From assembly GCF_009742725.1 (NCBI RefSeq), contig NZ_WPHG01000003.1, positions 1 to 64,000 of the forward strand: DNA of 64,000 nt, given 5' to 3'. This document shows, one piece after another, positions 1 through 64,000 of this stretch. Below the pieces are notes generated by a model, which saw nothing but the letters and a program-made list of their open reading frames with translations, ran no database searches and had not been told where the DNA came from. The position numbers and the translations under genes are program-made. Position 1 is the first letter of the stretch. Every line of letters begins with the position of its first letter. Origin of the DNA: Nitratireductor arenosus (GTDB lineage Bacteria; Pseudomonadota; Alphaproteobacteria; Rhizobiales; Rhizobiaceae).

Positions 1-63
1 CTCGGCAACGTCCCGCCGGTCGAGTTCGCCATGAAGATCAGGCTGGAAAAACAGGCCGCATGA
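1..63 (+). CDS. IS3-family transposase OrfB, C-terminal end (partial)
   Basis: The first 20 codons read in frame to a TGA at 61-63 and give a tail beginning LGNVPPVEFAMKI. This matches the end of IS3-family DDE transposases (integrase core, rve), where the motif LGN-x-P-x-EFA lies near the C-terminus. The rest of the gene lies left of the window. The protein would cut and join insertion-sequence ends. It is the only visible part of an IS copy next to mobC. Family assignment is by motif recognition; the IS name cannot be given. Confidence 0.75.
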   Translation, partial: LGNVPPVEFAMKIRLEKQAA

Positions 64-123
64 GGCCACAAACGAAACCCTCGGACTCTCCCTTACGCTG
101 GAGGGAAGTCGGGGCTCAGGTCA
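1..123 (+). mobile_element. Right end of an IS3-family (IS407-like) insertion sequence
   Basis: After the transposase stop there are 60 more bases ending in GGGGCTCAGGTCA at 111-123. Read on the opposite strand this begins TGACCTGAGCCCC, which resembles the TGACCTG-type terminal inverted repeats of IS407-group IS3 elements and ends in the expected CA. I therefore place the IS boundary near 123. The left end and the target duplication are outside the window, so the boundary is inferred from one end only. Confidence 0.55.
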
Positions 124-264
124 CTATTTCTGCTAACCTATTGAAAAATCTGGCGCGCCTTACAGGAGAGACGTCGAACCAGATTTTCGCAGAATTGGAG
201 GACTGGGAGCAAGTCCTGAAACACACATCGCTGGCCAGACCACGGCCCCCGCAGCCGTGACGGG

Positions 265-678
265 GTGGCCGCCATGTCACAGGATTCATCGGGTAATTCC
301 GGGAGGAAGAAGCCCGAAACCAGGCCGTTTTCCATTCGCCTTACCGACGCCGAAAAAGCCCTTCTGCTGCACCGCGCGGGCTGTCTGCCGGTGGGCGCCT
401 ATATCCGGGACCGTGTGCTGGGCGACGGCGTGGCGTCAGAACGGGTGCGCTGGCGCAACCCGGTCAAGGATCACGAAGCGCTGGGGCGGGTTCTTGCCGC
501 ACTGGGCCAAACACGGATCGCCAATAATCTGAACCAGCTTGCCAAGGCCGTGAATATCGGCGTGCTGCCGGTCAATGAGGAGACCGAGGCCGATCTTTGT
601 GAAGCCTGCCGCTCGGTGAGCGTCATGCGCTCGGAGCTGATGAAGGCTCTGGGGCTTTCCGGTGGAGATGGGGCATGA
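265..678 (+). CDS. mobC: MobC-like relaxosome accessory protein
   Basis: A 137-residue protein of the plasmid mobilization MobC family. These proteins bind near oriT, open the DNA and help the relaxase nick. The N-terminal half holds a basic ribbon-helix-helix-like segment (FSIRLTDAEKALL, then GAYIRDRVLG). The C-terminal half has the family's conserved NNLNQLAKAVNIG and a final helix with MRSELMKALGL. The annotated start is GTG at 265; an in-frame ATG at 274 is equally possible. Its stop overlaps the relaxase ATG by 4 bases (ATGA), so the two are translationally coupled. The IS end lies about 140 bases upstream and may have displaced the original promoter or oriT context. Confidence 0.85.
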   Translation: MAAMSQDSSGNSGRKKPETRPFSIRLTDAEKALLLHRAGCLPVGAYIRDRVLGDGVASERVRWRNPVKDHEALGRVLAALGQTRIANNLNQLAKAVNIGVLPVNEETEADLCEACRSVSVMRSELMKALGLSGGDGA

Positions 679-1931
679 TTCTCAAAGGCAGCAAACGCGG
701 CGGTGCCTGGGATCTCGGCCGGCATCTGCTCAAGGCCGAGAACGAGCATGTCGAGGTTCACGAGATCAGGGGCTTTGTCGCCGACCGTGTGATCGATGCG
801 CTCAAGGAAGCCGAAGCCATCAGCAAGGGCACACGCTGCCGGAAGTTTCTGTTCTCGCTGGCGCTAAACCCGCCCGAGACGGAAGAGGTGCCTGTTTCCG
901 TTTTCGAGAATGCGGTTGCGTCAATCGAAAAGAAACTCGGGCTTGTCGACCAGCCGCGCGTGATCCTTTTCCATGAAAAGGAAGGCCGGCGTCATGCTCA
1001 CTGCGTGTGGTCGCGGATCGATGCCGAAAGCATGACGGCGATCGATCTCCCCCACTTCAAGCTCAAGCTGATGGATGTCTCAAGGCAGCTCTACCGGGAC
1101 CATGACTGGCGGATGCCGGACGGCATGATCGACCCGGCCTTACGCAGCCCACTCAGTTTCGATCGCAAGGAATGGTTCCAAGCCAAACGTGCCGGCACTG
1201 ATCCGCGCGTCGTCAAGGAAGCGTTCCAGCAATGCTGGGCAGCCTCTGATTCCGGCAAAGCCTTTCGCAGCGCTATGGAACAGCGCGGCTATTACCTCGC
1301 ACGCGGTGACCGCCGCGGCGTGGTCGCCCTCGATCTGGATGGTCAGGTCTATGCCGTCGCCCGCTGGGTTGGCATCCGATCCAAGGACGTTGTCAATCGG
1401 ATGGGGAACGATGCAACGCCCCTGCCATCCGTCACCGAAGCCCGCGAACAGATCAAAGGCCTGGTAAGCCAGAAACTCTCCGCATTCGAGCGGGAAATAT
1501 CCGAGGACTTCGCCCGGGCAGCCCAGCAGCTGGAAGCCGAACGTCTCGTTATGGTCGAGCGGCACAGGGCTGAACGCAGAAAACTACAAACCCTGCATGA
1601 TGAGCGCTGGAACCGCGAGGCCAAAGCCCGCAGCGACCGGTTCCGACGCGGCCTGCGCGGACTATGGGATCGTATCACCGGCCAGCACGCCAGACTGCGC
1701 GAGCAGAACGAGGCAGAAGTCGCCGATGCCAAAGTCCGTGACAACAATGAAAAGCAAGCACTCATAGAACGCCAGCTGCGCGAAAGACGAAGGCTTCAGC
1801 AAGAAATCAAGAAAGAACGGATGCGCCATACGAAGGAGGTGACGCGTTTGCGGCACGATGAGCCAGGCAAGCACAGTCGCCGGCGCGTTCGCTCGATTTG
1901 TCCCGAGCGCCGAAGAAGCATTGAGCCATGA
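675..1931 (+). CDS. Relaxase / mobilization nuclease
   Basis: A 418-residue relaxase that would nick one strand at oriT and pilot it into a recipient. The N-terminal region (MILKGSKRGGAWDLGRHLL) matches a common alphaproteobacterial relaxase family. The metal-binding histidine cluster is H100-EKEGRR-H107-A-H109, followed by CVWSRID. Residues about 255-400 are highly charged and rich in Arg, Glu and Gln, typical of a coiled-coil tail. The protein is shorter than many relatives and ends in a basic tail, so some C-terminal loss is possible. The ATG overlaps the mobC stop. Together with the VirD4-like ATPase at 40213-41649 this defines a mobilizable element. Confidence 0.88.
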   Translation: MILKGSKRGGAWDLGRHLLKAENEHVEVHEIRGFVADRVIDALKEAEAISKGTRCRKFLFSLALNPPETEEVPVSVFENAVASIEKKLGLVDQPRVILFHEKEGRRHAHCVWSRIDAESMTAIDLPHFKLKLMDVSRQLYRDHDWRMPDGMIDPALRSPLSFDRKEWFQAKRAGTDPRVVKEAFQQCWAASDSGKAFRSAMEQRGYYLARGDRRGVVALDLDGQVYAVARWVGIRSKDVVNRMGNDATPLPSVTEAREQIKGLVSQKLSAFEREISEDFARAAQQLEAERLVMVERHRAERRKLQTLHDERWNREAKARSDRFRRGLRGLWDRITGQHARLREQNEAEVADAKVRDNNEKQALIERQLRERRRLQQEIKKERMRHTKEVTRLRHDEPGKHSRRRVRSICPERRRSIEP

Positions 1932-2010
1932 CTTGGCAGCGAACGAGTAGATACAATTGCTTCATCGTGATTAGCGCCTTCTATGCACTTTCCGGCTATT
2001 TTGGCCGATC

Positions 2011-2667
2011 ATGCCCATCGAACTTATCGCATTGGTCGACAACTCCGTTTTCCCGCTCGTCATCTTCCTAGGCGGCGCCTTTCTTGGTGTGGCCGCGGAG
2101 CGTTTGCGTGCGAGCGCAGCCCGCCGCAAATGGCGGGAGCAAAACGGATCGCGACGGGATGGCACGAAATTCACCAACGATGGCCGTGGCGCCGGACCGC
2201 TCGACGCGGCAGACCAGCTCAGGATCGTGATGGAAGCCGAGTTCTCGGTTCAACCGATCCTCAACAAAAGCGAGGCGCGTGTATTCAAGGAACTCGACCA
2301 GATGGTGCTAAGCTGCAATCCATCATGGCAAGTGATGGCGCAGGTCTCGCTGGGCGAAATTCTCCGGTGCCGCAATTCGAAGGCGTTCAGCTGCATCAAT
2401 TCCAAGCGCGTCGATCTTTTGCTGGTCGACGAACATTGCCGGCCACGCCACGCCGTCGAGTATCAGGGGACCGGACATCATCGGGGAACGGCTGCTGCAC
2501 GTGATGCAGTCAAGAAAGAAGCTCTGCGCCGCGCCGGCATCGGCTATCACGAAGTCGTTGCTGGCCAAACCACGCCCTCAGAGCTGAGGCGTCTCGTTGA
2601 ACGCCTCGTGGACAAGCCGAAGACTCTCACCCACGCTAGCGCGGCGGGCGCTCGCCTTTCGGCTTAG
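2011..2667 (+). CDS. Membrane-anchored DUF2726 domain protein
   Basis: A 218-residue protein with one N-terminal hydrophobic helix (about residues 7-29, FPLVIFLGGAFLGVAA), a basic linker, and a C-terminal DUF2726-type domain from about residue 85. The domain shows the usual order: an N-terminal helix (SEARVFKELDQMV), AQVSLGEILR, a SKRVDLLLVDE strand, HAVEYQGTGH, and a helix containing RDAVKKEALRRAGI. DUF2726 resembles restriction-endonuclease-like (PD-(D/E)xK) folds, with the acidic D and E in VDLLLVD...VEYQG as possible active-site residues. That relationship is structural inference. It is common in mobile elements; its role here is unknown. Confidence 0.7.
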   Translation: MPIELIALVDNSVFPLVIFLGGAFLGVAAERLRASAARRKWREQNGSRRDGTKFTNDGRGAGPLDAADQLRIVMEAEFSVQPILNKSEARVFKELDQMVLSCNPSWQVMAQVSLGEILRCRNSKAFSCINSKRVDLLLVDEHCRPRHAVEYQGTGHHRGTAAARDAVKKEALRRAGIGYHEVVAGQTTPSELRRLVERLVDKPKTLTHASAAGARLSA

Positions 2668-2893
2668 ATCGCGTCCGTGACGACGCCACACAATCGGTCG
2701 CCTCGCGCGGCAGCTTTGCGCCCTCGGCTTGGTCGTCCAGCGGTCGAGCTACCAACGGCGGATTTGAGCCCTTCCTCGTCATTAGACTCTTGTCGCAGTT
2801 GGGACACTCTGACCTGCTCTCCTGTATTGTCCTCGCTTTGAGGTTAGCCTGCTCCCAGGATTGGTCTGCTACCCGATGCGCCCTCGGCAGGCG

Positions 2894-3045
2894 CTAGAGT
2901 TTTCCGGCCTTGATCAGCAAGACGGGCTGGCTGCGTGTGCCGATTTCATAAGCGCGGCCGGGACCTTGTTCCCGATCGCGCCGTGTGGCTGCTGCTCGTT
3001 GTAGTCTCCACGCCAAGCCTCCGAACGGCGAAGTTTCGGCAATAC
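2894..3045 (-). pseudogene. IS3-family transposase remnant
   Basis: On the minus strand, codons downstream of about 3045 give LPKLRRSEAWRGDYNEQQPH and GAIGNKVPAA, the hallmark C-terminal region of IS3 transposases. The frame then slips by two bases (an extra GC) and resumes as AYEIGTRSQPVLLIKAGKL before a stop at 2894-2896. The 5' part is missing and a stop lies directly upstream. It is a dead scar of an earlier insertion, different from the copy at the window start. Flanks at 2668-2893 show no convincing gene. Confidence 0.75.
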
Positions 3046-3220
3046 CTAGGGTAGCAACTACTTGCGCACCGCTATCTACGTTCCTATCTTCAAACCCAGC
3101 CGCGACATTATGTCAGCAATGCAGACCAATTAACTGTTGACTTTTCAGATTTCCGCGATATTTTAAGTGTACGCACGCCATTTCAGATATTTACATCAAA
3201 CTCGAGCTATGCCAGTAACA

Positions 3221-3260
3221 AAGGCAGCCGGCACATTGCGCCGACTGCCTTCGTTTGTTT
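3221..3260 (+). terminator. Hairpin with T-rich tail (possible terminator)
   Basis: Arms AAGGCAGCCGGC and GCCGACTGCCTT form a near-perfect stem with one mismatch, followed by CGTTTGTTT. It lies in the gene-free stretch 3046-3429, just before the conjugation-module operon. It may be the terminator of a lost upstream gene, insulating the operon. Nothing else in 3046-3429 looks coding. The AT-rich stretch around 3135-3200 could hold a promoter but no clear -35/-10 pair stands out. Confidence 0.5.
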
Positions 3261-3429
3261 CGAGCTGCGGTATTGCCCAGTCGCTGTCGCTCGGAGCTGA
3301 CCACTAGCCCGAGACCTTCAACAAGTCCGATCTAGTGCGCAGAGGCCCCATGACAAGCTGGGCCTCAAAAGCTCGCACCGGTTAGGTCCTCCCAAGACGG
3401 CCGCGCGGGCAAGCACAGGACCGCGTCAA

Positions 3430-4629
3430 ATGTCTGCTAAGCTATCTTTTTACCCCGTGGGTAACGGGGACATGGCACTTATTACCCTCGACAATGGCCA
3501 GAACATTCTCATCGACGTCAACATCCGCGCCGCTGCAGACGGTGAGGACGAGGATGTCCACGATGTCGCCCAGGACCTGAAGGACAGGCTGCCGCGCGAT
3601 GATGATGACCGTCCCTACGTGGACGCCTTCCTTATCTCGCATCCGGACGTCGACCACGTCAGCGGCCTGCGCAACCACTTCCATCTCGGACCGCCGGACG
3701 AGTACCCGGACGACGACGGCGAAGACCGCATCCTCATCCGGGAGATGTGGTCCTCGCCGATCATTTTCCGCCGCGCCAGCTCCCAGCACAAGCTGGGCGA
3801 TGACGCCAAGGCCTGGGCAAAGGAAGCACGCCGCCGCGTCGCGCTCTTCCGAAAGGAAGGCCTCGAGGGGACCGGCGACGGCGACCGCATCCTCATCCTC
3901 GGCAAGGACCGCGACGGTAAGACCGACGGTATAATGGAGATCGTAAAGCTCCAGGACGAGCTGGTCACCGCTGCCAACCGCGAGGAAGCCGGGCAGTTCG
4001 AAGCGCGGCTCCTCGCCCCGATCTACGTGGATCCGGACCAGGAGGATGCGGATAAGCTCATCGAGCTGCTGTCGAAGAACAACTCCTCCGTCATTCTCAG
4101 GTTCTCCATTAACGCCGACGGCAAGAAGGACGCCTGCCGCTTCCTTTCGGGTGGCGACGCGGGAGTCGAAATCTGGGACCGCCTGTGGCGGCGCCACAAG
4201 GGCAAGAACGAAGACTGGTTCAGCTACGACGTCATGGAAACCCCTCACCATTGTTCGTGGCGTACCCTCAGCCATGATCGCTGGTCGGAAATGGGCGAGG
4301 ATGTGAAGGTCTCGAAGGACGCGCGTAACGCCCTGTCGCAGACGCGCGATGGCGCCCACATCGTCGCCAGCTGCAATCCCATCAAGAAGGAGGAGCCGAA
4401 CCCGCCGCACGAGCGCGCCAAGCGCGAGTATGTATCGATGACGGCATCCGACCGGTTCACCTGCACCGAGGAATACTGGGAGAAGCACTCGCGGCCAATC
4501 GAGTTTTCGATCACACATGCCGGGCCCGCGTTCAGTCACCGGGTAGCTGCCAAGAAGGTGGCGGCGACGATCGGCATCTCAGCGATTCCTACGGTGGCAC
4601 GGGGCCACGGGGCGCGGGGTCGCAGGTAA
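3430..4629 (+). CDS. ComEC-like metallo-beta-lactamase-fold hydrolase of the conjugation module
   Basis: A 399-residue MBL-fold protein, first gene of a three-gene operon. It starts with the typical strand (SFYPVGNGDMALI, then NILIDVN). The metal motif is H71-P-D-V-D75-H76 followed by VSGL, the HPDxDHxSGL form seen in ComEC/Rec2-like MBL proteins. Later ligands are in LSGGDAGVEIW and in the PHHCSW motif (H273, H274). No membrane helix is visible, so it is probably cytosolic. Relatives hydrolyse nucleic acids or nucleotides; substrate here is unknown. The C-terminus is a loose Gly/Arg tail (ARGHGARGRR), unusual for a catalytic domain. Only 7 bases separate it from the E2-E1-JAB gene. Confidence 0.75.
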   Translation: MSAKLSFYPVGNGDMALITLDNGQNILIDVNIRAAADGEDEDVHDVAQDLKDRLPRDDDDRPYVDAFLISHPDVDHVSGLRNHFHLGPPDEYPDDDGEDRILIREMWSSPIIFRRASSQHKLGDDAKAWAKEARRRVALFRKEGLEGTGDGDRILILGKDRDGKTDGIMEIVKLQDELVTAANREEAGQFEARLLAPIYVDPDQEDADKLIELLSKNNSSVILRFSINADGKKDACRFLSGGDAGVEIWDRLWRRHKGKNEDWFSYDVMETPHHCSWRTLSHDRWSEMGEDVKVSKDARNALSQTRDGAHIVASCNPIKKEEPNPPHERAKREYVSMTASDRFTCTEEYWEKHSRPIEFSITHAGPAFSHRVAAKKVAATIGISAIPTVARGHGARGRR

Positions 4630-4636
4630 GACGGCC

Positions 4637-6874
4637 GTGGCAAAGGCTGACATGCAGCGACACGCAGAACATTTCCTGCGTGTTGTCTCCCAATATCCGT
4701 ATGTCGTCACCGCCGGAATCACCGGCGTTGCCGACACTGCGGCGGTCCTGGCACTGGAGCTTGCTGTTGAGCTCCCTAACGCGGCGCGACTGGCTGGGCA
4801 GAGCAACACGGGCGTGCAAGCGGTCGAACCCGTCGAGGTTGTCTTGCGCGGCGATTATCCGCGCCGCTGCCCTGCATTCCGGCTCAGGCATGATTTCCCC
4901 CCGGCGATGCCGCACCTCGCGCCGGGTGACGGCAAGGCACGGCCTGTGCCGTGCCTTGTCGACGGTTCCCCCGATGAGTTCTTCGCTCAGCATGACCTCG
5001 TAGACGCAGGTATCATGGCGATCGTCGACCAGATGTGCCTCTGGTTCAAGCGGGCGGCAATCGGTCGGCTTGCAGATGATGAACACGGCTGGGAGCCAAT
5101 TAATCGCGAACTCGCATTTCACCGGGTCGTTTTTGACCGGGAGGACATCCTTGCCAAGCACATCGGCAAGGACGCCGGCGATGTTTGGCTGCGATCGAAC
5201 TACGTCAAGCGGCTCTTCCAGATCGATGGTGAGAACATCCTTGGCGTCTGGGCCTCGCGCGCAATAGCTCCGAAGAAGGGCAACCTCACGACCTTCCCGT
5301 TCACCTACGAGCTTGCCGATCAACCCGGCACTACCATAACCGCCGTGCTCTGGCCGAACGAGAAGGCAGTTAGCAGGGACATTCTTCCTGACGATGTCGC
5401 TGACATTGGGCAACTCGAGGCAAGGGCCGAGGCCTATGGCATGGGGGACCAGTTCCGGCAGCTCGTGACAGGTCTCGAAAACCGTTTCGCGGACAAATGG
5501 ACGGAGGAGTCGATCCCGGTCGTCGTGATTCTCTGCGTGCGCCGGCCGTTCCGCCTGATGGGACGTACTTCGAGCATCGAGCTCCTCGCCTATTGGTTCA
5601 GGTATCACCGTCCGAAGGCGGCAAAGCAGCCTCCAGCTTTGACCAAGGACAGTCCTGTCTTCGTGGCGAAGCAGATCGACATGCCAACCCCGACCCTCTT
5701 CAGAAACGTCAGCGGCGCCCCAGAACTTCCTGCCACTAGCATCGTCGGCTGCGGCAGCGTCGGATCCAAGCTAGCCATGCATCTCGCCCGCAGCGGCGCG
5801 CACATCTTGGCCGTAACGGACAATGGACTGCTGAGTCCTCACAACATGGCCCGCCACGCGCTGGCCCGGAACCCCGTTCCGATGTTTAAGGCCTCCGAGC
5901 TCGCCGCCGAACTCGGCACACTCGGCGCGGCCCCGTCACCGCATATCGACAATGTCATTGCGGCACTCGGCAACCCCACCGACCTGCGCAGGATCATCCC
6001 CGACGCGACCGGCCTGCTGGTCAACACCACCGCCTCCCGGTTGGTCCGCGAGGCGCTGTCGGCATGCGCTGCTGGCAAGACCAAGGCTAAGGTGGCCGAA
6101 GTTGCTCTCTTCGGCCGCGGCGATGGCGCGTTCGTGTTCGCGGAGGGTCCTGGCGGCAATCCATCCCTCTCACAACTTGAAGCCAGTCTCTATGCGACCG
6201 TGACGAAGCGGGAGCGGCAGCTCCTGTTCGATCCGGACACGGGCCTGACCCAAGTGCAGATCGGCGAGGGCTGTGGATCGCTGACCATGCCGATGACAGA
6301 TGCGCGGCTCTCCGCCATGACGGCCATGGCGACCGAAGAGCTTGCACGTATGGCACCGACCGCCACGGGCCAGGTCGCCATCGGTGTCAGGGACCGTACC
6401 GGGTTGACGACAAGTTGGAGGAGGATGGACGTTCCGGCCTTCCATCGCGTCAAGGTTGACGGCGGTAACTGGAACCTCGACATCGCCGACGATGTCGTTC
6501 GCCGGATCCGTGACGAAATCGCTGCCTACCCCGCGGTCGAGGCCGGCGGCCTGCTGGTCGGCACCTGTAACTCGCGGCTTCGCGCGATCACGGTCGTCGA
6601 TATCCTGCCGGCACCGGAAGACAGCAAGCGCGGCGCGGCCCTGTTTGTGCTGGGCACCAAGGGTATGAAGAAGCTCGTCAGCCAGCGCTACCGGGAGAGC
6701 GGGGGCAGCCTTTTCGACGTCGGTACATGGCACAGCCACCTCGCCGACCAGGGTGCGTCGGCCCTCGACTGGCAGACCGCCAAGGCCCTCGCGGAGGAGC
6801 GGCCACCGCCCGCGGTGCTGCTGATCTGCACGCCCAAGCGATTCCTTGCTATCACCGGTACGAACGGGGCCTAA
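4637..6874 (+). CDS. E2-E1-JAB fusion: ubiquitin-type conjugating/deconjugating protein
   Basis: A 745-residue protein with three domains of the ubiquitin pathway in one chain. Residues about 15-170 look like a prokaryotic E2: FPPAMPHLAP, then the candidate catalytic C106 in PCLVDG, then a WFKRAAIGRL helix. Residues about 360-600 are a ThiF/E1 adenylating domain: glycine loop G371-CGSVG-376, TDNGLLSPHNMARHAL with the arginine finger, and a candidate thioester C546 in GEGCGS. Residues about 620-745 are a JAB/JAMM metalloprotease: an early EAGGLLVG glutamate, then H699-S-H701 and SALD. Known relatives are Cap2/Cap3 of CBASS and the Bil system, but there E1-E2 and JAB are separate proteins. Start is GTG at 4637; no ubiquitin-like protein is encoded nearby. 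Confidence 0.82.
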   Translation: MAKADMQRHAEHFLRVVSQYPYVVTAGITGVADTAAVLALELAVELPNAARLAGQSNTGVQAVEPVEVVLRGDYPRRCPAFRLRHDFPPAMPHLAPGDGKARPVPCLVDGSPDEFFAQHDLVDAGIMAIVDQMCLWFKRAAIGRLADDEHGWEPINRELAFHRVVFDREDILAKHIGKDAGDVWLRSNYVKRLFQIDGENILGVWASRAIAPKKGNLTTFPFTYELADQPGTTITAVLWPNEKAVSRDILPDDVADIGQLEARAEAYGMGDQFRQLVTGLENRFADKWTEESIPVVVILCVRRPFRLMGRTSSIELLAYWFRYHRPKAAKQPPALTKDSPVFVAKQIDMPTPTLFRNVSGAPELPATSIVGCGSVGSKLAMHLARSGAHILAVTDNGLLSPHNMARHALARNPVPMFKASELAAELGTLGAAPSPHIDNVIAALGNPTDLRRIIPDATGLLVNTTASRLVREALSACAAGKTKAKVAEVALFGRGDGAFVFAEGPGGNPSLSQLEASLYATVTKRERQLLFDPDTGLTQVQIGEGCGSLTMPMTDARLSAMTAMATEELARMAPTATGQVAIGVRDRTGLTTSWRRMDVPAFHRVKVDGGNWNLDIADDVVRRIRDEIAAYPAVEAGGLLVGTCNSRLRAITVVDILPAPEDSKRGAALFVLGTKGMKKLVSQRYRESGGSLFDVGTWHSHLADQGASALDWQTAKALAEERPPPAVLLICTPKRFLAITGTNGA

Positions 6875-6876
6875 CT

Positions 6877-7599
6877 ATGGACTTCTTCGACACCTACTCC
6901 CTGAAGGCGCGCCTGTTTCCGGCCATCCTTACCGTGGCGCCAGTGGTAATCCTCTGCCTGCTGTGTGCGAGTTGGGTCGATCCTGGCCTGCCGGAAGCCG
7001 TTGGCGCGGTGGCGGTGATGGTGCTGTTCTTCGCCGCAGCCAACCTAGCCCGCCGCTTCGGCCGTGCCAAAGAGCGCGAGATATTCTCGGACACCGACGG
7101 CCGGCCGCGCAATCCCGAGTTGACGCACGCCGACAGCACTTTCCCCGCGTCACAGAAGGGCCGCTACCGCGACTACCTAGCCGCACAGCTGGGGCTTCCG
7201 GCTCCCACGGCCCACGACGAGCAAGAGCGACCGCGCGACGCCCAGGCATTTTACGACCAGGCTTACGTATGGCTTCGCGAGAACACCCGCGATACCGAGG
7301 CGTTCAAGCTGCTGTTCAATGAGAACATCAGCTACGGTTATTATCGCAATTTGCTTGGCCTGAAGCCGATCGGCATCCTGCTCAACCTACTGTCACTGGG
7401 CGTGGCAGCGGCTATCGTCCACTACCAGCCGGCCTTCGCGTCCCTTAGCAACGGCAAGCTGGTGGCCCTTGGCGGGTTGGCCGCTATCCACTTCGGCTAC
7501 TTCGTGCTCGGCGTAACCAGGAAGGCGATGCTTGACGCATCTGCAATCTATGCGCGCCAGTTGGTGCTTAGCACGGAAGCCCTGATGAAACGAACTTAG
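6877..7599 (+). CDS. Four-helix membrane protein of the conjugation module
   Basis: A 240-residue protein starting at ATG 6877, two bases after the stop of the E2-E1-JAB gene, so part of the same operon. It has two N-terminal hydrophobic segments (about 14-33 and 40-58), a polar soluble middle (60-155, with many charged residues) and two C-terminal segments (about 163-182 and 194-213). No enzymatic motif is visible. In CBASS-type defence operons small membrane proteins often serve as membrane-disrupting effectors; by analogy this could be the effector, or a membrane anchor for the other two proteins. The family is not one I recognise. Confidence 0.65.
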   Translation: MDFFDTYSLKARLFPAILTVAPVVILCLLCASWVDPGLPEAVGAVAVMVLFFAAANLARRFGRAKEREIFSDTDGRPRNPELTHADSTFPASQKGRYRDYLAAQLGLPAPTAHDEQERPRDAQAFYDQAYVWLRENTRDTEAFKLLFNENISYGYYRNLLGLKPIGILLNLLSLGVAAAIVHYQPAFASLSNGKLVALGGLAAIHFGYFVLGVTRKAMLDASAIYARQLVLSTEALMKRT

Positions 7600-7834
7600 C
7601 GCGTAGCTGATTGCATGGCATAGCCACCAGCAAACGGCTGGACATAGAGCTACAGCACCAGAACCCCACAACCTGCTTGCGGCCCGTGAGATGGCAGAGG
7701 GCGCTGGAGCAATCGCTGGCGCAACTCACAGAAGAGAACGCCTAGATTATTGGATACCTTGAGGTATGCAAGTAGTGTTGTAATGACGCTCGACGCATTG
7801 CGATTCGACAAGTTTCGACTAGGAGGGCGCGGCA

Positions 7835-9307
7835 TTGGCAAAGTTGCTTTTGATCTTCTCCGATGGGACCGGTCAGGTCGGAGGACTTCGTCCTGACCAG
7901 CGGCTATCGAACGTCTACAAAATGTATCGTGCGATGCGGCCCGGCCCAGACTCTCCAATCAGGCCGCACCAGCAAGTCGCCTTCTACGACCCTGGTCTAG
8001 GAGCCGGTGAAACCGATGGACTCAGCTTCCGCAGAATTAGGAATACGCTTTCTGCCGCAGTGGGGACGGGTATCGATCAAAATGTCATAGATTGCTACGC
8101 GGCGATCATTGCCAACTACCAGCCCGGCGACAAAATCTGCCTCTTCGGCTTCAGTCGAGGAGCTTACACCGTCCGCTCGCTAGCGAACGTCCTGAACCTC
8201 TGTGGCGTACCAGCTAAAGGAGTCGACGGGGGACCCGTGTCGCGCTATGGGCCAAAACTGCGCAAGATAGCTTCGGACGCTGTCCGGTACGTTTACAATC
8301 ACGGAGCTGGTTCCAAGCGGTCGCTCTATGAGGAAGAGCGCGAAGAAAAGGCTAGGCGCTTTCGAGCCAGATACGGCTCTGAGGGCGTTGGCGCGGACGG
8401 CGAACCGCAAGGCAACGTTCAGCCCACCTTCATCGGCGTATTCGACACGGTGGCGGCACTTGGTAGTCGACAGGCTACACTCTTAGCTGCCGTCGGCTTC
8501 TTTCTGCTCATTCTGTTGACTTGGTGGATTTCAACCGTGGCATCGTGGTGGATTACAGCGTTGTTTGCACTGGTTCCGTTGGCGGCCGCATACTGGACGA
8601 TCGTAGTGATGGCTGGGCAAGTGAAATACTTCTTCAAAGACCCAGATCGACGCGTGCAGCTCTGGAACCCATTCGACTGGATCGCGATCGCGCGGCATGG
8701 ACACCTCGCATGGTGGTCGGGAAAGAATTACGACCGCTATGTCGACCGCGAGGTTCGCTTTCTGCGCCATGCGCTCGCGATCGATGAGGCACGCCGGAAG
8801 TTCCCTCGTGTGTCTTGGGGCCGGAGCGTTGATGTCGATTGGAACAACAAGCGGGGCAATCACGATTGGATGAAGCAGGTGTGGTTCGCTGGCAATCACT
8901 CCGATATCGGCGGAAGCTATCCTGAGGAAGAATCGCGGCTTTCCGACATCGCACTCCAATGGATGATAGACGAGCTGAAAACAGCGATCCCAGAAATTCA
9001 GATAAGAGCGGAAATGCTCGTCACCTCGCCCGATCCCCTCGGGCTCCAGCATGACGAACGCGAAGGCGTGTTGGGCAGCCAACCTGCGCTGCTTCGTTGG
9101 TTGACCCGCGATCGCTTGACGTGGACCACGCAGGTGCGGAACATTGAGAACCAGGTGACGCTGCATCCTTCGGTCAAGGCACGCTTTGAAGCTGACGCCG
9201 TTCCGCAGATGGGGGAAGTAAAGGCCTACCGCCCCTCCAACCTGCACAACCATTCCCAAGTGGCCAAGTTCTACAGCGAAGACCTAGAGGCTCACAATCC
9301 TAGCTAA
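7835..9307 (+). CDS. DUF2235 / Tle1-like alpha/beta hydrolase
   Basis: A 490-residue protein of the DUF2235 family, the fold of T6SS phospholipase effector Tle1. The N-terminus has the family's LLLIFSDGTGQ motif and the nucleophile elbow GFSRGA with S107. A later NHSDIGGSYPEE motif supplies an acidic residue. A pair of hydrophobic segments lies at about 210-265 (FFLLILLTWWISTVA and ITALFALVPLAAAYW), so it may associate with membranes. Start is TTG at 7835, supported by AGGAGGG at 7821-7827. No T6SS genes are near. It sits 235 bases after the conjugation module and may be a separate defence or toxin gene. Substrate (lipid or other ester) is inferred from the family. Confidence 0.8.
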   Translation: MAKLLLIFSDGTGQVGGLRPDQRLSNVYKMYRAMRPGPDSPIRPHQQVAFYDPGLGAGETDGLSFRRIRNTLSAAVGTGIDQNVIDCYAAIIANYQPGDKICLFGFSRGAYTVRSLANVLNLCGVPAKGVDGGPVSRYGPKLRKIASDAVRYVYNHGAGSKRSLYEEEREEKARRFRARYGSEGVGADGEPQGNVQPTFIGVFDTVAALGSRQATLLAAVGFFLLILLTWWISTVASWWITALFALVPLAAAYWTIVVMAGQVKYFFKDPDRRVQLWNPFDWIAIARHGHLAWWSGKNYDRYVDREVRFLRHALAIDEARRKFPRVSWGRSVDVDWNNKRGNHDWMKQVWFAGNHSDIGGSYPEEESRLSDIALQWMIDELKTAIPEIQIRAEMLVTSPDPLGLQHDEREGVLGSQPALLRWLTRDRLTWTTQVRNIENQVTLHPSVKARFEADAVPQMGEVKAYRPSNLHNHSQVAKFYSEDLEAHNPS

Positions 9308-9454
9308 GGGATGCCTCCAGCTGCGAAGAGATCCATGTACGGCGGGTTCCTACCCGGACGGCAGCTTAGGCGGTCAAAAACGGACCGGCAGCAAGCGGCC
9401 CCATTCCAGCCATGCGGGCACCTTGCTGGTCTGCGACGATCCGGCGGTCCTTCC

Positions 9455-10348
9455 CTATTTGTGCGCCATCAGCCAGTTTGTGGCTTCGCTGGCTTTGGAC
9501 GCAGCGGTGAACACTGCGCGCTTGTCGGTTTTGAGGACCTTCAACCAACTCGCGATGTAGGATGCGTGATCGGCACGCGGCTCGGGTGTGATGGCAAGCT
9601 CGCTGCAGAGGAAGGCTGCCCCGAGCTCGGCGACCAATTCCTCCATGGCGTAGCTGTTGGAACCGAACCGGCCGGTGAGATCGCGGGCGAGCCGGGATTT
9701 TGCGCCCGACCAATGGGTGAGTTCATGACATAGAGTCGAATAGAAACCTTCGGCGGGCGTCGTTGTGTCAGTACCGGTGAAGCGGTTGCGGTCCGGCATG
9801 CGGATGACATCGGCTGAAGGGATGTAATAGGCGCGATCACCGCTCTCCTCGATCACGGCGCCGGTGGCTCGTGCAAATGCTTCGGCGCGGGCGATCGGAT
9901 CGAAAGCCGGTTCGTCCGGCAGATCGGGCGCGGGTTCGAGCTCGAAGTCTTCGACCTGCGCGGCGTTGAAGACGTGACTGGCCCGAGCAATAAGTCGTTC
10001 GGTCGTTCCGCCCTCGCTCGTAACCTCATTCGTCTCCTCGATCTCGAACGTCTTGTAGAACACGACCAACGAGGACTTTTCGCCCTTGCGAACCTGGCAG
10101 CCGCGCTGCTGCCATTGCCGGTAGGTGCCCCAGAGATGCGAGGGATAATCGGAGGCAAGCGCCGATATCCAAAGCGAGACGATGTTGACGCCATTGTAGG
10201 GATTGCCCGATGCGATATTGGCCGGGCGTTTCATCGATCCGCCCATGTCCCTGATCCAGGGCAGGCGGAACTCGCCGGCGGTTTCGATCGCGTCGACGAT
10301 CCGGTTAGTGATCTCCTGGTGGACATCGAGTTTCTGATTGCGGGGCAT
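9455..10348 (-). CDS. ardC: ArdC-like antirestriction protein
   Basis: A 297-residue protein with an N-terminal ArdC single-stranded-DNA-binding domain (PWIRDMGGSMKRPANI, NPYNGVN, GTYRQWQQRGCQVRKGEK) and a C-terminal metallopeptidase-like domain with H208-E209-LT-H212-W. ArdC proteins protect incoming conjugative DNA from host restriction, and family members bind ssDNA. The start is the ATG at 10348 with GGAG a few bases upstream; a longer in-frame extension exists but has atypical composition. It is encoded on the minus strand in the backbone of the mobile element, a usual place for ardC. Confidence 0.88.
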   Translation of the reverse strand: MPRNQKLDVHQEITNRIVDAIETAGEFRLPWIRDMGGSMKRPANIASGNPYNGVNIVSLWISALASDYPSHLWGTYRQWQQRGCQVRKGEKSSLVVFYKTFEIEETNEVTSEGGTTERLIARASHVFNAAQVEDFELEPAPDLPDEPAFDPIARAEAFARATGAVIEESGDRAYYIPSADVIRMPDRNRFTGTDTTTPAEGFYSTLCHELTHWSGAKSRLARDLTGRFGSNSYAMEELVAELGAAFLCSELAITPEPRADHASYIASWLKVLKTDKRAVFTAASKASEATNWLMAHK

Positions 10349-10686
10349 GGCTTTCTCCTTTCGCCGATCTGAGCGCCGCGACCATCGCGGCCTGATGGCG
10401 TCCGAAGAGGCAGGGAGGAGCGCCCTTGCACCCCAAGCGGCACGCGCCGGGGCGGGCGAAGCGGAAAGACGGGGCATCCCGTTGCAAGGGTGCGGAAGGC
10501 CCCTGCCAGGACAGCCGAAATCAAGGCCGCCGGGATGCGGCCCCGTACATGTCCGAAAGGAGGAGTGCCCGAAAGCAGGTAACGACCTGAGGTGATCAGA
10601 CCGGGTCGAGCGGTCCAGGCATTAGCCTGAGATGCGCGGAACGGGACAAGCTCAGGGAGCTTTCGACCCCTGCTGCTGAGCAACGG
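10349..10686. other. Gene-free spacer upstream of ardC
   Basis: This 338-base GC-rich stretch has no convincing gene. It holds a loose inverted repeat, with an arm of the form GCGCCCTTGCA near 10420 and TGCAAGGGTGC near 10481. It could be part of the ardC leader or regulatory region. ArdC-type genes are often controlled to fire on entry as single strands, but I see no recognisable single-strand promoter. Confidence 0.3.
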
Positions 10687-11433
10687 CTATCCGGGCGTCG
10701 GTCCGGTTGGTGCTGTCGACGGCATCATGTCCTCGGAGATGTCGAGGTCGATATCTGCGGTGACGGAGTCGGGTGCTGCTTCCGCGTCATGGTCTCGCGC
10801 AAGGTCGGGAATCTGAGCGCGGACGGCGCCGGGCATATCGGCCTTAAGGCCTTCGCGTAACTGCTCGTACTCGCCGCGGGTCAGGTTGCCCTCGTCCAGC
10901 CGCTCGCGCGCGTCGTCGAGCTTTTGCTGATAGTCGAGAATGTCAGTGCGTTCGTGCTCCAGCGATTCGAGCCGTTGCCACTGCGTCTCGAACTTTTCCC
11001 AGCGGGGCCGTCTGTCATCGATTTCCCCTGGTGCAATCACGTCACCAAAGAGTTCTTCGCCGTGCTCGTCGAAGACGCGCAGGCCATCGTCGGTCTTGAA
11101 GACGCGGCGGCCATCCGGGAGCACATGCGCCTTGGCCAATAGCCGGTCCATCTCCTCGCGGGTGTGGATCAGCTGGCGTTCGTTTTCCTGCAAGGCCGCG
11201 ATGGTGGCGGCATCGTAGGTGTCGAGCTCAATGCGGAACTCATTGGCCTCGTCGATGGTGATCATCGCCATGGCGAAGTCCATGAACTCGGCAGCCTCGC
11301 CCTCCATCTGCTCCTTGCGCTCGCGGCGTTCTTTCTCCGCCAGTTGGTGTTGACGAGCGGCAAGGCGATAAGCCTCGCCGCTGCTTTGACGGAACGAACG
11401 TCGGAGATCGATGGGAGGCGAGACAACCATCAT
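10687..11433 (-). CDS. Conserved mobile-element protein of unknown function
   Basis: A 248-residue acidic protein. Residues about 20-110 and 145-200 are long charged helices (AARQHQLAEKERRERKEQ, then ESLEHERTDILDYQQKLDDARERLDEG) that look like coiled coil. A short middle strand region (LPDGRRVFKTDDGLRVFDEHG) separates them. No signal peptide or membrane segment. The ATG overlaps the stop of the upstream minus-strand gene (11430-11807) by 4 bases, so the two are co-transcribed. It resembles proteins carried in alphaproteobacterial conjugative or mobilizable elements; the function is not known to me. Confidence 0.6.
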   Translation of the reverse strand: MMVVSPPIDLRRSFRQSSGEAYRLAARQHQLAEKERRERKEQMEGEAAEFMDFAMAMITIDEANEFRIELDTYDAATIAALQENERQLIHTREEMDRLLAKAHVLPDGRRVFKTDDGLRVFDEHGEELFGDVIAPGEIDDRRPRWEKFETQWQRLESLEHERTDILDYQQKLDDARERLDEGNLTRGEYEQLREGLKADMPGAVRAQIPDLARDHDAEAAPDSVTADIDLDISEDMMPSTAPTGPTPG

Positions 11434-11807
11434 TCACCGCACTTCTTTTTAATGAGCGCGGCGACGATGACCGGTGGGCCGTGTTCGGGGTATTTGCGGA
11501 ACGCTGCCGTAATATCCGCGTATGACTTGCCGTTCCCGGAGAAGAACCAATTGTAGATGCAGGTCATTCCGGTTTCAGTCTTGGCGCCCGCCGCAACGGT
11601 GTCTTTTCGGAACCGTGCATAGGCCATGCCTTCCACGATGCCGTAGACATAGGAGTAGAGTTCCTTGGGTTTCATCTTCTCCATGACGACGCCCGCGGTC
11701 ATCGGCGTATCGGCCAACGCCGTGGGCGAACATATGCCCGCTGCCAGGCAAACGGCGATTGCTGCCGCTCCATTCCTTGAGAAACCTGTTCTCGAAATCG
11801 CCCTCAT
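11430..11807 (-). CDS. Secreted small protein, unknown function
   Basis: A 125-residue protein with a Sec signal peptide (basic start, hydrophobic AAAIAVCLAAGICS, then ALA-DTP as a likely cleavage site). The mature part of about 90 residues has three cysteines and a pattern (VYGIVEGMAYARF, MTCIYNWFF, FRKYPEHGPPVIVAALIKKKC) of a small helical periplasmic protein, similar in layout to Rap1a/Tai-like immunity folds. That resemblance is weak and is an inference. It is translationally coupled (ATGA) to the downstream coiled-coil protein. Confidence 0.6.
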   Translation of the reverse strand: MRAISRTGFSRNGAAAIAVCLAAGICSPTALADTPMTAGVVMEKMKPKELYSYVYGIVEGMAYARFRKDTVAAGAKTETGMTCIYNWFFSGNGKSYADITAAFRKYPEHGPPVIVAALIKKKCGE

Positions 11808-11992
11808 ATCCGACCGGTTTGGTGGATATTTGAAGTGTGGGCTTCGGATTTGGTAAAATATTCTGAAAGACAGGAATTCCGCCGGTACGGCGGGTCGGGA
11901 TCAACACGAACGCTGTCCGGGGAAGGACGGCACATAAAGGGTCAATAGTGTGGCCATGTGAAAGAAACTTAAGCCATTGAAACAAAACGATT

Positions 11993-12559
11993 ATGAAGCG
12001 CATTGCCTACATCCGCGTGTCGACCGCCGAGCAGCGGCCCGACCGCCAGATTGACGGACTGAAACGGATCTCCGACGAACTGCATATCGAGACGCTCTCC
12101 GCCGTTGCCCGGCGGCGGCCTGTCTATGAGACGGTGGTTGCCCGCTTGGGGCCTGGTGACACCCTGGTCGTGTGGTCGCTGGACCGGGCGTTTCGCTCGG
12201 CGCGCGATGCGCTGAATGAGTTGCATTCCCTGCAAAGCGGCGGGGTGCAATTTCACATTGCCGATCTCAATCTCGATACGGCGACGCCGCACGGCAAGCT
12301 GACCTTCACGCTGATGAGCGCGGTCGCCGAATTCGAGCGCGATGTTCTGATCCAGCGCACCAAGGAAGGCATCGCCGCCGCCCGCGCCCGCGGCAAGCGC
12401 ATCGGGCGCCCGCCCCTCTTATCCGAGCGGCAATTGAGTGAAGCACGCGAACGGGTCGATGGCGGCGAGACCCTCGCAGCGGTTGCCGATGATCTTGACG
12501 TCTATGCCTGGACACTTTCACGGGCGTTGAAGCGCGGTGTGGTGGATACGCTCCTTTAG
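11993..12559 (+). CDS. Serine recombinase (resolvase/invertase family)
   Basis: A 188-residue small serine recombinase. The N-terminal catalytic domain has YIRVST with nucleophile S10, then LVVWSLDRAFRS and an E-helix with FTLMSAVAEFERDVLIQRT. The C-terminal domain is a short helix-turn-helix (GRPPLLS...LAAVADDLDVYAWTLSRALK). Length is normal for resolvases and DNA invertases. It could resolve dimers of the element or invert a segment. No matching inverted crossover sites were found by eye. A strong hairpin terminator follows directly. Confidence 0.88.
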   Translation: MKRIAYIRVSTAEQRPDRQIDGLKRISDELHIETLSAVARRRPVYETVVARLGPGDTLVVWSLDRAFRSARDALNELHSLQSGGVQFHIADLNLDTATPHGKLTFTLMSAVAEFERDVLIQRTKEGIAAARARGKRIGRPPLLSERQLSEARERVDGGETLAAVADDLDVYAWTLSRALKRGVVDTLL

Positions 12560-12567
12560 CAGCAAGA

Positions 12568-12593
12568 AAACCGGCGCGTTGCCGCGCCGGTTT
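12568..12593. terminator. Rho-independent terminator after the resolvase
   Basis: Arms AAACCGGCGCG and CGCGCCGGTTT form a perfect 11-bp stem around TTGC. It lies between the convergent resolvase and DUF3768 genes, and with A-runs on one side and T-runs on the other it can work for both. Confidence 0.85.
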
Positions 12594-12612
12594 CGGTTGA
12601 TAGTCAGCCTGA

Positions 12613-12969
12613 TCAATACTCCGAGGCTAGCATGATGGTGAGCACGCGGCGTGTGACACTCGGGTCGGACGGATCGGGACTGCCCATCTCGTAGTCGAGA
12701 TCGTAATAGTCGATCTTCCAGAAGATGGTTCCGACGCCTTCGTGCTCGATTGCCCCGAAATCATGCTCGCCGTAGGGATCGTTTTCCTCAGTGAAGACGT
12801 TGAAATCCCGCACCTTGGCGATGATCTCTATCTGCGCCACAGGAGGCAGCGCGGCGACGCCGCGCGTGATCAGGTGCCTGCCCTTAAGCTCGCTTGCCTC
12901 GAACTGGGGGATCTGCATCACAGAGCGGAAGCGGTCGTTCTGCTCTGCGAGCGTAAGGCGGGGGCTCAT
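12613..12969 (-). CDS. DUF3768 family protein
   Basis: A 118-residue protein matching DUF3768. It has the family's N-terminal NDRFR, the central ENDPYGEHDFGA motif, FWKIDYYD, and the C-terminal SPDPSDPSVTRRVLTIMLASEY pattern. These proteins are near-universal passengers of alphaproteobacterial plasmids and integrative elements. Their function is unknown. The ATG overlaps the stop of the upstream gene (12966-13208) as ATGA, so the two form an operon. Confidence 0.85.
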   Translation of the reverse strand: MSPRLTLAEQNDRFRSVMQIPQFEASELKGRHLITRGVAALPPVAQIEIIAKVRDFNVFTEENDPYGEHDFGAIEHEGVGTIFWKIDYYDLDYEMGSPDPSDPSVTRRVLTIMLASEY

Positions 12970-13208
12970 AATGAGCCCCCGTTGTCGGCCTGATCGACCG
13001 GCAGGACGAAGATGACGCCCTTGCGCTGTGCGAGTTCGACCGGGATATGGGCGAATGAGAGGATGCCGCCCTGCTTGCCGTTCTTGCGCGGCCAGATGGC
13101 GCCAATCTCCTTGGGCCGGGTGACGATATCGTTGCCGTCCCTGTCCTGCTCGATGCGCGAGAAGGTCACGCGGAAGAGCGGCCTGTCATTGGTGGGTTTG
13201 TGTTCCAT
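12966..13208 (-). CDS. Small conserved mobile-element protein
   Basis: An 80-residue protein read from ATG 13208 with AAGGAGA just upstream. The core (RVTFSRI, RPKEIGAIWPRKNGKQGGILSFA, then VFLP-like end) looks like a small beta-rich fold. It recalls the DUF736-type proteins of the same elements, but the match is not strong enough to name. It is the first gene of a two-gene minus-strand operon with DUF3768. A 54-bp element shared with the parB upstream region lies about 90 bases upstream. Confidence 0.65.
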   Translation of the reverse strand: MEHKPTNDRPLFRVTFSRIEQDRDGNDIVTRPKEIGAIWPRKNGKQGGILSFAHIPVELAQRKGVIFVLPVDQADNGGSL

Positions 13209-13297
13209 AGGATGTCTCCTTTGCTTGGTTTGGCGGCTGGACCATCCAGCCGATGCGCGGGAGAGATCGGGCCGGTCACAAGGCCGGCGGTCATGGT

Positions 13298-13351
13298 CAA
13301 CACGGCCCTCCGCCAAGGCTTCGGGCCGCAGGCGGGAGGGGTGGAGCGGGC
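13298..13351. repeat. 54-bp dispersed repeat, copy A
   Basis: Differs at only 3 of 54 positions from 17983-18036. Both copies sit in gene-free DNA upstream of minus-strand backbone operons (here 12966-13208, there the ParB-like gene). The surrounding gene-free stretch 13209-13532 holds no other clear feature. It may be a shared regulatory or structural site of the element. Confidence 0.75.
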
Positions 13352-13532
13352 AGGCCATTGAACGGCGGGCGCCGGTCCGAAATAACCGCCATCGAACCGG
13401 CTGGGTGGCCAGCGCCGGTAAGGGGATCGGACATCTTTCACCAAGCCACCGTCGGGCCAAGCTCTGCGCGGGTTTGAGCCCACAGGGCCGGAAATTCTGG
13501 CAATGAGAGGGTGAATCCGGTAGAATGAAGAG

Positions 13533-13754
13533 ATGAGCAAGACGTCAAAAACGCAGCAGGACAAGGACCTTGCCGGGGCCAGGCAGCGCCGGCTCGTCGC
13601 CGCGCATTTGCAGGCCATCGAGGACAGCCCGCCGACGGCTGAGCAGACGGCGATGTTCGAGATGTTCGAGCGCGAGGGCTGGTCCCACCAAAAGCGCCGC
13701 GCCTGTATCAAGGCGCGCACCGAGGCCGCAACCGTGGTTCATGCCGCTGAATGA
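13533..13754 (+). CDS. Small unknown protein (mobile-element passenger)
   Basis: A 73-residue mostly helical, charged protein (QRRLVAAHLQAIED, then AMFEMFEREGWSHQKRRACI). No signal peptide or membrane segment. The MFEREGWS segment gives it the look of a small antitoxin or regulator that could pair with a Fic or other toxin, but no partner gene is adjacent. I do not recognise the family. It precedes the ParD/ParE-type pair by about 120 bases. Confidence 0.5.
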   Translation: MSKTSKTQQDKDLAGARQRRLVAAHLQAIEDSPPTAEQTAMFEMFEREGWSHQKRRACIKARTEAATVVHAAE

Positions 13755-13837
13755 CCGATGGCGCGTCCGCATGCGTCAAAATGCTGATATAATTACACTT
13801 TCCATAATCCACTGGGTGGCTCGAAGCGCATTCTTCT

Positions 13838-13865
13838 GGCGATTTCCGGCGTAATCGCCTATACT
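13838..13865 (+). promoter_or_regulatory. Promoter and operator of the toxin-antitoxin pair
   Basis: An inverted repeat (GGCGAT at 13838-13843 and ATCGCC at 13854-13859) abuts a -10-like TATACT at 13860-13865, only 6 bases before the antitoxin ATG at 13872. This fits a near-leaderless, autoregulated TA promoter, where the antitoxin covers the -10. No good -35 is visible. Confidence 0.4.
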
Positions 13866-13871
13866 GGTTGT

Positions 13872-14081
13872 ATGAGCTCCATCGAGACTATCAGCATCGA
13901 TATCTACCCGTGGGCCGCGCCGACCGAGGCGCAGCGCGCCTGGTTCGATGCGCTCTCGTCCGAAGAAAAGCGCGAAGTCCTGCGCGCGGCGCTTGAGGAA
14001 GGCTTTGAAAGCCCTGCCTCGCAAAAATCGATCGACGACATCATCAAGGAGGCGCGCGCCGATCTTTCGCATGCGCCATAG
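13872..14081 (+). CDS. ParD-like antitoxin
   Basis: A 69-residue protein just upstream of a ParE/RelE toxin and overlapping it by 11 bases, the usual antitoxin position. The N-terminal part (SIETISIDIYPW) could form the DNA-binding strand; the C-terminal helix (KSIDDIIKEARADLSHAP) would wrap the toxin. It is not a classical ParD ribbon-helix-helix sequence, so the family is assigned by position and size. Expected to neutralise the toxin and repress the operon. Confidence 0.65.
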   Translation: MSSIETISIDIYPWAAPTEAQRAWFDALSSEEKREVLRAALEEGFESPASQKSIDDIIKEARADLSHAP

Positions 14082-14343
14082 GCTGACGCAGCGCGCGGAG
14101 CGCGACCTCAAGGATATCTACCGCTACACCTTCGAGACTTTCGGCCACAAACAGGCCGAGCGATATTTGCGCGAACTCGACGCCGTCTTCGAGCTGATCG
14201 CCGACCAGCCCGGAATTGGCCGCGTCTATGAAGGTCGCACACAGCTTTTCGTGCACGGCAAGCACATCATCCTCTACCGGCAAGCGGGTGGACACGTTAC
14301 CATCGGCCGCGTCTTCCATGGCGCGCAGTCGCGCCCGCGCTGA
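14071..14343 (+). CDS. parE: ParE/RelE-family toxin
   Basis: A 90-residue toxin of the ParE branch of the RelE superfamily. It shows the family pattern: RLTQRAERDLKDIYRYTFETFG at the start, then AERYLRELDAVFELIADQPGIGR, and a C-terminal strand pair with HIILYRQAGGHVTIGRVFHGAQ. ParE proteins poison DNA gyrase. The start is ATG 14071, inside the antitoxin's last codons. It probably stabilises the mobile element by killing cells that lose it. Confidence 0.85.
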   Translation: MRHRLTQRAERDLKDIYRYTFETFGHKQAERYLRELDAVFELIADQPGIGRVYEGRTQLFVHGKHIILYRQAGGHVTIGRVFHGAQSRPR

Positions 14344-14364
14344 CACTGTCGGGGAGCCGTTTCG

Positions 14365-14526
14365 TTGCCGGATCGCAAGAAGCCGCCGATTCTTTTTGAG
14401 GGTCAGTCCATTCGCGAGCTGCCGCCCATTCCTTACTGGACGCCCGGCAAGAAGGGCTTTGTCGCCGGCGCGCTCGGCATGGCGCTGTTTTGCACCGTCC
14501 TGTGGTGGTTCGGCGTGATCGGATAG
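14365..14526 (+). CDS. 53-residue single-pass membrane protein
   Basis: Starts at TTG 14365 with GGGGAG at 14351-14356 (8-base spacing). The N-terminal 30 residues are polar with many prolines (ELPPIPYWTPGKK). The C-terminal segment (FVAGALGMALFCTVLWWFG) is one membrane helix, so it is tail-anchored. It follows the toxin gene by 21 bases on the same strand. Function unknown; it could be a third member of the TA transcript or an independent small protein. Confidence 0.6.
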   Translation: MPDRKKPPILFEGQSIRELPPIPYWTPGKKGFVAGALGMALFCTVLWWFGVIG

Positions 14527-14532
14527 ACTTGG

Positions 14533-14988
14533 CTAATGCGCTTCCCTGATCTTCCGCCAGGCCGCATCGGCCTGCTGCAAGGTGCGGATCATTTCAGCGC
14601 GGCCCTCGTCTCCGGCGAGATGGGTCAGGTCCTCGGATGCTTTCTGGATGATCACCCAGAGCTCGTAAGCGGGCAGGAAATGCGGCTTGGCGCCGCGTAT
14701 GGTGGCGAAGGGAATGAGCAGTTCCGCCGTCCCCGTCTGAAACGTTCCGCTTGGTGCCGCGCCCCAGACGGGCCGCACGCCCGGCGGCATGGTCAGGCTG
14801 ATGGAGAGCGAAAGAGAATCGTCGCGCACCGGCTTGGCCGTGCCTTCATAGCGTCCGCCGTCGAAGGTGTTGCCGCGCAAATAGCCGTTATGGAACGCGA
14901 TGATGCCGAGGGAGCATCCGGCGCTGCCGCTGACCATCACCGAATAGACGCCGCGAAGTGTCTGCACGCTTTCGTTCCTGCTACTCAC
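14533..14988 (-). CDS. Unknown protein with GrlR-like N-terminal pattern
   Basis: A 151-residue protein from GTG 14988. Its N-terminal 70 residues (GVYSVMVSGSAGCSLGIIAFHNGYLRGNTF, written here as a pattern) recall the beta-barrel of GrlR-type negative regulators, which begin with a YSV strand and a gly-rich turn. The C-terminal 45 residues are helical (ELWVIIQKASEDL, AEMIRTLQQADAAWRKI). The GrlR link is only a resemblance. It is convergent with the small membrane protein gene. Confidence 0.45.
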   Translation of the reverse strand: MSSRNESVQTLRGVYSVMVSGSAGCSLGIIAFHNGYLRGNTFDGGRYEGTAKPVRDDSLSLSISLTMPPGVRPVWGAAPSGTFQTGTAELLIPFATIRGAKPHFLPAYELWVIIQKASEDLTHLAGDEGRAEMIRTLQQADAAWRKIREAH

Positions 14989-15041
14989 AAACCCACATAG
15001 CTAGTTCTCCTGCCGGGAACCCTGCACGAATCGGCAGGCTC

Positions 15042-15830
15042 TTATCCAAGCCGTTCCGAGGTGCCGTTGCCGGCATGTCTTACGTCATCTGGATCAAAAC
15101 CCATCAATCGCCACACGTCATCAAGGCGGTTGATCCCACGGCGGTGTTCCGATGTGCTGAATATCGCACCAACGGTAAGGGTCCGACCGAAAAAGCGCAC
15201 CACCCAGAGGCTTCTGACAGGGATATGATCTCTGAAGGTGACAAAAAAGTAATCCGCAACCTCCGGGTCTGCGTGGTGGTAGGCGGCAAGATCAAAGAAC
15301 TCTTCCGGCATATCGCCACGCCAAATATCTCCCCAAACCCGCTCGTTGCCTGGGTAGCTCTTGTCTCCGTGATAGGCGTTAAGTCCGCGAATGACTTTTT
15401 GGAGGCTGGTGATAACCCGGGGGTCTTCGGCAGGATAGATACGATACCTGCCCGGCAAATCGGCTGCGGCCCTCAGAATGGGCCGTAGGTCGCGCACCCG
15501 CCGCATCCCGTCCTCTTTGCGCAAGCTGCGGGATATCTTGGTTCGCCAGACTTCGTTCACGGCAGAGCGTCCCTCTCCGGCCAGCGACATGACAAGTCGA
15601 AAGTGGGCGTCGTCGTCGGAGGCTCCGCCGTTGCACGTTTCGCAGGCCTTGATCGTGATACGCCTAGCCGTGCTGCTCTTCGGGTAGAACCCTTTGGGGA
15701 TGACATGATCGACGGTGCTCAGACGCACCGCTCCGCACAGTTGGCAAGCCCTCACCCTTCGCTTGTTCATATGGCGTGATACCAGACGGCAATGCTCGTC
15801 AAAAGGCGTCACTGACTCCACGAATGGCAC
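15042..15830 (-). CDS. HNH endonuclease domain protein
   Basis: A 262-residue protein with an N-terminal HNH motif: a CQLCG zinc pair, then VDHVIPKGFYP, then IKACETCNGGAS. HNH nucleases of this form occur in restriction, anti-phage and mobile contexts. The rest (about residues 85-262) is a helical domain of unknown kind (RVWGDIWRGDMPEEFFDLAAYHH, WVVRFFGRTLTVGA). Start is GTG 15830; an in-frame ATG at 15770 sits just before the first Cys and would still keep the whole domain. It may be a defence or anti-host nuclease carried by the element. Confidence 0.7.
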   Translation of the reverse strand: MPFVESVTPFDEHCRLVSRHMNKRRVRACQLCGAVRLSTVDHVIPKGFYPKSSTARRITIKACETCNGGASDDDAHFRLVMSLAGEGRSAVNEVWRTKISRSLRKEDGMRRVRDLRPILRAAADLPGRYRIYPAEDPRVITSLQKVIRGLNAYHGDKSYPGNERVWGDIWRGDMPEEFFDLAAYHHADPEVADYFFVTFRDHIPVRSLWVVRFFGRTLTVGAIFSTSEHRRGINRLDDVWRLMGFDPDDVRHAGNGTSERLG

Positions 15831-15912
15831 CGCCCCGCGCCCGAACTAGCTGGCGCCCGAGCCGGCAAAAGCCTAGCCTCGCGCGGCTGGAACAAAAAAC
15901 GGTTGGAGCAAC

Positions 15913-15950
15913 AAAAAGCGCCGCCCGGCCTTGAGCCGGGCGGCGTTTAT
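15913..15950 (-). terminator. Terminator of the ParB-like gene
   Basis: GC-rich stem with arms GCCGCCCGGC and GCCGGGCGGC around CTTGA-type loop. Read on the minus strand it ends in a T-run (CGCTTTTTGTTG). It lies 15 bases after the ParB-like stop codon. Confidence 0.85.
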
Positions 15951-15964
15951 CGTTCGGCATCGGC

Positions 15965-17746
15965 TCAGGCCGCGTCTTCGGCGTTTGCTTCATCGGCGTC
16001 GGTGACCTCGGCATCATCGTCGATACCTGCCTCAAACGGACCGACCACCGCATACCCCTCGAAACGCCCGGTGTAGCCGGTGCCGGGGAAGCCCATGTAG
16101 CGCGGTTGCCAGTGCTCGACCTTGGTGCGGTCTTCGCCGGAAAGGCATTTGGCGATGATCTTCTTTTGCAGCTTGGCGGTGGAGGAAAGATGCGCATCGG
16201 CTGTCGCCTCGCCCGCGACCTCGCGCAGCATGGCGTTGATGGCGGGCTTGTCGCGCAGGAGGTCGAAGAAGGTTTCGTCCGGCCTCCACCACTCGGCCAT
16301 GTCGGTCTTGAGCAACTGGCCGAGCCCTTCGATCAGACCGGTTCCGGCTTCGAGCGTCTCGGCCATGACGAAGGTCAGGATGCGCAGCACGGTGTCATCG
16401 TCCATAAGCAAGAGCATGGCGAGAATATCGGCCAGTTCGCGCTGATGCTTGAAGAGCCCCGGCGGCACGATGCGCTGATCCTCGTCCTCGCCCGGCTCCT
16501 CGATGGCGAGAAGCGTGCGGATCGCCTCGCGTTCTTTTGCGAACTGCTGTTGCGCCGGTGATCCGGCGAGGCTGTCGCGGATATCCTCCGAATGCGCCCT
16601 TTGCGGCTCGGGATTCACGCTCCACAGGCTCGACCCGGCGATGATGTGGGCCACCACCAGCCGCAGCGCGACCTTGGGATGGGCCAGAAGCCCGGTGCGC
16701 ACCGCCGCATGTTTGTGCAGATCGATATAGTTGACCATCGCCTTGGTGCATTCGGGCCGCGCGGGCTTGGTGTCGGCAGCATCACCGCCATCACCGCCTT
16801 TGCCCGCCTGTGCCTTTTCCAGCCGCCTTGCTTCCTTGGCGCTGACATAACCTTCATGGAAGGTCACTGCACCGTTGCGAGCAATGGCGATGAACACCTT
16901 GCCGCCCTTGGTTCTGGCGACCTTGGCATGCTCCCATGTGGCGAAACGCTCACCGGGTTCGAGGATGACAACCTCTTTCCAGCCCGCCGCGAGATAGGCA
17001 TCGCGCCTTTCGGCGATGGCCTTGTTCTGCAACGGCCAGAAGGAAGCGGCATCGGCAAAATAACGTTCCTCGCCGAAGAGGTCGGCGATGATCGCGCCCG
17101 GATACTCGCCTTCGGCAAAAAGGGCTGCGGAGACGGGAATATGCTGCCCGCCAAAGAGCCAGTCTTTGAGCGCCTGTCCGTAGGGCAGGTATTGCTCTTC
17201 ATCGGTGAAGAGCTCCCACCATGCCTTTTGCTGCGCCTTGGTGGCGAGCGTCAGAACCCGCACTGTGCCGGGATCGATATCCTGCTTGCGGTAGGCAGTG
17301 AGGATCGGGCCAATCAGATTGGCGATTGCCAGCCTTTGCTTGACCAGCCGCTCGGTGACGCCGAACTTCGCCGCCACGTCCGCCGCATCCATGCCCTTCT
17401 TCACCAGCGCGGCGAAGGCCTTGTACTGGTCGATTTCGTCCATGGGCAGACGGGCGATGTTTTCTGCAAGCGAGGCCTCGATGGCCCTGGCGTCGTCGCC
17501 TTCTTCCATCACCGCGCAGGGCACCGGCTCGGCGATGCCTTCCTCGGCCAGTTTGCGCAGCGCCCGGTAGCGCCGCCCTCCGGCGATGATTTCGTAAGCT
17601 TCCCCGTCCGGTCTGACCAGCAAGGGCTGCAGCACGCCGAGCGAGCGGATGGAGGGCAGGAGATCACAGAGATCGCCGCCGCCCTTCTTCCTGACGTTGA
17701 GTTTGGAGGGGAAAAGTTCCTTGAGTTTGAGATGGGTGAGTTTCAT
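15965..17746 (-). CDS. ParB/RepB/Spo0J-family protein
   Basis: A 593-residue protein with an N-terminal ParB nuclease-like/CTP-binding domain: LNVRKKGGGDLCDLLPSI, VLQPLLVRP, the GGRRYRALRKL motif and SLAENIARLPMDEIDQY. A helix-turn-helix follows (ADVAAKFGVTERLVKQRLAIANL). The remaining 400 residues are a long extension seen in ParB-like proteins of alphaproteobacterial plasmids and elements, with an Asp/Ala-rich tail. No parA is nearby, so the role may be regulation or DNA handling rather than partitioning. Start ATG 17746 has AAAGGA about 9 bases upstream; the alternative at 17764 lacks it. The gene is preceded by repeat copy B. Confidence 0.85.
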   Translation of the reverse strand: MKLTHLKLKELFPSKLNVRKKGGGDLCDLLPSIRSLGVLQPLLVRPDGEAYEIIAGGRRYRALRKLAEEGIAEPVPCAVMEEGDDARAIEASLAENIARLPMDEIDQYKAFAALVKKGMDAADVAAKFGVTERLVKQRLAIANLIGPILTAYRKQDIDPGTVRVLTLATKAQQKAWWELFTDEEQYLPYGQALKDWLFGGQHIPVSAALFAEGEYPGAIIADLFGEERYFADAASFWPLQNKAIAERRDAYLAAGWKEVVILEPGERFATWEHAKVARTKGGKVFIAIARNGAVTFHEGYVSAKEARRLEKAQAGKGGDGGDAADTKPARPECTKAMVNYIDLHKHAAVRTGLLAHPKVALRLVVAHIIAGSSLWSVNPEPQRAHSEDIRDSLAGSPAQQQFAKEREAIRTLLAIEEPGEDEDQRIVPPGLFKHQRELADILAMLLLMDDDTVLRILTFVMAETLEAGTGLIEGLGQLLKTDMAEWWRPDETFFDLLRDKPAINAMLREVAGEATADAHLSSTAKLQKKIIAKCLSGEDRTKVEHWQPRYMGFPGTGYTGRFEGYAVVGPFEAGIDDDAEVTDADEANAEDAA

Positions 17747-17982
17747 GGGCTTGGGTCCTTTCATAGCCTAAGAGTTGAAAAGCGAAGCCCTTCGAACCCT
17801 GCCCACCGGGCAGACACAAAAAGCCGCGCATGCACCCCTGGCCAGCGCCGAGCGTCCAAAACACAAAGCAACAAAAAGACCACGCCGCCGCCAAAGCGGC
17901 GGCGACCATTGATGGACGCAAAGGACCGAAAGCCGGGGGCGCCAAAGCCGAACCGCGCCAGCGGCGCCGCAGGCGGGCCCGA

Positions 17983-18036
17983 CAACACGGCCCTTCGCCA
18001 AGGCTACGGGCCGCAGGCGGGAGGGGTGGTGCGGGC
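17983..18036. repeat. 54-bp dispersed repeat, copy B
   Basis: Partner of 13298-13351 with 51 of 54 matching bases. It lies 237 bases upstream of the ParB-like start within a gene-free stretch (17747-18314). That stretch also contains GC-rich inverted patches (GCGGCGCCGC) but no convincing gene, although open frames exist by composition. Confidence 0.75.
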
Positions 18037-18314
18037 CGGAGGGCCTGAGGCTATTGGGTCACGTCCCCGGCGTCGGTGTAAGCTGGATCAAAGGGGTGCC
18101 AGGCGCGCGACCAGCGCGGCTGAATGACAAAGCCGGCCGTCAGGCCGTCACTATCACTACCGCGAGGGATCGAAGCCGGATGGCCGAGACAGCGCAGCGG
18201 CTCGGTTCACGAGAGCCCGGTCGCGAAGCGACGCGCCGATTGGCTAAAAAGCCGCGACGACTCGACATATCGGCATGCCGTGCGATGATTTCGCCGCTTG
18301 GGGACGAACCGGAC

Positions 18315-18827
18315 ATGCGGTGGATCCTGCTGTCAGTTGTGCTTTTGGTAAGTGCCTGCTCGGCAGGGCTGGCGCCATCAACCACGCCCGTCACGGAACA
18401 AAGCTTCACGGTGTTCGGGCCGGGCAATGCGGTGGTGTGCGAAGGAACCTACCAGCGTGCCCCGGACGCACTGACGGCAAGCGCGCCTGTCGCCTGCCAG
18501 GACGGCCGCAGCGGCAGCATCACGATAGACACGCAGGCCAACGGCCACCCCGTCACGGGTATGATTACGCTGGTCGACGGCGCTGCCTCACCCGTCAGCT
18601 TCATGCCGATCCTCGGGGACAAACATGCCTATGCCCGCGCCCCGATCCTCAGCCGGGCCCAGATCGACGTCACCCGCCCACCGCTGATTACCAGCCGGCC
18701 GGCAGCGCGCGCCGCCCGGGCGCAAAGCAGCGGCTGCTGCAAGGTCTGCACCACCGGAAAGCCGTGCGGCAATTCGTGCATTTCGCGAAGCTACACCTGC
18801 CGCAAGGGCGGAGGCTGCGCCTGCTGA
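18315..18827 (+). CDS. Cys-rich lipoprotein
   Basis: A 170-residue protein with a lipoprotein signal (MRWILLSVVLLVSAC, lipobox LVSAC). The middle domain (about 25-135) is rich in short strands: FTVFGPGNAVVCEGTYQR, SGSITIDTQANG, GMITLVDGAA. The last 35 residues hold at least eight cysteines in the pattern SGCCKVCTTGKPCGNSCISRSYTC...GCAC, a compact disulfide- or metal-binding module. Known relatives are uncharacterised alphaproteobacterial element proteins. Start at ATG 18315 is chosen because the signal peptide begins there; the longer frame upstream has poor composition. Confidence 0.65.
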   Translation: MRWILLSVVLLVSACSAGLAPSTTPVTEQSFTVFGPGNAVVCEGTYQRAPDALTASAPVACQDGRSGSITIDTQANGHPVTGMITLVDGAASPVSFMPILGDKHAYARAPILSRAQIDVTRPPLITSRPAARAARAQSSGCCKVCTTGKPCGNSCISRSYTCRKGGGCAC

Positions 18828-18903
18828 GCAGCCGCGCAAGGAGAATTTTATCCACGGGGTCTCCAAACGAGCAGACAATCTGCGCGGACACGCAGGAGCC
18901 CCA

Positions 18904-19557
18904 ATGATGATCCATACCGTCTTTGTCGACATGGCCGGCTTCAGCGCGATTACCGACGTCTATGGCGATGCCTCGGCGCTGGCCATCCTGGAGCGCTTCG
19001 AAGCCTTGGTGTTGAACGCCGTCGGACAGAGCGGAACGGTCGCCAAATGGATCGGCGACGAGGCCATGCTGGTCTTTGCCGATCCAGCGACCGCGATTCT
19101 GGCAATGGGGCGGCTGATACCAGCCAGCCGCACGATCGCGGAAATACCGCTGATCAGGGTGGCCCTGCATGACGGGCCGGTCGTCGAAAGAAACGACGAT
19201 GTTTTCGGCGCCACCGTCAATATCGCGTCGCGCATCGCAGATGCCGCAAGCCGGCTTGGCATTGCCTCGCATTCGCTCGGTTCACGTGCGTTGCGGTCCG
19301 TCACCAAGCCTGTCGAACTTCACTCGGTCCATGTGGCGCGGGAAATCGACCCAGCGTGGATCGATCCGGTCTGCAAGATGGCCGCCTCACAGTCGACTTT
19401 CGAGACGAGGCCTCCTGGACGGGCCCTGGTTCTGTTCCGAAGGCTGCGAGCGAGCCTACAGGGCATCGCCGGACACATACCAGGTGTCTTCAGGAAGATA
19501 GCCGGTTGGCTCGGAAGACAACCGCGGTATCGGCGACGCGCCCGGACCATGCTATAA
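18904..19557 (+). CDS. Class III nucleotidyl cyclase domain protein with a frameshifted YHS domain
   Basis: Read as written, 217 residues. Residues 1-155 are a class III adenylate/guanylate cyclase homology domain: FVDMAGFSAITDVYGD with metal-binding D9, GTVAKWIGDEAMLVF, and DDVFGATVNIASRIAD. Then DPVCKM begins a YHS domain, normally completed by a FCS-x-x-C segment. That segment (GPWFCSEGCERAYRASPDTY) is present, but in another frame ending at 19501: the Cys codons at 19372 and 19433 are 61 bases apart, one base off. So one extra base (or loss of two) between them breaks the YHS domain and gives a junk tail. Either a recent mutation or a sequencing error. Confidence 0.75.
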   Translation: MMIHTVFVDMAGFSAITDVYGDASALAILERFEALVLNAVGQSGTVAKWIGDEAMLVFADPATAILAMGRLIPASRTIAEIPLIRVALHDGPVVERNDDVFGATVNIASRIADAASRLGIASHSLGSRALRSVTKPVELHSVHVAREIDPAWIDPVCKMAASQSTFETRPPGRALVLFRRLRASLQGIAGHIPGVFRKIAGWLGRQPRYRRRARTML

Positions 19558-19587
19558 TACCAACCCAAAAATTCAGGGAGGACTGCC

Positions 19588-19953
19588 ATGTACGTGCATT
19601 CCCTGATTGCCGGCCTGCTGTTCGCCACGGTTGCCAGCGCCGGGGATATGCCGGTCTTCCACACGCTGCGTTTGGACAACACGACCGTCAATCTCAGCCT
19701 GCTCAGCAGCCTGGGCTCGACAGAACCCGGATATGACTTCGACGTCATCGTCGGATTGACGGAGCTGGATGGCAGCGGCCAGCGGATATTCCGCGACCGC
19801 GGTGGGCATCGCGCCCGGGTGCGTTGCGGCGCCCCGGCGAGCGTTTTCGTTGGCGGAGCCGACCATGCGATCGGCCTTGCCACCACATCTCACGAACCCA
19901 GGGATTGGAAGACCGATCTCTGGCGCTCGATCTGTACCGTGCCGACATCGTGA
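19588..19953 (+). CDS. Secreted small protein, unknown function
   Basis: A 121-residue protein with an N-terminal signal peptide (MYVHSLIAGLLFATVASAG, cleavage after ASA). The mature part has two Cys (VRCGAPASVFVGG and SICTVP) that could form a disulfide and a strand-rich look. It follows the cyclase gene by about 30 bases on the same strand with AGGGAGGA upstream of the ATG, so it is probably co-transcribed with it. I recognise the pattern from mobile-element proteins in Hyphomicrobiales but no function. Confidence 0.6.
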   Translation: MYVHSLIAGLLFATVASAGDMPVFHTLRLDNTTVNLSLLSSLGSTEPGYDFDVIVGLTELDGSGQRIFRDRGGHRARVRCGAPASVFVGGADHAIGLATTSHEPRDWKTDLWRSICTVPTS

Positions 19954-20099
19954 ACTGGTGGCGAAAAGGAGTTGTAAAGCGAATGTCGCCCCCTATTGGC
20001 TGCGCTGATCGTCGCCGTCCTCCCCGTCGGCGTCGCGACCGTCCGCTGATATCGGCAGCGCCGCTCTGCTTCCGGCAGCTTCATCAGAATATCACCTTT

Positions 20100-20354
20100 C
20101 TATTCAATAATATCAGATATTGCTTTTTCAATTACCTGAACTATAATTTTACTTTCCGTATCATTCTCGCAGGAGGGATAGCATAAAACCTTGAATTTAT
20201 CGTATCGTTGTTGTTTAATTTTTGCGATGCATATATTATAGTGAGGAAGCTGATCACGCAAAGCGATCTCAATCTCAGTTAAGAATTCGAAGCTATACAG
20301 TTTCGAATTGTTGGGCGGAATGATGATGAAGCGACGTCGCATATTTCGTTTCAC
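20100..20354 (-). CDS. Small unknown protein in an AT-rich patch
   Basis: An 84-residue protein read from GTG 20354 (or ATG 20342), one base after the stop of the transporter-like gene 20356-20718, so likely in one operon with it. It is rich in Ile, Lys and Asn (IPPNNSKLYSFEFLTEIEIAL, then IAKIKQQRYDKFKVLCYP). Base composition is far more AT-rich than neighbours, a sign of recent transfer. No motif or membrane segment. Function unknown. Confidence 0.45.
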   Translation of the reverse strand: MKRNMRRRFIIIPPNNSKLYSFEFLTEIEIALRDQLPHYNICIAKIKQQRYDKFKVLCYPSCENDTESKIIVQVIEKAISDIIE

Positions 20355-20355
20355 C

Positions 20356-20718
20356 TTACTGGCTGCCGGCCATCAAGAATCCAAGACCGACGACGATGAG
20401 AGCGACGCCCGCGATCCGAATGCTATCGAAACTTTCGTCAAGAACAAACGCGCTTAACAGGGAGACGAAGACGTAGGTTAAACCCATCCCTGGAAATATT
20501 ATCATGATGTCATATTGAGATATGAGCACCACATAACCTGAAAGAGATAACGCAAATAAAAATAGTCCGCCAATAAATCGCGCACTCGTTAGAAGGCGAA
20601 TGATAATTGCGATATCGATCCTCTCTGCGTGCAACGATGATCTAGCTTCCAGTTTCAGCAATAGCTGTGACGCGGCGTTTGCCCCCGAAGAGATGACCAA
20701 GACCGTTGGAATATCCAT
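20356..20718 (-). CDS. EamA/SMR-type four-helix transporter
   Basis: A 120-residue membrane protein with four hydrophobic segments (about 5-22, 42-64, 68-90 with GMGLTYVFVSLLSAFVL, 97-118). The layout and the conserved-looking glutamate in the loop (LDESFDSIRIAG) match small EamA-like or SMR drug/metabolite transporters. Half-size proteins of this kind act as dimers. It starts an AT-rich two-gene unit with 20100-20354 and looks horizontally acquired. Substrate unknown. Confidence 0.65.
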   Translation of the reverse strand: MDIPTVLVISSGANAASQLLLKLEARSSLHAERIDIAIIIRLLTSARFIGGLFLFALSLSGYVVLISQYDIMIIFPGMGLTYVFVSLLSAFVLDESFDSIRIAGVALIVVGLGFLMAGSQ

Positions 20719-20732
20719 TACATCACCGGTTT

Positions 20733-20770
20733 GGCGGCCGCAGCTTTCCGATGGCTGCGGCCGCGCTTTT
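20733..20770. terminator. Strong GC hairpin between porin and transporter genes
   Basis: A perfect 11-bp stem (GCGGCCGCAGC at 20734 and GCTGCGGCCGC at 20754) with loop TTTCCGATG and a CTTTTC tail. A second small hairpin (GCGAC-TTT-GTCGC) follows near 20786. This gap lies downstream of the porin and upstream of the AT-rich unit, all on the minus strand, so it most likely ends porin transcription. Confidence 0.65.
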
Positions 20771-20837
20771 CGGGTTACAGCAAGAGCGACTTTGTCGCTT
20801 TTCTCATGGGGGTCTTTGCCCTGCCAGCGCTTCGTTC

Positions 20838-21932
20838 CTAGAAGTACCGGGTGAACCGGAGGAAGCCAGACGTCGTTCCGCCGAGATTTTCGATTTTGCT
20901 GTGGGCAAGTTCGCCGCGCACCTCGAAATTCTCAACAGGCATCCAAACCGTCGAGATTTCCGCCGCGAAAGCATCGATACCAGTGGTCACCAGGCCTGCA
21001 TGCAAGTTGCTGTAGTAGTGCCCAGCCACGGAAATGCCGAGTTGTTCATTAAACTGATGGTTGTAGGATGCCAGCGCTGACCATTCGGCGCTGATGGCGT
21101 CGAACTGGCCTGTAGAATAGATATTGGCGTTGTTGGCATACGTCCCGATCAGGCGAAGTGACGAACCAGGCATATTTGGCATGTTGACATGCAGACCAAG
21201 CTTAGCAGCCCATCCGTCCGTACCCAAAAACGATTCATCGTAGCCGAATTGTGCCCACGCGCCGCCCCAGCCTTGGTTAACGCCGGCCTTGACAACGACA
21301 TCTGGCAAATATCCGTCACCCGCTAGCGCATCATCCTCCAGCGAGACCGTCCCATAGTAACCGGGGCCGCCCCTGAACGTGTAGGAAACCTGCGCTCGTT
21401 GCTGATAGCCATAGCCCAAGCCTGACCAGGAGTGGGAGCCTGGGAAGTTGGACACACCGCCGCCTTGGGTTCTTGTCCAGGCGGACTCGGTATATCCCAT
21501 GCGCAGGCCGCCGAGTTCCAAGTAGGCCTGGTCGAAAACCGCCGGGCCGTCTCCCACACCGTTCCAATTTGCTTCGAGCCGAATGAACGATCGAAGCAAA
21601 CCCCATTCAGTCTGCGAGCGAGCATCGAAGTTCAACCGGGCGCGTACTGTCTTGTAAAAGCCTTCGGTGACCGGATCACCTGGATGAAAGGTGAGCGGTG
21701 GCGTATCTCCAGCGTCCCGGCTCTCAGCGCCAATCTGATAATAGACGTAGCCCGAGATCTGTAGACACGTTTCGGTGCCGGGAATGTAAAAGAAGCCGGC
21801 ACCATAAGCGTCACAGACGCGTACATATTCAACCGGCTCCGGTTCGGCAATAATGATCGCGTCGGCTGCTCTCGCCGATGTAATCCCTGCAGCGCTGGCT
21901 GCGCATGACAAAAGTACTAATATTTTCTTCAC
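20838..21932 (-). CDS. Porin (Porin_2 / rhizobial type)
   Basis: A 364-residue outer-membrane porin. It begins with a signal peptide (VLLSCAASAAGITSARA) and then the rhizobial pattern EPEPVEYVRVCDAYGAGFFYIPGTETCLQISGYV, read here in pieces, with the two early Cys. The body is alternating beta-strands (FIRLEANWNG, GGLRMGYTESAW, RAQVSYTFRG, YYGTVSLED) and the C-terminal residue is Phe after RFTRY, the usual porin end. Start is GTG 21932 with GGAGG 8 bases upstream. It probably forms a trimeric channel; its location on a mobile element beside a two-component system suggests regulated permeability. Confidence 0.88.
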   Translation of the reverse strand: MKKILVLLSCAASAAGITSARAADAIIIAEPEPVEYVRVCDAYGAGFFYIPGTETCLQISGYVYYQIGAESRDAGDTPPLTFHPGDPVTEGFYKTVRARLNFDARSQTEWGLLRSFIRLEANWNGVGDGPAVFDQAYLELGGLRMGYTESAWTRTQGGGVSNFPGSHSWSGLGYGYQQRAQVSYTFRGGPGYYGTVSLEDDALAGDGYLPDVVVKAGVNQGWGGAWAQFGYDESFLGTDGWAAKLGLHVNMPNMPGSSLRLIGTYANNANIYSTGQFDAISAEWSALASYNHQFNEQLGISVAGHYYSNLHAGLVTTGIDAFAAEISTVWMPVENFEVRGELAHSKIENLGGTTSGFLRFTRYF

Positions 21933-22048
21933 GTTGCCCACCTCCGTTGTTTGCGGGTTAACCAGCCGAAGACAGAGGCGCCACAAACGTCCATCCCGAC
22001 TGCCGGAGAAATAAGGGGCGGAAGCCTGTCGAGATTTTTCCTCCAACT

Positions 22049-22062
22049 TTACATCTGCGTAA
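22049..22062. promoter_or_regulatory. Candidate OmpR-family response regulator box 1
   Basis: TTACATCTGCGTAA, an inverted TTAC-N6-GTAA site, 117 bases upstream of the porin start in the 21933-22337 gap between the divergent porin and 22338-22643 genes. A second TTACA-N5-GTAA site is at 22661-22674. The gap also holds a GTTGCC-GATT-GGCAAC hairpin near 22093. Which regulator binds is unknown; the two-component system at 22758-24825 is the natural candidate. Confidence 0.35.
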
Positions 22063-22337
22063 GATACGTTGCATTCGCCCTCTTGCACGAATGCTGTTGC
22101 CGATTGGCAACATTCGCATGGACCCTTTTTCCGGCCGATCATGACGTTTGTCAGATTCGTAAGTCGGACGAAAAGGCGAAGTGAACCGCGGCCTCTAGTT
22201 TCGTTCACGCATCGGTACTGAGCTCCGCGTTCTTCAGGAGGCAAGGGTCGATACCCTCTCTGAGAGAACGTTGCGGCCGCCGCCGGAGCAGTCGTCTGGG
22301 TGAGCAACCTGTCACCCCGTAGAAATTGGAGAAAACA

Positions 22338-22643
22338 ATGACCCGCATTACCGCAATCACTACCGCCTTTTTGCTTAGCTCAGCATCTCTGGCTTTCCCT
22401 CACCAGCAGACGGTTGATCCTTTGACGACTTCATCTGTCTCAAACGCGCAGCGCGTGGAAGCGTTGCTGCAAGGAGAAGGCAGACCCGGTGACTCGGTGA
22501 CTTCAGTTTCTGATCCGAACGTTACGTTTACTGTGATGGAAAACGGGCTGGTTGAAAGAAGGAACGATCGCTACGGCACAGTCCAATACATTCGGCCCCT
22601 CGCACCGTGGGAGCGTGGTTTTGACTACCGGGGGGGGCGGTAG
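22338..22643 (+). CDS. Small secreted protein, unknown function
   Basis: A 101-residue protein with signal peptide (MTRITAITTAFLLSSASLAF). The mature part contains a short strand-rich core (SDPNVTFTVMENGLVERRNDRYGTVQYIRP) and an aromatic C-terminus (PWERGFDYRGGR). Start ATG 22338 has GGAG 7 bases upstream; an in-frame TTG at 22326 is less likely. It is divergent from the porin and convergent with the histidine kinase gene. A run of eight G residues overlaps the last codons. Function unknown, probably periplasmic. Confidence 0.6.
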   Translation: MTRITAITTAFLLSSASLAFPHQQTVDPLTTSSVSNAQRVEALLQGEGRPGDSVTSVSDPNVTFTVMENGLVERRNDRYGTVQYIRPLAPWERGFDYRGGR

Positions 22644-22660
22644 TTCGTCGGCGAGCATTT

Positions 22661-22674
22661 TTACAGAGATGTAA
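22661..22674. promoter_or_regulatory. Candidate response regulator box 2
   Basis: TTACAGAGATGTAA, same TTACA-N5-GTAA form as the site at 22049. It lies in the convergent gap just after the small secreted protein gene, an unusual place for a promoter site. Two such sites within 620 bases are unlikely by chance, but a single one is about expected in the window. Confidence 0.25.
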
Positions 22675-22757
22675 ACACGGAGAAAAGCGCAGCTTAACTC
22701 CCTCTGTAAGGGTACACCCGCATCTCTAGATGAAAAAGCATCTCCATGTGATGCCCT

Positions 22758-24161
22758 TTACCCGCCCGCGTACCTGACCTCCGCGGGCGGGTTTTTCAAT
22801 AAACTATCGCCCAGCTTCGGAAACCGAATGTGAACGGCCAACCCCGGCTTGTTGTTTGCTAGGTAAAGCGTAGCACCATGTAGATCAGATATGGCCTTTA
22901 CCATGCTCAGTCCCAGCCCCGAGCCTTCCGTCCGTCGGCTTTTGTCCAATCGATAGAAGCGTTTGAGAACGTTCAATCGTTCTTCAACCGGAATGCCAGG
23001 GCCGTCGTCTTTGACCACAATAACGACCTCCCCCTTCTGCGTTTCGCTTCCAAGTTCAATCTGCGAACCGGGCGGCGTGTGACTAATGGCATTTTGGACT
23101 AGGTTGGCTAGCATCTGTCTAAGCAGATCCGGATCACCCCGTAGCATGGTTTGGCCGCCCCGCTCCATGGCAAGACGAATGTGACGACCGTTGTTGCCCG
23201 CAATATCAGCATAAACTTCGAATACATCCTGGAGAAGTTCATTCACGTTAATTCGCCGAAACCGTTGGCGTTGCACCCCGGCCTCGATCTGGGAAATGCG
23301 CAAGAGCGCATCGAACGTTGCGGTGATCGCGCGGATATCAGTCAAGGCCGTTTGAATCAGCGGATGGGCGGCGCTAAGGGTTGAGGCTTGTGCCGCTGCC
23401 TCCAGCAACAGGAACAAGCGGGAGATTGGAGTCTTGAGATCATGAGCAATGTCGGTGGTAACCTGCCGCATGGCATTGACGCTGGCTTCAAGGTAGGCAA
23501 GTGACACATTTACCTCTTCTGCTAGCGCGTCAATGTCATCCATGCGCGACGAGACTGGCAAGCGCGTTGAAAGCTTACCGGAAGCTACCTCGCGCATGAC
23601 GGCCGACAATGCTGCGATCCGCTTTCGCGTCCTCAAGGCAAGAAAGGCGCCCCCGCCTAGACCGGTCGCGAGCAGTATGGCCGTCGCCCAACCGAAACTT
23701 GTCAGGGCGATACTGCGCAGGCTGTTGGTATCATCGTAGCTTACGCCTATGATGAGTTCCGCTGGGCCGAGCGCGTTCCGATAGAGTCGATAGTTGACTG
23801 GGATGGCATTGTGACTACTCGCATCAAGGGTAGAAAAGCCTGGCGATGCGTCAGTGATGTCGATGTTCCCGGCGAGCAGAGTGCCATCCGGTGCGCGTAG
23901 CGAATAGATTGTTTCCTGACCTCGGATAGCGGGACCGTGGTTTTCAATCATCGCGCTGGCGCCGGCTAGTCCTCGCTTGTCGAAAGCTGTTTGGATTTCT
24001 CGGAAGCGCTCCATCACGTGCGAATCAAGACGCTGGCTGAGGTGACTGGCGACCATATTGTAGGCGGCCAAATTCACCCCAAGATAGCAGACCAGAAAGA
24101 GAGCCAAATAAAGTATTGCAAGGCGGAACGACGTAGTGCGTGCGATACTACCTTGGGACAT
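22758..24161 (-). CDS. Sensor histidine kinase
   Basis: A 467-residue membrane kinase. TM1 is at about 12-34, a periplasmic sensor of about 115 residues follows, TM2 is at about 154-176, then HAMP (RTRKRIAALSAVMREVASGKLSTRL). The DHp domain has the phospho-acceptor H240 in TDIAHDLKTPISRL. The ATPase has NLVQNAISHTPPG (N box), KDDGPGIP (G1) and SGLGLSMVKAI (G2). Start is taken as ATG 24161, 14 bases inside the response regulator gene. With the regulator it forms a two-component system; the ligand is unknown. Neighbouring copper and porin genes suggest metal or envelope stress. Confidence 0.9.
   Translation of the reverse strand: MSQGSIARTTSFRLAILYLALFLVCYLGVNLAAYNMVASHLSQRLDSHVMERFREIQTAFDKRGLAGASAMIENHGPAIRGQETIYSLRAPDGTLLAGNIDITDASPGFSTLDASSHNAIPVNYRLYRNALGPAELIIGVSYDDTNSLRSIALTSFGWATAILLATGLGGGAFLALRTRKRIAALSAVMREVASGKLSTRLPVSSRMDDIDALAEEVNVSLAYLEASVNAMRQVTTDIAHDLKTPISRLFLLLEAAAQASTLSAAHPLIQTALTDIRAITATFDALLRISQIEAGVQRQRFRRINVNELLQDVFEVYADIAGNNGRHIRLAMERGGQTMLRGDPDLLRQMLANLVQNAISHTPPGSQIELGSETQKGEVVIVVKDDGPGIPVEERLNVLKRFYRLDKSRRTEGSGLGLSMVKAISDLHGATLYLANNKPGLAVHIRFPKLGDSLLKNPPAEVRYAGG
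22761..22796 (+). terminator. Terminator overlapping the histidine kinase 3' end
   Basis: Arms CCCGCCCGCG and CGCGGGCGGG with an 11-base loop and a TTTTT tail on the plus strand. It ends the plus-strand gene 22338-22643, while its sequence also encodes the last dozen codons of the minus-strand kinase, so coding and terminator functions overlap. Confidence 0.85.
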
Positions 24162-24825
24162 GAAGGCTGTAACCGGTGTTTCGTGTCGTATGAAGCAAAG
24201 AAACCTCAAACGGCTTATCGATCTTGCTCCGCAGCCTGCTGACATGCGTCTCGACGACCGTACTCTGTGGATCGAAATTGAAATTCCATATACGTTCCAA
24301 GAGCATGTGTTTGGTCAGGATGCGACCTTCGTTGCGCATGAGAATTTCCAGCAGGGCAAATTCTCGCGGCAGAAGATCAATTACTTTGCCTTGTCTCTTG
24401 GCCACTCGTCGCACGAGGTCCAATTCGAGGTCTGCCACTTGCAGGTGAGTTTTCTCGCCGGACATCGGAGGGCGGCGCCCAAGGGCACTGACGCGCGCCG
24501 TTAGCTCGGAAAACGCAAACGGTTTCACCAGATAGTCATCTGCGCCCGCTTCCAGTCCCGCGACACGATCTTCCACTCCTCCAAGGGACGTGAGAAACAA
24601 GATTGGAATCTTGCCACCGGCTGCACGTAGGCTCTTTACAAGCGCAAGGCCATCCAACCCGGGTAGCATGCGGTCAACGATGGCCACGTCATAGGGCTCT
24701 CTAAGGCCGATACCGAGTGCATCGCGACCATCCTTCAGAATATCAACCGTGTGTCCCGACGAATGCAATCCGCTGGCAATGTAGTTGCTGGTCCGGTCAT
24801 CGTCCTCGACCAGGAGTATTTTCAT
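24148..24825 (-). CDS. OmpR/PhoB-family response regulator
   Basis: A 225-residue regulator. The receiver has the acidic pocket (VEDDD), phospho-acceptor D51 (DVAIVDRMLPG), the T in LFLTS and the K in LVKPFAF. The C-terminal winged helix has LDLVRRVAKRQGKVIDLLPREFALL and the recognition helix region VVETHVSRLRSKI. Start ATG 24825 has a GAAGG site upstream. Composition is less GC-rich than the copper operon upstream, so the two may have different origins. It could regulate the porin or copper genes. Confidence 0.92.
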   Translation of the reverse strand: MKILLVEDDDRTSNYIASGLHSSGHTVDILKDGRDALGIGLREPYDVAIVDRMLPGLDGLALVKSLRAAGGKIPILFLTSLGGVEDRVAGLEAGADDYLVKPFAFSELTARVSALGRRPPMSGEKTHLQVADLELDLVRRVAKRQGKVIDLLPREFALLEILMRNEGRILTKHMLLERIWNFNFDPQSTVVETHVSRLRSKIDKPFEVSLLHTTRNTGYSLHVPR

Positions 24826-24882
24826 TGTGGTCGCCTTCTCGGTTGTAGTTATGCCGACATGGGTGACCTCTGGCAGGGGCAA

Positions 24883-24923
24883 GCGTACCCACCGCGCCCG
24901 GCGACGCCCGGCGGTAGGTACGC
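24883..24923. promoter_or_regulatory. Inverted repeat between cusF-like gene and response regulator
   Basis: GCGTACCCACCGC and GCGGTAGGTACGC are complementary at 12 of 13 positions, with a GC-rich loop that can pair further. It starts 58 bases upstream of the response regulator. With no T-run it is more likely an operator or mRNA hairpin than a terminator. Confidence 0.45.
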
Positions 24924-25014
24924 TGCATCTCTATCGACGGATTAGACCGTTCTTGGTTATTGGGATGGGCTGGATCGCTTCGGTCCGATTCGTCGGACCG
25001 AGAAAAGGCATTTG

Positions 25015-25299
25015 CTACTTGATCTCGGTGACCGTGAGTCGTCCATTTACGCGTTCGGCGACGAACTCTATCGTCTGACCTTCCTCGACCTTGTCGATCA
25101 TGGCGTCGTCGGCGACGACGAACACCATCTTCATGGCCGGCATGTCGAGATTCTTCAGTTCCTCGTGCTTGATCGTCAGCTTCTTCTGCTTGACGTCGAT
25201 CTTGGTCACCTCGCCCTTGGTGTATTCGGTGGCCGAGGCTGCACCGCCGAGCGAGATCGCCAGGCCGAGGGCGGCTATCGCGGTTGCGATGGATTTCAT
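25015..25299 (-). CDS. CusF-like periplasmic copper-binding protein
   Basis: A 94-residue protein with a signal peptide (AIAALGLAISLGGAASA). The mature part has the CusF fold pattern: GEVTKIDVKQKKLTIKHEELKNLDMPAMKMVFVV, read here as fragments, with the H of IKHEEL and Met pair of DMPAMKM that bind Cu(I) or Ag(I) in CusF, and a closing EFVAERVNGRLTVTEI. Acts as a periplasmic metal chaperone. It is the last gene of a minus-strand copper operon (cupredoxin, oxidase, efflux lipoprotein upstream). Confidence 0.88.
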   Translation of the reverse strand: MKSIATAIAALGLAISLGGAASATEYTKGEVTKIDVKQKKLTIKHEELKNLDMPAMKMVFVVADDAMIDKVEEGQTIEFVAERVNGRLTVTEIK

Positions 25300-25318
25300 G
25301 GCTCTCTATCCTTTCTGC

Positions 25319-25795
25319 TTAATTGCTGACCGTGATCTCGCCCTTCATGCCGGCTTCGTAGTGGCCCGGAATGAGGCAGGCGAACTCGAAATTTCCGGCC
25401 TTGGCGAAGGTCCAGACGATCTCTCCCTTATCGCCCGGCGCCAGCCGGACGGAGTTGGGATCGTCATGTTCCATTTCCGGGAACTTCGCCATCATCTCCT
25501 TGTGCTTCATGAGCTCCTCATGGTCGTCCATCACGAACTCGTGGTCGGTTTCGCCCTTGTTGACGAAGCTGAGGCGGATGGTCTCGCCCTCCTTCACCTC
25601 CAGTGACGCCGGCTCGAACAGCATCGCGCCGTCGTCGTTCTCGAACATGGTGATGGTCACCGTCCGTTTTGCATTGACCGCTTCCGCCGGCTTGCCGATC
25701 GCCATTTCGTCGTGTCCACCAGCGTGTTTGCCAGCGGCATGCGCCGCGCCCAATGCGAGCGCCGATGCGGTGAGCGCAATGATCAGATGTCTCAT
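25319..25795 (-). CDS. Periplasmic cupredoxin-family copper protein
   Basis: A 158-residue secreted cupredoxin. Signal peptide ALTASALALGAAHA, then a His-rich linker (KHAGGHDEM). The blue-copper ligands appear as ETDHEFV (His) and CLIPGHYEAGMKG (Cys, His, Met) at the C-terminus. An inserted Met/His-rich loop (HEELMKHKEMMAKFPEMEHDD) is typical of copper-tolerance cupredoxins. It likely shuttles or sequesters copper with the oxidase encoded next. Start ATG 25795 has AGGAA upstream. Confidence 0.88.
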   Translation of the reverse strand: MRHLIIALTASALALGAAHAAGKHAGGHDEMAIGKPAEAVNAKRTVTITMFENDDGAMLFEPASLEVKEGETIRLSFVNKGETDHEFVMDDHEELMKHKEMMAKFPEMEHDDPNSVRLAPGDKGEIVWTFAKAGNFEFACLIPGHYEAGMKGEITVSN

Positions 25796-25833
25796 GCTGT
25801 TCCTTTCCTGGTTGCTTGTCGGTTGAAGGAGAC

Positions 25834-27192
25834 TCATCCCTGTTTGTGCCCCGCGTGCGGATCGGCCGGGAGCATCTCTTTTGTGTCGCCTGATCTTGTT
25901 GGCTCGGGCGTGTCGCCCGTCCATTCGTACGAGACGGTGCCGGCCGGGTGCTCATACCAGCCTGGGTCGGCGTAGTCGTCGGCGGCGAGTCCCTCGCGAA
26001 CCTTCACGACGGAGAACATGCCGCCCATCTCTATCGCGCCGAATTGTCCCCAGCCTTCCATCATCTTGACAGTATTGTCAGGCAGCGGCATCTCCATCTC
26101 GCCCATGTCGGCCATGCCGCGAGTGCCCATGGCCATGTATTCCGGCTGCACCCGCCGGATTTTCTTGGCCACCTCGGTCTTGTCGGCGCCGATGAAGGTC
26201 GGCACGTCGTGGCCCATCGCGTTCATGGTGTGGTGCGATTTGTGGCAGTGGATCGCCCAGTCGCCGGGATACACCGCGTCGAACTCGTAGGCACGCATGG
26301 CGCCCACGGGAATGTCGATTGAGACCTCCGGCCAGCGCGCTTCGGGGCGTACCCAGCCACCGTCGGTGCAGGTGACCTCGAAGTCGTAGCCATGCATGTG
26401 GATGGGGTGGTTGGTCATCGTCAGATTGCCGACGCGCACCCGAACCCGGTCGTTCTTGGCCACCACCAGCGGGCTGATGGCCGGGAAGAGACGGCTGTTC
26501 CAGCACCACATGTTGAAGTCCGTCATCTCCATGACACGCGGCACGTAGGAGCCGGGGTCGATGTCGAAGGCGTTGAGCAGGAAGACGAAGTCACGGTCGA
26601 CCCGGTGCTCGGCCGGATCTTTCGGGTGGATAACGAAAAAGCCCATCATGCCCATCGCCATCTGCACCATCTCGTCGGCATGCGGGTGGTACATGAAGGT
26701 GCCGCTCTTCACGAGATCGAACTCGTAGACGAAGGTCTTGCCGGGCGGGATGCCGGGCTGGGTCAGTCCGGTTACCCCGTCCATGCCGTTGGGCAGGATC
26801 ATGCCGTGCCAGTGGATCGTGGTGTGCTCCGGCAGCCGGTTGGTGACGAAGATGCGCACCCGGTCGCCCTCCACGGCCTCGATGGTCGGGCCGGGCGACT
26901 GGCCGTTGTAACCCCACAGATAGCCCGTCATGCCGGGCGCCATCTCGCGTTCGACCGGTTCGGCGACAAGATGGAACTCCTTGACCCCGTTGTTGATGCG
27001 ATGCGGCAGTGTCCAGCCGTTGAGGGTGACGACGGGCTGGTAGTCCGGCCCGCTCGACGGGAACAGTGGCGGCTGCATGTCGGCCGATTCCATGATCGGC
27101 GCTTCGGGCAGGCCCATTGCGGCGGTCTTCGTCCAGGCGGCCGCTCCGGCAAGGAACGCGCCGCCACCGAGGATTTGTCGTCTGGTGATCAT
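25834..27192 (-). CDS. Multicopper oxidase (CopA/CueO type)
   Basis: A 452-residue multicopper oxidase. The N-terminus has a Tat motif (TRRQILGGGAFLAG). Copper sites are HWHG, YHPHADE, HPIHMHGYD and HCHKSHHTMNAM, which together give type 1, 2 and 3 centres; the final Met is the likely axial T1 ligand. Such periplasmic enzymes oxidise Cu(I) to the less toxic Cu(II). The C-terminal part is Met/His-rich (MGEMEMPLPDN, PHAGHKQG). Start ATG 27192 has GGAG upstream. It sits between the TolC-like and cupredoxin genes in one operon. Confidence 0.92.
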   Translation of the reverse strand: MITRRQILGGGAFLAGAAAWTKTAAMGLPEAPIMESADMQPPLFPSSGPDYQPVVTLNGWTLPHRINNGVKEFHLVAEPVEREMAPGMTGYLWGYNGQSPGPTIEAVEGDRVRIFVTNRLPEHTTIHWHGMILPNGMDGVTGLTQPGIPPGKTFVYEFDLVKSGTFMYHPHADEMVQMAMGMMGFFVIHPKDPAEHRVDRDFVFLLNAFDIDPGSYVPRVMEMTDFNMWCWNSRLFPAISPLVVAKNDRVRVRVGNLTMTNHPIHMHGYDFEVTCTDGGWVRPEARWPEVSIDIPVGAMRAYEFDAVYPGDWAIHCHKSHHTMNAMGHDVPTFIGADKTEVAKKIRRVQPEYMAMGTRGMADMGEMEMPLPDNTVKMMEGWGQFGAIEMGGMFSVVKVREGLAADDYADPGWYEHPAGTVSYEWTGDTPEPTRSGDTKEMLPADPHAGHKQG

Positions 27193-27208
27193 TTTCCGGT
27201 TCTCCTGC

Positions 27209-28663
27209 TCAGTGTCCGCCGCCGCCGTCGCCAGCCGCCGCAACCTCGGTCGCCATTGCAGGCGACGAGCCCGAACCGCCCCCATGGATTGCGGTGCCCA
27301 GGTCAACGTCGGCCAGCCAGAACTGGCGCTTGGCGTTCAGCGACAGCATGATCGAATCGATCTTCGCGCGGGTGTCCGCGAGCAGTTCGAACGTGTTGGT
27401 GATCATGCCGTTGTAGGTGAGGAGAGACTCCTCCTCGATCGTCGTCCGCAAGGGGATGACGTTGTTTCGGTAGTGCCGGGCGATGTCGTAGGTTGACCGG
27501 TATGCGTCATAGGCGCCGCGCGCTTCGGAGCGGATGTTGACCGCCCTTTCGGCCAAGAGATTGGCAGCCTGCATGTAGGCGAGTTCCGCCTTGCGCATCC
27601 GCGCCTTGCCGGTGTCGAAGATCGGGATGACGAAGTCGATCTCGGCGATGCCGATGACCTCGGTTCTCGTGCTTCCATCCTCTTCCTCTTCCCGCTCGAT
27701 CTCCACGCCGGATCGTAAGCCGAGATCGCTCACATAGCGGGTCGCCGAGGTCAGCCCGTAAGATCGCGCGAGAGCTTGGAGTTCGAGCCGAGCGATTTCC
27801 AGATCGACACGATTTTTCAGCGCTTCCGTTTCGATCGCCCGCTTCGCCTTCGTGCCCTTCGGCAATGCCGGAAGCGCGTCGGGGACTTGGTAGTCGACGT
27901 CGTAGCCCCACAGTCCCATGAGCCGCGTCAGCGCCTCCTTGGCCATCCGCGCCTGCATGCGGGCCTCGGCCGTCTGCCCGGCGAGCTCGGCATAGAAGAC
28001 GTGTTCCCGCGCCTGGCCCGTCTTGGTGAAAGCGCCCGTTTCGCCGAGCTTCTGCGCGAGCGCGGACGCTGCGTCCGCCGCCGCCTGGGCGCGGTTGAGG
28101 TAGGCGACCCGCTCCCACGCCGCTACCGCTTCGATCCATGCGCGGCGCGTGTCGGCGGCCAGACGCAAGGTCTCCTCCGCCGCCCGCAGTTGCGCCTGCC
28201 GGAACCGCGCCTCGGCGATGGCCACCCTGCGCGGCCGGGTGATGAGCGCGAGGATGTTGGTGACGACGGCTGCTTCGACGGTTCGCACCGGATCGACGCC
28301 GATCACCCCGATCGAAATCGGCGGATTGACGAGCATCGTCTCCTGCCAGACGTCCGCCGCCGACATACCGATGTCGGCATAGGCGGCCTGAAGGCCCTTG
28401 TTGTTGAGGAGCGCCACCTGCACGGCCGTGTCGGGTCCGACCGTCCTGTTTCGGACCAGCGCCTGCACGCGTTCTCCGGCCTTGCGCGCCTCTTCGGCGG
28501 ACTGGAGCCAGACCGTCTGCTTGCCGGTCACCGACGCGGTCCGGTCGGAGACGGGCGCAAAGGCGTTCAAGGGATTAGTGTCGACCGCTCCCGTCGTGGC
28601 GCAGCCGGCGGTTAGAAGAGGCAGCGCCGCAAGGGCGATGATCCTGGGAATGCCAGTCCTCAT
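27209..28663 (-). CDS. TolC/CusC-like outer-membrane efflux lipoprotein
   Basis: A 484-residue outer-membrane factor. It has a lipoprotein signal (ALPLLTAGC) and the two repeated OEP helical regions (ALLNNKGLQAAYADIG; LAADTRRAWIEAVAAWERV; NRVDLEIARLELQALARS; FDTGKARMRKAELAYMQAANLLAERAVNIRSEARGAYDAYRS, cited in parts). Ends in a Gly/Ala-rich tail. It would form the exit duct of a tripartite pump, yet no RND or membrane-fusion gene is in the operon. Start ATG 28663 has AAAGGAG upstream and overlaps the stop of the small lipoprotein gene. Confidence 0.85.
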   Translation of the reverse strand: MRTGIPRIIALAALPLLTAGCATTGAVDTNPLNAFAPVSDRTASVTGKQTVWLQSAEEARKAGERVQALVRNRTVGPDTAVQVALLNNKGLQAAYADIGMSAADVWQETMLVNPPISIGVIGVDPVRTVEAAVVTNILALITRPRRVAIAEARFRQAQLRAAEETLRLAADTRRAWIEAVAAWERVAYLNRAQAAADAASALAQKLGETGAFTKTGQAREHVFYAELAGQTAEARMQARMAKEALTRLMGLWGYDVDYQVPDALPALPKGTKAKRAIETEALKNRVDLEIARLELQALARSYGLTSATRYVSDLGLRSGVEIEREEEEDGSTRTEVIGIAEIDFVIPIFDTGKARMRKAELAYMQAANLLAERAVNIRSEARGAYDAYRSTYDIARHYRNNVIPLRTTIEEESLLTYNGMITNTFELLADTRAKIDSIMLSLNAKRQFWLADVDLGTAIHGGGSGSSPAMATEVAAAGDGGGGH

Positions 28664-28890
28664 GACCCGGCTCCTTTCGAAGCCGGCGACAGCCGCTCGT
28701 TGAGCCGCCGCCAATCCTGCGGACCGACCGGCTGGCGGTGGTGATAATCACCCACGACGGGACGATAGCTGGTTTCGCGAACGCCCATCGCCGGGTCGGC
28801 TGCGTTGTAGGCCGGCAGCACGACCGGCGGTGTCGCCGCACATGCGGCAACCGAAAGCGGCGCGAGCACCGCAAAAAATGCAAGTTTCAT
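28660..28890 (-). CDS. Small lipoprotein of the copper operon
   Basis: A 76-residue lipoprotein (MKLAFFAVLAPLSVAAC, lipobox SVAAC). The mature 60 residues are polar with HH in GDYHHRQPVGPQDWRRLNERL. It is coupled to the TolC-like gene by an ATGA overlap. Such small lipoproteins recur in front of CusC-type genes in alphaproteobacterial copper clusters; the function is unknown and may concern copper delivery or pump assembly. Confidence 0.65.
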   Translation of the reverse strand: MKLAFFAVLAPLSVAACAATPPVVLPAYNAADPAMGVRETSYRPVVGDYHHRQPVGPQDWRRLNERLSPASKGAGS

Positions 28891-28972
28891 CCTGAATTAC
28901 CTGAACTGAACGAGGGATCGCGCCGTCGTGACACGAAACGTCACGCGGCAGGCTCCGCCCGATGAGGGCGCG

Positions 28973-29506
28973 TCAGTTCAGGTATCTGGGAGGTTTTGCG
29001 AGGACGCTGGTTTCGCCGTCGACGAGCGCGACGATGCATATCGCACCGTGGCCACTGCTGGCCGGCCATTGCGGGAACGGACAGTCGACCGGCACCGCGG
29101 TGACCGGTGCGCAATGCACCTCGCAACCGCCACCGGCAAACTTGCCGCCCTTGTGATGCTGGACCTTGCTTTGCGCGTGCCCGCTATCAACGCCGGCGTG
29201 ATGACCGCCCTCATGCGCATGGTCCGCAACGGCATGCGATGTGTGGACCTGAGTGACCTCGGCGGGCATGGTCGCGGTCAGGCCCTTCGCGCTCGCCATG
29301 GAGAACAGGCCCGGCTGCACCGATGTGAGCAGAAGAAAAAGAAAAGCAAGCGCCAGCCGGAGCGGCGCGGCATACATCAGCTTGATGGCGTGCCCGATTT
29401 GCATGGCGCGAATAAGCTTGATCCGCGTGCTCCATGTCAAGTGGGATATTTGGGCCACATCCGGGCGCCGGCTGAGATGAGGCTCGATGCTCGAAGCAAT
29501 CAGCAT
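28973..29506 (-). CDS. His-rich membrane-anchored/secreted protein of the copper operon
   Basis: A 177-residue protein from ATG 29506, chosen for the GGTGAGG just upstream and its 5-base distance from the preceding small gene. A hydrophobic segment (LRLALAFLFLLLTSVQPGLF) lies at about residues 49-68, then comes a histidine-rich region (HTSHAVADHAHEGGHHAGVD, then HHKGG) and a Cys pair (GGGCEVHCAPV) that suit metal binding. A shorter start at 29404 is possible. It probably binds copper in the periplasm. Similar His-rich proteins are found in copper clusters but the family is uncharacterised. Confidence 0.55.
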   Translation of the reverse strand: MLIASSIEPHLSRRPDVAQISHLTWSTRIKLIRAMQIGHAIKLMYAAPLRLALAFLFLLLTSVQPGLFSMASAKGLTATMPAEVTQVHTSHAVADHAHEGGHHAGVDSGHAQSKVQHHKGGKFAGGGCEVHCAPVTAVPVDCPFPQWPASSGHGAICIVALVDGETSVLAKPPRYLN

Positions 29507-29511
29507 CGTCC

Positions 29512-29685
29512 TCACCAGACACCTTTGATCATTCCGGTCCACAGATAGAACCAGAACGTCGGATGGTACCATTGCTTCGACTCGCCGGTGGTAGGCAGTA
29601 TCTTGATGTCCCCGTTCAAGACCCGCCCAACCGTCTCGACACAGCTCTCGCGGGAGCGTGCCGCCAGCCGGTAGGGATAGGTCAT
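29512..29685 (-). CDS. 57-residue protein upstream of the copper operon
   Basis: An ATG at 29685 opens a 57-codon frame ending TGA 29512. The protein begins MTYPYRLAARSRESC and ends in an aromatic-rich segment (WYHPTFWFYLWTGMIKGVW). Its stop is 5 bases before the next gene's start, so they look coupled. The compact codon use and Trp-rich end suggest a real small gene rather than chance, but no clear ribosome site precedes it and I do not recognise the family. Confidence 0.4.
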   Translation of the reverse strand: MTYPYRLAARSRESCVETVGRVLNGDIKILPTTGESKQWYHPTFWFYLWTGMIKGVW

Positions 29686-29730
29686 GATTAGGTTAATCTG
29701 GGTTGGGGTCTTCCTTTGGTTGAGGTTGGT

Positions 29731-29845
29731 GGGCGACGTGCACTACGGGGTCGCCCGCTAGCTGTGATCGTTCCAGCAGGTGGAATGTCAAGCTCTCTCT
29801 GATGTAAACTGGTGGGATCCAACGGGAGGCGTGGAACAGCCTCCC
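29731..29845. other. Hairpin-rich, possibly structured RNA segment
   Basis: Three strong hairpins follow one another: GGGCGAC/GTCGCCC at 29731-29756, TTCCA/TGGAA at 29771-29785, and GGGAGGC/GCCTCCC at 29824-29845. They lead directly into the tandem array at 29896. No gene is seen in 29686-30353. A remnant of a group II intron 5' region or another structured RNA is possible; no catalytic domain V or reverse transcriptase was found. Confidence 0.35.
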
Positions 29846-29895
29846 TTGGCAAGATGCGGCTGTACTGTTCTATGAAGAACGCTGACGTGTATTAC

Positions 29896-30171
29896 AGCCG
29901 ACAGCTTGCGAGGGTCGCAGGGCGACCTGACGGGCGGCTTTAGCCGACAGCTTGCGAGGGTCGCAGGGCGACCTGACGGGCGGCTTTAGCCGACAGCTTG
30001 CGAGGGTCGCAGGGCGACCTGACGGGCGGCTTTAGCCGACAGCTTGCGAGGGTCGCAAGGCGACCTGACGGGCGGCTTTAGCCGACAGCTTGCGAGGGTC
30101 GCAAGGCGACCTGACGGGCGGCTTTAGCCGACAGCTTGCGAGGGTCGCAAGGCGACCTGACGGGCGGCTTC
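29896..30171. repeat. Six tandem copies of a 46-bp unit
   Basis: Units start at 29896, 29942, 29988, 30034, 30080 and 30126. Each begins AGCCGACAGCTTGCG and contains the small hairpin GGTCGC-A(G/A)G-GCGACC. Units 1-3 read GCAGGGCG, units 4-6 GCAAGGCG, and the last base of unit 6 differs. This split suggests the array grew by duplication of blocks. Copy number may vary between strains. Confidence 0.95.
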
Positions 30172-30353
30172 GCGGCGAGGTTTTTCTGAAACGCCAAGCT
30201 CGCGTTAGTGGGCAGAGAATGTCACGGGACAGGGGACTGTTTTTCGGCTTGTATTCCGAAGTGGTACCCAGGACGTTGCAAACTCTCCCACCAACTTGAG
30301 TTAGGGGGAGTGCTGCTAGTAGACGGGATGTCCCTCGTGCTACAATTCGGCCG

Positions 30354-30830
30354 ATGCCGCGTCCTCAGAATCCAATATCGCTGATCCATTCGCCTGCTGG
30401 CGACTTCGGGTCAGTTGGTTCGATCAGTCGACTGAAGACTTACAAATATTTCCGGCTCGCTGGCTTTCAGGACTTTCGTTTCCGCGCAGGGATTTTTGAT
30501 AAGAGCCGCCTCTGCGTTGCGGAAATGGTAGAGGGAGCGAAGCGAGAGGTGTCGGCCGCTTGGGGCGCATTCCTGCCGCCCTCACTGAATGAAAACGATC
30601 GACTCGCGAGGTTAGGCGCATCGCAGGTTAAGCGCGCACTCGATGACAAATCGATGTCATTCCAGACAGCGTGTTTAGCTATTGTCGCCTTGGAACTCGC
30701 TGTCCAAGCAACAGGGCGAGACATCGATATCTACGAACGTCGCAGGAATGAAGATCCAGACCCGATAAGGATAGAACCTATGTTGTTCGGACCTGGATCA
30801 GCCCGCCGTCGTCGGCTTAGACCCCGCTGA
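30354..30830 (+). CDS. Unknown protein, relative of the 33158-33865 product
   Basis: A 158-residue protein. Its start (MPRPQNPISLIHSPAGD), a middle WG motif and the end segment (MSFQTACLAIVALELA, GRDIDIYERR, DPIRIEPMLFGPG) align with the 235-residue protein at 33158-33865. They therefore form a pair of paralogues flanking the AlaX-like and oxygenase genes. No catalytic motif or membrane segment. The basic tail (ARRRRLRPR) is unusual. Start ATG 30354 lacks a good ribosome site. Function unknown; it could be a regulator or scaffold for the cluster. Confidence 0.5.
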   Translation: MPRPQNPISLIHSPAGDFGSVGSISRLKTYKYFRLAGFQDFRFRAGIFDKSRLCVAEMVEGAKREVSAAWGAFLPPSLNENDRLARLGASQVKRALDDKSMSFQTACLAIVALELAVQATGRDIDIYERRRNEDPDPIRIEPMLFGPGSARRRRLRPR

Positions 30831-31046
30831 GGAATTGAACGTCACGACCCAGTGCCTTTTCCTCAATCGACCATTCCCGCCGCTCGGCGCCGGTGAATAT
30901 CGAACCGGCGCACCCAGCCACCTCACTCGGCTTAGACGTAAGCTCTAAGATCGTCATGTTGCGAAGCCTTCAGGGGCTCCGACCACCGCCCCTCAAACTC
31001 CGGTCCGAAATATGCCGCCGATAGGGCGTCGACGGTCGAGCGAGTA

Positions 31047-31811
31047 TTAGTACCAATACGTCCAAACGGAGGTTAATTTGATGCGCACTCGAAACGAGTT
31101 TGAACTCTGGGTATCCATGATGGGAAACAATTCGTACGCACCAATATTGGTCGTCTGATGGTGTAGACCGCTGCATGGATTTGCATCGACTCCATCAATG
31201 CAAACCAGCCGGATCTTGCCCGTAAGGGAATGTCGATCGCTTATGCGAAACAGATCGCCATACTCTTGTGCTGCGAGTTCAACGGACTTGGCCTTCACGG
31301 CCCTAACAGGCCGTGCGTCAATCACATAGGCTCGCATGGCTCGGTCTACGGCGAAGATATCGGACTGTCGCACTTGGCGGCTAGCCTCAGCGGTTATGTC
31401 GGCAGAGGTGGCATCATCGCTTATTTCGGCTGTATGAACATCGAGGAAACCGAAATGGTTGATGGCGGCTCGAATCGCGAGGTGGATCGCGGTGTGGAGC
31501 CGCCGGCGCCTGCCTCGGTGGTTCGTGTCTATGTGGATGCTAACACGATCACCTGCAGCGAGGTCGAAACTACCATTGCAGATGATCCAAACTTTGCCCT
31601 CAAACTTTGCTGATTGGTTGAACGGTCGAGTATGACCAGACTCAGTTTGGATGAATCCTATGTCGGTCGGCTCGCCGCCCCCAGCGGCCCTCACCAAGTT
31701 CTCCGACGTCGCGAATGCGAGGTTGCCGAGAAGTGACTTGGTGTCCAGTACGGTCGTCGAGATCGATACGATCTCTGGCAGGCGAAGATAGAGATTGACT
31801 TGATCAGTCAT
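31047..31811 (-). CDS. AlaX-like tRNA-editing domain protein
   Basis: A 254-residue protein resembling free-standing alanyl-tRNA editing (AlaX, tRNA_SAD) proteins, which hydrolyse mischarged aminoacyl-tRNA. It shows GGGEPTDIGFI (the GGGQPxDxG motif), GDRVSIHIDT, the zinc pair H106-TAI-H110 and the second pair in C213-SGL-H217, all four expected metal ligands. The C-terminal 30 residues are not part of the usual domain. Start ATG 31811 has GGAG upstream. It is 60 bases downstream of a 2-oxoglutarate oxygenase gene on the same strand, hinting that it removes a tRNA charged with the oxygenase's amino-acid product. Confidence 0.75.
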   Translation of the reverse strand: MTDQVNLYLRLPEIVSISTTVLDTKSLLGNLAFATSENLVRAAGGGEPTDIGFIQTESGHTRPFNQSAKFEGKVWIICNGSFDLAAGDRVSIHIDTNHRGRRRRLHTAIHLAIRAAINHFGFLDVHTAEISDDATSADITAEASRQVRQSDIFAVDRAMRAYVIDARPVRAVKAKSVELAAQEYGDLFRISDRHSLTGKIRLVCIDGVDANPCSGLHHQTTNIGAYELFPIMDTQSSNSFRVRIKLTSVWTYWY

Positions 31812-31871
31812 GACGTACTCCGCAAAGTAAGAAGGTGGCGAAGCGTTGCTCCGCCACCAGTTGCTGTAGGG

Positions 31872-32882
31872 TTAGTCGGTAAGGGACGTGACGAAAGGAT
31901 CGACCGGAAAAATAGGTCCCGGCTGCCCCGTCACTTTACGGAGCAGTTCGAGGCTTCGAACGCTGTATGTCCGAAAAACAAGACGGTCGCCGGAACCAAT
32001 CGCGCCGCGCTTGTGTGCGCCCCGCAAGTTGTTGAAGGTGAGAAAGCAACCCGGATCGAGCGGCATGCCGACAGCGCGTTGGTTAAGAGCTGTCTTGAGC
32101 GCAACCAGCGCCGCCGCAGCTAAGGTGTCATCGGAAGCGATTGGGCGGGTCGCATAACTGGGAAATCGGAGTTCAAACTCGTTGCTAGGACCGCGGGTAA
32201 CGATAGCGCAGGGCTGAGACCATCTGTCAGTGCCTACGCCAAAGCTGATGGGAAAGCGCACGCGAAATCGCGGCTCAGACAGCACCTCCTTGTGTTCGCG
32301 ATCGAGCGAAAGCAGTGCATCGCCTACAGGCGAATAGCTGGTTAACGTTCCGGGCGGATTTTGTATGCCATAGAGATTGATGAACTCAGTGCGGGCCTCG
32401 CGAGGCATGGCGGCGTCGTCTGTATGGATGTCGAATTCATCACGGGTCGAGTTGGTGTTCGCCGCAGACTCCTGCAGCGGTCGAAGTTCCATTATTAACC
32501 TCCCCTCGTTCTGAGAGGAGTAGTTAAAGAGCATCCCCAGCTCGCGAGACATCCCCAGTAACGCAAGCTGGGCTCGGACCTCATCCGTAGGAAGCCCTGT
32601 GATATATAGCGCATCAAGCTTGCCGTTCTTCGCTTGGCGCAGCAGCTGCGAAACATGCGGAAGTGTATCCCGGATCAGAGCGCGCGCGGCGCCACCGATC
32701 GCGGCTTGCTCGTCTGGTTCATCCGGCCAGCGGATTGCTGCCGCAAACCGGTCGATTTCGAGTTCCAGGATTTTGCGTTCGTCTACAGCTAAAGCCGCAG
32801 TTTGAACGCGATCCGACGCGTTCGCGAGACACTGCGAACAAACTCCAGAACAGGCATCTTGACATACATGCTTTGCAAACAT
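31872..32882 (-). CDS. Clavaminate-synthase-like Fe(II)/2-oxoglutarate oxygenase with Cys-rich N-terminus
   Basis: A 336-residue protein. The double-stranded beta-helix carries the iron triad H153-T-D155 and H290 (in NNLRGAHKRGAI), followed by the 2-oxoglutarate arginine near R300/R304 (RLVFRTYSVR). These fit the clavaminate-synthase/VioC/AsnO branch, which hydroxylates amino acids. Residues 7-18 form C-x3-C-x3-C-x2-C, not usual in the family, perhaps a zinc or iron-sulfur site or a fused leader. Start ATG 32882 has GGAG upstream and so includes the Cys motif. It lies in an operon with the AlaX-like gene. Substrate unknown. Confidence 0.78.
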   Translation of the reverse strand: MFAKHVCQDACSGVCSQCLANASDRVQTAALAVDERKILELEIDRFAAAIRWPDEPDEQAAIGGAARALIRDTLPHVSQLLRQAKNGKLDALYITGLPTDEVRAQLALLGMSRELGMLFNYSSQNEGRLIMELRPLQESAANTNSTRDEFDIHTDDAAMPREARTEFINLYGIQNPPGTLTSYSPVGDALLSLDREHKEVLSEPRFRVRFPISFGVGTDRWSQPCAIVTRGPSNEFELRFPSYATRPIASDDTLAAAALVALKTALNQRAVGMPLDPGCFLTFNNLRGAHKRGAIGSGDRLVFRTYSVRSLELLRKVTGQPGPIFPVDPFVTSLTD

Positions 32883-32986
32883 GGCATTTCTCCATTTCTG
32901 GGTTGGAAATGCCTTGCCTGCGCAAAGATCAGGCTCTACGTTGCAACCTTCCGCAGCTGCGGCGAGAACATCACGTCGCGCAAGCA

Positions 32987-33012
32987 GGCACCGTCACTTT
33001 TGTGACGGTGCC
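32987..33012. promoter_or_regulatory. Perfect hairpin upstream of the oxygenase and its divergent neighbour
   Basis: Arms GGCACCGTCAC and GTGACGGTGCC around TTTT in the 32883-33157 gap between divergent genes. It may act as an operator or transcript hairpin; no T-run follows on either strand. No small precursor-peptide gene was seen in the gap. Confidence 0.5.
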
Positions 33013-33157
33013 AATTTATTGGTCGCTGAATCGGCGGTACACTGAACGTGTTGGAACGTTCCTGGACCAGTTAAGATTTTCTAGAACCAGAGCTTGCAGG
33101 AAGCTCCCCAGCCGGTCTAATTCTACGCCAACCAAGGATTCTGAGGAGGGTGGCAGA

Positions 33158-33865
33158 ATGCCGCGACCGACTTCGCCATATGATTTGATCTATGCCCCAG
33201 GTGACGATGTCGCGTACCCGGATTGGCTGCATGACGTCGGCGATCGAAGCGTTTTCAGGATCAGTGGCCTGTGGGAGTACCGTATCGCTACCGGGCGCGA
33301 TGACAGCGGGAAGAAGGGATTTGCTAACCCGGCCCGCTTGGAACGGGCCACCGCAAAACTAGCGCAGTACGGTTGGGATACGTACTGCGAACCGGCCAGG
33401 ACACCCCTGTCAGCAACCGGCGTTGCGACGATATTGCGGGCGCGTGACGGCCGGCGCACTAAGATGAGTCTTCATAGCGCCCTGCTTCTCATCCTTATGC
33501 TTGAAGATTTCCTGGCCGAGCGAGGGTCGCCGATTGACATTTACTCCGGCGGGTTCACACCTCGCTTGCCAGCCCCTGTCAGGATCGTCCCGTACATTTT
33601 TGATCTGAAGCAGGCGACCGCAGCGAGACTTGATGATCTTATCAGGCGAGGGCGGGAGATTCGCCGTCGAGCTTACCAGGAAAATTTGGATTTCCTCGAA
33701 CATATGTGCCGCTGCGAGGAGATGTTCAGTGAACATACTTGTCGAGTGGTGTCCGAAGAAGGGCAACTTGAGGCTGGAATCGATACCGTGATCCGCAGAA
33801 AAAAGAACTCAGGTAATGGGTATCGCGTTGCCTGCAACCTAGATCGAGTTGTTTACCCTATTTAA
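33158..33865 (+). CDS. Unknown protein, larger paralogue
   Basis: A 235-residue protein with the same layout as the 30354-30830 product: MPRPTSPYDLIYAPGDD, FRISGLWEYR, an inner stretch with ARLERATAKL, MSLHSALLLILMLEDF, SPIDIYSGG and PVRIVPYIF. It has an extra C-terminal 85 residues with two Cys (MCRCEEMFSEHTCRV). GAGGAGGG lies 7 bases before ATG 33158. No known domain is evident. Its divergent arrangement to the oxygenase gene and its repetition on both sides of the cluster point to a cluster-specific role. Confidence 0.6.
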   Translation: MPRPTSPYDLIYAPGDDVAYPDWLHDVGDRSVFRISGLWEYRIATGRDDSGKKGFANPARLERATAKLAQYGWDTYCEPARTPLSATGVATILRARDGRRTKMSLHSALLLILMLEDFLAERGSPIDIYSGGFTPRLPAPVRIVPYIFDLKQATAARLDDLIRRGREIRRRAYQENLDFLEHMCRCEEMFSEHTCRVVSEEGQLEAGIDTVIRRKKNSGNGYRVACNLDRVVYPI

Positions 33866-34102
33866 CTAGGGAGATTTGAATTTAGGTGGAAATATATTAA
33901 GTATGTTCTTTATCTTTTTCTTGTTCCCTTCGCTTGTTCTACTGACAATTCTCCAGAATTGCTTTTCAGATATTAGATCAAGATCCCCGTAGAAATGGAG
34001 ACCGGAGTCGTAGAGCTTATCGTTAATCTTCCCAAGTGACGAATTCTGGCCAAATATCGTGTATATGCTCACTGCTTTGTATTTTTCATCATGTAAGTCC
34101 AT
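33866..34102 (-). CDS. Small protein with RNA-polymerase alpha-CTD-like fold
   Basis: A 78-residue protein. Residues about 20-70 (INDKLYDSGLHFYGDLDLISEKQFWRIV, then KKIKNILN, cited in parts) follow the helix-hairpin-helix pattern of the C-terminal domain of RNA polymerase alpha: a start helix with KLYDSGL, GDL, SEKQ, and a closing KIKNIL. The usual UP-element/DNA-contacting residues cannot be judged. It lies immediately next to the 33158-33865 gene, converging with it, and is AT-rich. It could modulate transcription of the cluster. Confidence 0.45.
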   Translation of the reverse strand: MDLHDEKYKAVSIYTIFGQNSSLGKINDKLYDSGLHFYGDLDLISEKQFWRIVSRTSEGNKKKIKNILNIFPPKFKSP

Positions 34103-34137
34103 TGTAACCTCTCAAAAGAATATTGAAGGCGATGTCC

Positions 34138-34329
34138 CTACAAGTCAAGATCACCTTGCGCACTGTCTTCGTGCTGCTCAAGATAAGCCAATAGTGCCTG
34201 TCGAATGTGGTGGGCGTTTGGCAGCCCCGTACGCGCCGCAACGGCGGTAAGGCGCCTATAGAGGCGCTCATCGACTTGCGCGCTAATCGGCACCTTCGTC
34301 TCCCGTACAGTGGCCTTGGAACCAGTCAT
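34138..34329 (-). CDS. CopG/Arc-type ribbon-helix-helix protein
   Basis: A 63-residue protein. The pattern VPISAQVDERLYRRLTAVAARTGLPNAHHIRQALLAYLEQHE (cited as segments) has a beta-strand followed by two helices, as in ribbon-helix-helix DNA-binding proteins (CopG/Arc/MetJ). It ends in an acidic tail. Candidate antitoxin or repressor; no obvious toxin partner is adjacent. Start ATG 34329. Confidence 0.7.
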   Translation of the reverse strand: MTGSKATVRETKVPISAQVDERLYRRLTAVAARTGLPNAHHIRQALLAYLEQHEDSAQGDLDL

Positions 34330-34436
34330 GCTGCCATGCTGAGTGCAAACCTCGTCTCTACTCCCGAATCATAGCACAACATTCATTAGTTCAGAATGAG
34401 TTAATTTGAGTTACGCAAATCGAGCGAGGCTGGACG

Positions 34437-35615
34437 TTGCGAATTCAGATAGGTAACCAAGGCCGCGCGCCCGACAACAGGCGCCTGGGCGAATATGAAG
34501 CGTTTCGTCGGCTGGTCGAGAGGCGGCTAGGCTTATCGACGCTTCAGTTCTTGAGTAACGAGTTGCAGAACCAAGCATTTCAACGCTCTTTGGTGAGCGC
34601 GGCGCAATTGCTTGGGGGTTCTGTGTGTCAGCGTGACGCCCGAGGTCGCCGACTACTGATTTTGGCGGGCTATGTCGACCGAATGCTCCCTAATGCGCTG
34701 GCCGACCGTGACGGGGACACGCATCTGATCGCAATGTACACGCCGCTGTTCGCGGCTCTGAGCGAGTTCGCGATGTTCTGCTTCACGCAACGCGCCTTTT
34801 TCGCCGATGTCGGTGACCCGTTGGCAGAAACATCCCCGCCACCGCCGGAAGGCCACGTACCGGGCCTGTGGCTGCTACGCTACACGCTGGCCGGTGGCAA
34901 GGTCGAGGAGCGCCACCGTGAGCAATTCACGCCGCGCGACCCGGTGCGCTACGACATCTCCCTTTACCTCGGTTACCTGATGGCGCGGTTCGTGTGGTTT
35001 CACGAATACGCGCATTGCTTCAACGGCCATGTCGCCTATGTCCAGGAGAATGCCATTGCGCTGCGGCTCTATGAGGTCTCGGAGCCGAGCAAGGGGGCGC
35101 CTCGGGCTGCGCAGCCTGCCCAGCCGGGACCGCGCGACGACGAACTGCGCTGCCTGGAACTTGACGCCGACGAAGCGGCCATGTGGGCGACGTTGCAGGT
35201 GCAGGAAACCGACCGCGAAAACCTCGAAAGCTTCGCGTCACTGGATCGTAGCCTGCGCAAACGGCTTACGCTGTTTGGCGCCTATGCGATGACATGGCTG
35301 TTCGAAGAGTTTCAGAACTACATGGAATCAAACACGGGGCTAGATCACCCTGCGCCGTATCTTCGGCTGCAGAACATGGTACATCTGGCTCGGCAGCATT
35401 TTACCGCGCCGGAAGATCAGGAGCTCCAGCGGGTGGTGTTGAAGGAGTTCGATCACATCGCCTCGGTCATCCCGAACATGTATCGCTCCGACAATCTGAT
35501 GCGCGACATTTCGGATCCGTGGCTCATTGGCGAACTTCAGCGCCAGCTCGCTCGGCTGGATGCATTGAGGCCGGCCTTGGCGCCCTACCGCTATGCGCCG
35601 GTAGCTGGCTCCTGA
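34437..35615 (+). CDS. HExxH metallopeptidase-like protein
   Basis: A 392-residue protein. The metal motif H189-E-Y-A-H193 occurs in FVWFHEYAHCFNGH, and a third-ligand-like acidic motif (LELDADEAAM) follows at about 241-250, the layout of M48/M78 or U49-like peptidases. The N-terminal half is helical (TPLFAALSEFAMFC). No signal peptide, so it acts in the cytosol. Start is TTG 34437 with GAGG 7 bases upstream. It is convergent with the HTH gene 35626-36435; together they could resemble an ImmA-type protease and its repressor target, but the arrangement is not the classical one. Confidence 0.65.
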   Translation: MRIQIGNQGRAPDNRRLGEYEAFRRLVERRLGLSTLQFLSNELQNQAFQRSLVSAAQLLGGSVCQRDARGRRLLILAGYVDRMLPNALADRDGDTHLIAMYTPLFAALSEFAMFCFTQRAFFADVGDPLAETSPPPPEGHVPGLWLLRYTLAGGKVEERHREQFTPRDPVRYDISLYLGYLMARFVWFHEYAHCFNGHVAYVQENAIALRLYEVSEPSKGAPRAAQPAQPGPRDDELRCLELDADEAAMWATLQVQETDRENLESFASLDRSLRKRLTLFGAYAMTWLFEEFQNYMESNTGLDHPAPYLRLQNMVHLARQHFTAPEDQELQRVVLKEFDHIASVIPNMYRSDNLMRDISDPWLIGELQRQLARLDALRPALAPYRYAPVAGS

Positions 35616-35625
35616 TCGCGATGGG

Positions 35626-36435
35626 TCATCGCGACTGATCCTGCCCGCCCTCGACCCTGATCGTCAGCAGATGCAGCTCGCGTAGATGCTTTGGCTGGCG
35701 GGCGAAGTGCGCCGCGAGATCGCCGAGGGTCTGCCAGTCGAAATAGGTTCGCGCGCGCGCCGGCTTCGTGATCCCGGCCGGGAACGGCTCCGGCGCGACA
35801 AACAGCATGAAACGATGGATGCCGGGATGGCTGCGCTCGCGGATCGGAACGAAACGCTTGTCCTTGATGCCGGGTATCAGCACCGGCCCGGCATCGTGGC
35901 GGAGTGAGGCCTCGCCGCTAGCGAAGAGAACCGCGCCCCAGGCCTGCTGGGCGTCGTGCTGAAGGACAAAAAGGAAGCCGCGACGAGCGGTGCGGTATTC
36001 GATCAGGAAGGCCTCACCGAGACGGACCGCGGGGAGGTCATCATCGTCGGCGACGTGTTCGACCAGGCCGAGCGATGGCGGGCGGACCAGCTTGGCCGTG
36101 CCGGTCCGTGCCTCGGCGGCGATGATATCCTCGATTGACGGGGCGGTGTCGGCGGTCAGCGCGCGTTCAAGGGCGGCGACGCTGCCGGTCAGCAGTGCGG
36201 CGACCTCTTCGCGGGTGTGTTTGCCGGGCAGCGCTTCGGTGAACAGCGCGACCAGCGCGTCCATGTGTTTGTCGGGAACCCGGTCGGGATCCACGTTGCG
36301 CTTCAAATTGCCATCTGCCCACGACTCGATCGTGCTGACCACCACGCCGAGCCGCGCTGCGATATCGGCCCGTCGCCAACGCGGTCCGTGACGCCCGAGC
36401 AGCTTCAGCTTGATACGCAGTTGTGGAACGAACAC
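35626..36435 (-). CDS. HTH-domain regulator-like protein
   Basis: A 269-residue protein starting GTG 36435. The N-terminal region has a helix-turn-helix (ADIAARLGVVVSTIESWADG). The middle segments (about 80-105) are helical and acidic. The C-terminal half contains strands (AFLIEYRTARRGFLFVLQHD, HRFMLFVAPEPFP) that may bind a ligand. No other family recognised. The gene converges with the HExxH protein gene (10 bases apart) and diverges from the SprT-like gene. It may regulate the element's right block. Confidence 0.6.
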   Translation of the reverse strand: MFVPQLRIKLKLLGRHGPRWRRADIAARLGVVVSTIESWADGNLKRNVDPDRVPDKHMDALVALFTEALPGKHTREEVAALLTGSVAALERALTADTAPSIEDIIAAEARTGTAKLVRPPSLGLVEHVADDDDLPAVRLGEAFLIEYRTARRGFLFVLQHDAQQAWGAVLFASGEASLRHDAGPVLIPGIKDKRFVPIRERSHPGIHRFMLFVAPEPFPAGITKPARARTYFDWQTLGDLAAHFARQPKHLRELHLLTIRVEGGQDQSR

Positions 36436-36540
36436 TGGCGCTCTTCACCTCCCCTAAGCCAGCCTTTTGCTGGAAACGGTCTGGGTTTGGCAAGGCGGCC
36501 ACGGTGTAGGGACGGGTTCGAAAGTGAGCCGCGACCCGAC

Positions 36541-37314
36541 ATGGCCAACAATCCGATCAAACGCACGCAGATCATCTCCGGTGACGGAACGACCCCGCAC
36601 GCATTTTCTGTACAGCCAAATTCGCGCCGGCTGAGCCCGACCTTTGAGGTCTCGGCCGAATGGCAGGCGCGCTACTCCTATTTCAATGCGCGGCTGTTCG
36701 GCGGCATCCTGCCTGATTGCATCATCACCTTTACCAAGCACCCGCTGGCGCAGGGCTATTTCTGCGCCGAGGCGTTCCGCGACCGCGATGGCCTGATCGC
36801 GCACGAGATCGCGATGAACCCGGCCTGGTTCGCGCTGGGCGACATGGAAAGCTTCGCCACGCTTGTCCATGAGATGTGCCATCTGTGGCGTCATGTCTTC
36901 GGACCGCGCAACCGCAAGGGCGGATACGGCGCGCCCGGCTATCACGACCGTCCGTGGGCCGACAAGATGGAGGCGATCGGACTGATGCCGTCCGATACCG
37001 GCAAGCCCGGCGGCAAGCGCACCGGCTTCCACATGCGCGATTACCCGATCGAGGGCGGCGCATTCGATCTCGCCTGCCGGGAACTCTTGATCGGCGGCGA
37101 CAGCGTGAACTGGCGCGACGCGCGCGAGTTCGAATGGGTTGCCGATCCCTTCGCCGGGACGGGCACGCCCGCCGGGGAAAACCCGATGCCGCCGCGCCGC
37201 TCCAAATCCACCCGCACGCGCTTCGAATGCGCCGGCTGCGGCCTGAAGGCGTGGGCCAAACCCTCCGCGCGGCTTTCCTGCCGCAATTGCAACCGTCCCC
37301 TGACCGCCAGCTGA
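36541..37314 (+). CDS. SprT-like metalloprotease domain protein
   Basis: A 257-residue protein with an SprT domain: YFNARLFGGILPDCIITF, FATLVHEMCHLWRHVFG (H110, E111, H114), and a C-terminal zinc ribbon (FECAGCGLKAWAKP, LSCRNCN). SprT/Spartan proteins cleave DNA-protein crosslinks; in mobile elements the role is unproven, perhaps clearing the covalent relaxase from DNA. Start ATG 36541. It begins the plus-strand backbone block that ends with the integrase. Confidence 0.82.
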   Translation: MANNPIKRTQIISGDGTTPHAFSVQPNSRRLSPTFEVSAEWQARYSYFNARLFGGILPDCIITFTKHPLAQGYFCAEAFRDRDGLIAHEIAMNPAWFALGDMESFATLVHEMCHLWRHVFGPRNRKGGYGAPGYHDRPWADKMEAIGLMPSDTGKPGGKRTGFHMRDYPIEGGAFDLACRELLIGGDSVNWRDAREFEWVADPFAGTGTPAGENPMPPRRSKSTRTRFECAGCGLKAWAKPSARLSCRNCNRPLTAS

Positions 37315-37334
37315 CCGACCAAGGAGTTTTTGTC

Positions 37335-38597
37335 ATGGCCGATCCCCACACCAACGATCCCGTCCGGTTGCCGGCGCGCCGGCTGCCGGCACTGCTCGAT
37401 ATCGCGCTGCCGGCGGTGGCGGTCGGCAGCGGCGCGATGCTGTTCATGGCGGTGCCCAACATTATTGGCGGCGACGATCTCTGGTCGTGGACGAAGGCGA
37501 TCACGCTGGCCTTGAGCGCAACCGTGGTCGGCTATGCGGTGAACAAGCTCGCCATTGAACGCGGCGCGCCGCAGGCCGTGCGGGGCTATCGCATGGCCGG
37601 TATCCTGAGCGTCGGCTCGATCCTGGCGGTCGGCGGCGGGCTTTTTGCCGCGACCTATTCCGGGCTGGTGTTCAAGCATGTCACCGAACTGCAGCTGCAA
37701 GAACATGGCGCGGCGCTGAGCGTCCATGTCAGCACGCAAGGCGCGGCAGCGGCGAAGACCGGACAGGTCACCCCGGCGATCGGCTCCATCACCACCGACC
37801 TGAGACAGAAGGCCGATTGCGAGATCGAAAGCTCGTGTGTCTCGGGGCGCGGCAATGGCGGCCGCGGCCCGGTGGCCCGCGCGCTCGATGAACGTGCCGG
37901 GCGCGCCGAGGCGATTGCCGGCCAGGTGGCCAATGGCGAACGCATGCGCGGCCTCAGGCTCGACGAACTGAACGGTCTGATCGGCGACTATCAGGGTGTG
38001 CTTGCCGATGATGAGGTTCCGATCTCCGAGCGGCGCGTCGAGCTGGCCGGGATCGATGCCAGGGTACGTCAGGTGGCGGGTGAGCTTGCCGAGGCGGTGC
38101 CGGTGGCAATGCTTTCAGCCTTTGCCGGCGAGCTCAAGGGCGGGGTGGAGATTCCAGGCCGTCCTGCCGCGCAGGCCAGCCTCAATGCCATCCTCGCGCG
38201 CCACGGCCAGGGGCTTGACGATGTGATCGGCTCGGTCGAGCGGCTGGAGATGGCGCCGCCAGCCTTTCCCAAACGCACAGGGGTCTCGGACACGCTCGGC
38301 TATTTTGGCCACTTCTTGCCGGTGGCGGCGATCGCGGCGGTGGTGGAGCTGATCTTCCCGCTGGCGCTCTGGCTCTACACCTTCATGGCCCTGCACTGGG
38401 AAGGCCATGTGAAGGAGGCGGGGCAGCGCCGCGGGCGGCCTGGCACTGGCGATGATGACCCGAGCTCGTCGTCGGGCAATGGCGCGCTGCCCCCGCAAGA
38501 ACAGCTTACCGACACCAATGTCGCGGCGTTCCTGCCGCCCAGACGCCGCCGCAACGGGCGCGGTGCCCGGCGCGGACGCTTCGATTCCCTCAACTGA
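37335..38597 (+). CDS. Large membrane protein of the transfer block
   Basis: A 420-residue protein with two N-terminal membrane segments (about 25-44 and 49-66), another at about 84-108, and one near 320-345 (FLPVAAIAAVVELIFPLALWLYTFMAL). The middle (110-300) is a soluble region of charged helices; the tail is Pro/Arg-rich. AAGGAG precedes ATG 37335. It is the first of four membrane proteins encoded just before the coupling ATPase, so it may anchor that ATPase or form part of a transfer channel. Family not recognised. Confidence 0.6.
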   Translation: MADPHTNDPVRLPARRLPALLDIALPAVAVGSGAMLFMAVPNIIGGDDLWSWTKAITLALSATVVGYAVNKLAIERGAPQAVRGYRMAGILSVGSILAVGGGLFAATYSGLVFKHVTELQLQEHGAALSVHVSTQGAAAAKTGQVTPAIGSITTDLRQKADCEIESSCVSGRGNGGRGPVARALDERAGRAEAIAGQVANGERMRGLRLDELNGLIGDYQGVLADDEVPISERRVELAGIDARVRQVAGELAEAVPVAMLSAFAGELKGGVEIPGRPAAQASLNAILARHGQGLDDVIGSVERLEMAPPAFPKRTGVSDTLGYFGHFLPVAAIAAVVELIFPLALWLYTFMALHWEGHVKEAGQRRGRPGTGDDDPSSSSGNGALPPQEQLTDTNVAAFLPPRRRRNGRGARRGRFDSLN

Positions 38598-38629
38598 TCC
38601 TTTGCCTGCCCACACCAAGGAGACCTCCC

Positions 38630-39244
38630 ATGCTTCCGGGTCCTTTCCCCGCCGATATCCTGCCCAAGGCTTTTGTGGCCTCGCTGCTGGTTTGGGGCGG
38701 TGCCAACTATCTGCTGATCGGCCCCAAGATAGGCGAGCGGGTGGTGCGCGCCGATTACCTGCCGGCCTGCGAGATCAACCTCCGCCAAATGGTCAAGCAG
38801 CAAGGCAAGGACCGGCTCGCCGGTCTCAACCTGCCTTCGGCCGATCCCGCCAGGGAGCTTGCCGCGCGCCAGCTGGAGCGCTTTAGCAACAGCCCGGCCA
38901 TGGAGGGACTGCGCCGCATGTCGCGTGGCATGGGCGATCTCTTCGGGCTCGATGGCATGGCCGGTGATCTCGGCGCGCTCTACCGCAGGCAAGCCGCAGA
39001 AGCCCGCCAAGCCTACCAGGATGCCAAAAGGCGCATCGAAGCCGAGACAAAAACCCGGCTCGGCGAGGCCGGCGATGTCTGCGGCTGCATTGCCGACAAG
39101 GCGATTGGCGAGACCAGGAGCGATTGGGCCTTGTTCACCGGCTCGCTCACCGCCTATCGGCCCGCCTCGATTGCCAGCTTCGGCCAGAAGATGGCCGAGG
39201 TGCAGCGCGCCGGTGCCTGCACGGGCAAGGCAGGTGGATCATGA
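38630..39244 (+). CDS. Single-pass membrane protein of the transfer block
   Basis: A 204-residue protein. One hydrophobic helix near the N-terminus (about 14-31, AFVASLLVWGGANYLLIG), then a mostly helical, Arg/Glu-rich periplasmic or cytosolic domain (RRQAAEARQAYQDAKRRIEAETKTR) with Cys at 150 and 152 (DVCGC). Four-base overlap with the next gene. Unknown family, conserved-looking in this type of element. Confidence 0.6.
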   Translation: MLPGPFPADILPKAFVASLLVWGGANYLLIGPKIGERVVRADYLPACEINLRQMVKQQGKDRLAGLNLPSADPARELAARQLERFSNSPAMEGLRRMSRGMGDLFGLDGMAGDLGALYRRQAAEARQAYQDAKRRIEAETKTRLGEAGDVCGCIADKAIGETRSDWALFTGSLTAYRPASIASFGQKMAEVQRAGACTGKAGGS

Positions 39245-39642
39245 GCGGCGCGATCTATTATCGCTCGGGCCGCTTCGAAGTGACCGAGTACCTGCTCAAG
39301 ACGCCGCGCAAGACCTATGCGATCGCGCACATCGAAAATGTCTCGGTCGAGCGGCCTCTGCTTTACTTCCTCGTACCGCCCGCACTCGGGCTGATCGGCT
39401 TTGCCGCGATCTTCCAGCGATATCTCTATGCGAGCGAGATTGCGGCGCTGGCCGTAGCCTTCGCGCTCGCCCTTGCCGCCGCCCTTATCTTCGGTTGCCT
39501 GCAGGTGCATTCGCTGGCGCTGCGCGGTGAAGAGGTCGCGCTGACTTATGGGCTGGTCCGGCAATTGCGCGAGGTTCGCGACGCGGCCGCGGAAGCCATG
39601 GTCGCGCATGAAAAGCGCAGGCGCCGGGACGACGTGACATGA
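39241..39642 (+). CDS. DUF6232-like membrane protein
   Basis: A 133-residue protein. It starts with a strand-rich part (IYYRSGRFEVTEYLLKTPRKTYAIAHIENVSV, in pieces) like the DUF6232 core, then two membrane helices (about 40-60 and 67-88), then a C-terminal strand/helix segment (LALRGEEVALTYGLVRQLREVRDAAAEAM). Overlaps the neighbours by 4 bases on each side (ATGA), so tightly coupled. DUF6232 proteins have no known function. Confidence 0.6.
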   Translation: MSGAIYYRSGRFEVTEYLLKTPRKTYAIAHIENVSVERPLLYFLVPPALGLIGFAAIFQRYLYASEIAALAVAFALALAAALIFGCLQVHSLALRGEEVALTYGLVRQLREVRDAAAEAMVAHEKRRRRDDVT

Positions 39643-39944
39643 ACCGTCTTCCGCGCTCCATCGGCGCCGTGATCGGCATCAATCTACAGCTTCTCTGGGC
39701 GGCGGCCTTCGGCTTCATCGCCTGGGTATCGTGGCCGGGCAGCGCCGAATGGTGGGGCTTTGGCGTTTTGAGCGTGATGATGGGCCTGGGATCGCTGGGC
39801 GCGCTGGTCAATGCGCTGAACGCCATTACCGGTCTTTATGCCCGCGACAAGGCGCTTGCCGAACTGATGGCCCAGGGCGGCCCGCCCAAATCGGCCCGGC
39901 TTGCCGGCCATGATGATTTGAAGCGTGCGGGGATGGTCGAATGA
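39639..39944 (+). CDS. Two-helix membrane protein of the transfer block
   Basis: A 101-residue protein with two hydrophobic segments (about 8-29 and 40-62). Short cytosolic tail with KALAELMAQGG and a closing acidic residue. Coupled by ATGA overlaps on both sides. Encoded directly before the truncated and full coupling proteins. Possibly supplies the membrane anchor that the coupling ATPase lacks; unproven. Confidence 0.6.
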   Translation: MNRLPRSIGAVIGINLQLLWAAAFGFIAWVSWPGSAEWWGFGVLSVMMGLGSLGALVNALNAITGLYARDKALAELMAQGGPPKSARLAGHDDLKRAGMVE

Positions 39945-40216
39945 AGACGCCGCGCCAGCCTCTCGGCCTGATTGGTCCGCGCCCGCTCTTTGAGCCGGTA
40001 TTGAAGCCACGGGCCACCCTCGTCGCGCCACCCGGCAGCGGCAAGACGACCTGCGTTGCGGTGCCGTTCGTTGGCCCTGGCGGGCAGGATCGCGATCCCG
40101 GCGTCACCGAAGACCACAAGGGCAGGTCGCTTCCGACATCGTTTGTCCGCGCCCCGCGCGGCGGTCGCCAGCCGGTCGTATTCGATCCGTTTTATATGAG
40201 GAGCAAGCGGCCATGA
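39941..40216 (+). CDS. Truncated VirD4/TraG paralogue
   Basis: A 91-residue protein. Its start (RPLFEPVLKPRATLV, then Walker A APPGSGKTT, then CVAVPFV) matches the N-terminal part of the coupling ATPase encoded next (RPILEPKNAGSTLV, GGGKTT, CVAVPAI). The remainder (GRSLPTSFVRAPRGGRQPVVFDPF) echoes the beginning of the next motif and then stops. It is therefore a short tandem copy, either a decayed duplication or a small regulator of the ATPase. Walker B and the rest are missing, so it cannot hydrolyse ATP alone. It is translated in frame with good overlaps. Confidence 0.55.
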   Translation: MKTPRQPLGLIGPRPLFEPVLKPRATLVAPPGSGKTTCVAVPFVGPGGQDRDPGVTEDHKGRSLPTSFVRAPRGGRQPVVFDPFYMRSKRP

Positions 40217-41649
40217 GATGGCTCCGCCCTTTCCGCCCGCGCCGCCGGCATGCACCCGCCGGACGCCGCATTCTCGGGCTGACCTTTGACGGGCGTCCGA
40301 TCCTGGAACCCAAAAACGCCGGCTCGACGCTTGTGTTCGCGGCCGCGGGCGGCGGCAAGACGACCTGCGTCGCGGTCCCGGCGATCGAATGCCTGCTGGC
40401 GGATCCCGGCCGGGCGTTTTTTGCCAATGATGTCAAACAGGGCGAGATCGCCGCGCAGGTGGCGCCGCTTTGCGCCATTCATGGCCGCAAGTTCGGCATG
40501 GTCGACGACTTCGCCGTGCTGGGCAAGGACAATCCCTTTCGTCTCTCGCTCAACCCGTTCGGCGCGGCGGTGGAGGCCGTGCGCAACGACGATGACGATT
40601 TGCCCTTCATCATCGACAATATCTGTCATGCGCTGATCGAAGAACCGAAGGAGGATGCCAAGAATTTTTATTGGCGCGAGAGCCCGCGCGAGTTCCTGGC
40701 CGTCGGCCTCAATATCCTGCTCGCGCGACACCCGCGGCTGGCAACCCCAGGCGGGCTGAACGCGCTTTTGCGCGATCCGCGCTCCTGGCACAGGGCTTTG
40801 TCGGACGCTGCCGATGCCGATGACATGATATTGGCTACCGGCGCGCACCAGATCCTGGCGCTGATGGCGGACAATCCCGAGCATTATTCGCAGCATCTGC
40901 GCGCGGCACTCTCTGCGCTCAAGATCTACGCCAGCGGGCCGCTTGCCGAGGCCGGGCGTTCGCCCGATCTCACGCACCGTGAGCTGATCGCGGATGGCTG
41001 GGGGGTGTGTTTTGTCAATCCGGCGCGCCATACCGACCGGCTCGGCGCGCATTACGCCCTGCACTTCCTGGCGCTGATGAACGCGCAGCTCTCGGGCAAT
41101 GTCGGCGCGGCGGACTATATTCTCGATGAGGTCTGCAACGCGCCGATGCGCGATGCGCTGAACCGCGTCACGATCCAGCGCGCCTACCGCGCTCGCTCCA
41201 TCTTCATCGCGCAGTCTCGCCAGGACATCGTCCGCCGTTATGGCGAGAAAGAAACCGCGATCCTTGAGGAGAACTGCACCACCAAGCAGTGGCTGAAGTT
41301 CTCGAACTTCGAGGAAGCCGAGCGTGTCTCCAAAGCGATGGGCGACGGCCAGGCGGTCTCGACGGGCCTGGGGCTGAGCTCGAACCGCAATGATTATTCC
41401 AGCAATTACTCGAGCGGGCGCGAGCGCCTGTTCACCGCCGACATGCTGATGAAGCTCCCGCCGGACGAGCAGATCGTCCACCTCCCGGATGTGGGCTTCA
41501 TCCATTGCAAAAAGATCCGCCAGAACGAGATCGGACCGTTCTGCTTCGATCTTGGCGCCAACCCGCTCGAAGGCGCGCCGCTGCCGCCTGATCCCAAGGT
41601 GTGGCTGGACGTTCCGCCGGCGCGTGATGCCGGGGAGGACGCCGCATGA
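40213..41649 (+). CDS. VirD4/TraG-family coupling ATPase
   Basis: A 478-residue type IV coupling protein. Walker A is at residues about 43-51 (GGGKTT, K49), with a Walker B-like stretch in YILDEVCNAP and a TSQ-type sensor segment (FIAQSRQDI). These ATPases hand the relaxase-DNA complex to a secretion channel. Unlike typical VirD4, which begins with two membrane helices, this one starts at the ATPase domain, so its anchor must come from another protein, perhaps one of the membrane proteins encoded upstream. The ATG overlaps the previous stop by 4 bases. Confidence 0.88.
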   Translation: MRWLRPFRPRRRHAPAGRRILGLTFDGRPILEPKNAGSTLVFAAAGGGKTTCVAVPAIECLLADPGRAFFANDVKQGEIAAQVAPLCAIHGRKFGMVDDFAVLGKDNPFRLSLNPFGAAVEAVRNDDDDLPFIIDNICHALIEEPKEDAKNFYWRESPREFLAVGLNILLARHPRLATPGGLNALLRDPRSWHRALSDAADADDMILATGAHQILALMADNPEHYSQHLRAALSALKIYASGPLAEAGRSPDLTHRELIADGWGVCFVNPARHTDRLGAHYALHFLALMNAQLSGNVGAADYILDEVCNAPMRDALNRVTIQRAYRARSIFIAQSRQDIVRRYGEKETAILEENCTTKQWLKFSNFEEAERVSKAMGDGQAVSTGLGLSSNRNDYSSNYSSGRERLFTADMLMKLPPDEQIVHLPDVGFIHCKKIRQNEIGPFCFDLGANPLEGAPLPPDPKVWLDVPPARDAGEDAA

Positions 41650-41897
41650 AACCCCGCTTGCTGCGTCCCTCCTATCTTCTGTGGCTCCTCGGCCCGATCG
41701 CGGCGTTTGTGATCTACCAGGCTTACGGCCTGCCGCATCCGGTGTGGTCTTATTCCTATCATGGCGGGGAAACCGGTCTTGCGTCGCGCTGGTATACGCG
41801 CTGCGTCTTCACCGGTCCCTACGGTCAGTTCGTCACCAGGCCGAAAGACGGGCGCTGCCCGTGGTTTGTGATGCGCAAGAAGGAGGCGGCGCGATGA
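41646..41897 (+). CDS. Small membrane protein, unknown
   Basis: An 83-residue protein with one N-terminal hydrophobic helix (LLWLLGPIAAFVIYQAYG) and a periplasmic tail with two Cys (TRCVF and GRCPWF) that may form a disulfide. Coupled to the coupling ATPase gene by a 4-base overlap. Probably part of the same transfer operon. Confidence 0.55.
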   Translation: MKPRLLRPSYLLWLLGPIAAFVIYQAYGLPHPVWSYSYHGGETGLASRWYTRCVFTGPYGQFVTRPKDGRCPWFVMRKKEAAR

Positions 41898-41902
41898 TCG
41901 CC

Positions 41903-42154
41903 TCAATGGAGCGCATACCAGGGCATGACATCGCGCGGGCGCAGGCCGTAACGCTGGACAAGCTCAAGCCGCACCATGCCCTTGAGCACCGAAAGCGCGC
42001 TCGCCTCGTCGACGCTCCCGGCGGCGATGTCGGCATCGCAGTCCGCGCGCTCGGGCAGTTCGAGGCCGAACGGCGCGACCTCGCGCCAGAAGGCGTCCCA
42101 GCCGAGCGGTGCCAGCCACTCTTCCACATCTTCCCGGTCCTCGAAGCTCTGCAT
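41903..42154 (-). CDS. Small unknown protein on the opposite strand
   Basis: An 83-residue acidic protein from ATG 42154 (a TTG at 42190 would add 12 residues). Helical with LAPLGWDAFWREVAPFGLELP and a closing Trp-containing PWYALH. It is the only minus-strand gene inside the plus-strand transfer block, so its promoter must be independent. Codon use is like that of its neighbours. Function unknown. Confidence 0.45.
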   Translation of the reverse strand: MQSFEDREDVEEWLAPLGWDAFWREVAPFGLELPERADCDADIAAGSVDEASALSVLKGMVRLELVQRYGLRPRDVMPWYALH

Positions 42155-42216
42155 CCTGGAAGCATGCCGAAACCGGACCGGCCAATGCAAATCGTGTCAT
42201 CAAAGCGAGGCTCAGC

Positions 42217-42708
42217 ATGGGTTTGACGGTCTCAGAGGAATTGCGCCGGGTCTTCGAACTGGCATCCTTGCGCAAGGATGCAAGGGCGCTCAAGAGCCCG
42301 CGCCAGTGGGGCGAGCGGCAGGCGATCCAGTCCCGCTGCGATCGGGCCCGCGCCCGCGAGAAGGATCTTTATGCATCGCGTTACCTGAGCCGCGTCGAAC
42401 AGACCCGTCGCCGGCTGATCGACGAGGCGGCGCAAAAATCGTTCGATCTCAAGCCGGCCTGGGCGGAACATGACCGCTTCGATGCCGCCGCCACGCTCCG
42501 GCAGGCGCAGCGCGAGGTGCGCGAGGCCCATCACCAGCGCATTGCCCGTATCGACGACTTCGAAAGCCAGAAACTGCGCGAGCTCGTCCAACGCTCCATG
42601 CGCGAGAACAATTGGCGCGGCAAGGCGCGCGAAGAGTTTGGGCGCGTCACCGACCGCCGCAGCGGCATTGAGCGGCGGGGCCGGCGCAACCGGCCGCGGC
42701 AGCGATGA
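42217..42708 (+). CDS. Charged helical protein of the element backbone
   Basis: A 163-residue basic protein, almost all helix (RQWGERQAIQSRCDRARAREKDLYASR, TRRRLIDEAAQKSFDLKPAWAEHDRF, REVREAHHQRIARIDDFESQKLRELVQRSM, cited in parts). A long coiled coil is likely. The basic tail (GRRNRPRQR) could bind DNA. Start ATG 42217 has GAGG upstream. Function unknown. Confidence 0.55.
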   Translation: MGLTVSEELRRVFELASLRKDARALKSPRQWGERQAIQSRCDRARAREKDLYASRYLSRVEQTRRRLIDEAAQKSFDLKPAWAEHDRFDAAATLRQAQREVREAHHQRIARIDDFESQKLRELVQRSMRENNWRGKAREEFGRVTDRRSGIERRGRRNRPRQR

Positions 42709-42861
42709 TCCGGGCAGGACACGGCGTCAAGCTGTGCGGTTGCACAGGTTACGTCAAATGAAACGAAACAAAGTTGCGCGGATTTGTCTTGGGTGTACTA
42801 GGAATAATGTCCTAGTATGTTCGCTGAATGTTCTGGTAGCAAGCAACGAAAGGAGACGACC

Positions 42862-43569
42862 ATGAACTATTTTTACGACCCCAAGGAAAAAGACCGGGTG
42901 ATGGAAGCCCGGGAGAGCTTCTCGGGAAGGCTTTTGACCGATCCCCAGTTCGACGAGGCGATGGCCAATACCGGCATCATCGAGCGCGAGATCAAGAAGT
43001 CCGGCGCCTTCAAGGAAAAGCTCTCCGACTACGCCTACGCCTTTGCCCGCACCGAGAAGATCGACCTGGCCAAGGGCGAGACCATTCTTCGCGATCTCTT
43101 CCGCATACGCACCGGCAAGTCGATGAACCAGATGCGTGAGGAGCTGGCCGAGCGCGAGCAGAAGCTGACCGAGCCGCAGCGCAAGCTTGCCTATGATTAT
43201 GCGCTGGGCGTCGGCGACATGATCGAAAAAGGCGACAAGATCAACTTCAACCGTGCCTTCGCCCATCAGGGCGCGGCGCTTGCCGACGAGCTCGGCATCA
43301 CCGATGCCGGCGCCAAGCGGCTGATGAAGGAGGAGTTCAAGGCCGCCGAGAACGCGGAGCTTTACGATTGGGGCAAGGAGCTCGAGGAGCAGTTCTACCG
43401 CCCGCAGATCGAGGCCGAGAAGGAAGCCCGCGAGCAAAAGAACGGGCGCGGTGAGCGCAGCCGCCGCTTCCAGCGTTCGGCCTCGGGCCGCGAGGATGGC
43501 GATGATGTCCGCGAGGCCCCGGCGCGGCGCCAGGGCGCCTCGCGCTCGCGTGTCGGCCCGCGGCCTTGA
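42862..43569 (+). CDS. Conserved element-backbone protein
   Basis: A 235-residue soluble, charged protein (YFYDPKEKDRVMEARESF at the start, KSGAFKEKLSDYAYAFART, ITDAGAKRLMKEEF). The C-terminal 45 residues are Arg/Ala/Gln-rich and disordered. No catalytic motif. It lies between backbone genes and the integrase with its own AAAGGAG site. It resembles proteins from related mobile elements; no function is known. Confidence 0.55.
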   Translation: MNYFYDPKEKDRVMEARESFSGRLLTDPQFDEAMANTGIIEREIKKSGAFKEKLSDYAYAFARTEKIDLAKGETILRDLFRIRTGKSMNQMREELAEREQKLTEPQRKLAYDYALGVGDMIEKGDKINFNRAFAHQGAALADELGITDAGAKRLMKEEFKAAENAELYDWGKELEEQFYRPQIEAEKEAREQKNGRGERSRRFQRSASGREDGDDVREAPARRQGASRSRVGPRP

Positions 43570-43583
43570 GGGGAGCTGGCGGT

Positions 43584-44020
43584 ATGCGGAGTTTGACGAC
43601 AAATGACGAGCATGGGGGCCGCGCCGTAACGGTACGCGGCCCCCATCGATCCGGGCTGGAGGACGATATCGATGAGGACGCGGCCTGCCCGCCGCGTCCG
43701 CTCGGGCCGATTGAGGTCGATTGGCGGCTGTTTGAACATCACCTGGCCGATAGCGATCTTAGCGAGGATCAAAAGCGTGAATTTATCGAGGCGCTCTGGT
43801 ATATTATCATCACCTTTGTCGATCTCGGCTTCGGCATCGAACCCGTCCAGCAAGCCATGCGCCTTGCGGCTGCGTCCTCGAATGAAGAGGACGCGGCAAC
43901 GCAGAAGGAGTCCGGCCCTGGCGCTGCGTTCGGCAAGACCGGAGGCGACCGGGAAGCCGGACACAACCAACAAGCCGGACACAACAAAGAAGAAGGAGAC
44001 GATCCAGGAGGAAACACATC

Positions 44021-44024
<4 letters not shown>
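43584..44024 (+). CDS. Small protein upstream of the integrase
   Basis: A 146-residue acidic protein from ATG 43584. One amphipathic helical region is conserved-looking ([40 protein letters not shown], in pieces). The tail is low-complexity ([19 protein letters not shown]). Its stop overlaps the integrase ATG by 4 bases, so it may be an excision or regulation factor for the integrase. The family is unknown to me. Confidence 0.55.
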
Positions 44025-45694
<1,670 letters not shown>

Positions 45695-46226
45695 CCGAAG
45701 CAGGCCGGTGCATCAATGAGGAAATCGAGCCGCATGCGGACTGAAGGCGGAGACCCGGCTTCCAGGCCTGCCGGGTAGGACTGGTGGAAAGGTGGCGGCG
45801 CGCCGAAAGAGCGGGCGTTCGTCGCCGCGCGTGCCCGCCGCCTTCGGCCCGCCATCCGCTTTCAGCACCGTCCTCGCGGCCGCCGGTGCCGGCGATAGCC
45901 TCGCACGGGCGTCGCCGGGCAAGATTGGAGCAAGTTTTGTCGAGCATGGTTGCCCGAACAGCTGTGATTCGACCGGCCGTCGCGTCCGCCGTTCCGGAGG
46001 ACATCCATGATCGAGTTTCCGTGTGCCACCATATTCGCCGCATGTCCGTTCGCGCACGCTGCGGCCGCGCGGAACCATGTCGCGCCGGTTGTCGATGACG
46101 CCGAGGCCAATATCGTGCCGTGGCAGGCCGATACGGCTGGCGGAGAGCCGATCGTTACCGCCGGCGCCGGTGTGGGCGGCGCTTGACGGCACGGTTTGGC
46201 CCAGGCGCGAAACGCGAAGGACAGGC
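45695..46226. other. Gene-free spacer right of the tRNA
   Basis: About 530 bases between the integrase/tRNA end and the chemoreceptor. Open frames exist but none has a ribosome site, codon pattern or recognisable motif. The first bases left of 45720 may hold the tRNA promoter. No attachment-site duplicate was found here. Confidence 0.4.
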
Positions 46227-48107
46227 ATGCGGCGATTCGGTTTTCTCGGCGGCTTGTCGATCACCTTCAAGCTGATCCTGGGCGCGGTTTTCGTCAATCT
46301 GGCGGCGTTCGCCTCGTCGATCCTCATCGTTGACCGGATGGCCGGGGCCGACCTCCAGGCGCTCGCCATCGACGGCTGGGCCATGCGGACCGGCCAGATC
46401 GCCGCGGCCGCGGCCGGGGGCATCGGGTCGAAAACGCCTGACCTGGTTGCCGAGGCCTATGCCGGTTATCAAGCCGATCCCGACAGGAGGCTGCTGATGG
46501 CCGCGGCGTTCGGCGCCGACACGGTCGAGATCGCCGGTTTCGTCGCGCCGGGCGTCGACGCGGCGCCGATCGAAGCAGCGATCGCCGCGCTCGTCGCGGC
46601 CGCGCCGGAGACGATCCGCACCACGCGGCTCGATGGCAGCGTCGTCATGGTCGCGCCGGCCGGCCGCGCCCCGAGCGGCAGACCGCTCGGACATATCGCG
46701 CTGGCGTGGAACACGGCCCCGATCGAGGATGTCAGCGGTTCGCTCTACGCCGGCCTGGCCCTCGTGCAGACGGTGTCGACCTTATTTCTGATCGTTCTTC
46801 TGTCGTGGATTGTCGGCAGGCTGATCTGCAAACCGTTGCGCGCCCTTGCCGGGCGCGTCGACGCGCTCGCGGCCGGCGATCTCGATCCCCCGGTCGCGCA
46901 GCGCCGGCGCGTCGATGAGATCGGCCACGTCGCCCGCGCGCTCGAGGACTTCCGCGCCATTTTAGCCGAACGGCGCGCGGCCGACCGTGACGTTGAGGCC
47001 CAGCGCCACGACATTGAGCGGGAGCGCGTTCGTAACGAGGCTGCCCGCGCCGCAGCGGCCAAGCTGCAGTCCGCGGTAGTCAGGCTGCTGGGCGCCGGCC
47101 TCGTTCGGCTCGCCGACGGCGACCTCACCACGCGGCTTACGGTCGATGTCCCGGCCGAGTTCCGCAAGTTCCGGGATGATTTCAATCGCGCGATGGACCG
47201 CCTCCAGGATACTATCGGCCGCGTCGCCGACACTGGATGCCGGCTCGAAAGCGGCGCCGGCGGGGTACGCGCCGCCGCGGTCGAATTCGCCCGCCGCGCC
47301 GAGCAGCAGGCCGCGGCGCTGGAACAAACCGTAGCCGCGGTCAACGACGTTGCCAGTTCGGTCACGGCTACTGCCAAGGGCGCGGCCGAGACGAGGGCCG
47401 CCATGTCGGAAGTGGCGCGCGACGCCGATCGTGCCGCCACGGTCGTCAGCCAGACGATCGTGGCGATGACCGGCATCGAAAAATCCTCGCGCGAGATCAC
47501 CAAGATCACCGGCGTGATCGACGAAATCGCCTTTCAGACCAACCTCCTGGCGCTTAATGCCCGGGTCGAGGCTGCGCGCGCCGGTGAGGCCGGTAAGGGG
47601 TTCGCGGTCGTCGCCCAGGAGGTGCGTGCGCTCGCACGGCGTTCGGCCGAGGCCGCGCGCGAAATCAAACAACTGATCAAGGTTTCCGCGAGCGAGGTGA
47701 AGGACGGCACCCGGCTGGTGTCGGAGACCGGCGAGTTCATCGACAGCATCGGCGGCCGGGTCGGGTCCCTCGACGCGATTGTCAGCATCATCGCCAAGGC
47801 GGCCGAGGAGCAGGCACAGACCCTGCGCGACGTCGACCGGGCGATAAACGGCATCGACGCCGCGACCCGACGAGGCGCGGCGCTGGCCGAGCAGTTTGCC
47901 GCGACTGGCCACACAGTCGCGCACGATGGCGCGGCACTGATGGATCTGATCGCCGATTTTCGCGTCGAGGCCGGTTATCGGGTCGGAGGCCCGGCATCGC
48001 TCACGCCGTCCCACCAGGCAGGGTCACCGCCAGTGCCCCGTGCTGCGACCGACGGCGCCACCGCGCTTGCGCTTGACGCCGAGACGGATGGCTGGCGGGA
48101 ATTTTAG
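46227..48107 (+). CDS. Methyl-accepting chemotaxis protein
   Basis: A 626-residue chemoreceptor. TM1 lies at about 13-34, a short periplasmic sensor of about 135 residues follows (with no PAS or Cache signature), then TM2 at about 182-205, HAMP, and a signalling domain with the conserved hairpin ([28 protein letters not shown], in part) and [28 protein letters not shown] precedes ATG 46227. High GC matches the chromosomal region. Ligand unknown. It sits alone and reports to CheA elsewhere. Confidence 0.88.
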
Positions 48108-48137
48108 GCTCAGGCTTCAAGCCGAACGGCCAACGCC

Positions 48138-48540
48138 CTAGCCCGCGATGACCGCATCGGCTTCGAATTCGACAAGCCATTCCGGGTTGACGAAACGATT
48201 ACGGCCATGATCGTGTCCACCGGTCGGACGTCCTTGAAATATTCCTTCCGAACGTCAAGGGCGGTTTTCCAGTTGTAGATGTCCGTCAGAACTACGCGAG
48301 TGCGTACCACATCATGAAGACCGGAGCCGGCCTCCTCAAACGCCGCCTTGATGATTTCGATACATTGGCGCGTTTGCGCCGCGACGTCGCCCACGCCCAC
48401 GGTCTTGCCGTCTTGCCATCTTGCCCGACCGGGGCGGTTCCGCCGATCGATATCAACGGGCCAACTCTGACAGCGCGGCTGAAACCGACGATTGCCTCCA
48501 TTGGATTTCCGTTTGAAATCAGTTCTCGATCGAACATCAC
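48138..48540 (-). pseudogene. ridA-like (YjgF family) pseudogene with two frameshifts
   Basis: The pieces spell a RidA-type protein: MFDRELISNGNPMEAIVGF start, then AAQTRQCIEIIKAAFEEAG and TDIYNWKTALDVRKEYF, and a VNPEWLVEFEADAVIAG end with TAG at 48138-48140. Two lesions split them. An 8-base tandem duplication (GTCTTGCC twice, 48402-48417) breaks the frame after DGKT. A missing base near 48190 breaks it before RFVNPEWL. RidA proteins clear reactive enamines; this copy cannot be translated whole. Confidence 0.8.
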
Positions 48541-48875
48541 GACGCGCCCTCACTCGCAGCTTCCGACGGCCGACGGTAGGGCAATGGTGGTCAAATAACC
48601 ATCGTTTGGTATTCCGGACTGCTTCGTGCGGGAAGCATTTCCGGCGCGATGCGCATCGGCGCCGGGGCGCAGGGAGCCCAGTCTGTGTCCGGCTTGAGTA
48701 TCGGCGGGGTAATGCGCCCGGCACGATTTGTCGAAACATGCGTCGCACCGGGTTCTACTGCCGATCGCCGGCGAAGCCTCCGGCCAGATTTTTTGTCGTG
48801 CGGCCGGGGCCGGCGAGTTGACAGGCGCGCGCGGTGACGGGCTTGCTGCGCGCGGATCGACGATGGAGAGGCGTT

Positions 48876-50285
48876 TTGGGTGCGTTGCTGGACAAAGACC
48901 GTCTGTTTCCGATCGAGCCGGGCGCGCGGGCGCTGGCGCGGCGGCTTTACGATCTTGTCCGCGACCTGCCTATCGTCAGCCCGCACGGTCATACCGATCC
49001 GCGCTGGTTCGCGCGCGACGAGCCTTTCGCCGATCCCGCCGAGTTGCTTGTCATCCCGGACCATTACGTGTTGCGCATGCTCATCAGCCAGGGCGTGCGT
49101 CTCGACGCTCTCGGCGTCGCCAGACTATCGGGCGAACGGCGCGAAACCGACCGCCGCGCCGTGTGGCGGCTTTTTGCCGAGCATTATCACCTGTTTCGCG
49201 CCACCCCGACCCGGCTATGGCTCGACCACACCTTCGAGACGCTATTTTCCATGACCGTGCCGCTCGGACCCGAAACCGCGGATTGCTACTACGACCGCAT
49301 CGCCGAGCAACTGGCAGGGGCGGAGTTCCGGCCGCGCCGACTTTTCGAGCGTTTCAACCTCGAGGTCCTGGCGACGACGGAGGGCGCGCTCGACGATCTT
49401 GCCTGGCACGAGCAGATAGCCGCCTCCGGCTGGAGCGGGCGCGTCATCACCACGTACCGGCCCGATTCCGTCACCGACCCCGATTACGAGGGTTTCGGTG
49501 ACAATCTGCGCCGGTTCGGCGAGGTCACCGGCTGCGATACGCAAAGCTGGAGCGGATATCTGGAGGCCCATCGACGTCGCCGCGCCTTCTTTCGCGCCGC
49601 CGGCGCCACCGCGACCGACCATGGCCATCCCACCGCTGATACCGCCGACCTGTCGCCGGCCGAAGCCGCCGAACTTTATGCGCTCGTGGCCGGTGGCCGC
49701 GCAGGGGCCGGCGAGGCGACCCTATTCAGGGCGCAGATGCTGACCGAAATGGCGCGCATGAGCGTCGAGGACGGCATGGTCATGCAGATCCACGCCGGCG
49801 CGCGCCGCAACCATTCGCCGGCGATCCACCGGCTGTTCGGCCGCGACAAGGGCTTCGATATGCCAGGCCGCGCCTCCTATGTCGACGCGCTGAAACCGAT
49901 GCTCGACGCGGTCGGCCTCGAGCCCGGCCTGAACGTCATTGTGTTTACCCTCGACGAGACCGCCTATGCGCGCGAACTCGCCCCGCTTGCGGGTGCCTAT
50001 CCATGCCTCACCCTCGGCCCGCCCTGGTGGTTTTACGACAGTGTCGAGGGCATGCTGCGCCACCGCCGCGCGACCGTCGAAACGGCGGGGTTCTACAACA
50101 CCGCCGGCTTCAATGACGACACCCGCGCCTTTCCCTCCATACCCGCGCGTCACGACGTCGCCCGCCGCGTCGACTGCGCCTTTCTGGCCGAGCTCGTCCT
50201 GACCGGTCGGCTGCGCGAGGATGAGGCGGCAGACCTTGCCGCGGACCTGGCCGTCAATCTGGCCCGGGCCGCCTATCGGCTCTGA
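48876..50285 (+). CDS. uxaC: Uronate isomerase (glucuronate isomerase)
   Basis: A 469-residue amidohydrolase-superfamily uronate isomerase that converts glucuronate/galacturonate to the keto-sugars fructuronate/tagaturonate. Motifs: FPIEPGARALARRLY, IVSPHGHTDPRW with the metal HxH, LWLDHTFETLF, MQIHAGARRNHSPA, and WWFYDSVEGML. The start is TTG 48876 with GGAGAG 5 bases upstream; a GTG at 48834 would add 14 residues. Length fits the family. No other hexuronate genes are adjacent. Confidence 0.9.
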   Translation: MGALLDKDRLFPIEPGARALARRLYDLVRDLPIVSPHGHTDPRWFARDEPFADPAELLVIPDHYVLRMLISQGVRLDALGVARLSGERRETDRRAVWRLFAEHYHLFRATPTRLWLDHTFETLFSMTVPLGPETADCYYDRIAEQLAGAEFRPRRLFERFNLEVLATTEGALDDLAWHEQIAASGWSGRVITTYRPDSVTDPDYEGFGDNLRRFGEVTGCDTQSWSGYLEAHRRRRAFFRAAGATATDHGHPTADTADLSPAEAAELYALVAGGRAGAGEATLFRAQMLTEMARMSVEDGMVMQIHAGARRNHSPAIHRLFGRDKGFDMPGRASYVDALKPMLDAVGLEPGLNVIVFTLDETAYARELAPLAGAYPCLTLGPPWWFYDSVEGMLRHRRATVETAGFYNTAGFNDDTRAFPSIPARHDVARRVDCAFLAELVLTGRLREDEAADLAADLAVNLARAAYRL

Positions 50286-50304
50286 GCGGGAAGGGGCGCC
50301 GGCT

Positions 50305-51261
50305 TCAGCGCGTCGCGCGCGGAATACCGATGCTCTCGAGCGCATCGGAAAGGTTCGCGCAATAAGGGTCGAGGCCGAAATCGGTCGGCGTGACCGCGTG
50401 CTCGAAGTCGAGCTCGCGGTGCTCCATGCAGTAGCGATCCCACGGCGAAAGCCGGATGCGGAAGGCGCGGATCGCCGATTCCGCCATCCAGTCGCGCAGC
50501 CGCAGGCGCCGCCCGACCGGACGGCCGATATGGGCGCAATAGGCCGCGACGAAATCGTCGACGCTCATAGCCGGATTGCCGAGCACCAGCCGCTCGGCGC
50601 CGGCGCGTTCGCCTGGTGGCGCGTCGACGAGATGCGCGACGATCCGGGCGATGTCTTCCGCGTGGATGAAATGAAAACGGCCATCCGCCGAAAGCCGGCG
50701 CACGAGACCCGCCCAGCGGCCGGCCTCGATCAGCAGCCGGGCGAAATGCGAATGGGTCTCCGGTCCGGTCCCGCCGATCACCAGAGTGGGAAACAGGCCG
50801 ACCATGTCGACCCGCTCGGCCATGGCCTCCATGGCGCCGACGAGCTGGAATTTGGAGCGGATATAGTCGGTGCCCAGCGCGTCGGCAGCCGAAAGCAAGG
50901 CGCCGTTGCGGGCAAGCACGCTGGCGCTCGAAAAATAAAACACGCGGCCGCCATCGGTGACCAGGGCGGCGGCGACGCGATTGGCGTCGAGATTGAGCTG
51001 AAAAGCTTCCGGTCCGCCCCAGGCGGCGGCGGCGAGCACCGCGGCGTCGACCGCGCCGATCTCGGCCCGGTGGTCGCCGATCGCGCGCATGTCGGCCGTC
51101 ACAAGTGTGATGCGCGGGTGATCCCGCGTCCACGCCTCCAGCCGGGTGGGATCGCGCACCACAAGCACCTGCTCGTGGGGTGTTTGCGCGGCGATGCGCG
51201 CGACGATGCGCCGTCCGACACAGCCTGTCGCGCCCGTGATCAGGATACGCTTGTGCGTCAC
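50305..51261 (-). CDS. NAD(P)-dependent epimerase/dehydratase family protein
   Basis: A 318-residue extended SDR. The Rossmann motif is RILITGATGCVGRRI; the catalytic YxxxK is in YIRSKFQLVG; FSSASV precedes it. The C-terminal half (HFIHAEDIARIVAHLVDAP) is typical of NAD-dependent sugar or steroid epimerases. Start GTG 51261 has AGGGGAA upstream. Substrate unknown. It is convergent with uxaC and divergent from the glycosyltransferase pair. Confidence 0.82.
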   Translation of the reverse strand: MTHKRILITGATGCVGRRIVARIAAQTPHEQVLVVRDPTRLEAWTRDHPRITLVTADMRAIGDHRAEIGAVDAAVLAAAAWGGPEAFQLNLDANRVAAALVTDGGRVFYFSSASVLARNGALLSAADALGTDYIRSKFQLVGAMEAMAERVDMVGLFPTLVIGGTGPETHSHFARLLIEAGRWAGLVRRLSADGRFHFIHAEDIARIVAHLVDAPPGERAGAERLVLGNPAMSVDDFVAAYCAHIGRPVGRRLRLRDWMAESAIRAFRIRLSPWDRYCMEHRELDFEHAVTPTDFGLDPYCANLSDALESIGIPRATR

Positions 51262-51473
51262 TGTCGTTCCCCTGCCGCAAGGCATCGGCGAGGCCCTCGC
51301 CCGGGCGTTGCCGCGGCGCCGACGCGCGGCTCGATTGACCTTGCGTCGAAAACCCGTCTATGGCTTGCGCATGGTTGGGCCAGGGGCGCAATAGCCCCGC
51401 CGGCTGGCGGATGCAATCGCGTCGCGGGCGCTGCGTCCGAAACCGGATGTCGAGAGGCCCTGGGAGAGGGTGC

Positions 51474-53153
51474 GTGCTGGCCAAGGCGATGAGGCGAGCC
51501 GTCGAGCGGCCGATGCTGGTGCTGACGCCGATCCTCGCGCTCCAGACCCTGCCCACCCTGTGGGCGAAAGAGGTTTGGTTTCCCGACGAGCCACGCCATG
51601 CCGCCGCCTTCATGCAGATGATGGAAAACGGCCACTGGCTGGTGCTTCACGTCGGCCAGATACCCTATCCCGACAAGCCGCCGCTCTATTTCTGGATGCT
51701 GGCCGGGCTGAGCTGGCTATTCGACAGTCGCGACCCGGCCCTGTTCCAGTTCGCCGCCGCGCTGTCGGCGCTTTTTTTCCTCACCGCGACGGTTCATGCC
51801 GCGCGGGCCTTTTGCCTGCCGCGCAGCGTCCCGCTGCTGGCTGGGCTCGTGCTCCTGACGGATCATTTCTTTATCGAGCGTGCGCATTTCCCGCGCATGG
51901 ACCTGTTGTTTTGCACCTTCATCCTGTTGAGCCATGTCTTTTTCTACCGCGCGGCGACGGGACCGCGGGACCTCACGCCGCGCGCGGCGATGCTCGCCTT
52001 CGCCATGGCCGGCCTGGCGACGCTGACGAAGGGACCTATCGGGATCCTGCTGCCGCTGGCGGGCCTCGTTCTGTTTCTCGCCCGCGAACGCCGGCTCGCC
52101 GCGCTGCTCGACCGTGGCTACGGGGCGGGCCTAGCCGTCTACGCCGCCATGATGGCAACCTATCTGGCCGGTGTCGTCGCCGTCGAAGGTTTGGGCTTCC
52201 TGCACGCCATTCTCGTCGAGCAAACGCTTGCGCGCGCGCTCGATACCTGGATCGCGGCCGAGCCGTTTTATTTTTATCTGCGTCGGCTGCCGGAATTCTG
52301 GCTGCCCTGGACGGTGCTGCTGTTTTTCCTGCCCTGGCGCCGGCTGGGCGAAAGCGCGTTTTGGCGTACGCTGTGGGGTGCGCCGCAAAAAAGCGGCGAA
52401 CACAAGGGCCGCGCCTATCTCTGGATCACGGCCCTCGGCAGCCTGGCGATCATATCGAGCTTCGACTACAAAGTCCGCTTCCTGGTGCTGACCTTCTACC
52501 CGCAGACGGCGATGCTGATCGCGTTGTTTTTGGCCGAGCTTCCCCGCTCCAGGCGCGTGGCCGTGTTTTCGGTCGTGCTCGGCTTCCTGGCGGTGCTTGT
52601 CACCGCCCTGCCGGCCTTGCCGCAGGCGCTGCCGTGGCCGGAGCGGATCAAGGGCGAATGGATGATCTTTGCCACCGGACTGGTGGCGCTGGCGTTACTC
52701 GTTATGCTGCGTCGTCGGCCCCCGATTATCTTCGTAGGCAGCCTGGCGACCGGGCTGGCGCTGGTGTTTCTGCCCTATTACCTACTGACCATCCGGGGCT
52801 TGAACGATACAATGTCGCCGCGCGTGCAAGGCGAGATCATGGGCCGGCACGCCGATGCCGGTTATGCGCTCTATTATTACGATCCGCCCTTCAGCGAAGG
52901 CATGTTCGATTATTATGCCGGCCGCGCCGTACCGAACATCTGGGGCACAAAGGCGTTGGCCGCCGCCGTGGCCGGCAAGTCCTGCGGCGTTGTCGCCATG
53001 CGCGATCGCTACTGGCGCTCCTGGGACAACCGGCCCGAGGGCATGGAACTGATCGACGAGCGCATTCTCGACCGGCGCACGATCATGCTGTTGCGTTGGC
53101 GGCGCGGAGCGGACGGGGAAAAACCCTGCACTGTCCCGGCGGCGGCGTCGTGA
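51474..53153 (+). CDS. Glycosyltransferase family 39 (ArnT/PMT-like) membrane protein
   Basis: A 559-residue polytopic membrane glycosyltransferase. The GT39/ArnT signature is present near the start: VWFPDEPRHAAAFMQMM, with the acidic catalytic pair, then IPYPDKPPLYFWM. About 11 hydrophobic segments follow and a soluble C-terminal domain (YYYDPPFSEGMFDYYAG). It would use a polyprenyl-linked sugar to modify lipid A or another envelope glycan. Start GTG 51474 has GGGAGAGG upstream; an in-frame ATG at 51489 is an alternative. Its last codon overlaps the next gene's GTG. Confidence 0.82.
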   Translation: MLAKAMRRAVERPMLVLTPILALQTLPTLWAKEVWFPDEPRHAAAFMQMMENGHWLVLHVGQIPYPDKPPLYFWMLAGLSWLFDSRDPALFQFAAALSALFFLTATVHAARAFCLPRSVPLLAGLVLLTDHFFIERAHFPRMDLLFCTFILLSHVFFYRAATGPRDLTPRAAMLAFAMAGLATLTKGPIGILLPLAGLVLFLARERRLAALLDRGYGAGLAVYAAMMATYLAGVVAVEGLGFLHAILVEQTLARALDTWIAAEPFYFYLRRLPEFWLPWTVLLFFLPWRRLGESAFWRTLWGAPQKSGEHKGRAYLWITALGSLAIISSFDYKVRFLVLTFYPQTAMLIALFLAELPRSRRVAVFSVVLGFLAVLVTALPALPQALPWPERIKGEWMIFATGLVALALLVMLRRRPPIIFVGSLATGLALVFLPYYLLTIRGLNDTMSPRVQGEIMGRHADAGYALYYYDPPFSEGMFDYYAGRAVPNIWGTKALAAAVAGKSCGVVAMRDRYWRSWDNRPEGMELIDERILDRRTIMLLRWRRGADGEKPCTVPAAAS

Positions 53154-53965
53154 CGGCGGCACGAGACCCGTTCCGGCGCACGGTGGCGAGCACGCTCGCA
53201 GACCTCAACAGCCTCTTTGGCATCGACCCGGCCCCGTCGCCGTTGGCCACGCCGGAGGCGGCCGCGAAGGTCCGCGTCTTCGTCAGCCTGACGACCATCC
53301 CGCCGCGCATCGGTGGGCTCGGCCGCTGCCTCGATTCCCTTCTGGCGCAGTCGCATCCGCCCGAGCGCATCTTCGTCAACGTGCCACGCGACTATCGTCG
53401 CTTCGGCAGGTTGGACGCGGTTCCAGCCTGGCTCGGCGATCGCGATGAGCGCATCGAGGTCGTCCGCTGCGAGCACGACCACGGTCCGGCGACCAAGTTT
53501 CTCGGCGCGCTCGATCGCGTGCCGCGCACGCCCGACGCGCTGATGGTGGTCGTCGACGACGACGTCGCCTACCGCGATTACATGGTGTCGACATTCGCAC
53601 GCGCCCATGCCGCCGATCCGCACCGCGCCCATTCCTTCTTCACATTCCGCTATCGCGGCGTCACCGTTGGCCAGGGGGTCGACGGCATCGCGCTACCGGC
53701 GGCGGCGCTCGACGGCATTGCGGATTTCTGGGCCCGGATCGCCAATGACGAGGACGCCTTCTTGGTCGACGATCTGTGGCTGTCCTACTATCTGCAGCGC
53801 GCCGGGCGCCCCGTCATCAGCCTGGCGCGCCAACGGCCGGATCGCGAGCCGGTCTACACGATCTACAACGATGCCGGTTCCTTGCTCGGCCTGACCGGCG
53901 CGAACCGGCGCTGGAAGGCGATGGCCGGCGCACGGCGCGCGCTGCGAGCGGCCTTCGGCGCCTGA
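53150..53965 (+). CDS. Glycosyltransferase-like protein (GT2-type)
   Basis: A 271-residue protein from GTG 53150. It has a GT-A type core: VFVSLTTIPPRIGGLGRCLDSLL, the DDD motif in MVVVDDDVAYRDYM, and a later acidic DDLWLSYYLQRAG. It shares these with small eukaryote-like and bacterial glycosyltransferases that act on envelope glycans. GTGA overlap with the GT39 gene suggests they act on the same glycan. Confidence 0.7.
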   Translation: MTAARDPFRRTVASTLADLNSLFGIDPAPSPLATPEAAAKVRVFVSLTTIPPRIGGLGRCLDSLLAQSHPPERIFVNVPRDYRRFGRLDAVPAWLGDRDERIEVVRCEHDHGPATKFLGALDRVPRTPDALMVVVDDDVAYRDYMVSTFARAHAADPHRAHSFFTFRYRGVTVGQGVDGIALPAAALDGIADFWARIANDEDAFLVDDLWLSYYLQRAGRPVISLARQRPDREPVYTIYNDAGSLLGLTGANRRWKAMAGARRALRAAFGA

Positions 53966-54063
53966 GAACGGGCTTGCGGTCCGGCCGCGACCGGCGTTTG
54001 ATAGTTACATTTTCGATGGTTACAAACGCAACGACTTGACCGCAACGCCGCAAGGAGGCGCGA

Positions 54064-55377
54064 TTGGCCTTTTCCTACATGCCGGGCTTCGGCAACGATT
54101 TCGAGACCGAATCGCTTCCCGGCGCGCTGCCGCAGGGCATGAACTCGCCGCAACGGCCCGCCTACGGGCTTTACGCCGAGCAACTTTCGGGCTCGCCCTT
54201 CACCGCGCCGCGCGGCACCAACGAACGATCCTGGCTCTACCGCATCCGGCCGAGTGTCCGGCATACCGCGCGCTTTTCCGCCTTCGCGCAGCCGCACTGG
54301 AAAAGCGCGCCCAATGTCGACGATCACCAGCTGGCGCTCGGGCAGTTGCGCTGGGACCCGGTGCCGATACCGACAGTCGAAACCGATTTCGTCGCCGGCA
54401 TCCGCACCGTGACCACGGCCGGCGACGTGCTGACACAGGTCGGCATGGCCGCGCATGTCTATGTCGCCAATGTCGACATGGTCGACGATCATCTCTTCAA
54501 CGCCGACGGCGAACTGCTTGTCGTGCCGCAACAAGGCGGCCTGCGCTTCGTCACCGAGATGGGCGTGATCGAGGTTGCGCCCGGCGAAATCTGCGTGCTG
54601 CCGCGCGGCCTGGTGTTCAAGGTCGAGCTGATCGACGGTCCGGCGCGCGGCTATCTGTGCGAGAATTACGGCGCCAAATTCACCCTGCCCGACCGGGGGC
54701 CGATCGGCGCCAATTGCCTGGCCAATCCGCGCGATTTCAAGACGCCCGTCGCCTGGTTCGAGGAAAAGGACATGCCGTGCCGGCTGATCGTCAAATGGTG
54801 CGGCCGCTTCCATGTCACCGAGATCGGCCATTCGCCGCTCGACGTGGTCGCCTGGCACGGCAACTACGCGCCCTACAAATACGATCTGTCGACCTTCTCG
54901 CCGGTGGGTGCGATCCTGTTCGACCATCCCGACCCGTCGATCTTCACCGTTTTGACCGCGCCGTCGGGCGAGGACGGCACGGCCAATATCGATTTCGTCA
55001 TCTTCCCGCCGCGCTGGCTGGTGGCCGAAAACACGTTTCGCCCCCCCTGGTACCACCGCAACATCATGAGCGAGTTTATGGGCCTGATCCGGGGCCAGTA
55101 CGACGCCAAGGAAGAGGGTTTCGTGCCCGGCGGCATGAGCCTGCACAACATGATGCTCGCCCATGGGCCCGACGCGACCGGTTTTGAAAAGGCCTCGCGC
55201 GCCGATTTGAAGCCGGTCAAGCTCGACGACACCATGGCCTTCATGTTCGAGACCCGCTTTCCGCAGATGCTGACGCGTTTCGCCGCCGAGCTCGAGACCT
55301 TGCAGGACAACTATATCGATTGCTGGCGCGACCTGAAAAAGCGCTTCAACGGCACCAGGGAAGGCGATTGGAGCTGA
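54064..55377 (+). CDS. hmgA: Homogentisate 1,2-dioxygenase
   Basis: A 437-residue enzyme matching HmgA end to end: [76 protein letters not shown]. It opens homogentisate, from tyrosine or phenylalanine, to maleylacetoacetate using Fe(II). Start is TTG 54064 with GGAGG upstream. It begins a co-directional cluster with an MBL protein, a DinB protein, a FAD monooxygenase and DUF2783. Confidence 0.95.
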
Positions 55378-55431
55378 TCTCCGGCGCCGGCCATCAGGCG
55401 AACTTGAACCGATAGACGGGGACACCCATCC

Positions 55432-56382
55432 ATGACCAAATCCTTCGCCTCCGCCGGCGACCTGGCCGAAAAGAAGATCTCCTTCACCGAGATCGGCCGC
55501 GATCTGTGGGCTTTCACCGCCGAGGGCGATCCCAATACCGGCGTCATCATCGGCGACGATTGCGTGATGATCGTCGACGCCCAGGCCACGCCGCGTCTCG
55601 CCAACAAGGTGATCGAGAAGGTGCGCTCGGTCACCGACAAGCCGATCAAATATGTCGTGCTGACCCATTATCACGCTGTGCGCGTGCTCGGCGCTTCGGC
55701 CTATGGCGCGTCGGAGACGATCATGTCCGACACGGCGCGGGCGATGGTGGTCGAACGCGGCCAGGAGGACTGGGAGTCCGAGTTCGGCCGCTTCCCGCGC
55801 CTGTTCGAGGGGCATGAATCGATTCCGGGCCTGACCTGGCCGAGCCTGACCTTCTCCAGGAGCGCGACCTTCTTCCTTGGCAAGCGCCGGGTCGATCTGC
55901 GCTTCCTCGGCCGCGCCCACACCGCCGGCGACATCGTGGCGTTCGTGCCGGACGCCAATGTCATGTTCACCGGCGACATCGTTGAATATCACTCCGCCTG
56001 CTATTGCGGCGACGGCCATTTCGGCGACTGGCCGGCGACGCTGGAGGCGATCCGGGCCTATCGCCTCGACGCGATTGCGCCAGGGCGCGGCGACGCGCTG
56101 GTCGGCGAGAAGATGGTCAACGCCGCGCTCGACAACACCGCCGATTTCGTCACCTCGACCTTCCGGCCGATCATGCGCATCGCCCAGGGCGGCGGTTCCT
56201 TGAAACAGGCATGGGACGCCTGTCGTGCCGCCTGCGACCCGAAATTCGCCGATTACGCGATCTACGAACATTGCCTGCCGTTCAACGTGGCGCGCGCCTA
56301 TGACGAGGCGCTCGGCATCGACACGCCGCGCATCTGGACGGCCGAACGCGACCGCGAGATGTGGGCAAGGCTGCAGGGATGA
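55432..56382 (+). CDS. MBL-fold hydrolase with altered metal site
   Basis: A 316-residue metallo-beta-lactamase-fold protein. The first motif is THYHAVRVLG instead of HxHxDH, so the Asp-His pair of the second metal site is replaced. RAHTAGD and TGD give the next His and Asp. The last motif is APGRGDAL in place of PGHG. It may therefore bind only one metal, or be a lyase-like or non-hydrolytic member. Its position between hmgA and the DinB gene suggests it acts on a homogentisate-pathway intermediate; unproven. Confidence 0.8.
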   Translation: MTKSFASAGDLAEKKISFTEIGRDLWAFTAEGDPNTGVIIGDDCVMIVDAQATPRLANKVIEKVRSVTDKPIKYVVLTHYHAVRVLGASAYGASETIMSDTARAMVVERGQEDWESEFGRFPRLFEGHESIPGLTWPSLTFSRSATFFLGKRRVDLRFLGRAHTAGDIVAFVPDANVMFTGDIVEYHSACYCGDGHFGDWPATLEAIRAYRLDAIAPGRGDALVGEKMVNAALDNTADFVTSTFRPIMRIAQGGGSLKQAWDACRAACDPKFADYAIYEHCLPFNVARAYDEALGIDTPRIWTAERDREMWARLQG

Positions 56383-56432
56383 AGACGGCCGACGCCGACA
56401 GCGACGCGAAATCCGGCGAGCAAGGAGCCGCA

Positions 56433-56945
56433 ATGCAGCCCTATCGCCTGATGGCGCTGAACAATGCCTGGGCCAATGCGCGGCTATACGGCGCGCTGCG
56501 CGACCTGTCGGCCGCGGCCTTCACCGCCGCGCGTCCGGGGTTTTTCCCGTCGCTGGCCGCAACGCTCAACCATATCCACGAGGTCGATCTTTATTACCTC
56601 GACGCGCTCGAGCGTGGCGGCGCCGGGCGCGCGGTCTACGACCGGCCCGAGATCGACGATCCGGCCGCGCTCGGTGCCCTGCAGGCCGAGGCCGATCTGC
56701 GTCTGGCGCGGTTTTGCCAGGCGCTCGACCCGGCCGCGCTCGCCGAGACGCGGGTGACGGCGCGCGCGGACGGCGCGGTGACGGAACGGGTCGACGCGCT
56801 GCTGCTGCATCTTTTCCAGCACCAGATCCACCATCGCGGCCAGGCGCATGTGCAAGTGCAGCATGCCGGGATCGCACCGCCGCAGCTCGACGAATTCTAT
56901 CTCGATTACGACCGCCATCCCACGGCCGCGCCCTATCACCGATAG
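56433..56945 (+). CDS. DinB-family protein
   Basis: A 170-residue four-helix DinB-like protein from ATG 56433, which has AAGGAG 5-7 bases upstream; an in-frame ATG at 56379 overlaps the previous stop and is the alternative. Metal-binding histidines are in TLNHIHEVDLYYLDAL and HQIHHRGQAHVQ. DinB-superfamily enzymes include thiol-dependent isomerases such as maleylpyruvate isomerase. In this operon it could replace the usual glutathione-dependent maleylacetoacetate isomerase, an inference from context only. Confidence 0.78.
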   Translation: MQPYRLMALNNAWANARLYGALRDLSAAAFTAARPGFFPSLAATLNHIHEVDLYYLDALERGGAGRAVYDRPEIDDPAALGALQAEADLRLARFCQALDPAALAETRVTARADGAVTERVDALLLHLFQHQIHHRGQAHVQVQHAGIAPPQLDEFYLDYDRHPTAAPYHR

Positions 56946-56994
56946 CGCGTGAGGCAGGGGCCGGGGTCGGGTCGACGGGAGGACGACCAGCATC

Positions 56995-58608
56995 ATGAAC
57001 CGAATCTTCGAAACCCCGCTTTATGCCTATCGGCGCTCGCCCGATCAGGACGCAGCCACGCCCGCGCGCCGTCCGGTCGTCGTGGTCGGTGCGGGGCCGG
57101 TCGGGCTTGCCGCGGCGATCGACCTGGCGCTGAACGACGTGCCCGTCGTCGTGCTCGACGACAACGACAAGGTGTCGTTCGGCTCGCGCGCGATCTGCTT
57201 TGCCAAGCGACCGCTGGAAATCCTCGACCGGCTGGGTTGCGGGGCGCCGATGGTTGAAAAGGGCGTCACCTGGAATCTCGGCAAGGTCTATTTCGGCCAG
57301 CGCCGGGTCTACGGGTTCAACCTGTTGCCGGAGGCGGGCCACAAGCGGCCGGCCTTCATCAACCTGCAGCAATATCATTTCGAAAAATATCTGGTAGACC
57401 GGGTCCGCGAGCTCGAGGCCGAGGGCAGGCCGATCGAGATCCGGGGTCGAAACCGGGTGACGGCGGTGGAGACCGGCGCGGACGGGGTGCGGCTTGAGGT
57501 TGAAACCCCCGATGGGCCGTACCGGCTCGAGGCGGACTGGCTAGTCGCCTGCGACGGCGCCGGCTCGCCGGTGCGCGCCATGATGGGGCTCGATTTCGTC
57601 GGCCGCGTGTTCGAAGACAATTTCCTGATCGCCGACGTGCGCATGGAGGCCGATTTTCCCACCGAGCGCTGGTTCTGGTTCGACCCGCCCTTCAACAAGG
57701 GCCAGTCCGCGCTGCTGCACAAGCAGCCCGACGGGATCTGGCGGATCGACCTGCAACTGGGCTGGGACATCGACAAGGAACGCGAGAAGAAGCCGGAAAA
57801 CGTCATTCCGCGGCTGAAGGCGATGCTCGGCGAGGACGCGCGCTTCGAACTGGAATGGGTGTCGGTCTACACCTTCCAGTGCCGGCGCATGGAGCGCTTC
57901 CGGCACGGACGGGTGGTGTTTGCCGGCGACGCGGCGCACCAGGTTTCGCCGTTCGGCGCGCGCGGCGCCAATTCGGGCCTGCAGGACACCGACAATCTGG
58001 TCTGGAAGCTGAAACTGGTTCTCGACGGGTTGGCGCCCGAAAGCCTGCTCGACAGCTACGATGAAGAGCGCCTCCATGGCGCCGACGAGAATATCTGCAA
58101 CTCGACCCGGTCGACCGATTTCATCACGCCGAAATCCGAAACCAGCCGGCTGTTTCGCGACGCGGTTCTCGATCTGTCGGAAAGCTTCGCGTTCGCCCGG
58201 CCGCTGGTCAATTCGGGCAGGCTGTCGGTGCCGTGCACCTATGACGGGTCGCCGCTCAACGGGCCCGACGCCGACGACATGCCTGCGCGGACACGGCCCG
58301 GCTCGCCGGCAGCCGACGCGCCGGTGGCCGGCGGCTGGCTGCTCGACCGGCTGGGCGGCGGCTTCCAGCTTCTGACAATCGATCGCGACGCGCCCGACCG
58401 GCTCGACGTCGACGGCGTCGAGATCGCACGGGTCGCGCTGGCGTCGGATGACGACCCGTCCGGGGGGCTTGCCGAGCGTTATCTCGGCGCGGCGTCGGGT
58501 GCGGTCTATCTGATGCGGCCCGACCAGCACGTGGCCGCGCGCTGGCTGGCCTTTGACGAAGAGGCCGTGCGCGCGGCTCTCAGGCGCGCGGTAGGGCGGG
58601 AGACATGA
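56995..58608 (+). CDS. FAD-dependent aromatic monooxygenase
   Basis: A 537-residue flavoprotein hydroxylase of the PheA/TfdB/MhpA branch. It has an N-terminal GxGxxG (VVVVGAGPVGLAAAIDLAL), a middle DG motif (WLVACDGAGSPVRAMMG) and a FAD-ribityl GD motif (GRVVFAGDAAHQVSPFGARG). A thioredoxin-fold C-terminal domain follows. Such enzymes hydroxylate phenolics; making homogentisate from 3-hydroxyphenylacetate is one possibility that fits hmgA. Its stop overlaps the DUF2783 start. Confidence 0.85.
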   Translation: MNRIFETPLYAYRRSPDQDAATPARRPVVVVGAGPVGLAAAIDLALNDVPVVVLDDNDKVSFGSRAICFAKRPLEILDRLGCGAPMVEKGVTWNLGKVYFGQRRVYGFNLLPEAGHKRPAFINLQQYHFEKYLVDRVRELEAEGRPIEIRGRNRVTAVETGADGVRLEVETPDGPYRLEADWLVACDGAGSPVRAMMGLDFVGRVFEDNFLIADVRMEADFPTERWFWFDPPFNKGQSALLHKQPDGIWRIDLQLGWDIDKEREKKPENVIPRLKAMLGEDARFELEWVSVYTFQCRRMERFRHGRVVFAGDAAHQVSPFGARGANSGLQDTDNLVWKLKLVLDGLAPESLLDSYDEERLHGADENICNSTRSTDFITPKSETSRLFRDAVLDLSESFAFARPLVNSGRLSVPCTYDGSPLNGPDADDMPARTRPGSPAADAPVAGGWLLDRLGGGFQLLTIDRDAPDRLDVDGVEIARVALASDDDPSGGLAERYLGAASGAVYLMRPDQHVAARWLAFDEEAVRAALRRAVGRET

Positions 58609-58808
58609 CGATGGCGAAACTCGTTACACAGCCCAACATTGCCGGTCCGGACGATTTTTATGCCGAGTTGCTGGCGCTGCATGACGGGCGCGACAAGGCC
58701 GAAAGCGACGCCATCAACGCGCGACTGATCCTGTTGCTGGCCAACCATATCGGCGATCGGAACGTGCTACACGAAGCGTTCGAGGCGGCGGCCGGCGACA
58801 AAAAATAA
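58605..58808 (+). CDS. DUF2783 protein
   Basis: A 67-residue protein matching DUF2783 (PDDFYAELLALHDG, AINARLILLLANHIGD). DUF2783 genes usually follow FAD-dependent aromatic monooxygenases and may be a small partner. The start overlaps the monooxygenase stop by 4 bases. Function unknown. Confidence 0.85.
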   Translation: MTMAKLVTQPNIAGPDDFYAELLALHDGRDKAESDAINARLILLLANHIGDRNVLHEAFEAAAGDKK

Positions 58809-58831
58809 GCCGGCTACAGTTCGTAGCGCTG

Positions 58832-59467
58832 TTATGTCGACGAAGGCTCCGGCGGCTCGAACGGGCGCGTGCACACCACCAGCATGCGTGCCCCGTCGGG
58901 CCCGGCGGCGGCGTAAAGATGGCCGCGGCCCGAATCGAAATAGGCGCTCTCGCCGGTGGCCAGCGTGACGGGCTCCAGATCCTGGAAATGAATGGTCACG
59001 CTGCCCTCGATGACGAAGGCGAACTCCTCGCCGTCATGGCTGATGAAGCGGTCGAAGCGCATCGTCTCCAGCGGCCGCAACGTGCCCAGCATCGGCGTCA
59101 TGCCCTTGTGCCACAGATCGGGAAACAGCATCTCGTAGGAATAGTTTTCCGTCTCGTGCAGGCGGAACTCACCGACACGCGACACCGCGACCTCGCCGGG
59201 GCGGAAGCGTTCGCCGTGTTCGGAAAACAGCGCCGACACGTCGACGCCGAGACCGTCGGCGAGCTGGCTGAAGCGATCATAGGTCAGCGCCATCAGGCCG
59301 CGCTCGACCTTCGATACGGTCGAGACGGCGAGCCGCGAACGTTTCGCCACCTCGGCCAGCGTCAGGCCGCGCTCGTGACGGATCTCGCGCAGCCGCTCGC
59401 CCATTCTGACCCGGCGGTCGGCCGGTTCGGTCAGTTTCAGGGCGCGTCGGTCTGTGGGTTTGTCCAT
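58832..59467 (-). CDS. XRE-cupin transcriptional regulator (PuuR/SutR-like)
   Basis: A 211-residue regulator. N-terminal XRE helix-turn-helix (RLREIRHERGLTLAEVAKRSRLAVSTVSKVERG, cited in part) and C-terminal cupin (ETMRFDRFISHDGEEFAFVIEG, then ESAYFDSGRGHLYAA). XRE-cupin proteins sense small metabolites and bind short palindromes. Such palindromes occur in the intergenic gap at 59507-59543. It likely controls the divergent FAD oxidoreductase-TRAP operon and itself. Confidence 0.88.
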   Translation of the reverse strand: MDKPTDRRALKLTEPADRRVRMGERLREIRHERGLTLAEVAKRSRLAVSTVSKVERGLMALTYDRFSQLADGLGVDVSALFSEHGERFRPGEVAVSRVGEFRLHETENYSYEMLFPDLWHKGMTPMLGTLRPLETMRFDRFISHDGEEFAFVIEGSVTIHFQDLEPVTLATGESAYFDSGRGHLYAAAGPDGARMLVVCTRPFEPPEPSST

Positions 59468-59506
59468 CGGCGAAGTTTACGCGCGGCGCAGTGCGGCGTC
59501 CACAGA

Positions 59507-59543
59507 TTTTCCGATAGGAAAATATCGATTTTCTTATCGGAAA
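59507..59543. promoter_or_regulatory. Twin operator for the XRE-cupin regulator
   Basis: Site 1 TTTTCCGATAGGAAAA (59507-59522) is a perfect palindrome in its outer arms. Site 2 TTTTCTTATCGGAAA (59529-59543) is a close copy. The two also form one larger inverted arrangement. The spacing and TTTCC-N4-GGAAA form fit XRE-cupin operators. It lies between divergent promoters; TTGACA at 59559-59564 could be a -35. Confidence 0.6.
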
Positions 59544-59610
59544 TTTCTTGCTACGGTTTTGACATTCGTCGGGCGACAGCCCGGGAGAGAGCTTTTGGGA
59601 GGAGGCTTGC

Positions 59611-60756
59611 GTGGCGGAGCGTTTGCCGCAAGACGTCGACATTGCCGTCATCGGCGCGGGCATTGCCGGCGCCTCGGTGGCGGCCGAACTGGCGGCAAGC
59701 GCGCGCGTGGCCTTGCTCGAGCGCGAGGCCCAGCCCGGTTATCACACCACCGGCCGCTCGGCGGCGTTGTTTTCGACGATTTACGGTCCCGCCCCGATCC
59801 GCGCCCTGTCGCGCGCCTCGGCCGGCTTCTTCGACGCGCCGCCGGACGGTTTCGCCGCCGGGCCGTTGCTGTCGCCGCGCGGCGTGATCATGATCGCCCG
59901 TCAGGACCAGCTTGGTTCCGTCGAGGCGATGTTGGCCGACCTGGCGCAAGGCAGCGCGGTCGCGCGGCTCGACGCTGCCGCGATCGCGGCGATGGTGCCG
60001 CTGCTGCGCCCCGGCTATGCCGTGGCCGCCGTGCACGAACCGGGCGCGCGCGACATCGACGTTGATGCGCTGCATCAGGGATATCTGCGCCGCTTTCGCG
60101 ATCTCGGCGGTCGGCTCGTGACCGACGGCGGCGTTGACGCGCTGGCGCATGACGGCCGGGGCTGGCGCATCGACACTGCTCGCGGCGCCATCCGCGCCGG
60201 CACCGTGGTCAACGCCGCCGGCGCCTGGGCGGACGAGATCGCCGTGCTGGCAGGCGCGACCCCGGTCGGGCTGGTGCCCAAGCGCCGCACCGCGATGATC
60301 GTTTCGGCCCCGGAAGGAGTACCGGTGTCCGGCTATCCAACTGTCGTCGATATCGACGAAGAATTCTATCTGAAGCCGGAATCCGGCCGCCTGCTGATTT
60401 CGCCGGCCGACGAGGCGCCGTCGCCGCCCTGCGACGCCCAGCCGGAAGAAATCGATATCGCGATCTGTGTCGACCGGATCGAGCGGGCCTTCGACCTCAA
60501 GGTGACGCGCATCGACAACAAATGGGCTGGCCTGCGCAGTTTCGTCGCCGACAAGGTGCCCGTCGTGGGTTACGACCCGTCGGTGCCCGGCTTCTTCTGG
60601 CTGGCCGGGCAGGGCGGCTACGGCATCCAGTCCGCGCCGGCGCTGGCGCGCTGCGCGGCGGCGCTGGTGCTGCGCAACGACCCGCCGGCAGACATTGTCG
60701 ACCACGGTCTCGATGTTCGCGCCCTTCGGCCCGAACGCCCGGCATGCCGCCGATGA
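59611..60756 (+). CDS. FAD-dependent amino-acid oxidoreductase (DAO family)
   Basis: A 381-residue FAD enzyme of the D-amino-acid oxidase/glycine oxidase family. The dinucleotide motif is IAVIGAGIAGASVAAEL; GAWADEIAVLAG and the C-terminal GFFWLAGQGGYGIQSAPA are family features. It oxidises amines such as D-amino or N-methyl amino acids. The start is GTG 59611 with GGGAGGAGG upstream. It overlaps the TRAP large-permease start by 4 bases, so the permease imports its substrate. Confidence 0.88.
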   Translation: MAERLPQDVDIAVIGAGIAGASVAAELAASARVALLEREAQPGYHTTGRSAALFSTIYGPAPIRALSRASAGFFDAPPDGFAAGPLLSPRGVIMIARQDQLGSVEAMLADLAQGSAVARLDAAAIAAMVPLLRPGYAVAAVHEPGARDIDVDALHQGYLRRFRDLGGRLVTDGGVDALAHDGRGWRIDTARGAIRAGTVVNAAGAWADEIAVLAGATPVGLVPKRRTAMIVSAPEGVPVSGYPTVVDIDEEFYLKPESGRLLISPADEAPSPPCDAQPEEIDIAICVDRIERAFDLKVTRIDNKWAGLRSFVADKVPVVGYDPSVPGFFWLAGQGGYGIQSAPALARCAAALVLRNDPPADIVDHGLDVRALRPERPACRR

Positions 60757-62030
60757 TCTGGCTCGTTCCGCTCGCCGCACTGGGACTTCTGGCGTCGGGT
60801 CTGGCGCTCGCCTACATCATCGGCGCCTCGGCGGTGCTTGTCTTCGTGGCGACCGACAATGCGCGCTATCTCGCCATCCTGCCGCAAAAAGTGTTCTCCC
60901 AGATCAGCGTCTTCGCGCTTCTGGCAATGCCGCTGTTCATCCTCGCCGGCGAAATCATGAACCGGGCCGGCGTCACCCGCGCGCTGATCGACCTGTCGAT
61001 GGCGCTGGTCGGGCGCCTGCGCGGCGGGCTCGGCCACGTCAACATCATGACCAGCGTGTTCTTCGCCGGCATCTCCGGTTCGGCGGTGGCCGACGCGGCC
61101 GCGCTCTCCAACACGCTGGTGCCGGCGATGCGCGAGCGCGGCTACTCGGCCACCTATGCCGGCGCCATCACGGCGGCCTCCTCGATCATCGGGCCGATCG
61201 TGCCGCCCTCCATCATCCTGATCTTCTACGGCGCGCTGATGCAGACCTCCGTGGCGGCGCTGTTCATGGCCGGCATCCTGCCGGGGCTGCTTTTGACCGG
61301 GGCCTTGTTCGCGCTCAACGCCTGGTATGCCTGGCGAGACGACCATCCGCGCCTGGAGCGCGGCGAGGCACCCGCCTTCGGCCCGACCTTGGTCGGGGCC
61401 CTGCCGGCGCTCAGCCTGCCGCTGATCATTGTCGGCGGCATCGTCTTCGGCTGGATGACGCCGACGGAAGCCGCCGCGGTCGCGGTCGTCGCCGCGCTCG
61501 CCGCCGGCACCTTCTATACCGGCATCACCCGCCAAGGACTGCTGGAGGCACTGCGGCGCACGGCAACGCTTACCGGTTCGATCTTCATCATCCTGTGCGC
61601 CGTCGCGGCCCTCGGCCATCTGGCCGCGCTGGAGCGCATTCCCGAAGCGATCGCTAGGCTGGTCGCCGATCTCGGCCTCGGGCCGATCGGTTTCATGCTG
61701 GCCATGAACATCATCTTCATCGTTGCCGGCATGGTGCTCGACATCACCGTAGCGCTGGCGCTGCTGGTGCCGCTGCTCGCCCCGGTCGCGCTCGCCGGCG
61801 GTGCCGACCCGGTCCATCTCGGCATCGTGATCTGTTTCAATCTGTGCATCGGGCTGGTGTCGCCGCCGCTTGGCGGCTGCCTGCTGATCGTCTCGGCCGT
61901 CACCCGCGTCGGCTACTGGCAACTCGCGCGCGCCGTGATTCCCTTCGTCATTTTGGAGATGGTGGTGCTTGGCGCCATCATCGTCTTTCCGCAGATCAGT
62001 CTTGTCCTGCCCCGCGCCATGGGGCTGTGA
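60753..62030 (+). CDS. TRAP transporter large permease (DctM)
   Basis: A 425-residue multi-helix permease of the DctM family, with about 12 membrane segments. The conserved loop GISGSAVADAAAL and GPIVPPSIILIFYG mark the substrate path. It uses an ion gradient with the DctQ and DctP subunits encoded just downstream. Start ATG 60753. Confidence 0.93.
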   Translation: MIWLVPLAALGLLASGLALAYIIGASAVLVFVATDNARYLAILPQKVFSQISVFALLAMPLFILAGEIMNRAGVTRALIDLSMALVGRLRGGLGHVNIMTSVFFAGISGSAVADAAALSNTLVPAMRERGYSATYAGAITAASSIIGPIVPPSIILIFYGALMQTSVAALFMAGILPGLLLTGALFALNAWYAWRDDHPRLERGEAPAFGPTLVGALPALSLPLIIVGGIVFGWMTPTEAAAVAVVAALAAGTFYTGITRQGLLEALRRTATLTGSIFIILCAVAALGHLAALERIPEAIARLVADLGLGPIGFMLAMNIIFIVAGMVLDITVALALLVPLLAPVALAGGADPVHLGIVICFNLCIGLVSPPLGGCLLIVSAVTRVGYWQLARAVIPFVILEMVVLGAIIVFPQISLVLPRAMGL

Positions 62031-62076
62031 CGCAACAGGGCCGAACCGACAATAACGGCCAGAAAGGGAGGAGAAC

Positions 62077-63057
62077 ATGAAACTTCGACACTGGATCGGA
62101 AGCCTCGCGCTCGCTGCCGCCGTCGCCGTCGCGCCGCCGGTACTGGCGCAGACGGTCAAGGTGGCGCTCGACAGCCCGCCGGACCTCGAGCAGTCCGGCA
62201 CTTACGTGTGGGCGCACGCCTTCGCGACCTATCTCAACGAGAACGGCATCGAAGCGGAGGAGTTCCAACGCGGCGCGCTGGGCGAGGAAGCCGAGCGCCT
62301 CGATCAGGTCAGCCAGGGCCTGCTTGAAGTCTCGATGTCGGACGTGAAATCGGCCGGCACGCTCGATACGCTGATCTACGGCGTCTATCTGCCTTATTTC
62401 TTCGACGATCTCGGCGAAGTCGACAAGGCGCTTTACGCGGGCGGGATGCTCGAGAAGATCAATGCCGGCACGACGCCCAAGGGCGTGCGGGTGCTTGGCG
62501 TTGCCCATCTCGGTCTTCCTGCCGGCATCTTCAACACCAAGAAGCCGGTTGCCGGCGTTGCCGACATGGCCGGGCTGCGCATGCGCGCGCTCGATGAAAT
62601 CCAGATATCGCTGTTCGAGGCCTGGGGCTCGACCGGCACCATCGTAAGCTGGGCCGAGGTGCCGAACGCGCTCCAGACCGGGGTCGCCGACGGCTATATC
62701 AATCCGCCCTTCGTGCCGCTTCTGTTTGGTCATACCGGCTTCATCAAGCATTTCACCGATGCCGGCACGTCGCCCTCGGTCCGCCTCGCGATCGCGTCCG
62801 AGGACTGGTATCAGGGCCTGTCCGAGGAAGAGCGCCGGACGGTCGACGATGCCGTCAAGGCGGCCGACAAGGCCAATCGCGCCTGGCTTGAAAAGCGTTC
62901 CGGCATTCTGAGCGCGCTCGAGGAAGCCGGCATCGCCGTCACCCGCCTGACGCCGGAGGCGCGCGCCGAATTCCGCGAAAAGTCCCGGGCGGTCTACACC
63001 GCCGGTCCGGTCAGCGCCGATCAGCTCGCCATCTGGTCGGCGTCGCTGGGGCGCTGA
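62077..63057 (+). CDS. TRAP transporter substrate-binding protein (DctP)
   Basis: A 326-residue periplasmic binding protein with a signal peptide (LALAAAVAVAPPVLA). DctP motifs: GALGEEAERLDQVSQGLLEVS near the start, KKPVAGVADMAGLRMR and WAEVPNALQTGVADGYINPP, all as expected. GGAGGAG precedes ATG 62077. The ligand is probably a carboxylate or amino-acid derivative. Confidence 0.92.
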   Translation: MKLRHWIGSLALAAAVAVAPPVLAQTVKVALDSPPDLEQSGTYVWAHAFATYLNENGIEAEEFQRGALGEEAERLDQVSQGLLEVSMSDVKSAGTLDTLIYGVYLPYFFDDLGEVDKALYAGGMLEKINAGTTPKGVRVLGVAHLGLPAGIFNTKKPVAGVADMAGLRMRALDEIQISLFEAWGSTGTIVSWAEVPNALQTGVADGYINPPFVPLLFGHTGFIKHFTDAGTSPSVRLAIASEDWYQGLSEEERRTVDDAVKAADKANRAWLEKRSGILSALEEAGIAVTRLTPEARAEFREKSRAVYTAGPVSADQLAIWSASLGR

Positions 63058-63061
63058 GCGC

Positions 63062-63604
63062 ATGCGGGCCGTGGCCGCCATTCTCGACCGGCTTTCGGCA
63101 TCGCTCAACGCGGCCGCGCTATGGGGCGCGGTCGCGGCGGTGGTGGTGATGGTGCTCGCGGCGAGCTGGCAGGTCGTGGCCCGCTACATCCTGGCCGCGC
63201 CGCCGATCTGGACCGAGGAACTCGCCCGCTACGCCATGGTGTGGGCCGGCATGCTGGGCGCATCCTGCGCCTTTCGCGCCCATGCCGACCCGAACCTGTT
63301 TCCCGCCATGCGCGACAAGGCCGGCCCCGTCGGCGCGTTGATGGCGCTGGCGCGGCTTGCCGGCGTGGCCGTCTTTGCCGCGCCGGTTCTGTATTATTCG
63401 CTGTTTAGCGCCTCCGGCGACCCGACGCGCGGCTATCTCGCCCGCCTGGTCGGCCGCCATTCCGAGACGCTGGGCATCTCCATGGCCTGGTTCGGCCTCG
63501 CCATTCCGATCGCCTTTGCGCTGATCTTTCTTCATCTCCTGGCCGATTTCGCCGCCCGGCTGTCGGCCTTCGATCCCGACGAACAGCAGGACAGCACGCC
63601 GTGA
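63062..63604 (+). CDS. TRAP transporter small permease (DctQ)
   Basis: A 180-residue four-helix protein of the DctQ family. The segment VARYILAAPPIWTEELARYAMVWAGMLGA (in parts) is the family's signature around helix 2. It pairs with DctM in the membrane. Its end overlaps the M81 start by a GTGA junction. Confidence 0.9.
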   Translation: MRAVAAILDRLSASLNAAALWGAVAAVVVMVLAASWQVVARYILAAPPIWTEELARYAMVWAGMLGASCAFRAHADPNLFPAMRDKAGPVGALMALARLAGVAVFAAPVLYYSLFSASGDPTRGYLARLVGRHSETLGISMAWFGLAIPIAFALIFLHLLADFAARLSAFDPDEQQDSTP

Positions 63605-64000
63605 AAAAAATCTTTATCGCCGGCCTCGCCACCGAGACCAACACGTTTTCGCCGATTCCGACCGGTCTGGCCTCGTTCGAGGAAACCTTTCTGAGCCGTG
63701 AGGCGACGCGGGAAACGCCCAACCTGTTTTCCGCGCCGCTGCATGTGTGGCGCCGCCGCGCCGAGGAACGCGGCTGGCAGGTGGTCGAAAGCCTCGCCGC
63801 CTTCGCCCAGCCGGCTGGGCTCACCATCGGCCCGGTCTACGAGGCCTTCCGCGCCGAAATCCTCGCCGACCTGCGCAAGGCGATGCCGGTCGACATCGTG
63901 CTCTTGTCGATGCACGGCGCGATGATCGCCCAGGGCTGCGACGATTGCGAGGGCGATCTGATGGCGCATATCCGTGAGCTCGTCGGCACGGAAGCGGTGA
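63601..64000 (+). CDS. M81 (MlrC-like) metallopeptidase, N-terminal part
   Basis: The first 133 codons of an M81-family protein (MlrC/DUF1485), cut off by the window end. IFIAGLATETNTFSPIPTG at the start has the family ETNTF motif, and DIVLLSMHGAMIAQGCDDCEGD carries metal-binding residues. M81 enzymes cleave unusual amide bonds; MlrC opens linearised microcystin. With the TRAP system and FAD oxidase it would degrade an imported amide or peptide-like compound. Start GTG 63601. Confidence 0.88.
   Translation, partial: MKKIFIAGLATETNTFSPIPTGLASFEETFLSREATRETPNLFSAPLHVWRRRAEERGWQVVESLAAFAQPAGLTIGPVYEAFRAEILADLRKAMPVDIVLLSMHGAMIAQGCDDCEGDLMAHIRELVGTEAV

Follow-up and report, generated by a model that had tools for sequence, protein, structure and literature searches.

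The three genes at positions 3430-7599 of the window (the whole analysed stretch, 64,000 nucleotides of contig NZ_WPHG01000003.1 of Nitratireductor arenosus) form a genuine three-gene operon. With moderate confidence, this locus is read as a 6A-MBL anti-phage operon that is built like type II CBASS, in which a ComEC-like metallo-beta-lactamase (MBL) hydrolase takes the place of the CD-NTase. The gene set, the intact catalytic residues, an invariant tail glycine that goes with the conjugation gene, and the exchange of membrane-acting genes in the third position are established at the sequence level. For this locus, we infer MBL conjugation, trimming of its extension, the MBL substrate, effector activation, and phage protection.

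In the proposed cycle, the JAB domain of the second protein would trim a short extension of the MBL behind Gly394. This glycine would be adenylated by the E1 domain, and the MBL would be passed via the E1 and E2 cysteines onto a target amine. The JAB domain could detach the conjugated MBL again, and this cycle of conjugation and removal would govern when the MBL is active. In an infected cell, active MBL would switch on the product of the third gene; this membrane protein would damage the membrane, and the cell would release no phage. If this is true, Cap2-like conjugation is a transferable control module that serves both nucleotide cyclases and MBL hydrolases, at least two enzymes of unrelated kinds, and the exchange of third genes suggests membrane damage as the common output.

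Gene anatomy and family membership

The first gene (3430..4629, forward strand as are the other two) encodes the MBL-fold protein of 399 amino acids, which matches the NCBIfam 6A-MBL enzyme model NF058524 with 414.8 bits against a cut-off of 220. The second gene (4637..6874) has a GTG start and encodes a 745-amino acid protein that joins E2, E1, and JAB domains; it matches the 6A-MBL cap2_3 model NF058523 with 567.2 bits against a cut-off of 320. The third gene (6877..7599) encodes a four-helix membrane protein of 240 amino acids, the predicted effector, which belongs to a family termed TM-A here. The gaps are 7 bases between the first two genes and 2 bases between the last two, exactly as given in the first-pass annotation of this DNA. 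The annotation also proposed a search for the trio in other genomes. The three genes are found together at other loci, so its caveat that the homologues might never occur together does not apply.

NCBIfam names both enzymes as components of an "anti-phage 6A-MBL system", in agreement with the earlier proposal of a ubiquitin-like conjugation family with a probable anti-phage role. The designation was evidently taken from row 6a of Iyer, Burroughs and Aravind 2006, in which a triple-module E2-E1-JAB gene stands nearly always beside a specialised metallo-beta-lactamase, usually as two genes (PMC1779556). The window has the family MBL, the E2, E1, and JAB order in a single chain, and the two genes adjacent on the same strand; it differs from the 2006 description by its third, membrane-protein gene. 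The match to both NCBIfam models far above their cut-offs, together with operon type 6a, means that this kind of system is already known and is not an uncatalogued arrangement. No paper under the name 6A-MBL and none on the MBL tail was found in the open literature, nor was the original source from which NCBIfam took the name. Type 6a has been listed since 2006 yet is mechanistically blank as far as was found, partly for want of a nameable ubiquitin-like partner. New in this analysis are the reading of the MBL as the likely modifier, that of the third gene as an effector slot, and the observed pairing of TM-A with a different MBL on prophage contigs.

In samples of the phylum (399 genomes) and of the family (398 genomes), members above the cut-offs occur in 7 and 17 genomes, respectively. 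Further members were found on plasmids of Bacteroidota and of cyanobacteria.

The triple protein contains all the parts of a conjugation and deconjugation machinery. Its E2 domain (residues 27-174, 4715..5158, forward strand) carries H93 and C106 and matches Pfam Prok-E2_A with 70.1 bits (cut-off 25). The E1 adenylation domain (about residues 345-590, 5669..6406) matches ThiF with 35.6 bits (cut-off 28.1) and the Cap2 profile 7tsx with an E value of 6.2e-9, and its noted residues are G371-G376, D395, R406, K418, and C546. The JAB/JAMM domain (about residues 607-731, 6455..6829) is detected by the PADLOC JAB model with 54 bits, while Pfam Prok-JAB reaches 17.8 bits, under its cut-off of 25. The fusion of the three domains in one chain, as first annotated, is thus borne out by these models. 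In an alignment of homologues, 37 of 37 keep H93 and C106 of E2, G371, G373, G376, and C546 of E1, and E635, H699, H701, S708, and D711 of JAB, among which are all the catalytic positions that had been picked out by eye (C106, the glycine loop 371-376, C546, and H699/H701).

Structure prediction of the 745-residue protein, which the annotation had proposed as a check, also agrees. The AF2 model is of modest quality (pLDDT 64, pTM 0.50). Its best PDB match by Foldseek is the CBASS Cap2-CdnD02 complex (E. cloacae Cap2, 7to3, E value 5e-19); its JAB part matches Cap3 (9ild, E value 1.7e-5), and BubCD is also among the matches.

The operon resembles type II CBASS in its Cap2-like E2-E1, its Cap3-like JAB, a partner enzyme with an invariant C-terminal glycine, and a swappable membrane-acting effector. 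In contrast to type II CBASS, an MBL stands in place of the CD-NTase, no nucleotide signal is known, and Cap2 and Cap3 are fused, so that a separate Cap3 is replaced by a JAB domain at the C-terminus of the Cap2-like protein. With Bil and Bub systems, the operon shares the logic of E1, E2, and a JAB-type deubiquitinase; unlike them, it has no separate beta-grasp protein, and its domain order and partner genes are different. No CD-NTase model of Pfam, NCBIfam, or PADLOC matched the four genes at 3430-9307, and no gene for a separate ubiquitin-like protein of the Bil type was found between 3430 and 7599 among the open reading frames or by Pfam. The statement in the first annotation that no ubiquitin-like protein is encoded overlooks the glycine tail of the MBL, which is itself likely to be conjugated.

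The glycine tail of the metallo-beta-lactamase

The active site of the MBL is ComEC-like, with the HxDxDH motif at H71-x-D73-x-D75-H76 and further residues D243 and H273/H274. H71, D75, and H76 are kept in 35 of 35 aligned sequences and D73 in 33 of 35. A predicted structure from an eight-sequence alignment had a pLDDT of 32 and was set aside.

The MBL of the window ends in TVARGHG followed by ARGRR. The last glycine of the first part is Gly394 (codon 4609..4611, forward strand), the predicted site of adenylation and conjugation, and the five residues behind it (4612..4626) are the extension that JAB is predicted to trim. Gly394 is invariant in two alignments, one of 35 sequences and one of 21 diverse sequences. 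In the latter, its column is one of only 23 invariant columns, the others of which include the metal ligands, and conservation in the tail around it is otherwise sparse. Tails of the operon MBLs close in HG, RAG, YG, or GFG, either at the stop codon or before a short variable extension. Glycine is the final residue in 20 of 39 operon MBLs, and an extension follows it in about half. The motif [HYFA]G lies within the last 11 residues of all 39 operon MBLs, compared with 112 of 670 background open reading frames of at least 250 amino acids; the motif was defined only after the tails had been noticed, so its P value overstates the case and the Gly394 alignment is the fairer test. Among 22 MBLs that are not conjugation partners, the motif occurs once (locus L127). 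These counts describe loci gathered mostly with 6A-MBL family models or queries, with gene starts set mechanically and with interrupted MBLs at L148, L142, and L139.

In type II CBASS, the C-terminal glycine or alanine of the CD-NTase is conserved only in operons that have Cap2 and Cap3, and this residue is conjugated; conjugation depends on it, as does defence against some phages (Jenson et al. 2023, PMC10097602). In the operon of the window, the conserved residue is on the MBL and not on a CD-NTase, and five residues follow it. The invariant tail glycine and the CD-NTase precedent together make the MBL the likely conjugated protein. It is probably the ubiquitin-like modifier of its own operon, attached via Gly394, and the invariant glycine offers a directly testable prediction at one residue.

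Two other explanations of the tail can be weighed against the same data. ThiS/MoaD-like proteins are common across bacteria, and the E2-E1-JAB protein could serve such a ubiquitin-like protein encoded elsewhere in the genome, with the MBL as its target or as an independent nuclease effector. Separate ubiquitin-like proteins are indeed encoded in operon types 6d and 6e. This explanation is distinctly unlikely: the tail glycine is invariant in MBLs that accompany the conjugation gene and wanting in other MBLs, and in the complete loci that were sampled, the MBL gene lies next to the E2-E1-JAB gene and reads in the same direction. Alternatively, the glycine could bind E1 or JAB non-covalently, as a regulatory tail that keeps the complex together. 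The residues past the glycine in about half of the MBLs would fit such a tail, as would the fact that conjugation of the MBL is deduced by comparison. However, ubiquitin-type precursors show just this pattern of an exact glycine with a short, variable extension behind it, which argues against a purely non-covalent role; the E1, E2, and JAB sites are intact, and the CBASS precedent also favours conjugation. A non-covalent tail is therefore considered very improbable.

The third gene as a candidate effector slot

The TM-A protein of the window has four hydrophobic segments, as its annotation as a four-helix membrane protein implied, and none of the family models of Pfam, NCBIfam, or PADLOC matches it. 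The neighbourhoods of 40 6A-MBL loci were surveyed, the third gene being whichever gene follows E2-E1-JAB or immediately adjoins the pair, and tblastn matches were counted. TM-A occupies the slot in 16 loci, two other membrane-protein families (TM-B and TM-C) in 5 each, and a patatin-like phospholipase in 11 (60-71 bits in Pfam for the five tested). A membrane protein or a patatin is thus present in 37 of the 40 loci. Of the remaining three, L051 has only a second MBL, L006 has no third gene, and L062 has an unrelated one. The third gene is interrupted at several loci, and the placement varies at three, where the membrane gene is upstream (L148), convergent (L060), or separated by a second MBL (L125).

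On the tree of E2-E1-JAB, the class of the third gene changes at least 11 times, against a minimum possible of 3, which indicates that the conjugation gene is retained as third genes come and go. This pattern suggests an effector role for the third gene, in which different membrane-attacking proteins can replace one another.

The roles could also be reversed, with the MBL as the killing effector (a nuclease) and the membrane protein as a sensor that detects phage entry or stress on the envelope. MBL proteins belong to other defence systems, with weak PADLOC matches here to Avs1a, LmuA, and RTasMBL, and outside 6A-MBL operons the intact TM-A copies that could be judged adjoin an MBL. Against this, a patatin-like phospholipase in the third slot is more easily understood as an effector than as a sensor, and the MBL is constant whereas the third gene swaps. 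The reversed assignment is rather unlikely.

TM-A and TM-C may be distantly related, with an hhalign value of 90% for the N-terminal part. A relationship of TM-A with TM-B was ruled out (hhalign 2.8%). TM-A was also compared with S_4TM (PF18159), the four-helix effector of CBASS; there was no Pfam match, and hhalign gave a probability of 0.4% with one S_4TM member. A search for a credible PDB match for the TM-A family found none. The patatin-type third genes match no PADLOC model, and by sequence they have only weak PDB matches, to patatin-fold proteins.

Some loci depart from the common layout in other ways. An additional distinct MBL gene follows the effector gene at L004:12969-14000, L140:8615-9556, L141:3574-4488, L146:8268-9167, and L147:4497-5315. 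In two Mesorhizobium loci (L007:4385-6250 and L008:10950-12814), the E2 part is a separate open reading frame. In L007, E1, JAB, and the membrane protein share one continuous frame, which is either a true fusion or a frameshift.

Genomic surroundings and the two-gene cassettes

The operon lies among mobile-element genes. It is flanked on one side by a MobC-like gene, a relaxase, and a DUF2726 gene (2011-2667, forward strand), and on the other side by genes for the anti-restriction protein ArdC (9455-10345, reverse strand) and a serine resolvase (11993-12559, forward strand), with a ParE-type toxin gene (13948-14343, forward strand) as further mobile-element cargo. The first annotation placed it on a mobile element with an HNH protein and ArdC; the MobC-like gene, relaxase, ArdC, and resolvase agree with this placement, but the HNH protein was not located.

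A gene for a Tle1-like (DUF2235) alpha/beta-hydrolase with hydrophobic segments (7835..9307, forward strand; PF09994, 216 bits) starts 235 bases downstream of the membrane-protein gene, and its membership in the operon is uncertain. Only one other 6A-MBL locus, in Hymenobacter, has a DUF2235 gene nearby (L062:8794-9861). A fixed fourth operon member is unsupported by this single case, and the gene could be a second membrane-acting gene or a chance neighbour.

Relatives of the operon are often accompanied by regulators of the immune type. Divergent WYL regulators resembling CapW adjoin eight related loci, HTH and ImmA/IrrE peptidase genes resembling CapH and CapP adjoin at least three, and two have beside them a CapK-like HATPase protein gene with a second small gene, CapS-like, behind it. 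No immune regulator was found upstream of the window copy, where about 760 bases (2668-3429) have no convincing open reading frame. This interval, in which relatives often have a regulator, may contain a decayed one.

These surroundings bear on whether the operon serves phage defence at all, or instead the maintenance of the element or a general stress response. Its position among mobile-element genes and its absence from all three of the other genomes searched in the genus would suit the latter, and Bub, a related pathway, is not known to protect against phage. The family is nevertheless called anti-phage by NCBIfam, and its relatives have the CapW-like, CapH-CapP-like, and CapK-like immune regulators. 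A role outside defence is accordingly judged unlikely, and an anti-phage function is preferred.

TM-A is also found away from the conjugation gene. On plasmids and prophage contigs, it adjoins a different ComEC-like MBL, and E2-E1-JAB is absent. Of the 11 IMG/VR contigs found with TM-A, 10 carry an adjoining MBL, and the eleventh begins at the TM-A gene. The MBL of these cassettes is the PADLOC candidate PDC-M48B (323 to 453 bits). The same membrane family adjoins an MBL in both arrangements, but the cassettes differ from the window in having neither an E2-E1-JAB gene nor the tail glycine on the MBL. This contrast resembles that of CBASS with and without Cap2 and Cap3. On this analogy, it is tentatively proposed, at somewhat less than even confidence, that a metallo-hydrolase rather than a beta-grasp protein is the modifier, and that immune systems of MBL plus membrane effector form a wider class, with 6A-MBL as the branch controlled by conjugation and with a simpler branch on prophages. 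Searches of viral contigs with the MBL and with an E2-E1-JAB alignment found no 6A-MBL operon. Two-gene cassettes of MBL and TM-A were seen at L153-L157 and L159-L163, and also at L052, L053, L056, and L059. At L006:4320-6214, a cassette of an MBL and a membrane protein lies about 3 kb upstream of the 6A-MBL pair that has no third gene of its own.

What the first reader, a model, noticed from the sequence alone, without database searches (positions are those of the whole stretch)
31047..32882. 2-oxoglutarate oxygenase paired with AlaX-like tRNA editing: self-protection against a modified amino acid?
Seen: H153/D155/H290 iron triad in one protein; all four zinc ligands (H106, H110, C213, H217) of an AlaX editing domain in the next, same strand, 60 bases apart. 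Known: clavaminate-synthase-like enzymes hydroxylate free or bound amino acids, and AlaX proteins clear mischarged tRNA. Inference: the oxygenase makes a modified amino acid that could be misloaded onto tRNA, and the AlaX-like protein removes it. I do not recall such a two-gene unit being described.
Basis: partly seen in the sequence, partly recalled or inferred. Interest (0 to 1): 0.75.

Follow-up and report, generated by a model that had tools for sequence, protein, structure and literature searches.

The report
Amino-acid oxygenase paired with tRNA editor
A bacterial mobile element carries an enzyme that probably modifies a free amino acid next to a protein that probably strips wrongly loaded amino acids off tRNA, and related enzymes elsewhere are paired with, or once fused to, such tRNA editors, which suggests a recurring 'make a false amino acid and stay immune to it' module.

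Summary
31872-32882(-) is a 336-aa clavaminate-synthase-like (CSL) Fe/2OG oxygenase with H153/D155/H290. 31047-31811(-) is a divergent AlaX-type editing protein with all four zinc ligands. The pair sits 60 bp apart on an integrative/mobilizable element beside tRNA-Arg. The host already has a canonical AlaX and AlaRS.

Of 27 other CSL-oxygenase neighbourhoods, four carry an aminoacyl-tRNA editing domain: Geminocystis plasmid (closest relative; INS/YbaK-type neighbour), G994 (INS gene upstream across a contig break; MATE exporter downstream), G1264 (oxygenase, amino-acid permease, AlaX-like, EamA exporter in a row) and G1040 (oxygenase and PF04073 editing domain fused in one ORF). Different editing families serve the same partner.

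Pocket residues that read the alpha-amino and alpha-carboxylate groups are kept. The acidic DXXD sub-pocket for arginine-type side chains is lost, so the substrate is probably a free neutral or acidic amino acid.

Best reading: the oxygenase makes an amino-acid analogue and the editor clears it from tRNA, as FthB does for fluorothreonine. Detoxification of an outside analogue is the main rival. Chemistry, tRNA target and co-transcription are untested; structure predictions failed. New variant of a known kind.

The parts
31872..32882 (-). CSL-type Fe(II)/2-oxoglutarate oxygenase, 336 aa; Fe ligands H153, D155, H290; 2OG-binding R300; substrate alpha-carboxylate R304; substrate alpha-amino Q124
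   Evidence: residue roles from PMC6224419
31047..31811 (-). divergent AlaX-type aminoacyl-tRNA editing protein, 254 aa; zinc ligands H106, H110, C213, H217; GGGEPTD in place of canonical GGQPxD (E47)
31812..31871 (-). 60-bp intergenic gap with a terminator-like hairpin at 31834-31858
   Evidence: number of such sites not above chance
44021..45694 (+). large serine recombinase overlapping tRNA-Arg(CCG) at 45552-45628(-): probable integration end of the mobile element that carries the pair
265..1931 (+). MobC/NikA-like protein and MobA/VirD2-type relaxase of the same element
40213..41649 (+). type IV coupling protein (TraG/TraD/VirD4)

Best explanation
The two genes form an antimetabolite-plus-immunity module. 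The oxygenase binds a free L-amino acid with a neutral or acidic side chain by its alpha-amino (Q124) and alpha-carboxylate (R304) groups and hydroxylates or desaturates it. The product resembles a protein amino acid closely enough to be loaded onto a tRNA. The AlaX-like protein hydrolyses that misloaded aminoacyl-tRNA before it reaches the ribosome. The pair is carried as cargo on an integrative mobilizable element. Shown: both families, the catalytic residues, loss of the cation sub-pocket, the mobile context, and recurrent linkage (once fusion) of related oxygenases to editing domains. Inferred: substrate, product, toxicity, tRNA target and direction of chemistry.
For: Family and active-site evidence (PMC6224419). 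Linkage: the closest oxygenase found (Geminocystis plasmid, 37%, E 1e-30 against 1e-12 for the next) is two genes from an INS/YbaK-type editing protein, PF04073 E 3e-16. In G1264, oxygenase, amino-acid permease, AlaX-like protein and EamA exporter follow one another, the first two junctions with overlapping start/stop codons, and the AlaX-like family is homologous to AlaX by profile comparison (probability 97.8, E 8.6e-13). In G994, an INS gene split over a contig break runs into oxygenase then MATE exporter. In G1040, oxygenase and PF04073 (E 3.2e-22) are one 577-aa ORF. Four of 27 neighbourhoods have a chance of about 1e-4 to 4e-6 under a rough model. The host's own canonical AlaX and AlaRS make a housekeeping role for the window copy redundant. 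Precedents: FthB, an INS-type fluorothreonyl-tRNA deacylase (PMC11295145), and CtdA, a B3/4-type canavanyl-tRNA(Arg) deacylase (PMC10018355). Characterised CSL enzymes act on free amino acids or their derivatives (PMC6224419); that most serve natural-product pathways is general knowledge.
Against: No exporter or further biosynthetic gene lies next to the window pair. A terminator-like hairpin separates the two genes. Most CSL oxygenase neighbourhoods (23 of 27) show no editing partner. The window pairing itself was seen in one genome only. No structure or activity evidence. The oxygenases linked to editors are not one clade, and the window branch is long and weakly placed.
Confidence: 0.5

Rival explanations
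1. Detoxification cassette: the oxygenase inactivates a toxic amino-acid analogue taken up from the surroundings, and the AlaX-like protein clears whatever analogue was already loaded on tRNA. This is resistance, not production.
For: The pair has no exporter and is cargo on a mobile element with copper-oxidase/TolC-type genes. CtdA sits with a canavanine degradation pathway (PMC10018355). The Geminocystis plasmid also carries a B3/4-domain protein, the CtdA domain type, and a glyoxalase/FosB-like VOC protein.
Against: CSL enzymes known to me are biosynthetic. G994 and G1264 modules include exporters. An AlaX-like relative lies in an Azospirillum NRPS-like amino-acid cluster with a MATE exporter.
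Confidence: 0.25
2. No functional link in the window: two separately acquired cargo genes of a mobile element that happen to lie side by side; the AlaX-like protein is an ordinary Ser/Gly-tRNA(Ala) editor.
For: Terminator-like hairpin between the genes; cargo regions are mixed; no second genome has this exact pair.
Against: Recurrent pairing and a fusion in relatives. Both genes share low G+C at third positions (0.60 and 0.59 against 0.80-0.85 in four other window genes), as expected for joint acquisition. Canonical AlaX already present.
Confidence: 0.18
3. Addiction or self-selection module: the oxygenase poisons cells with an amino-acid analogue made from a host amino acid and the editor is the antidote, so losing the element is harmful.
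For: Window pair on a mobilizable element and Geminocystis pair on a 42-kb plasmid; small, transporter-free units.
Against: Classic addiction needs an antidote less stable than the poison, for which there is no evidence; G994, G1264 and G1040 copies are not known to be mobile and the first two have exporters.
Confidence: 0.07

Closest known systems
FthB, fluorothreonyl-tRNA deacylase of Streptomyces cattleya (PMC11295145, citing McMurry and Chang 2017)
   Same: A dedicated trans-editing deacylase that protects a producer from its own amino-acid analogue
   Different: FthB is of the INS/ProXp-ST1 family, not AlaX, and its partner pathway makes 4-fluorothreonine without a CSL oxygenase (last point from general knowledge)
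CtdA, canavanyl-tRNA(Arg) deacylase (PMC10018355)
   Same: Standalone editing protein tied to one antimetabolite and encoded with a metabolic pathway for it
   Different: B3/4 family; linked to degradation of an outside toxin, not production
AlaXp-M, e.g. Pyrococcus horikoshii 2e1b
   Same: Profile similarity over the editing domain, glycine motif, four zinc ligands
   Different: About 25-30% identity to canonical bacterial AlaX, GGQ to GGE change, 73 bits against a cut-off of 300, second AlaX copy in the host, oxygenase neighbour
CSL oxygenases VioC, NapI, GntD, AsnO, clavaminate synthase
   Same: H-x-D/E...H triad, 2OG arginine, alpha-amino and alpha-carboxylate readers
   Different: No DXXD acidic sub-pocket (P211, P241, Y243), shorter loop before the R300 motif, editing-protein neighbour

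Membership tests
CSL (clavaminate-synthase-like) Fe/2OG oxygenases | His-x-Asp/Glu...His iron triad | tested here: met
   H153, D155, H290 align with VioC, CAS and the relatives compared
CSL (clavaminate-synthase-like) Fe/2OG oxygenases | 2OG-binding Arg (P18) and substrate-carboxylate Arg (P19) | tested here: met
   R300 and R304, invariant
CSL (clavaminate-synthase-like) Fe/2OG oxygenases | Gln/Glu at P2 reading the substrate alpha-amino group | tested here: met
   Q124 aligns with VioC Q137; role from PMC6224419
CSL (clavaminate-synthase-like) Fe/2OG oxygenases | Jelly-roll fold | tested here: inconclusive
   Single-sequence AlphaFold model pLDDT 36
VioC-type arginine hydroxylase | DXXD acidic sub-pocket for a cationic side chain | tested here: not met
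   VioC D222/D268 equivalents are P211/P241, and Y243 follows
AlaX editing proteins | Four zinc ligands HxxxH and CxxxH | tested here: met
   H106, H110, C213, H217
AlaX editing proteins | GGxxxD glycine-rich motif | tested here: met
   G45, G46, D50 invariant with canonical AlaX; canonical Q at position 47 is E here
AlaX editing proteins | Score above the curated AlaXM equivalog cut-off | tested here: not met
   73 against 300 bits; the host's canonical AlaX also falls below it (183 bits), so this cut-off is not decisive
AlaX editing proteins | Hydrolysis of Ser- or Gly-tRNA(Ala), G3:U70 reading | not testable with these tools
   needs biochemistry
AlaX editing proteins | Editing fold | tested here: inconclusive
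   Single-sequence model pLDDT 35
Self-protection deacylase (FthB-like role) | Genomic linkage to antimetabolite biosynthesis | tested here: inconclusive
   Editing domain linked to an oxygenase in five places counting the window, fused in one, but the product is unknown

The most novel reading that the evidence does not exclude
CSL oxygenases and aminoacyl-tRNA deacylases form a recurring, so far unnamed class of antimetabolite-immunity modules in which the editor is recruited again and again from unrelated families (AlaX, INS/YbaK, perhaps B3/4) and has once been fused to the oxygenase. On mobile elements such a two-gene unit may spread as a self-contained chemical weapon with immunity, or as a metabolic toxin-antitoxin.
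Probability: 0.4. Interest if true: 0.85.

Novelty: new variant of a known kind. Interest (0 to 1): 0.7.

Why it matters
Dedicated tRNA editors that protect a producer are known from very few cases. If CSL oxygenase-editor units are a general module, the editing gene becomes a marker for finding new amino-acid antimetabolites, and the identity of the editor would point to which tRNA, and so which amino acid, the product imitates. The oxygenase-editing-domain fusion makes the link directly testable in one purified protein.

Tried and rejected
Structure route: both AlphaFold jobs were single-sequence and failed (pLDDT 36 and 35), so no fold search was run. Wider collections: genome-contig scans with each protein found no relative; viral contigs and phages gave none. 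The genome search could not be centred on cyanobacteria. Arginine as substrate was rejected on pocket residues. A housekeeping AlaX role was judged unlikely because the host has a canonical AlaX. Riboswitch control was looked for and not found. Repeats of 18 bases of the tRNA-Arg gene within the window were not found, so the element's other end is outside the window or unresolved. Literature searches for an AlaX or AlaX-like editor in a biosynthetic cluster found none; only open-licence papers are held. Most relatives' neighbourhoods had no editor: Sulfobacillus has an argininosuccinate-synthase-domain partner and G833 a similar-looking one by eye; Streptomyces loci carry aspartate kinase/ASADH or NRPS/PKS genes.

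Full report
WHAT IS THERE. All seven residues named are exact. The 336-aa protein is a Fe(II)/2OG oxygenase of the clavaminate-synthase-like (CSL) group: NCBIfam GntD E 1.7e-15 and VioC 6.8e-10, Pfam TauD above cut-off, PDB NapI (6daw) E 9e-14 and VioC 8e-11. The 254-aa protein is a divergent AlaX: NCBIfam AlaXM E 2.7e-20 over residues 43-245, PDB AlaX-M E 4e-4, 25-30% identical to canonical bacterial AlaX.

ACTIVE SITES. PMC6224419 defines the CSL pocket: P2 Gln/Glu reads the substrate alpha-amino group, P18 Arg holds 2OG, P19 Arg reads the substrate carboxylate, and a DXXD sub-pocket (P12-P15) receives cationic side chains. The window protein keeps Q124, R300 and R304, but has P211 and P241 in place of the two Asp, with Y243 after them. 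The Geminocystis relative has the same pattern (P, A, Y). The substrate is therefore probably a free amino acid with a neutral or acidic side chain, not arginine (inference). The other editor-linked oxygenases are not alike here: G1264 keeps Asp at both sub-pocket positions, G1040 keeps one and G994 keeps neither, so the modules need not share one product. The editor keeps HxxxH and CxxxH and the glycine motif, but has GGGEPTD where canonical AlaX has GGQPxD, which fits a changed aminoacyl specificity (inference).

CONTEXT. The pair lies on an integrative mobilizable element: MobC/NikA, relaxase, ParB, coupling protein and a large serine recombinase that overlaps tRNA-Arg(CCG), with a copper oxidase/TolC-type region as other cargo. 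Both genes have third-position G+C of 0.60 and 0.59, against 0.80-0.85 in four other window genes, so they were probably acquired together. The three congeners held lack the oxygenase. The host has its own AlaX and AlaRS elsewhere. A terminator-like hairpin between the two genes leaves co-transcription open.

CO-OCCURRENCE. The window oxygenase is rare: no other hit at the set thresholds in 249 family, 385 class and 4 genus genomes; a two-row profile found only distant relatives in six of 399 phylum genomes. The editing link nevertheless recurs in relatives. (1) The closest oxygenase found is on a 42-kb Geminocystis plasmid (37% identity, E 1e-30 against 1e-12 for the next); two genes downstream is an INS/YbaK-family editing protein, PF04073 E 3e-16, and the plasmid also has a B3/4-domain protein, the domain type of CtdA. 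(2) G1264: oxygenase, amino-acid permease, a 296-aa protein and an EamA exporter in a row, the first two junctions overlapping. The 296-aa protein has HSLSH and PCGGTH, and its family aligns with AlaX at probability 97.8, E 8.6e-13. (3) G994: an INS domain is split between contig ends. One contig ends '...RLVVDPS', the other starts 'SLLNDNTHIAFNAG', matching Geminocystis 'FIDRSLLNHDVVGFNAA'; the oxygenase follows about 100 bp downstream, then a MATE exporter. The join is inferred. (4) G1040: one uninterrupted 577-aa ORF holds a TauD-type oxygenase (117-308) and PF04073 (433-554, E 3.2e-22).

HOW STRONG IS THAT. Twenty-seven other oxygenase neighbourhoods were examined. A profile of AlaX over 2,851 ORFs hit only the window, a broken Pararhizobium AlaX and G1264; INS-type hits were the three above. 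With three to five standalone editors per genome and three genes to either side, four of 27 is expected with probability about 1e-4 to 4e-6. This is rough: the loci are not a random sample, some Streptomyces loci are related, and INS sensitivity was limited to one query. Fusion is separate and stronger evidence of a shared pathway. The tree puts G1264 in another clade than window/Geminocystis, so pairing arose more than once or was often lost; the window branch is long and its place unsure.

INTERPRETATION. Putting these together: the oxygenase makes (or, as the main rival, destroys) an amino-acid analogue, and the editor keeps it out of proteins. Exporters in G994 and G1264, the biosynthetic record of CSL enzymes (general knowledge), and an AlaX-like relative inside an Azospirillum NRPS-like amino-acid cluster with MATE efflux favour production. 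The lack of any exporter beside the window pair, the resistance-type cargo and the CtdA precedent leave detoxification open. Shown steps are family, residues, mobile context and linkage; substrate, product, toxicity and tRNA target are inferred.

NOVELTY. Producer protection by a dedicated deacylase is known (FthB, PMC11295145), and so is a standalone antimetabolite editor (CtdA, PMC10018355). Searches of the held open-licence library turned up no paper on an AlaX-type editor in this role, a CSL oxygenase-editor pair, or such a fusion; subscription literature was not searchable. I class it as a new variant of a known kind.

Noticed in passing
L068 (G1040:C41) 5568-7301: Natural fusion of a CSL oxygenase and an INS-type (PF04073) aminoacyl-tRNA editing domain in one 577-aa ORF.
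   Followed up: yes
L067 (G1264:C43) 4290-10217: Gene row: POT peptide transporter, CSL oxygenase, amino-acid permease, AlaX-like protein, EamA exporter.
   Followed up: yes
L075 (Azospirillum argentinense plasmid p5) 241-8888: AlaX-like protein annotated 'metal-dependent hydrolase' inside an NRPS-like amino-acid cluster (Asp/Asn beta-hydroxylase, class III aminotransferase, adenylation, ACP, diiron oxygenase, MATE). The 'metal-dependent hydrolase' family looks like unannotated AlaX-type editors.
   Followed up: partly
L064 (Geminocystis plasmid pGM3709_01) 21345-23370: B3/4-domain protein (CtdA-type domain) beside a DUF6014 protein on the same plasmid as the oxygenase/INS pair.
   Followed up: partly
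L019 5953-6741 (Pararhizobium sp. A13 plasmid): Interrupted relative of the window AlaX-like protein with a similar W-x-Y-W C-terminus and no oxygenase nearby: probable relic.
   Followed up: partly
window 44021-45694 and 45552-45628: Serine recombinase ORF overlaps tRNA-Arg(CCG) on the opposite strand; likely element boundary, other end not found in the window.
   Followed up: partly
window 30354-30830 and 32663-33865 (+): Two ORFs on the opposite strand flank the pair and share an 'MPRP...' start; no Pfam match; possibly regulators typical of such elements.
   Followed up: no
L022 4532-7727 and L038 5178-7429: CSL oxygenase beside an argininosuccinate-synthase-domain protein in Sulfobacillus (plus a DMT transporter) and beside a similar-looking protein in G833: another possible amino-acid antimetabolite unit.
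   Followed up: no
L052 2911-4708 (Sinorhizobium meliloti pSymB): Canonical AlaX directly after cysteine synthase A.
   Followed up: no
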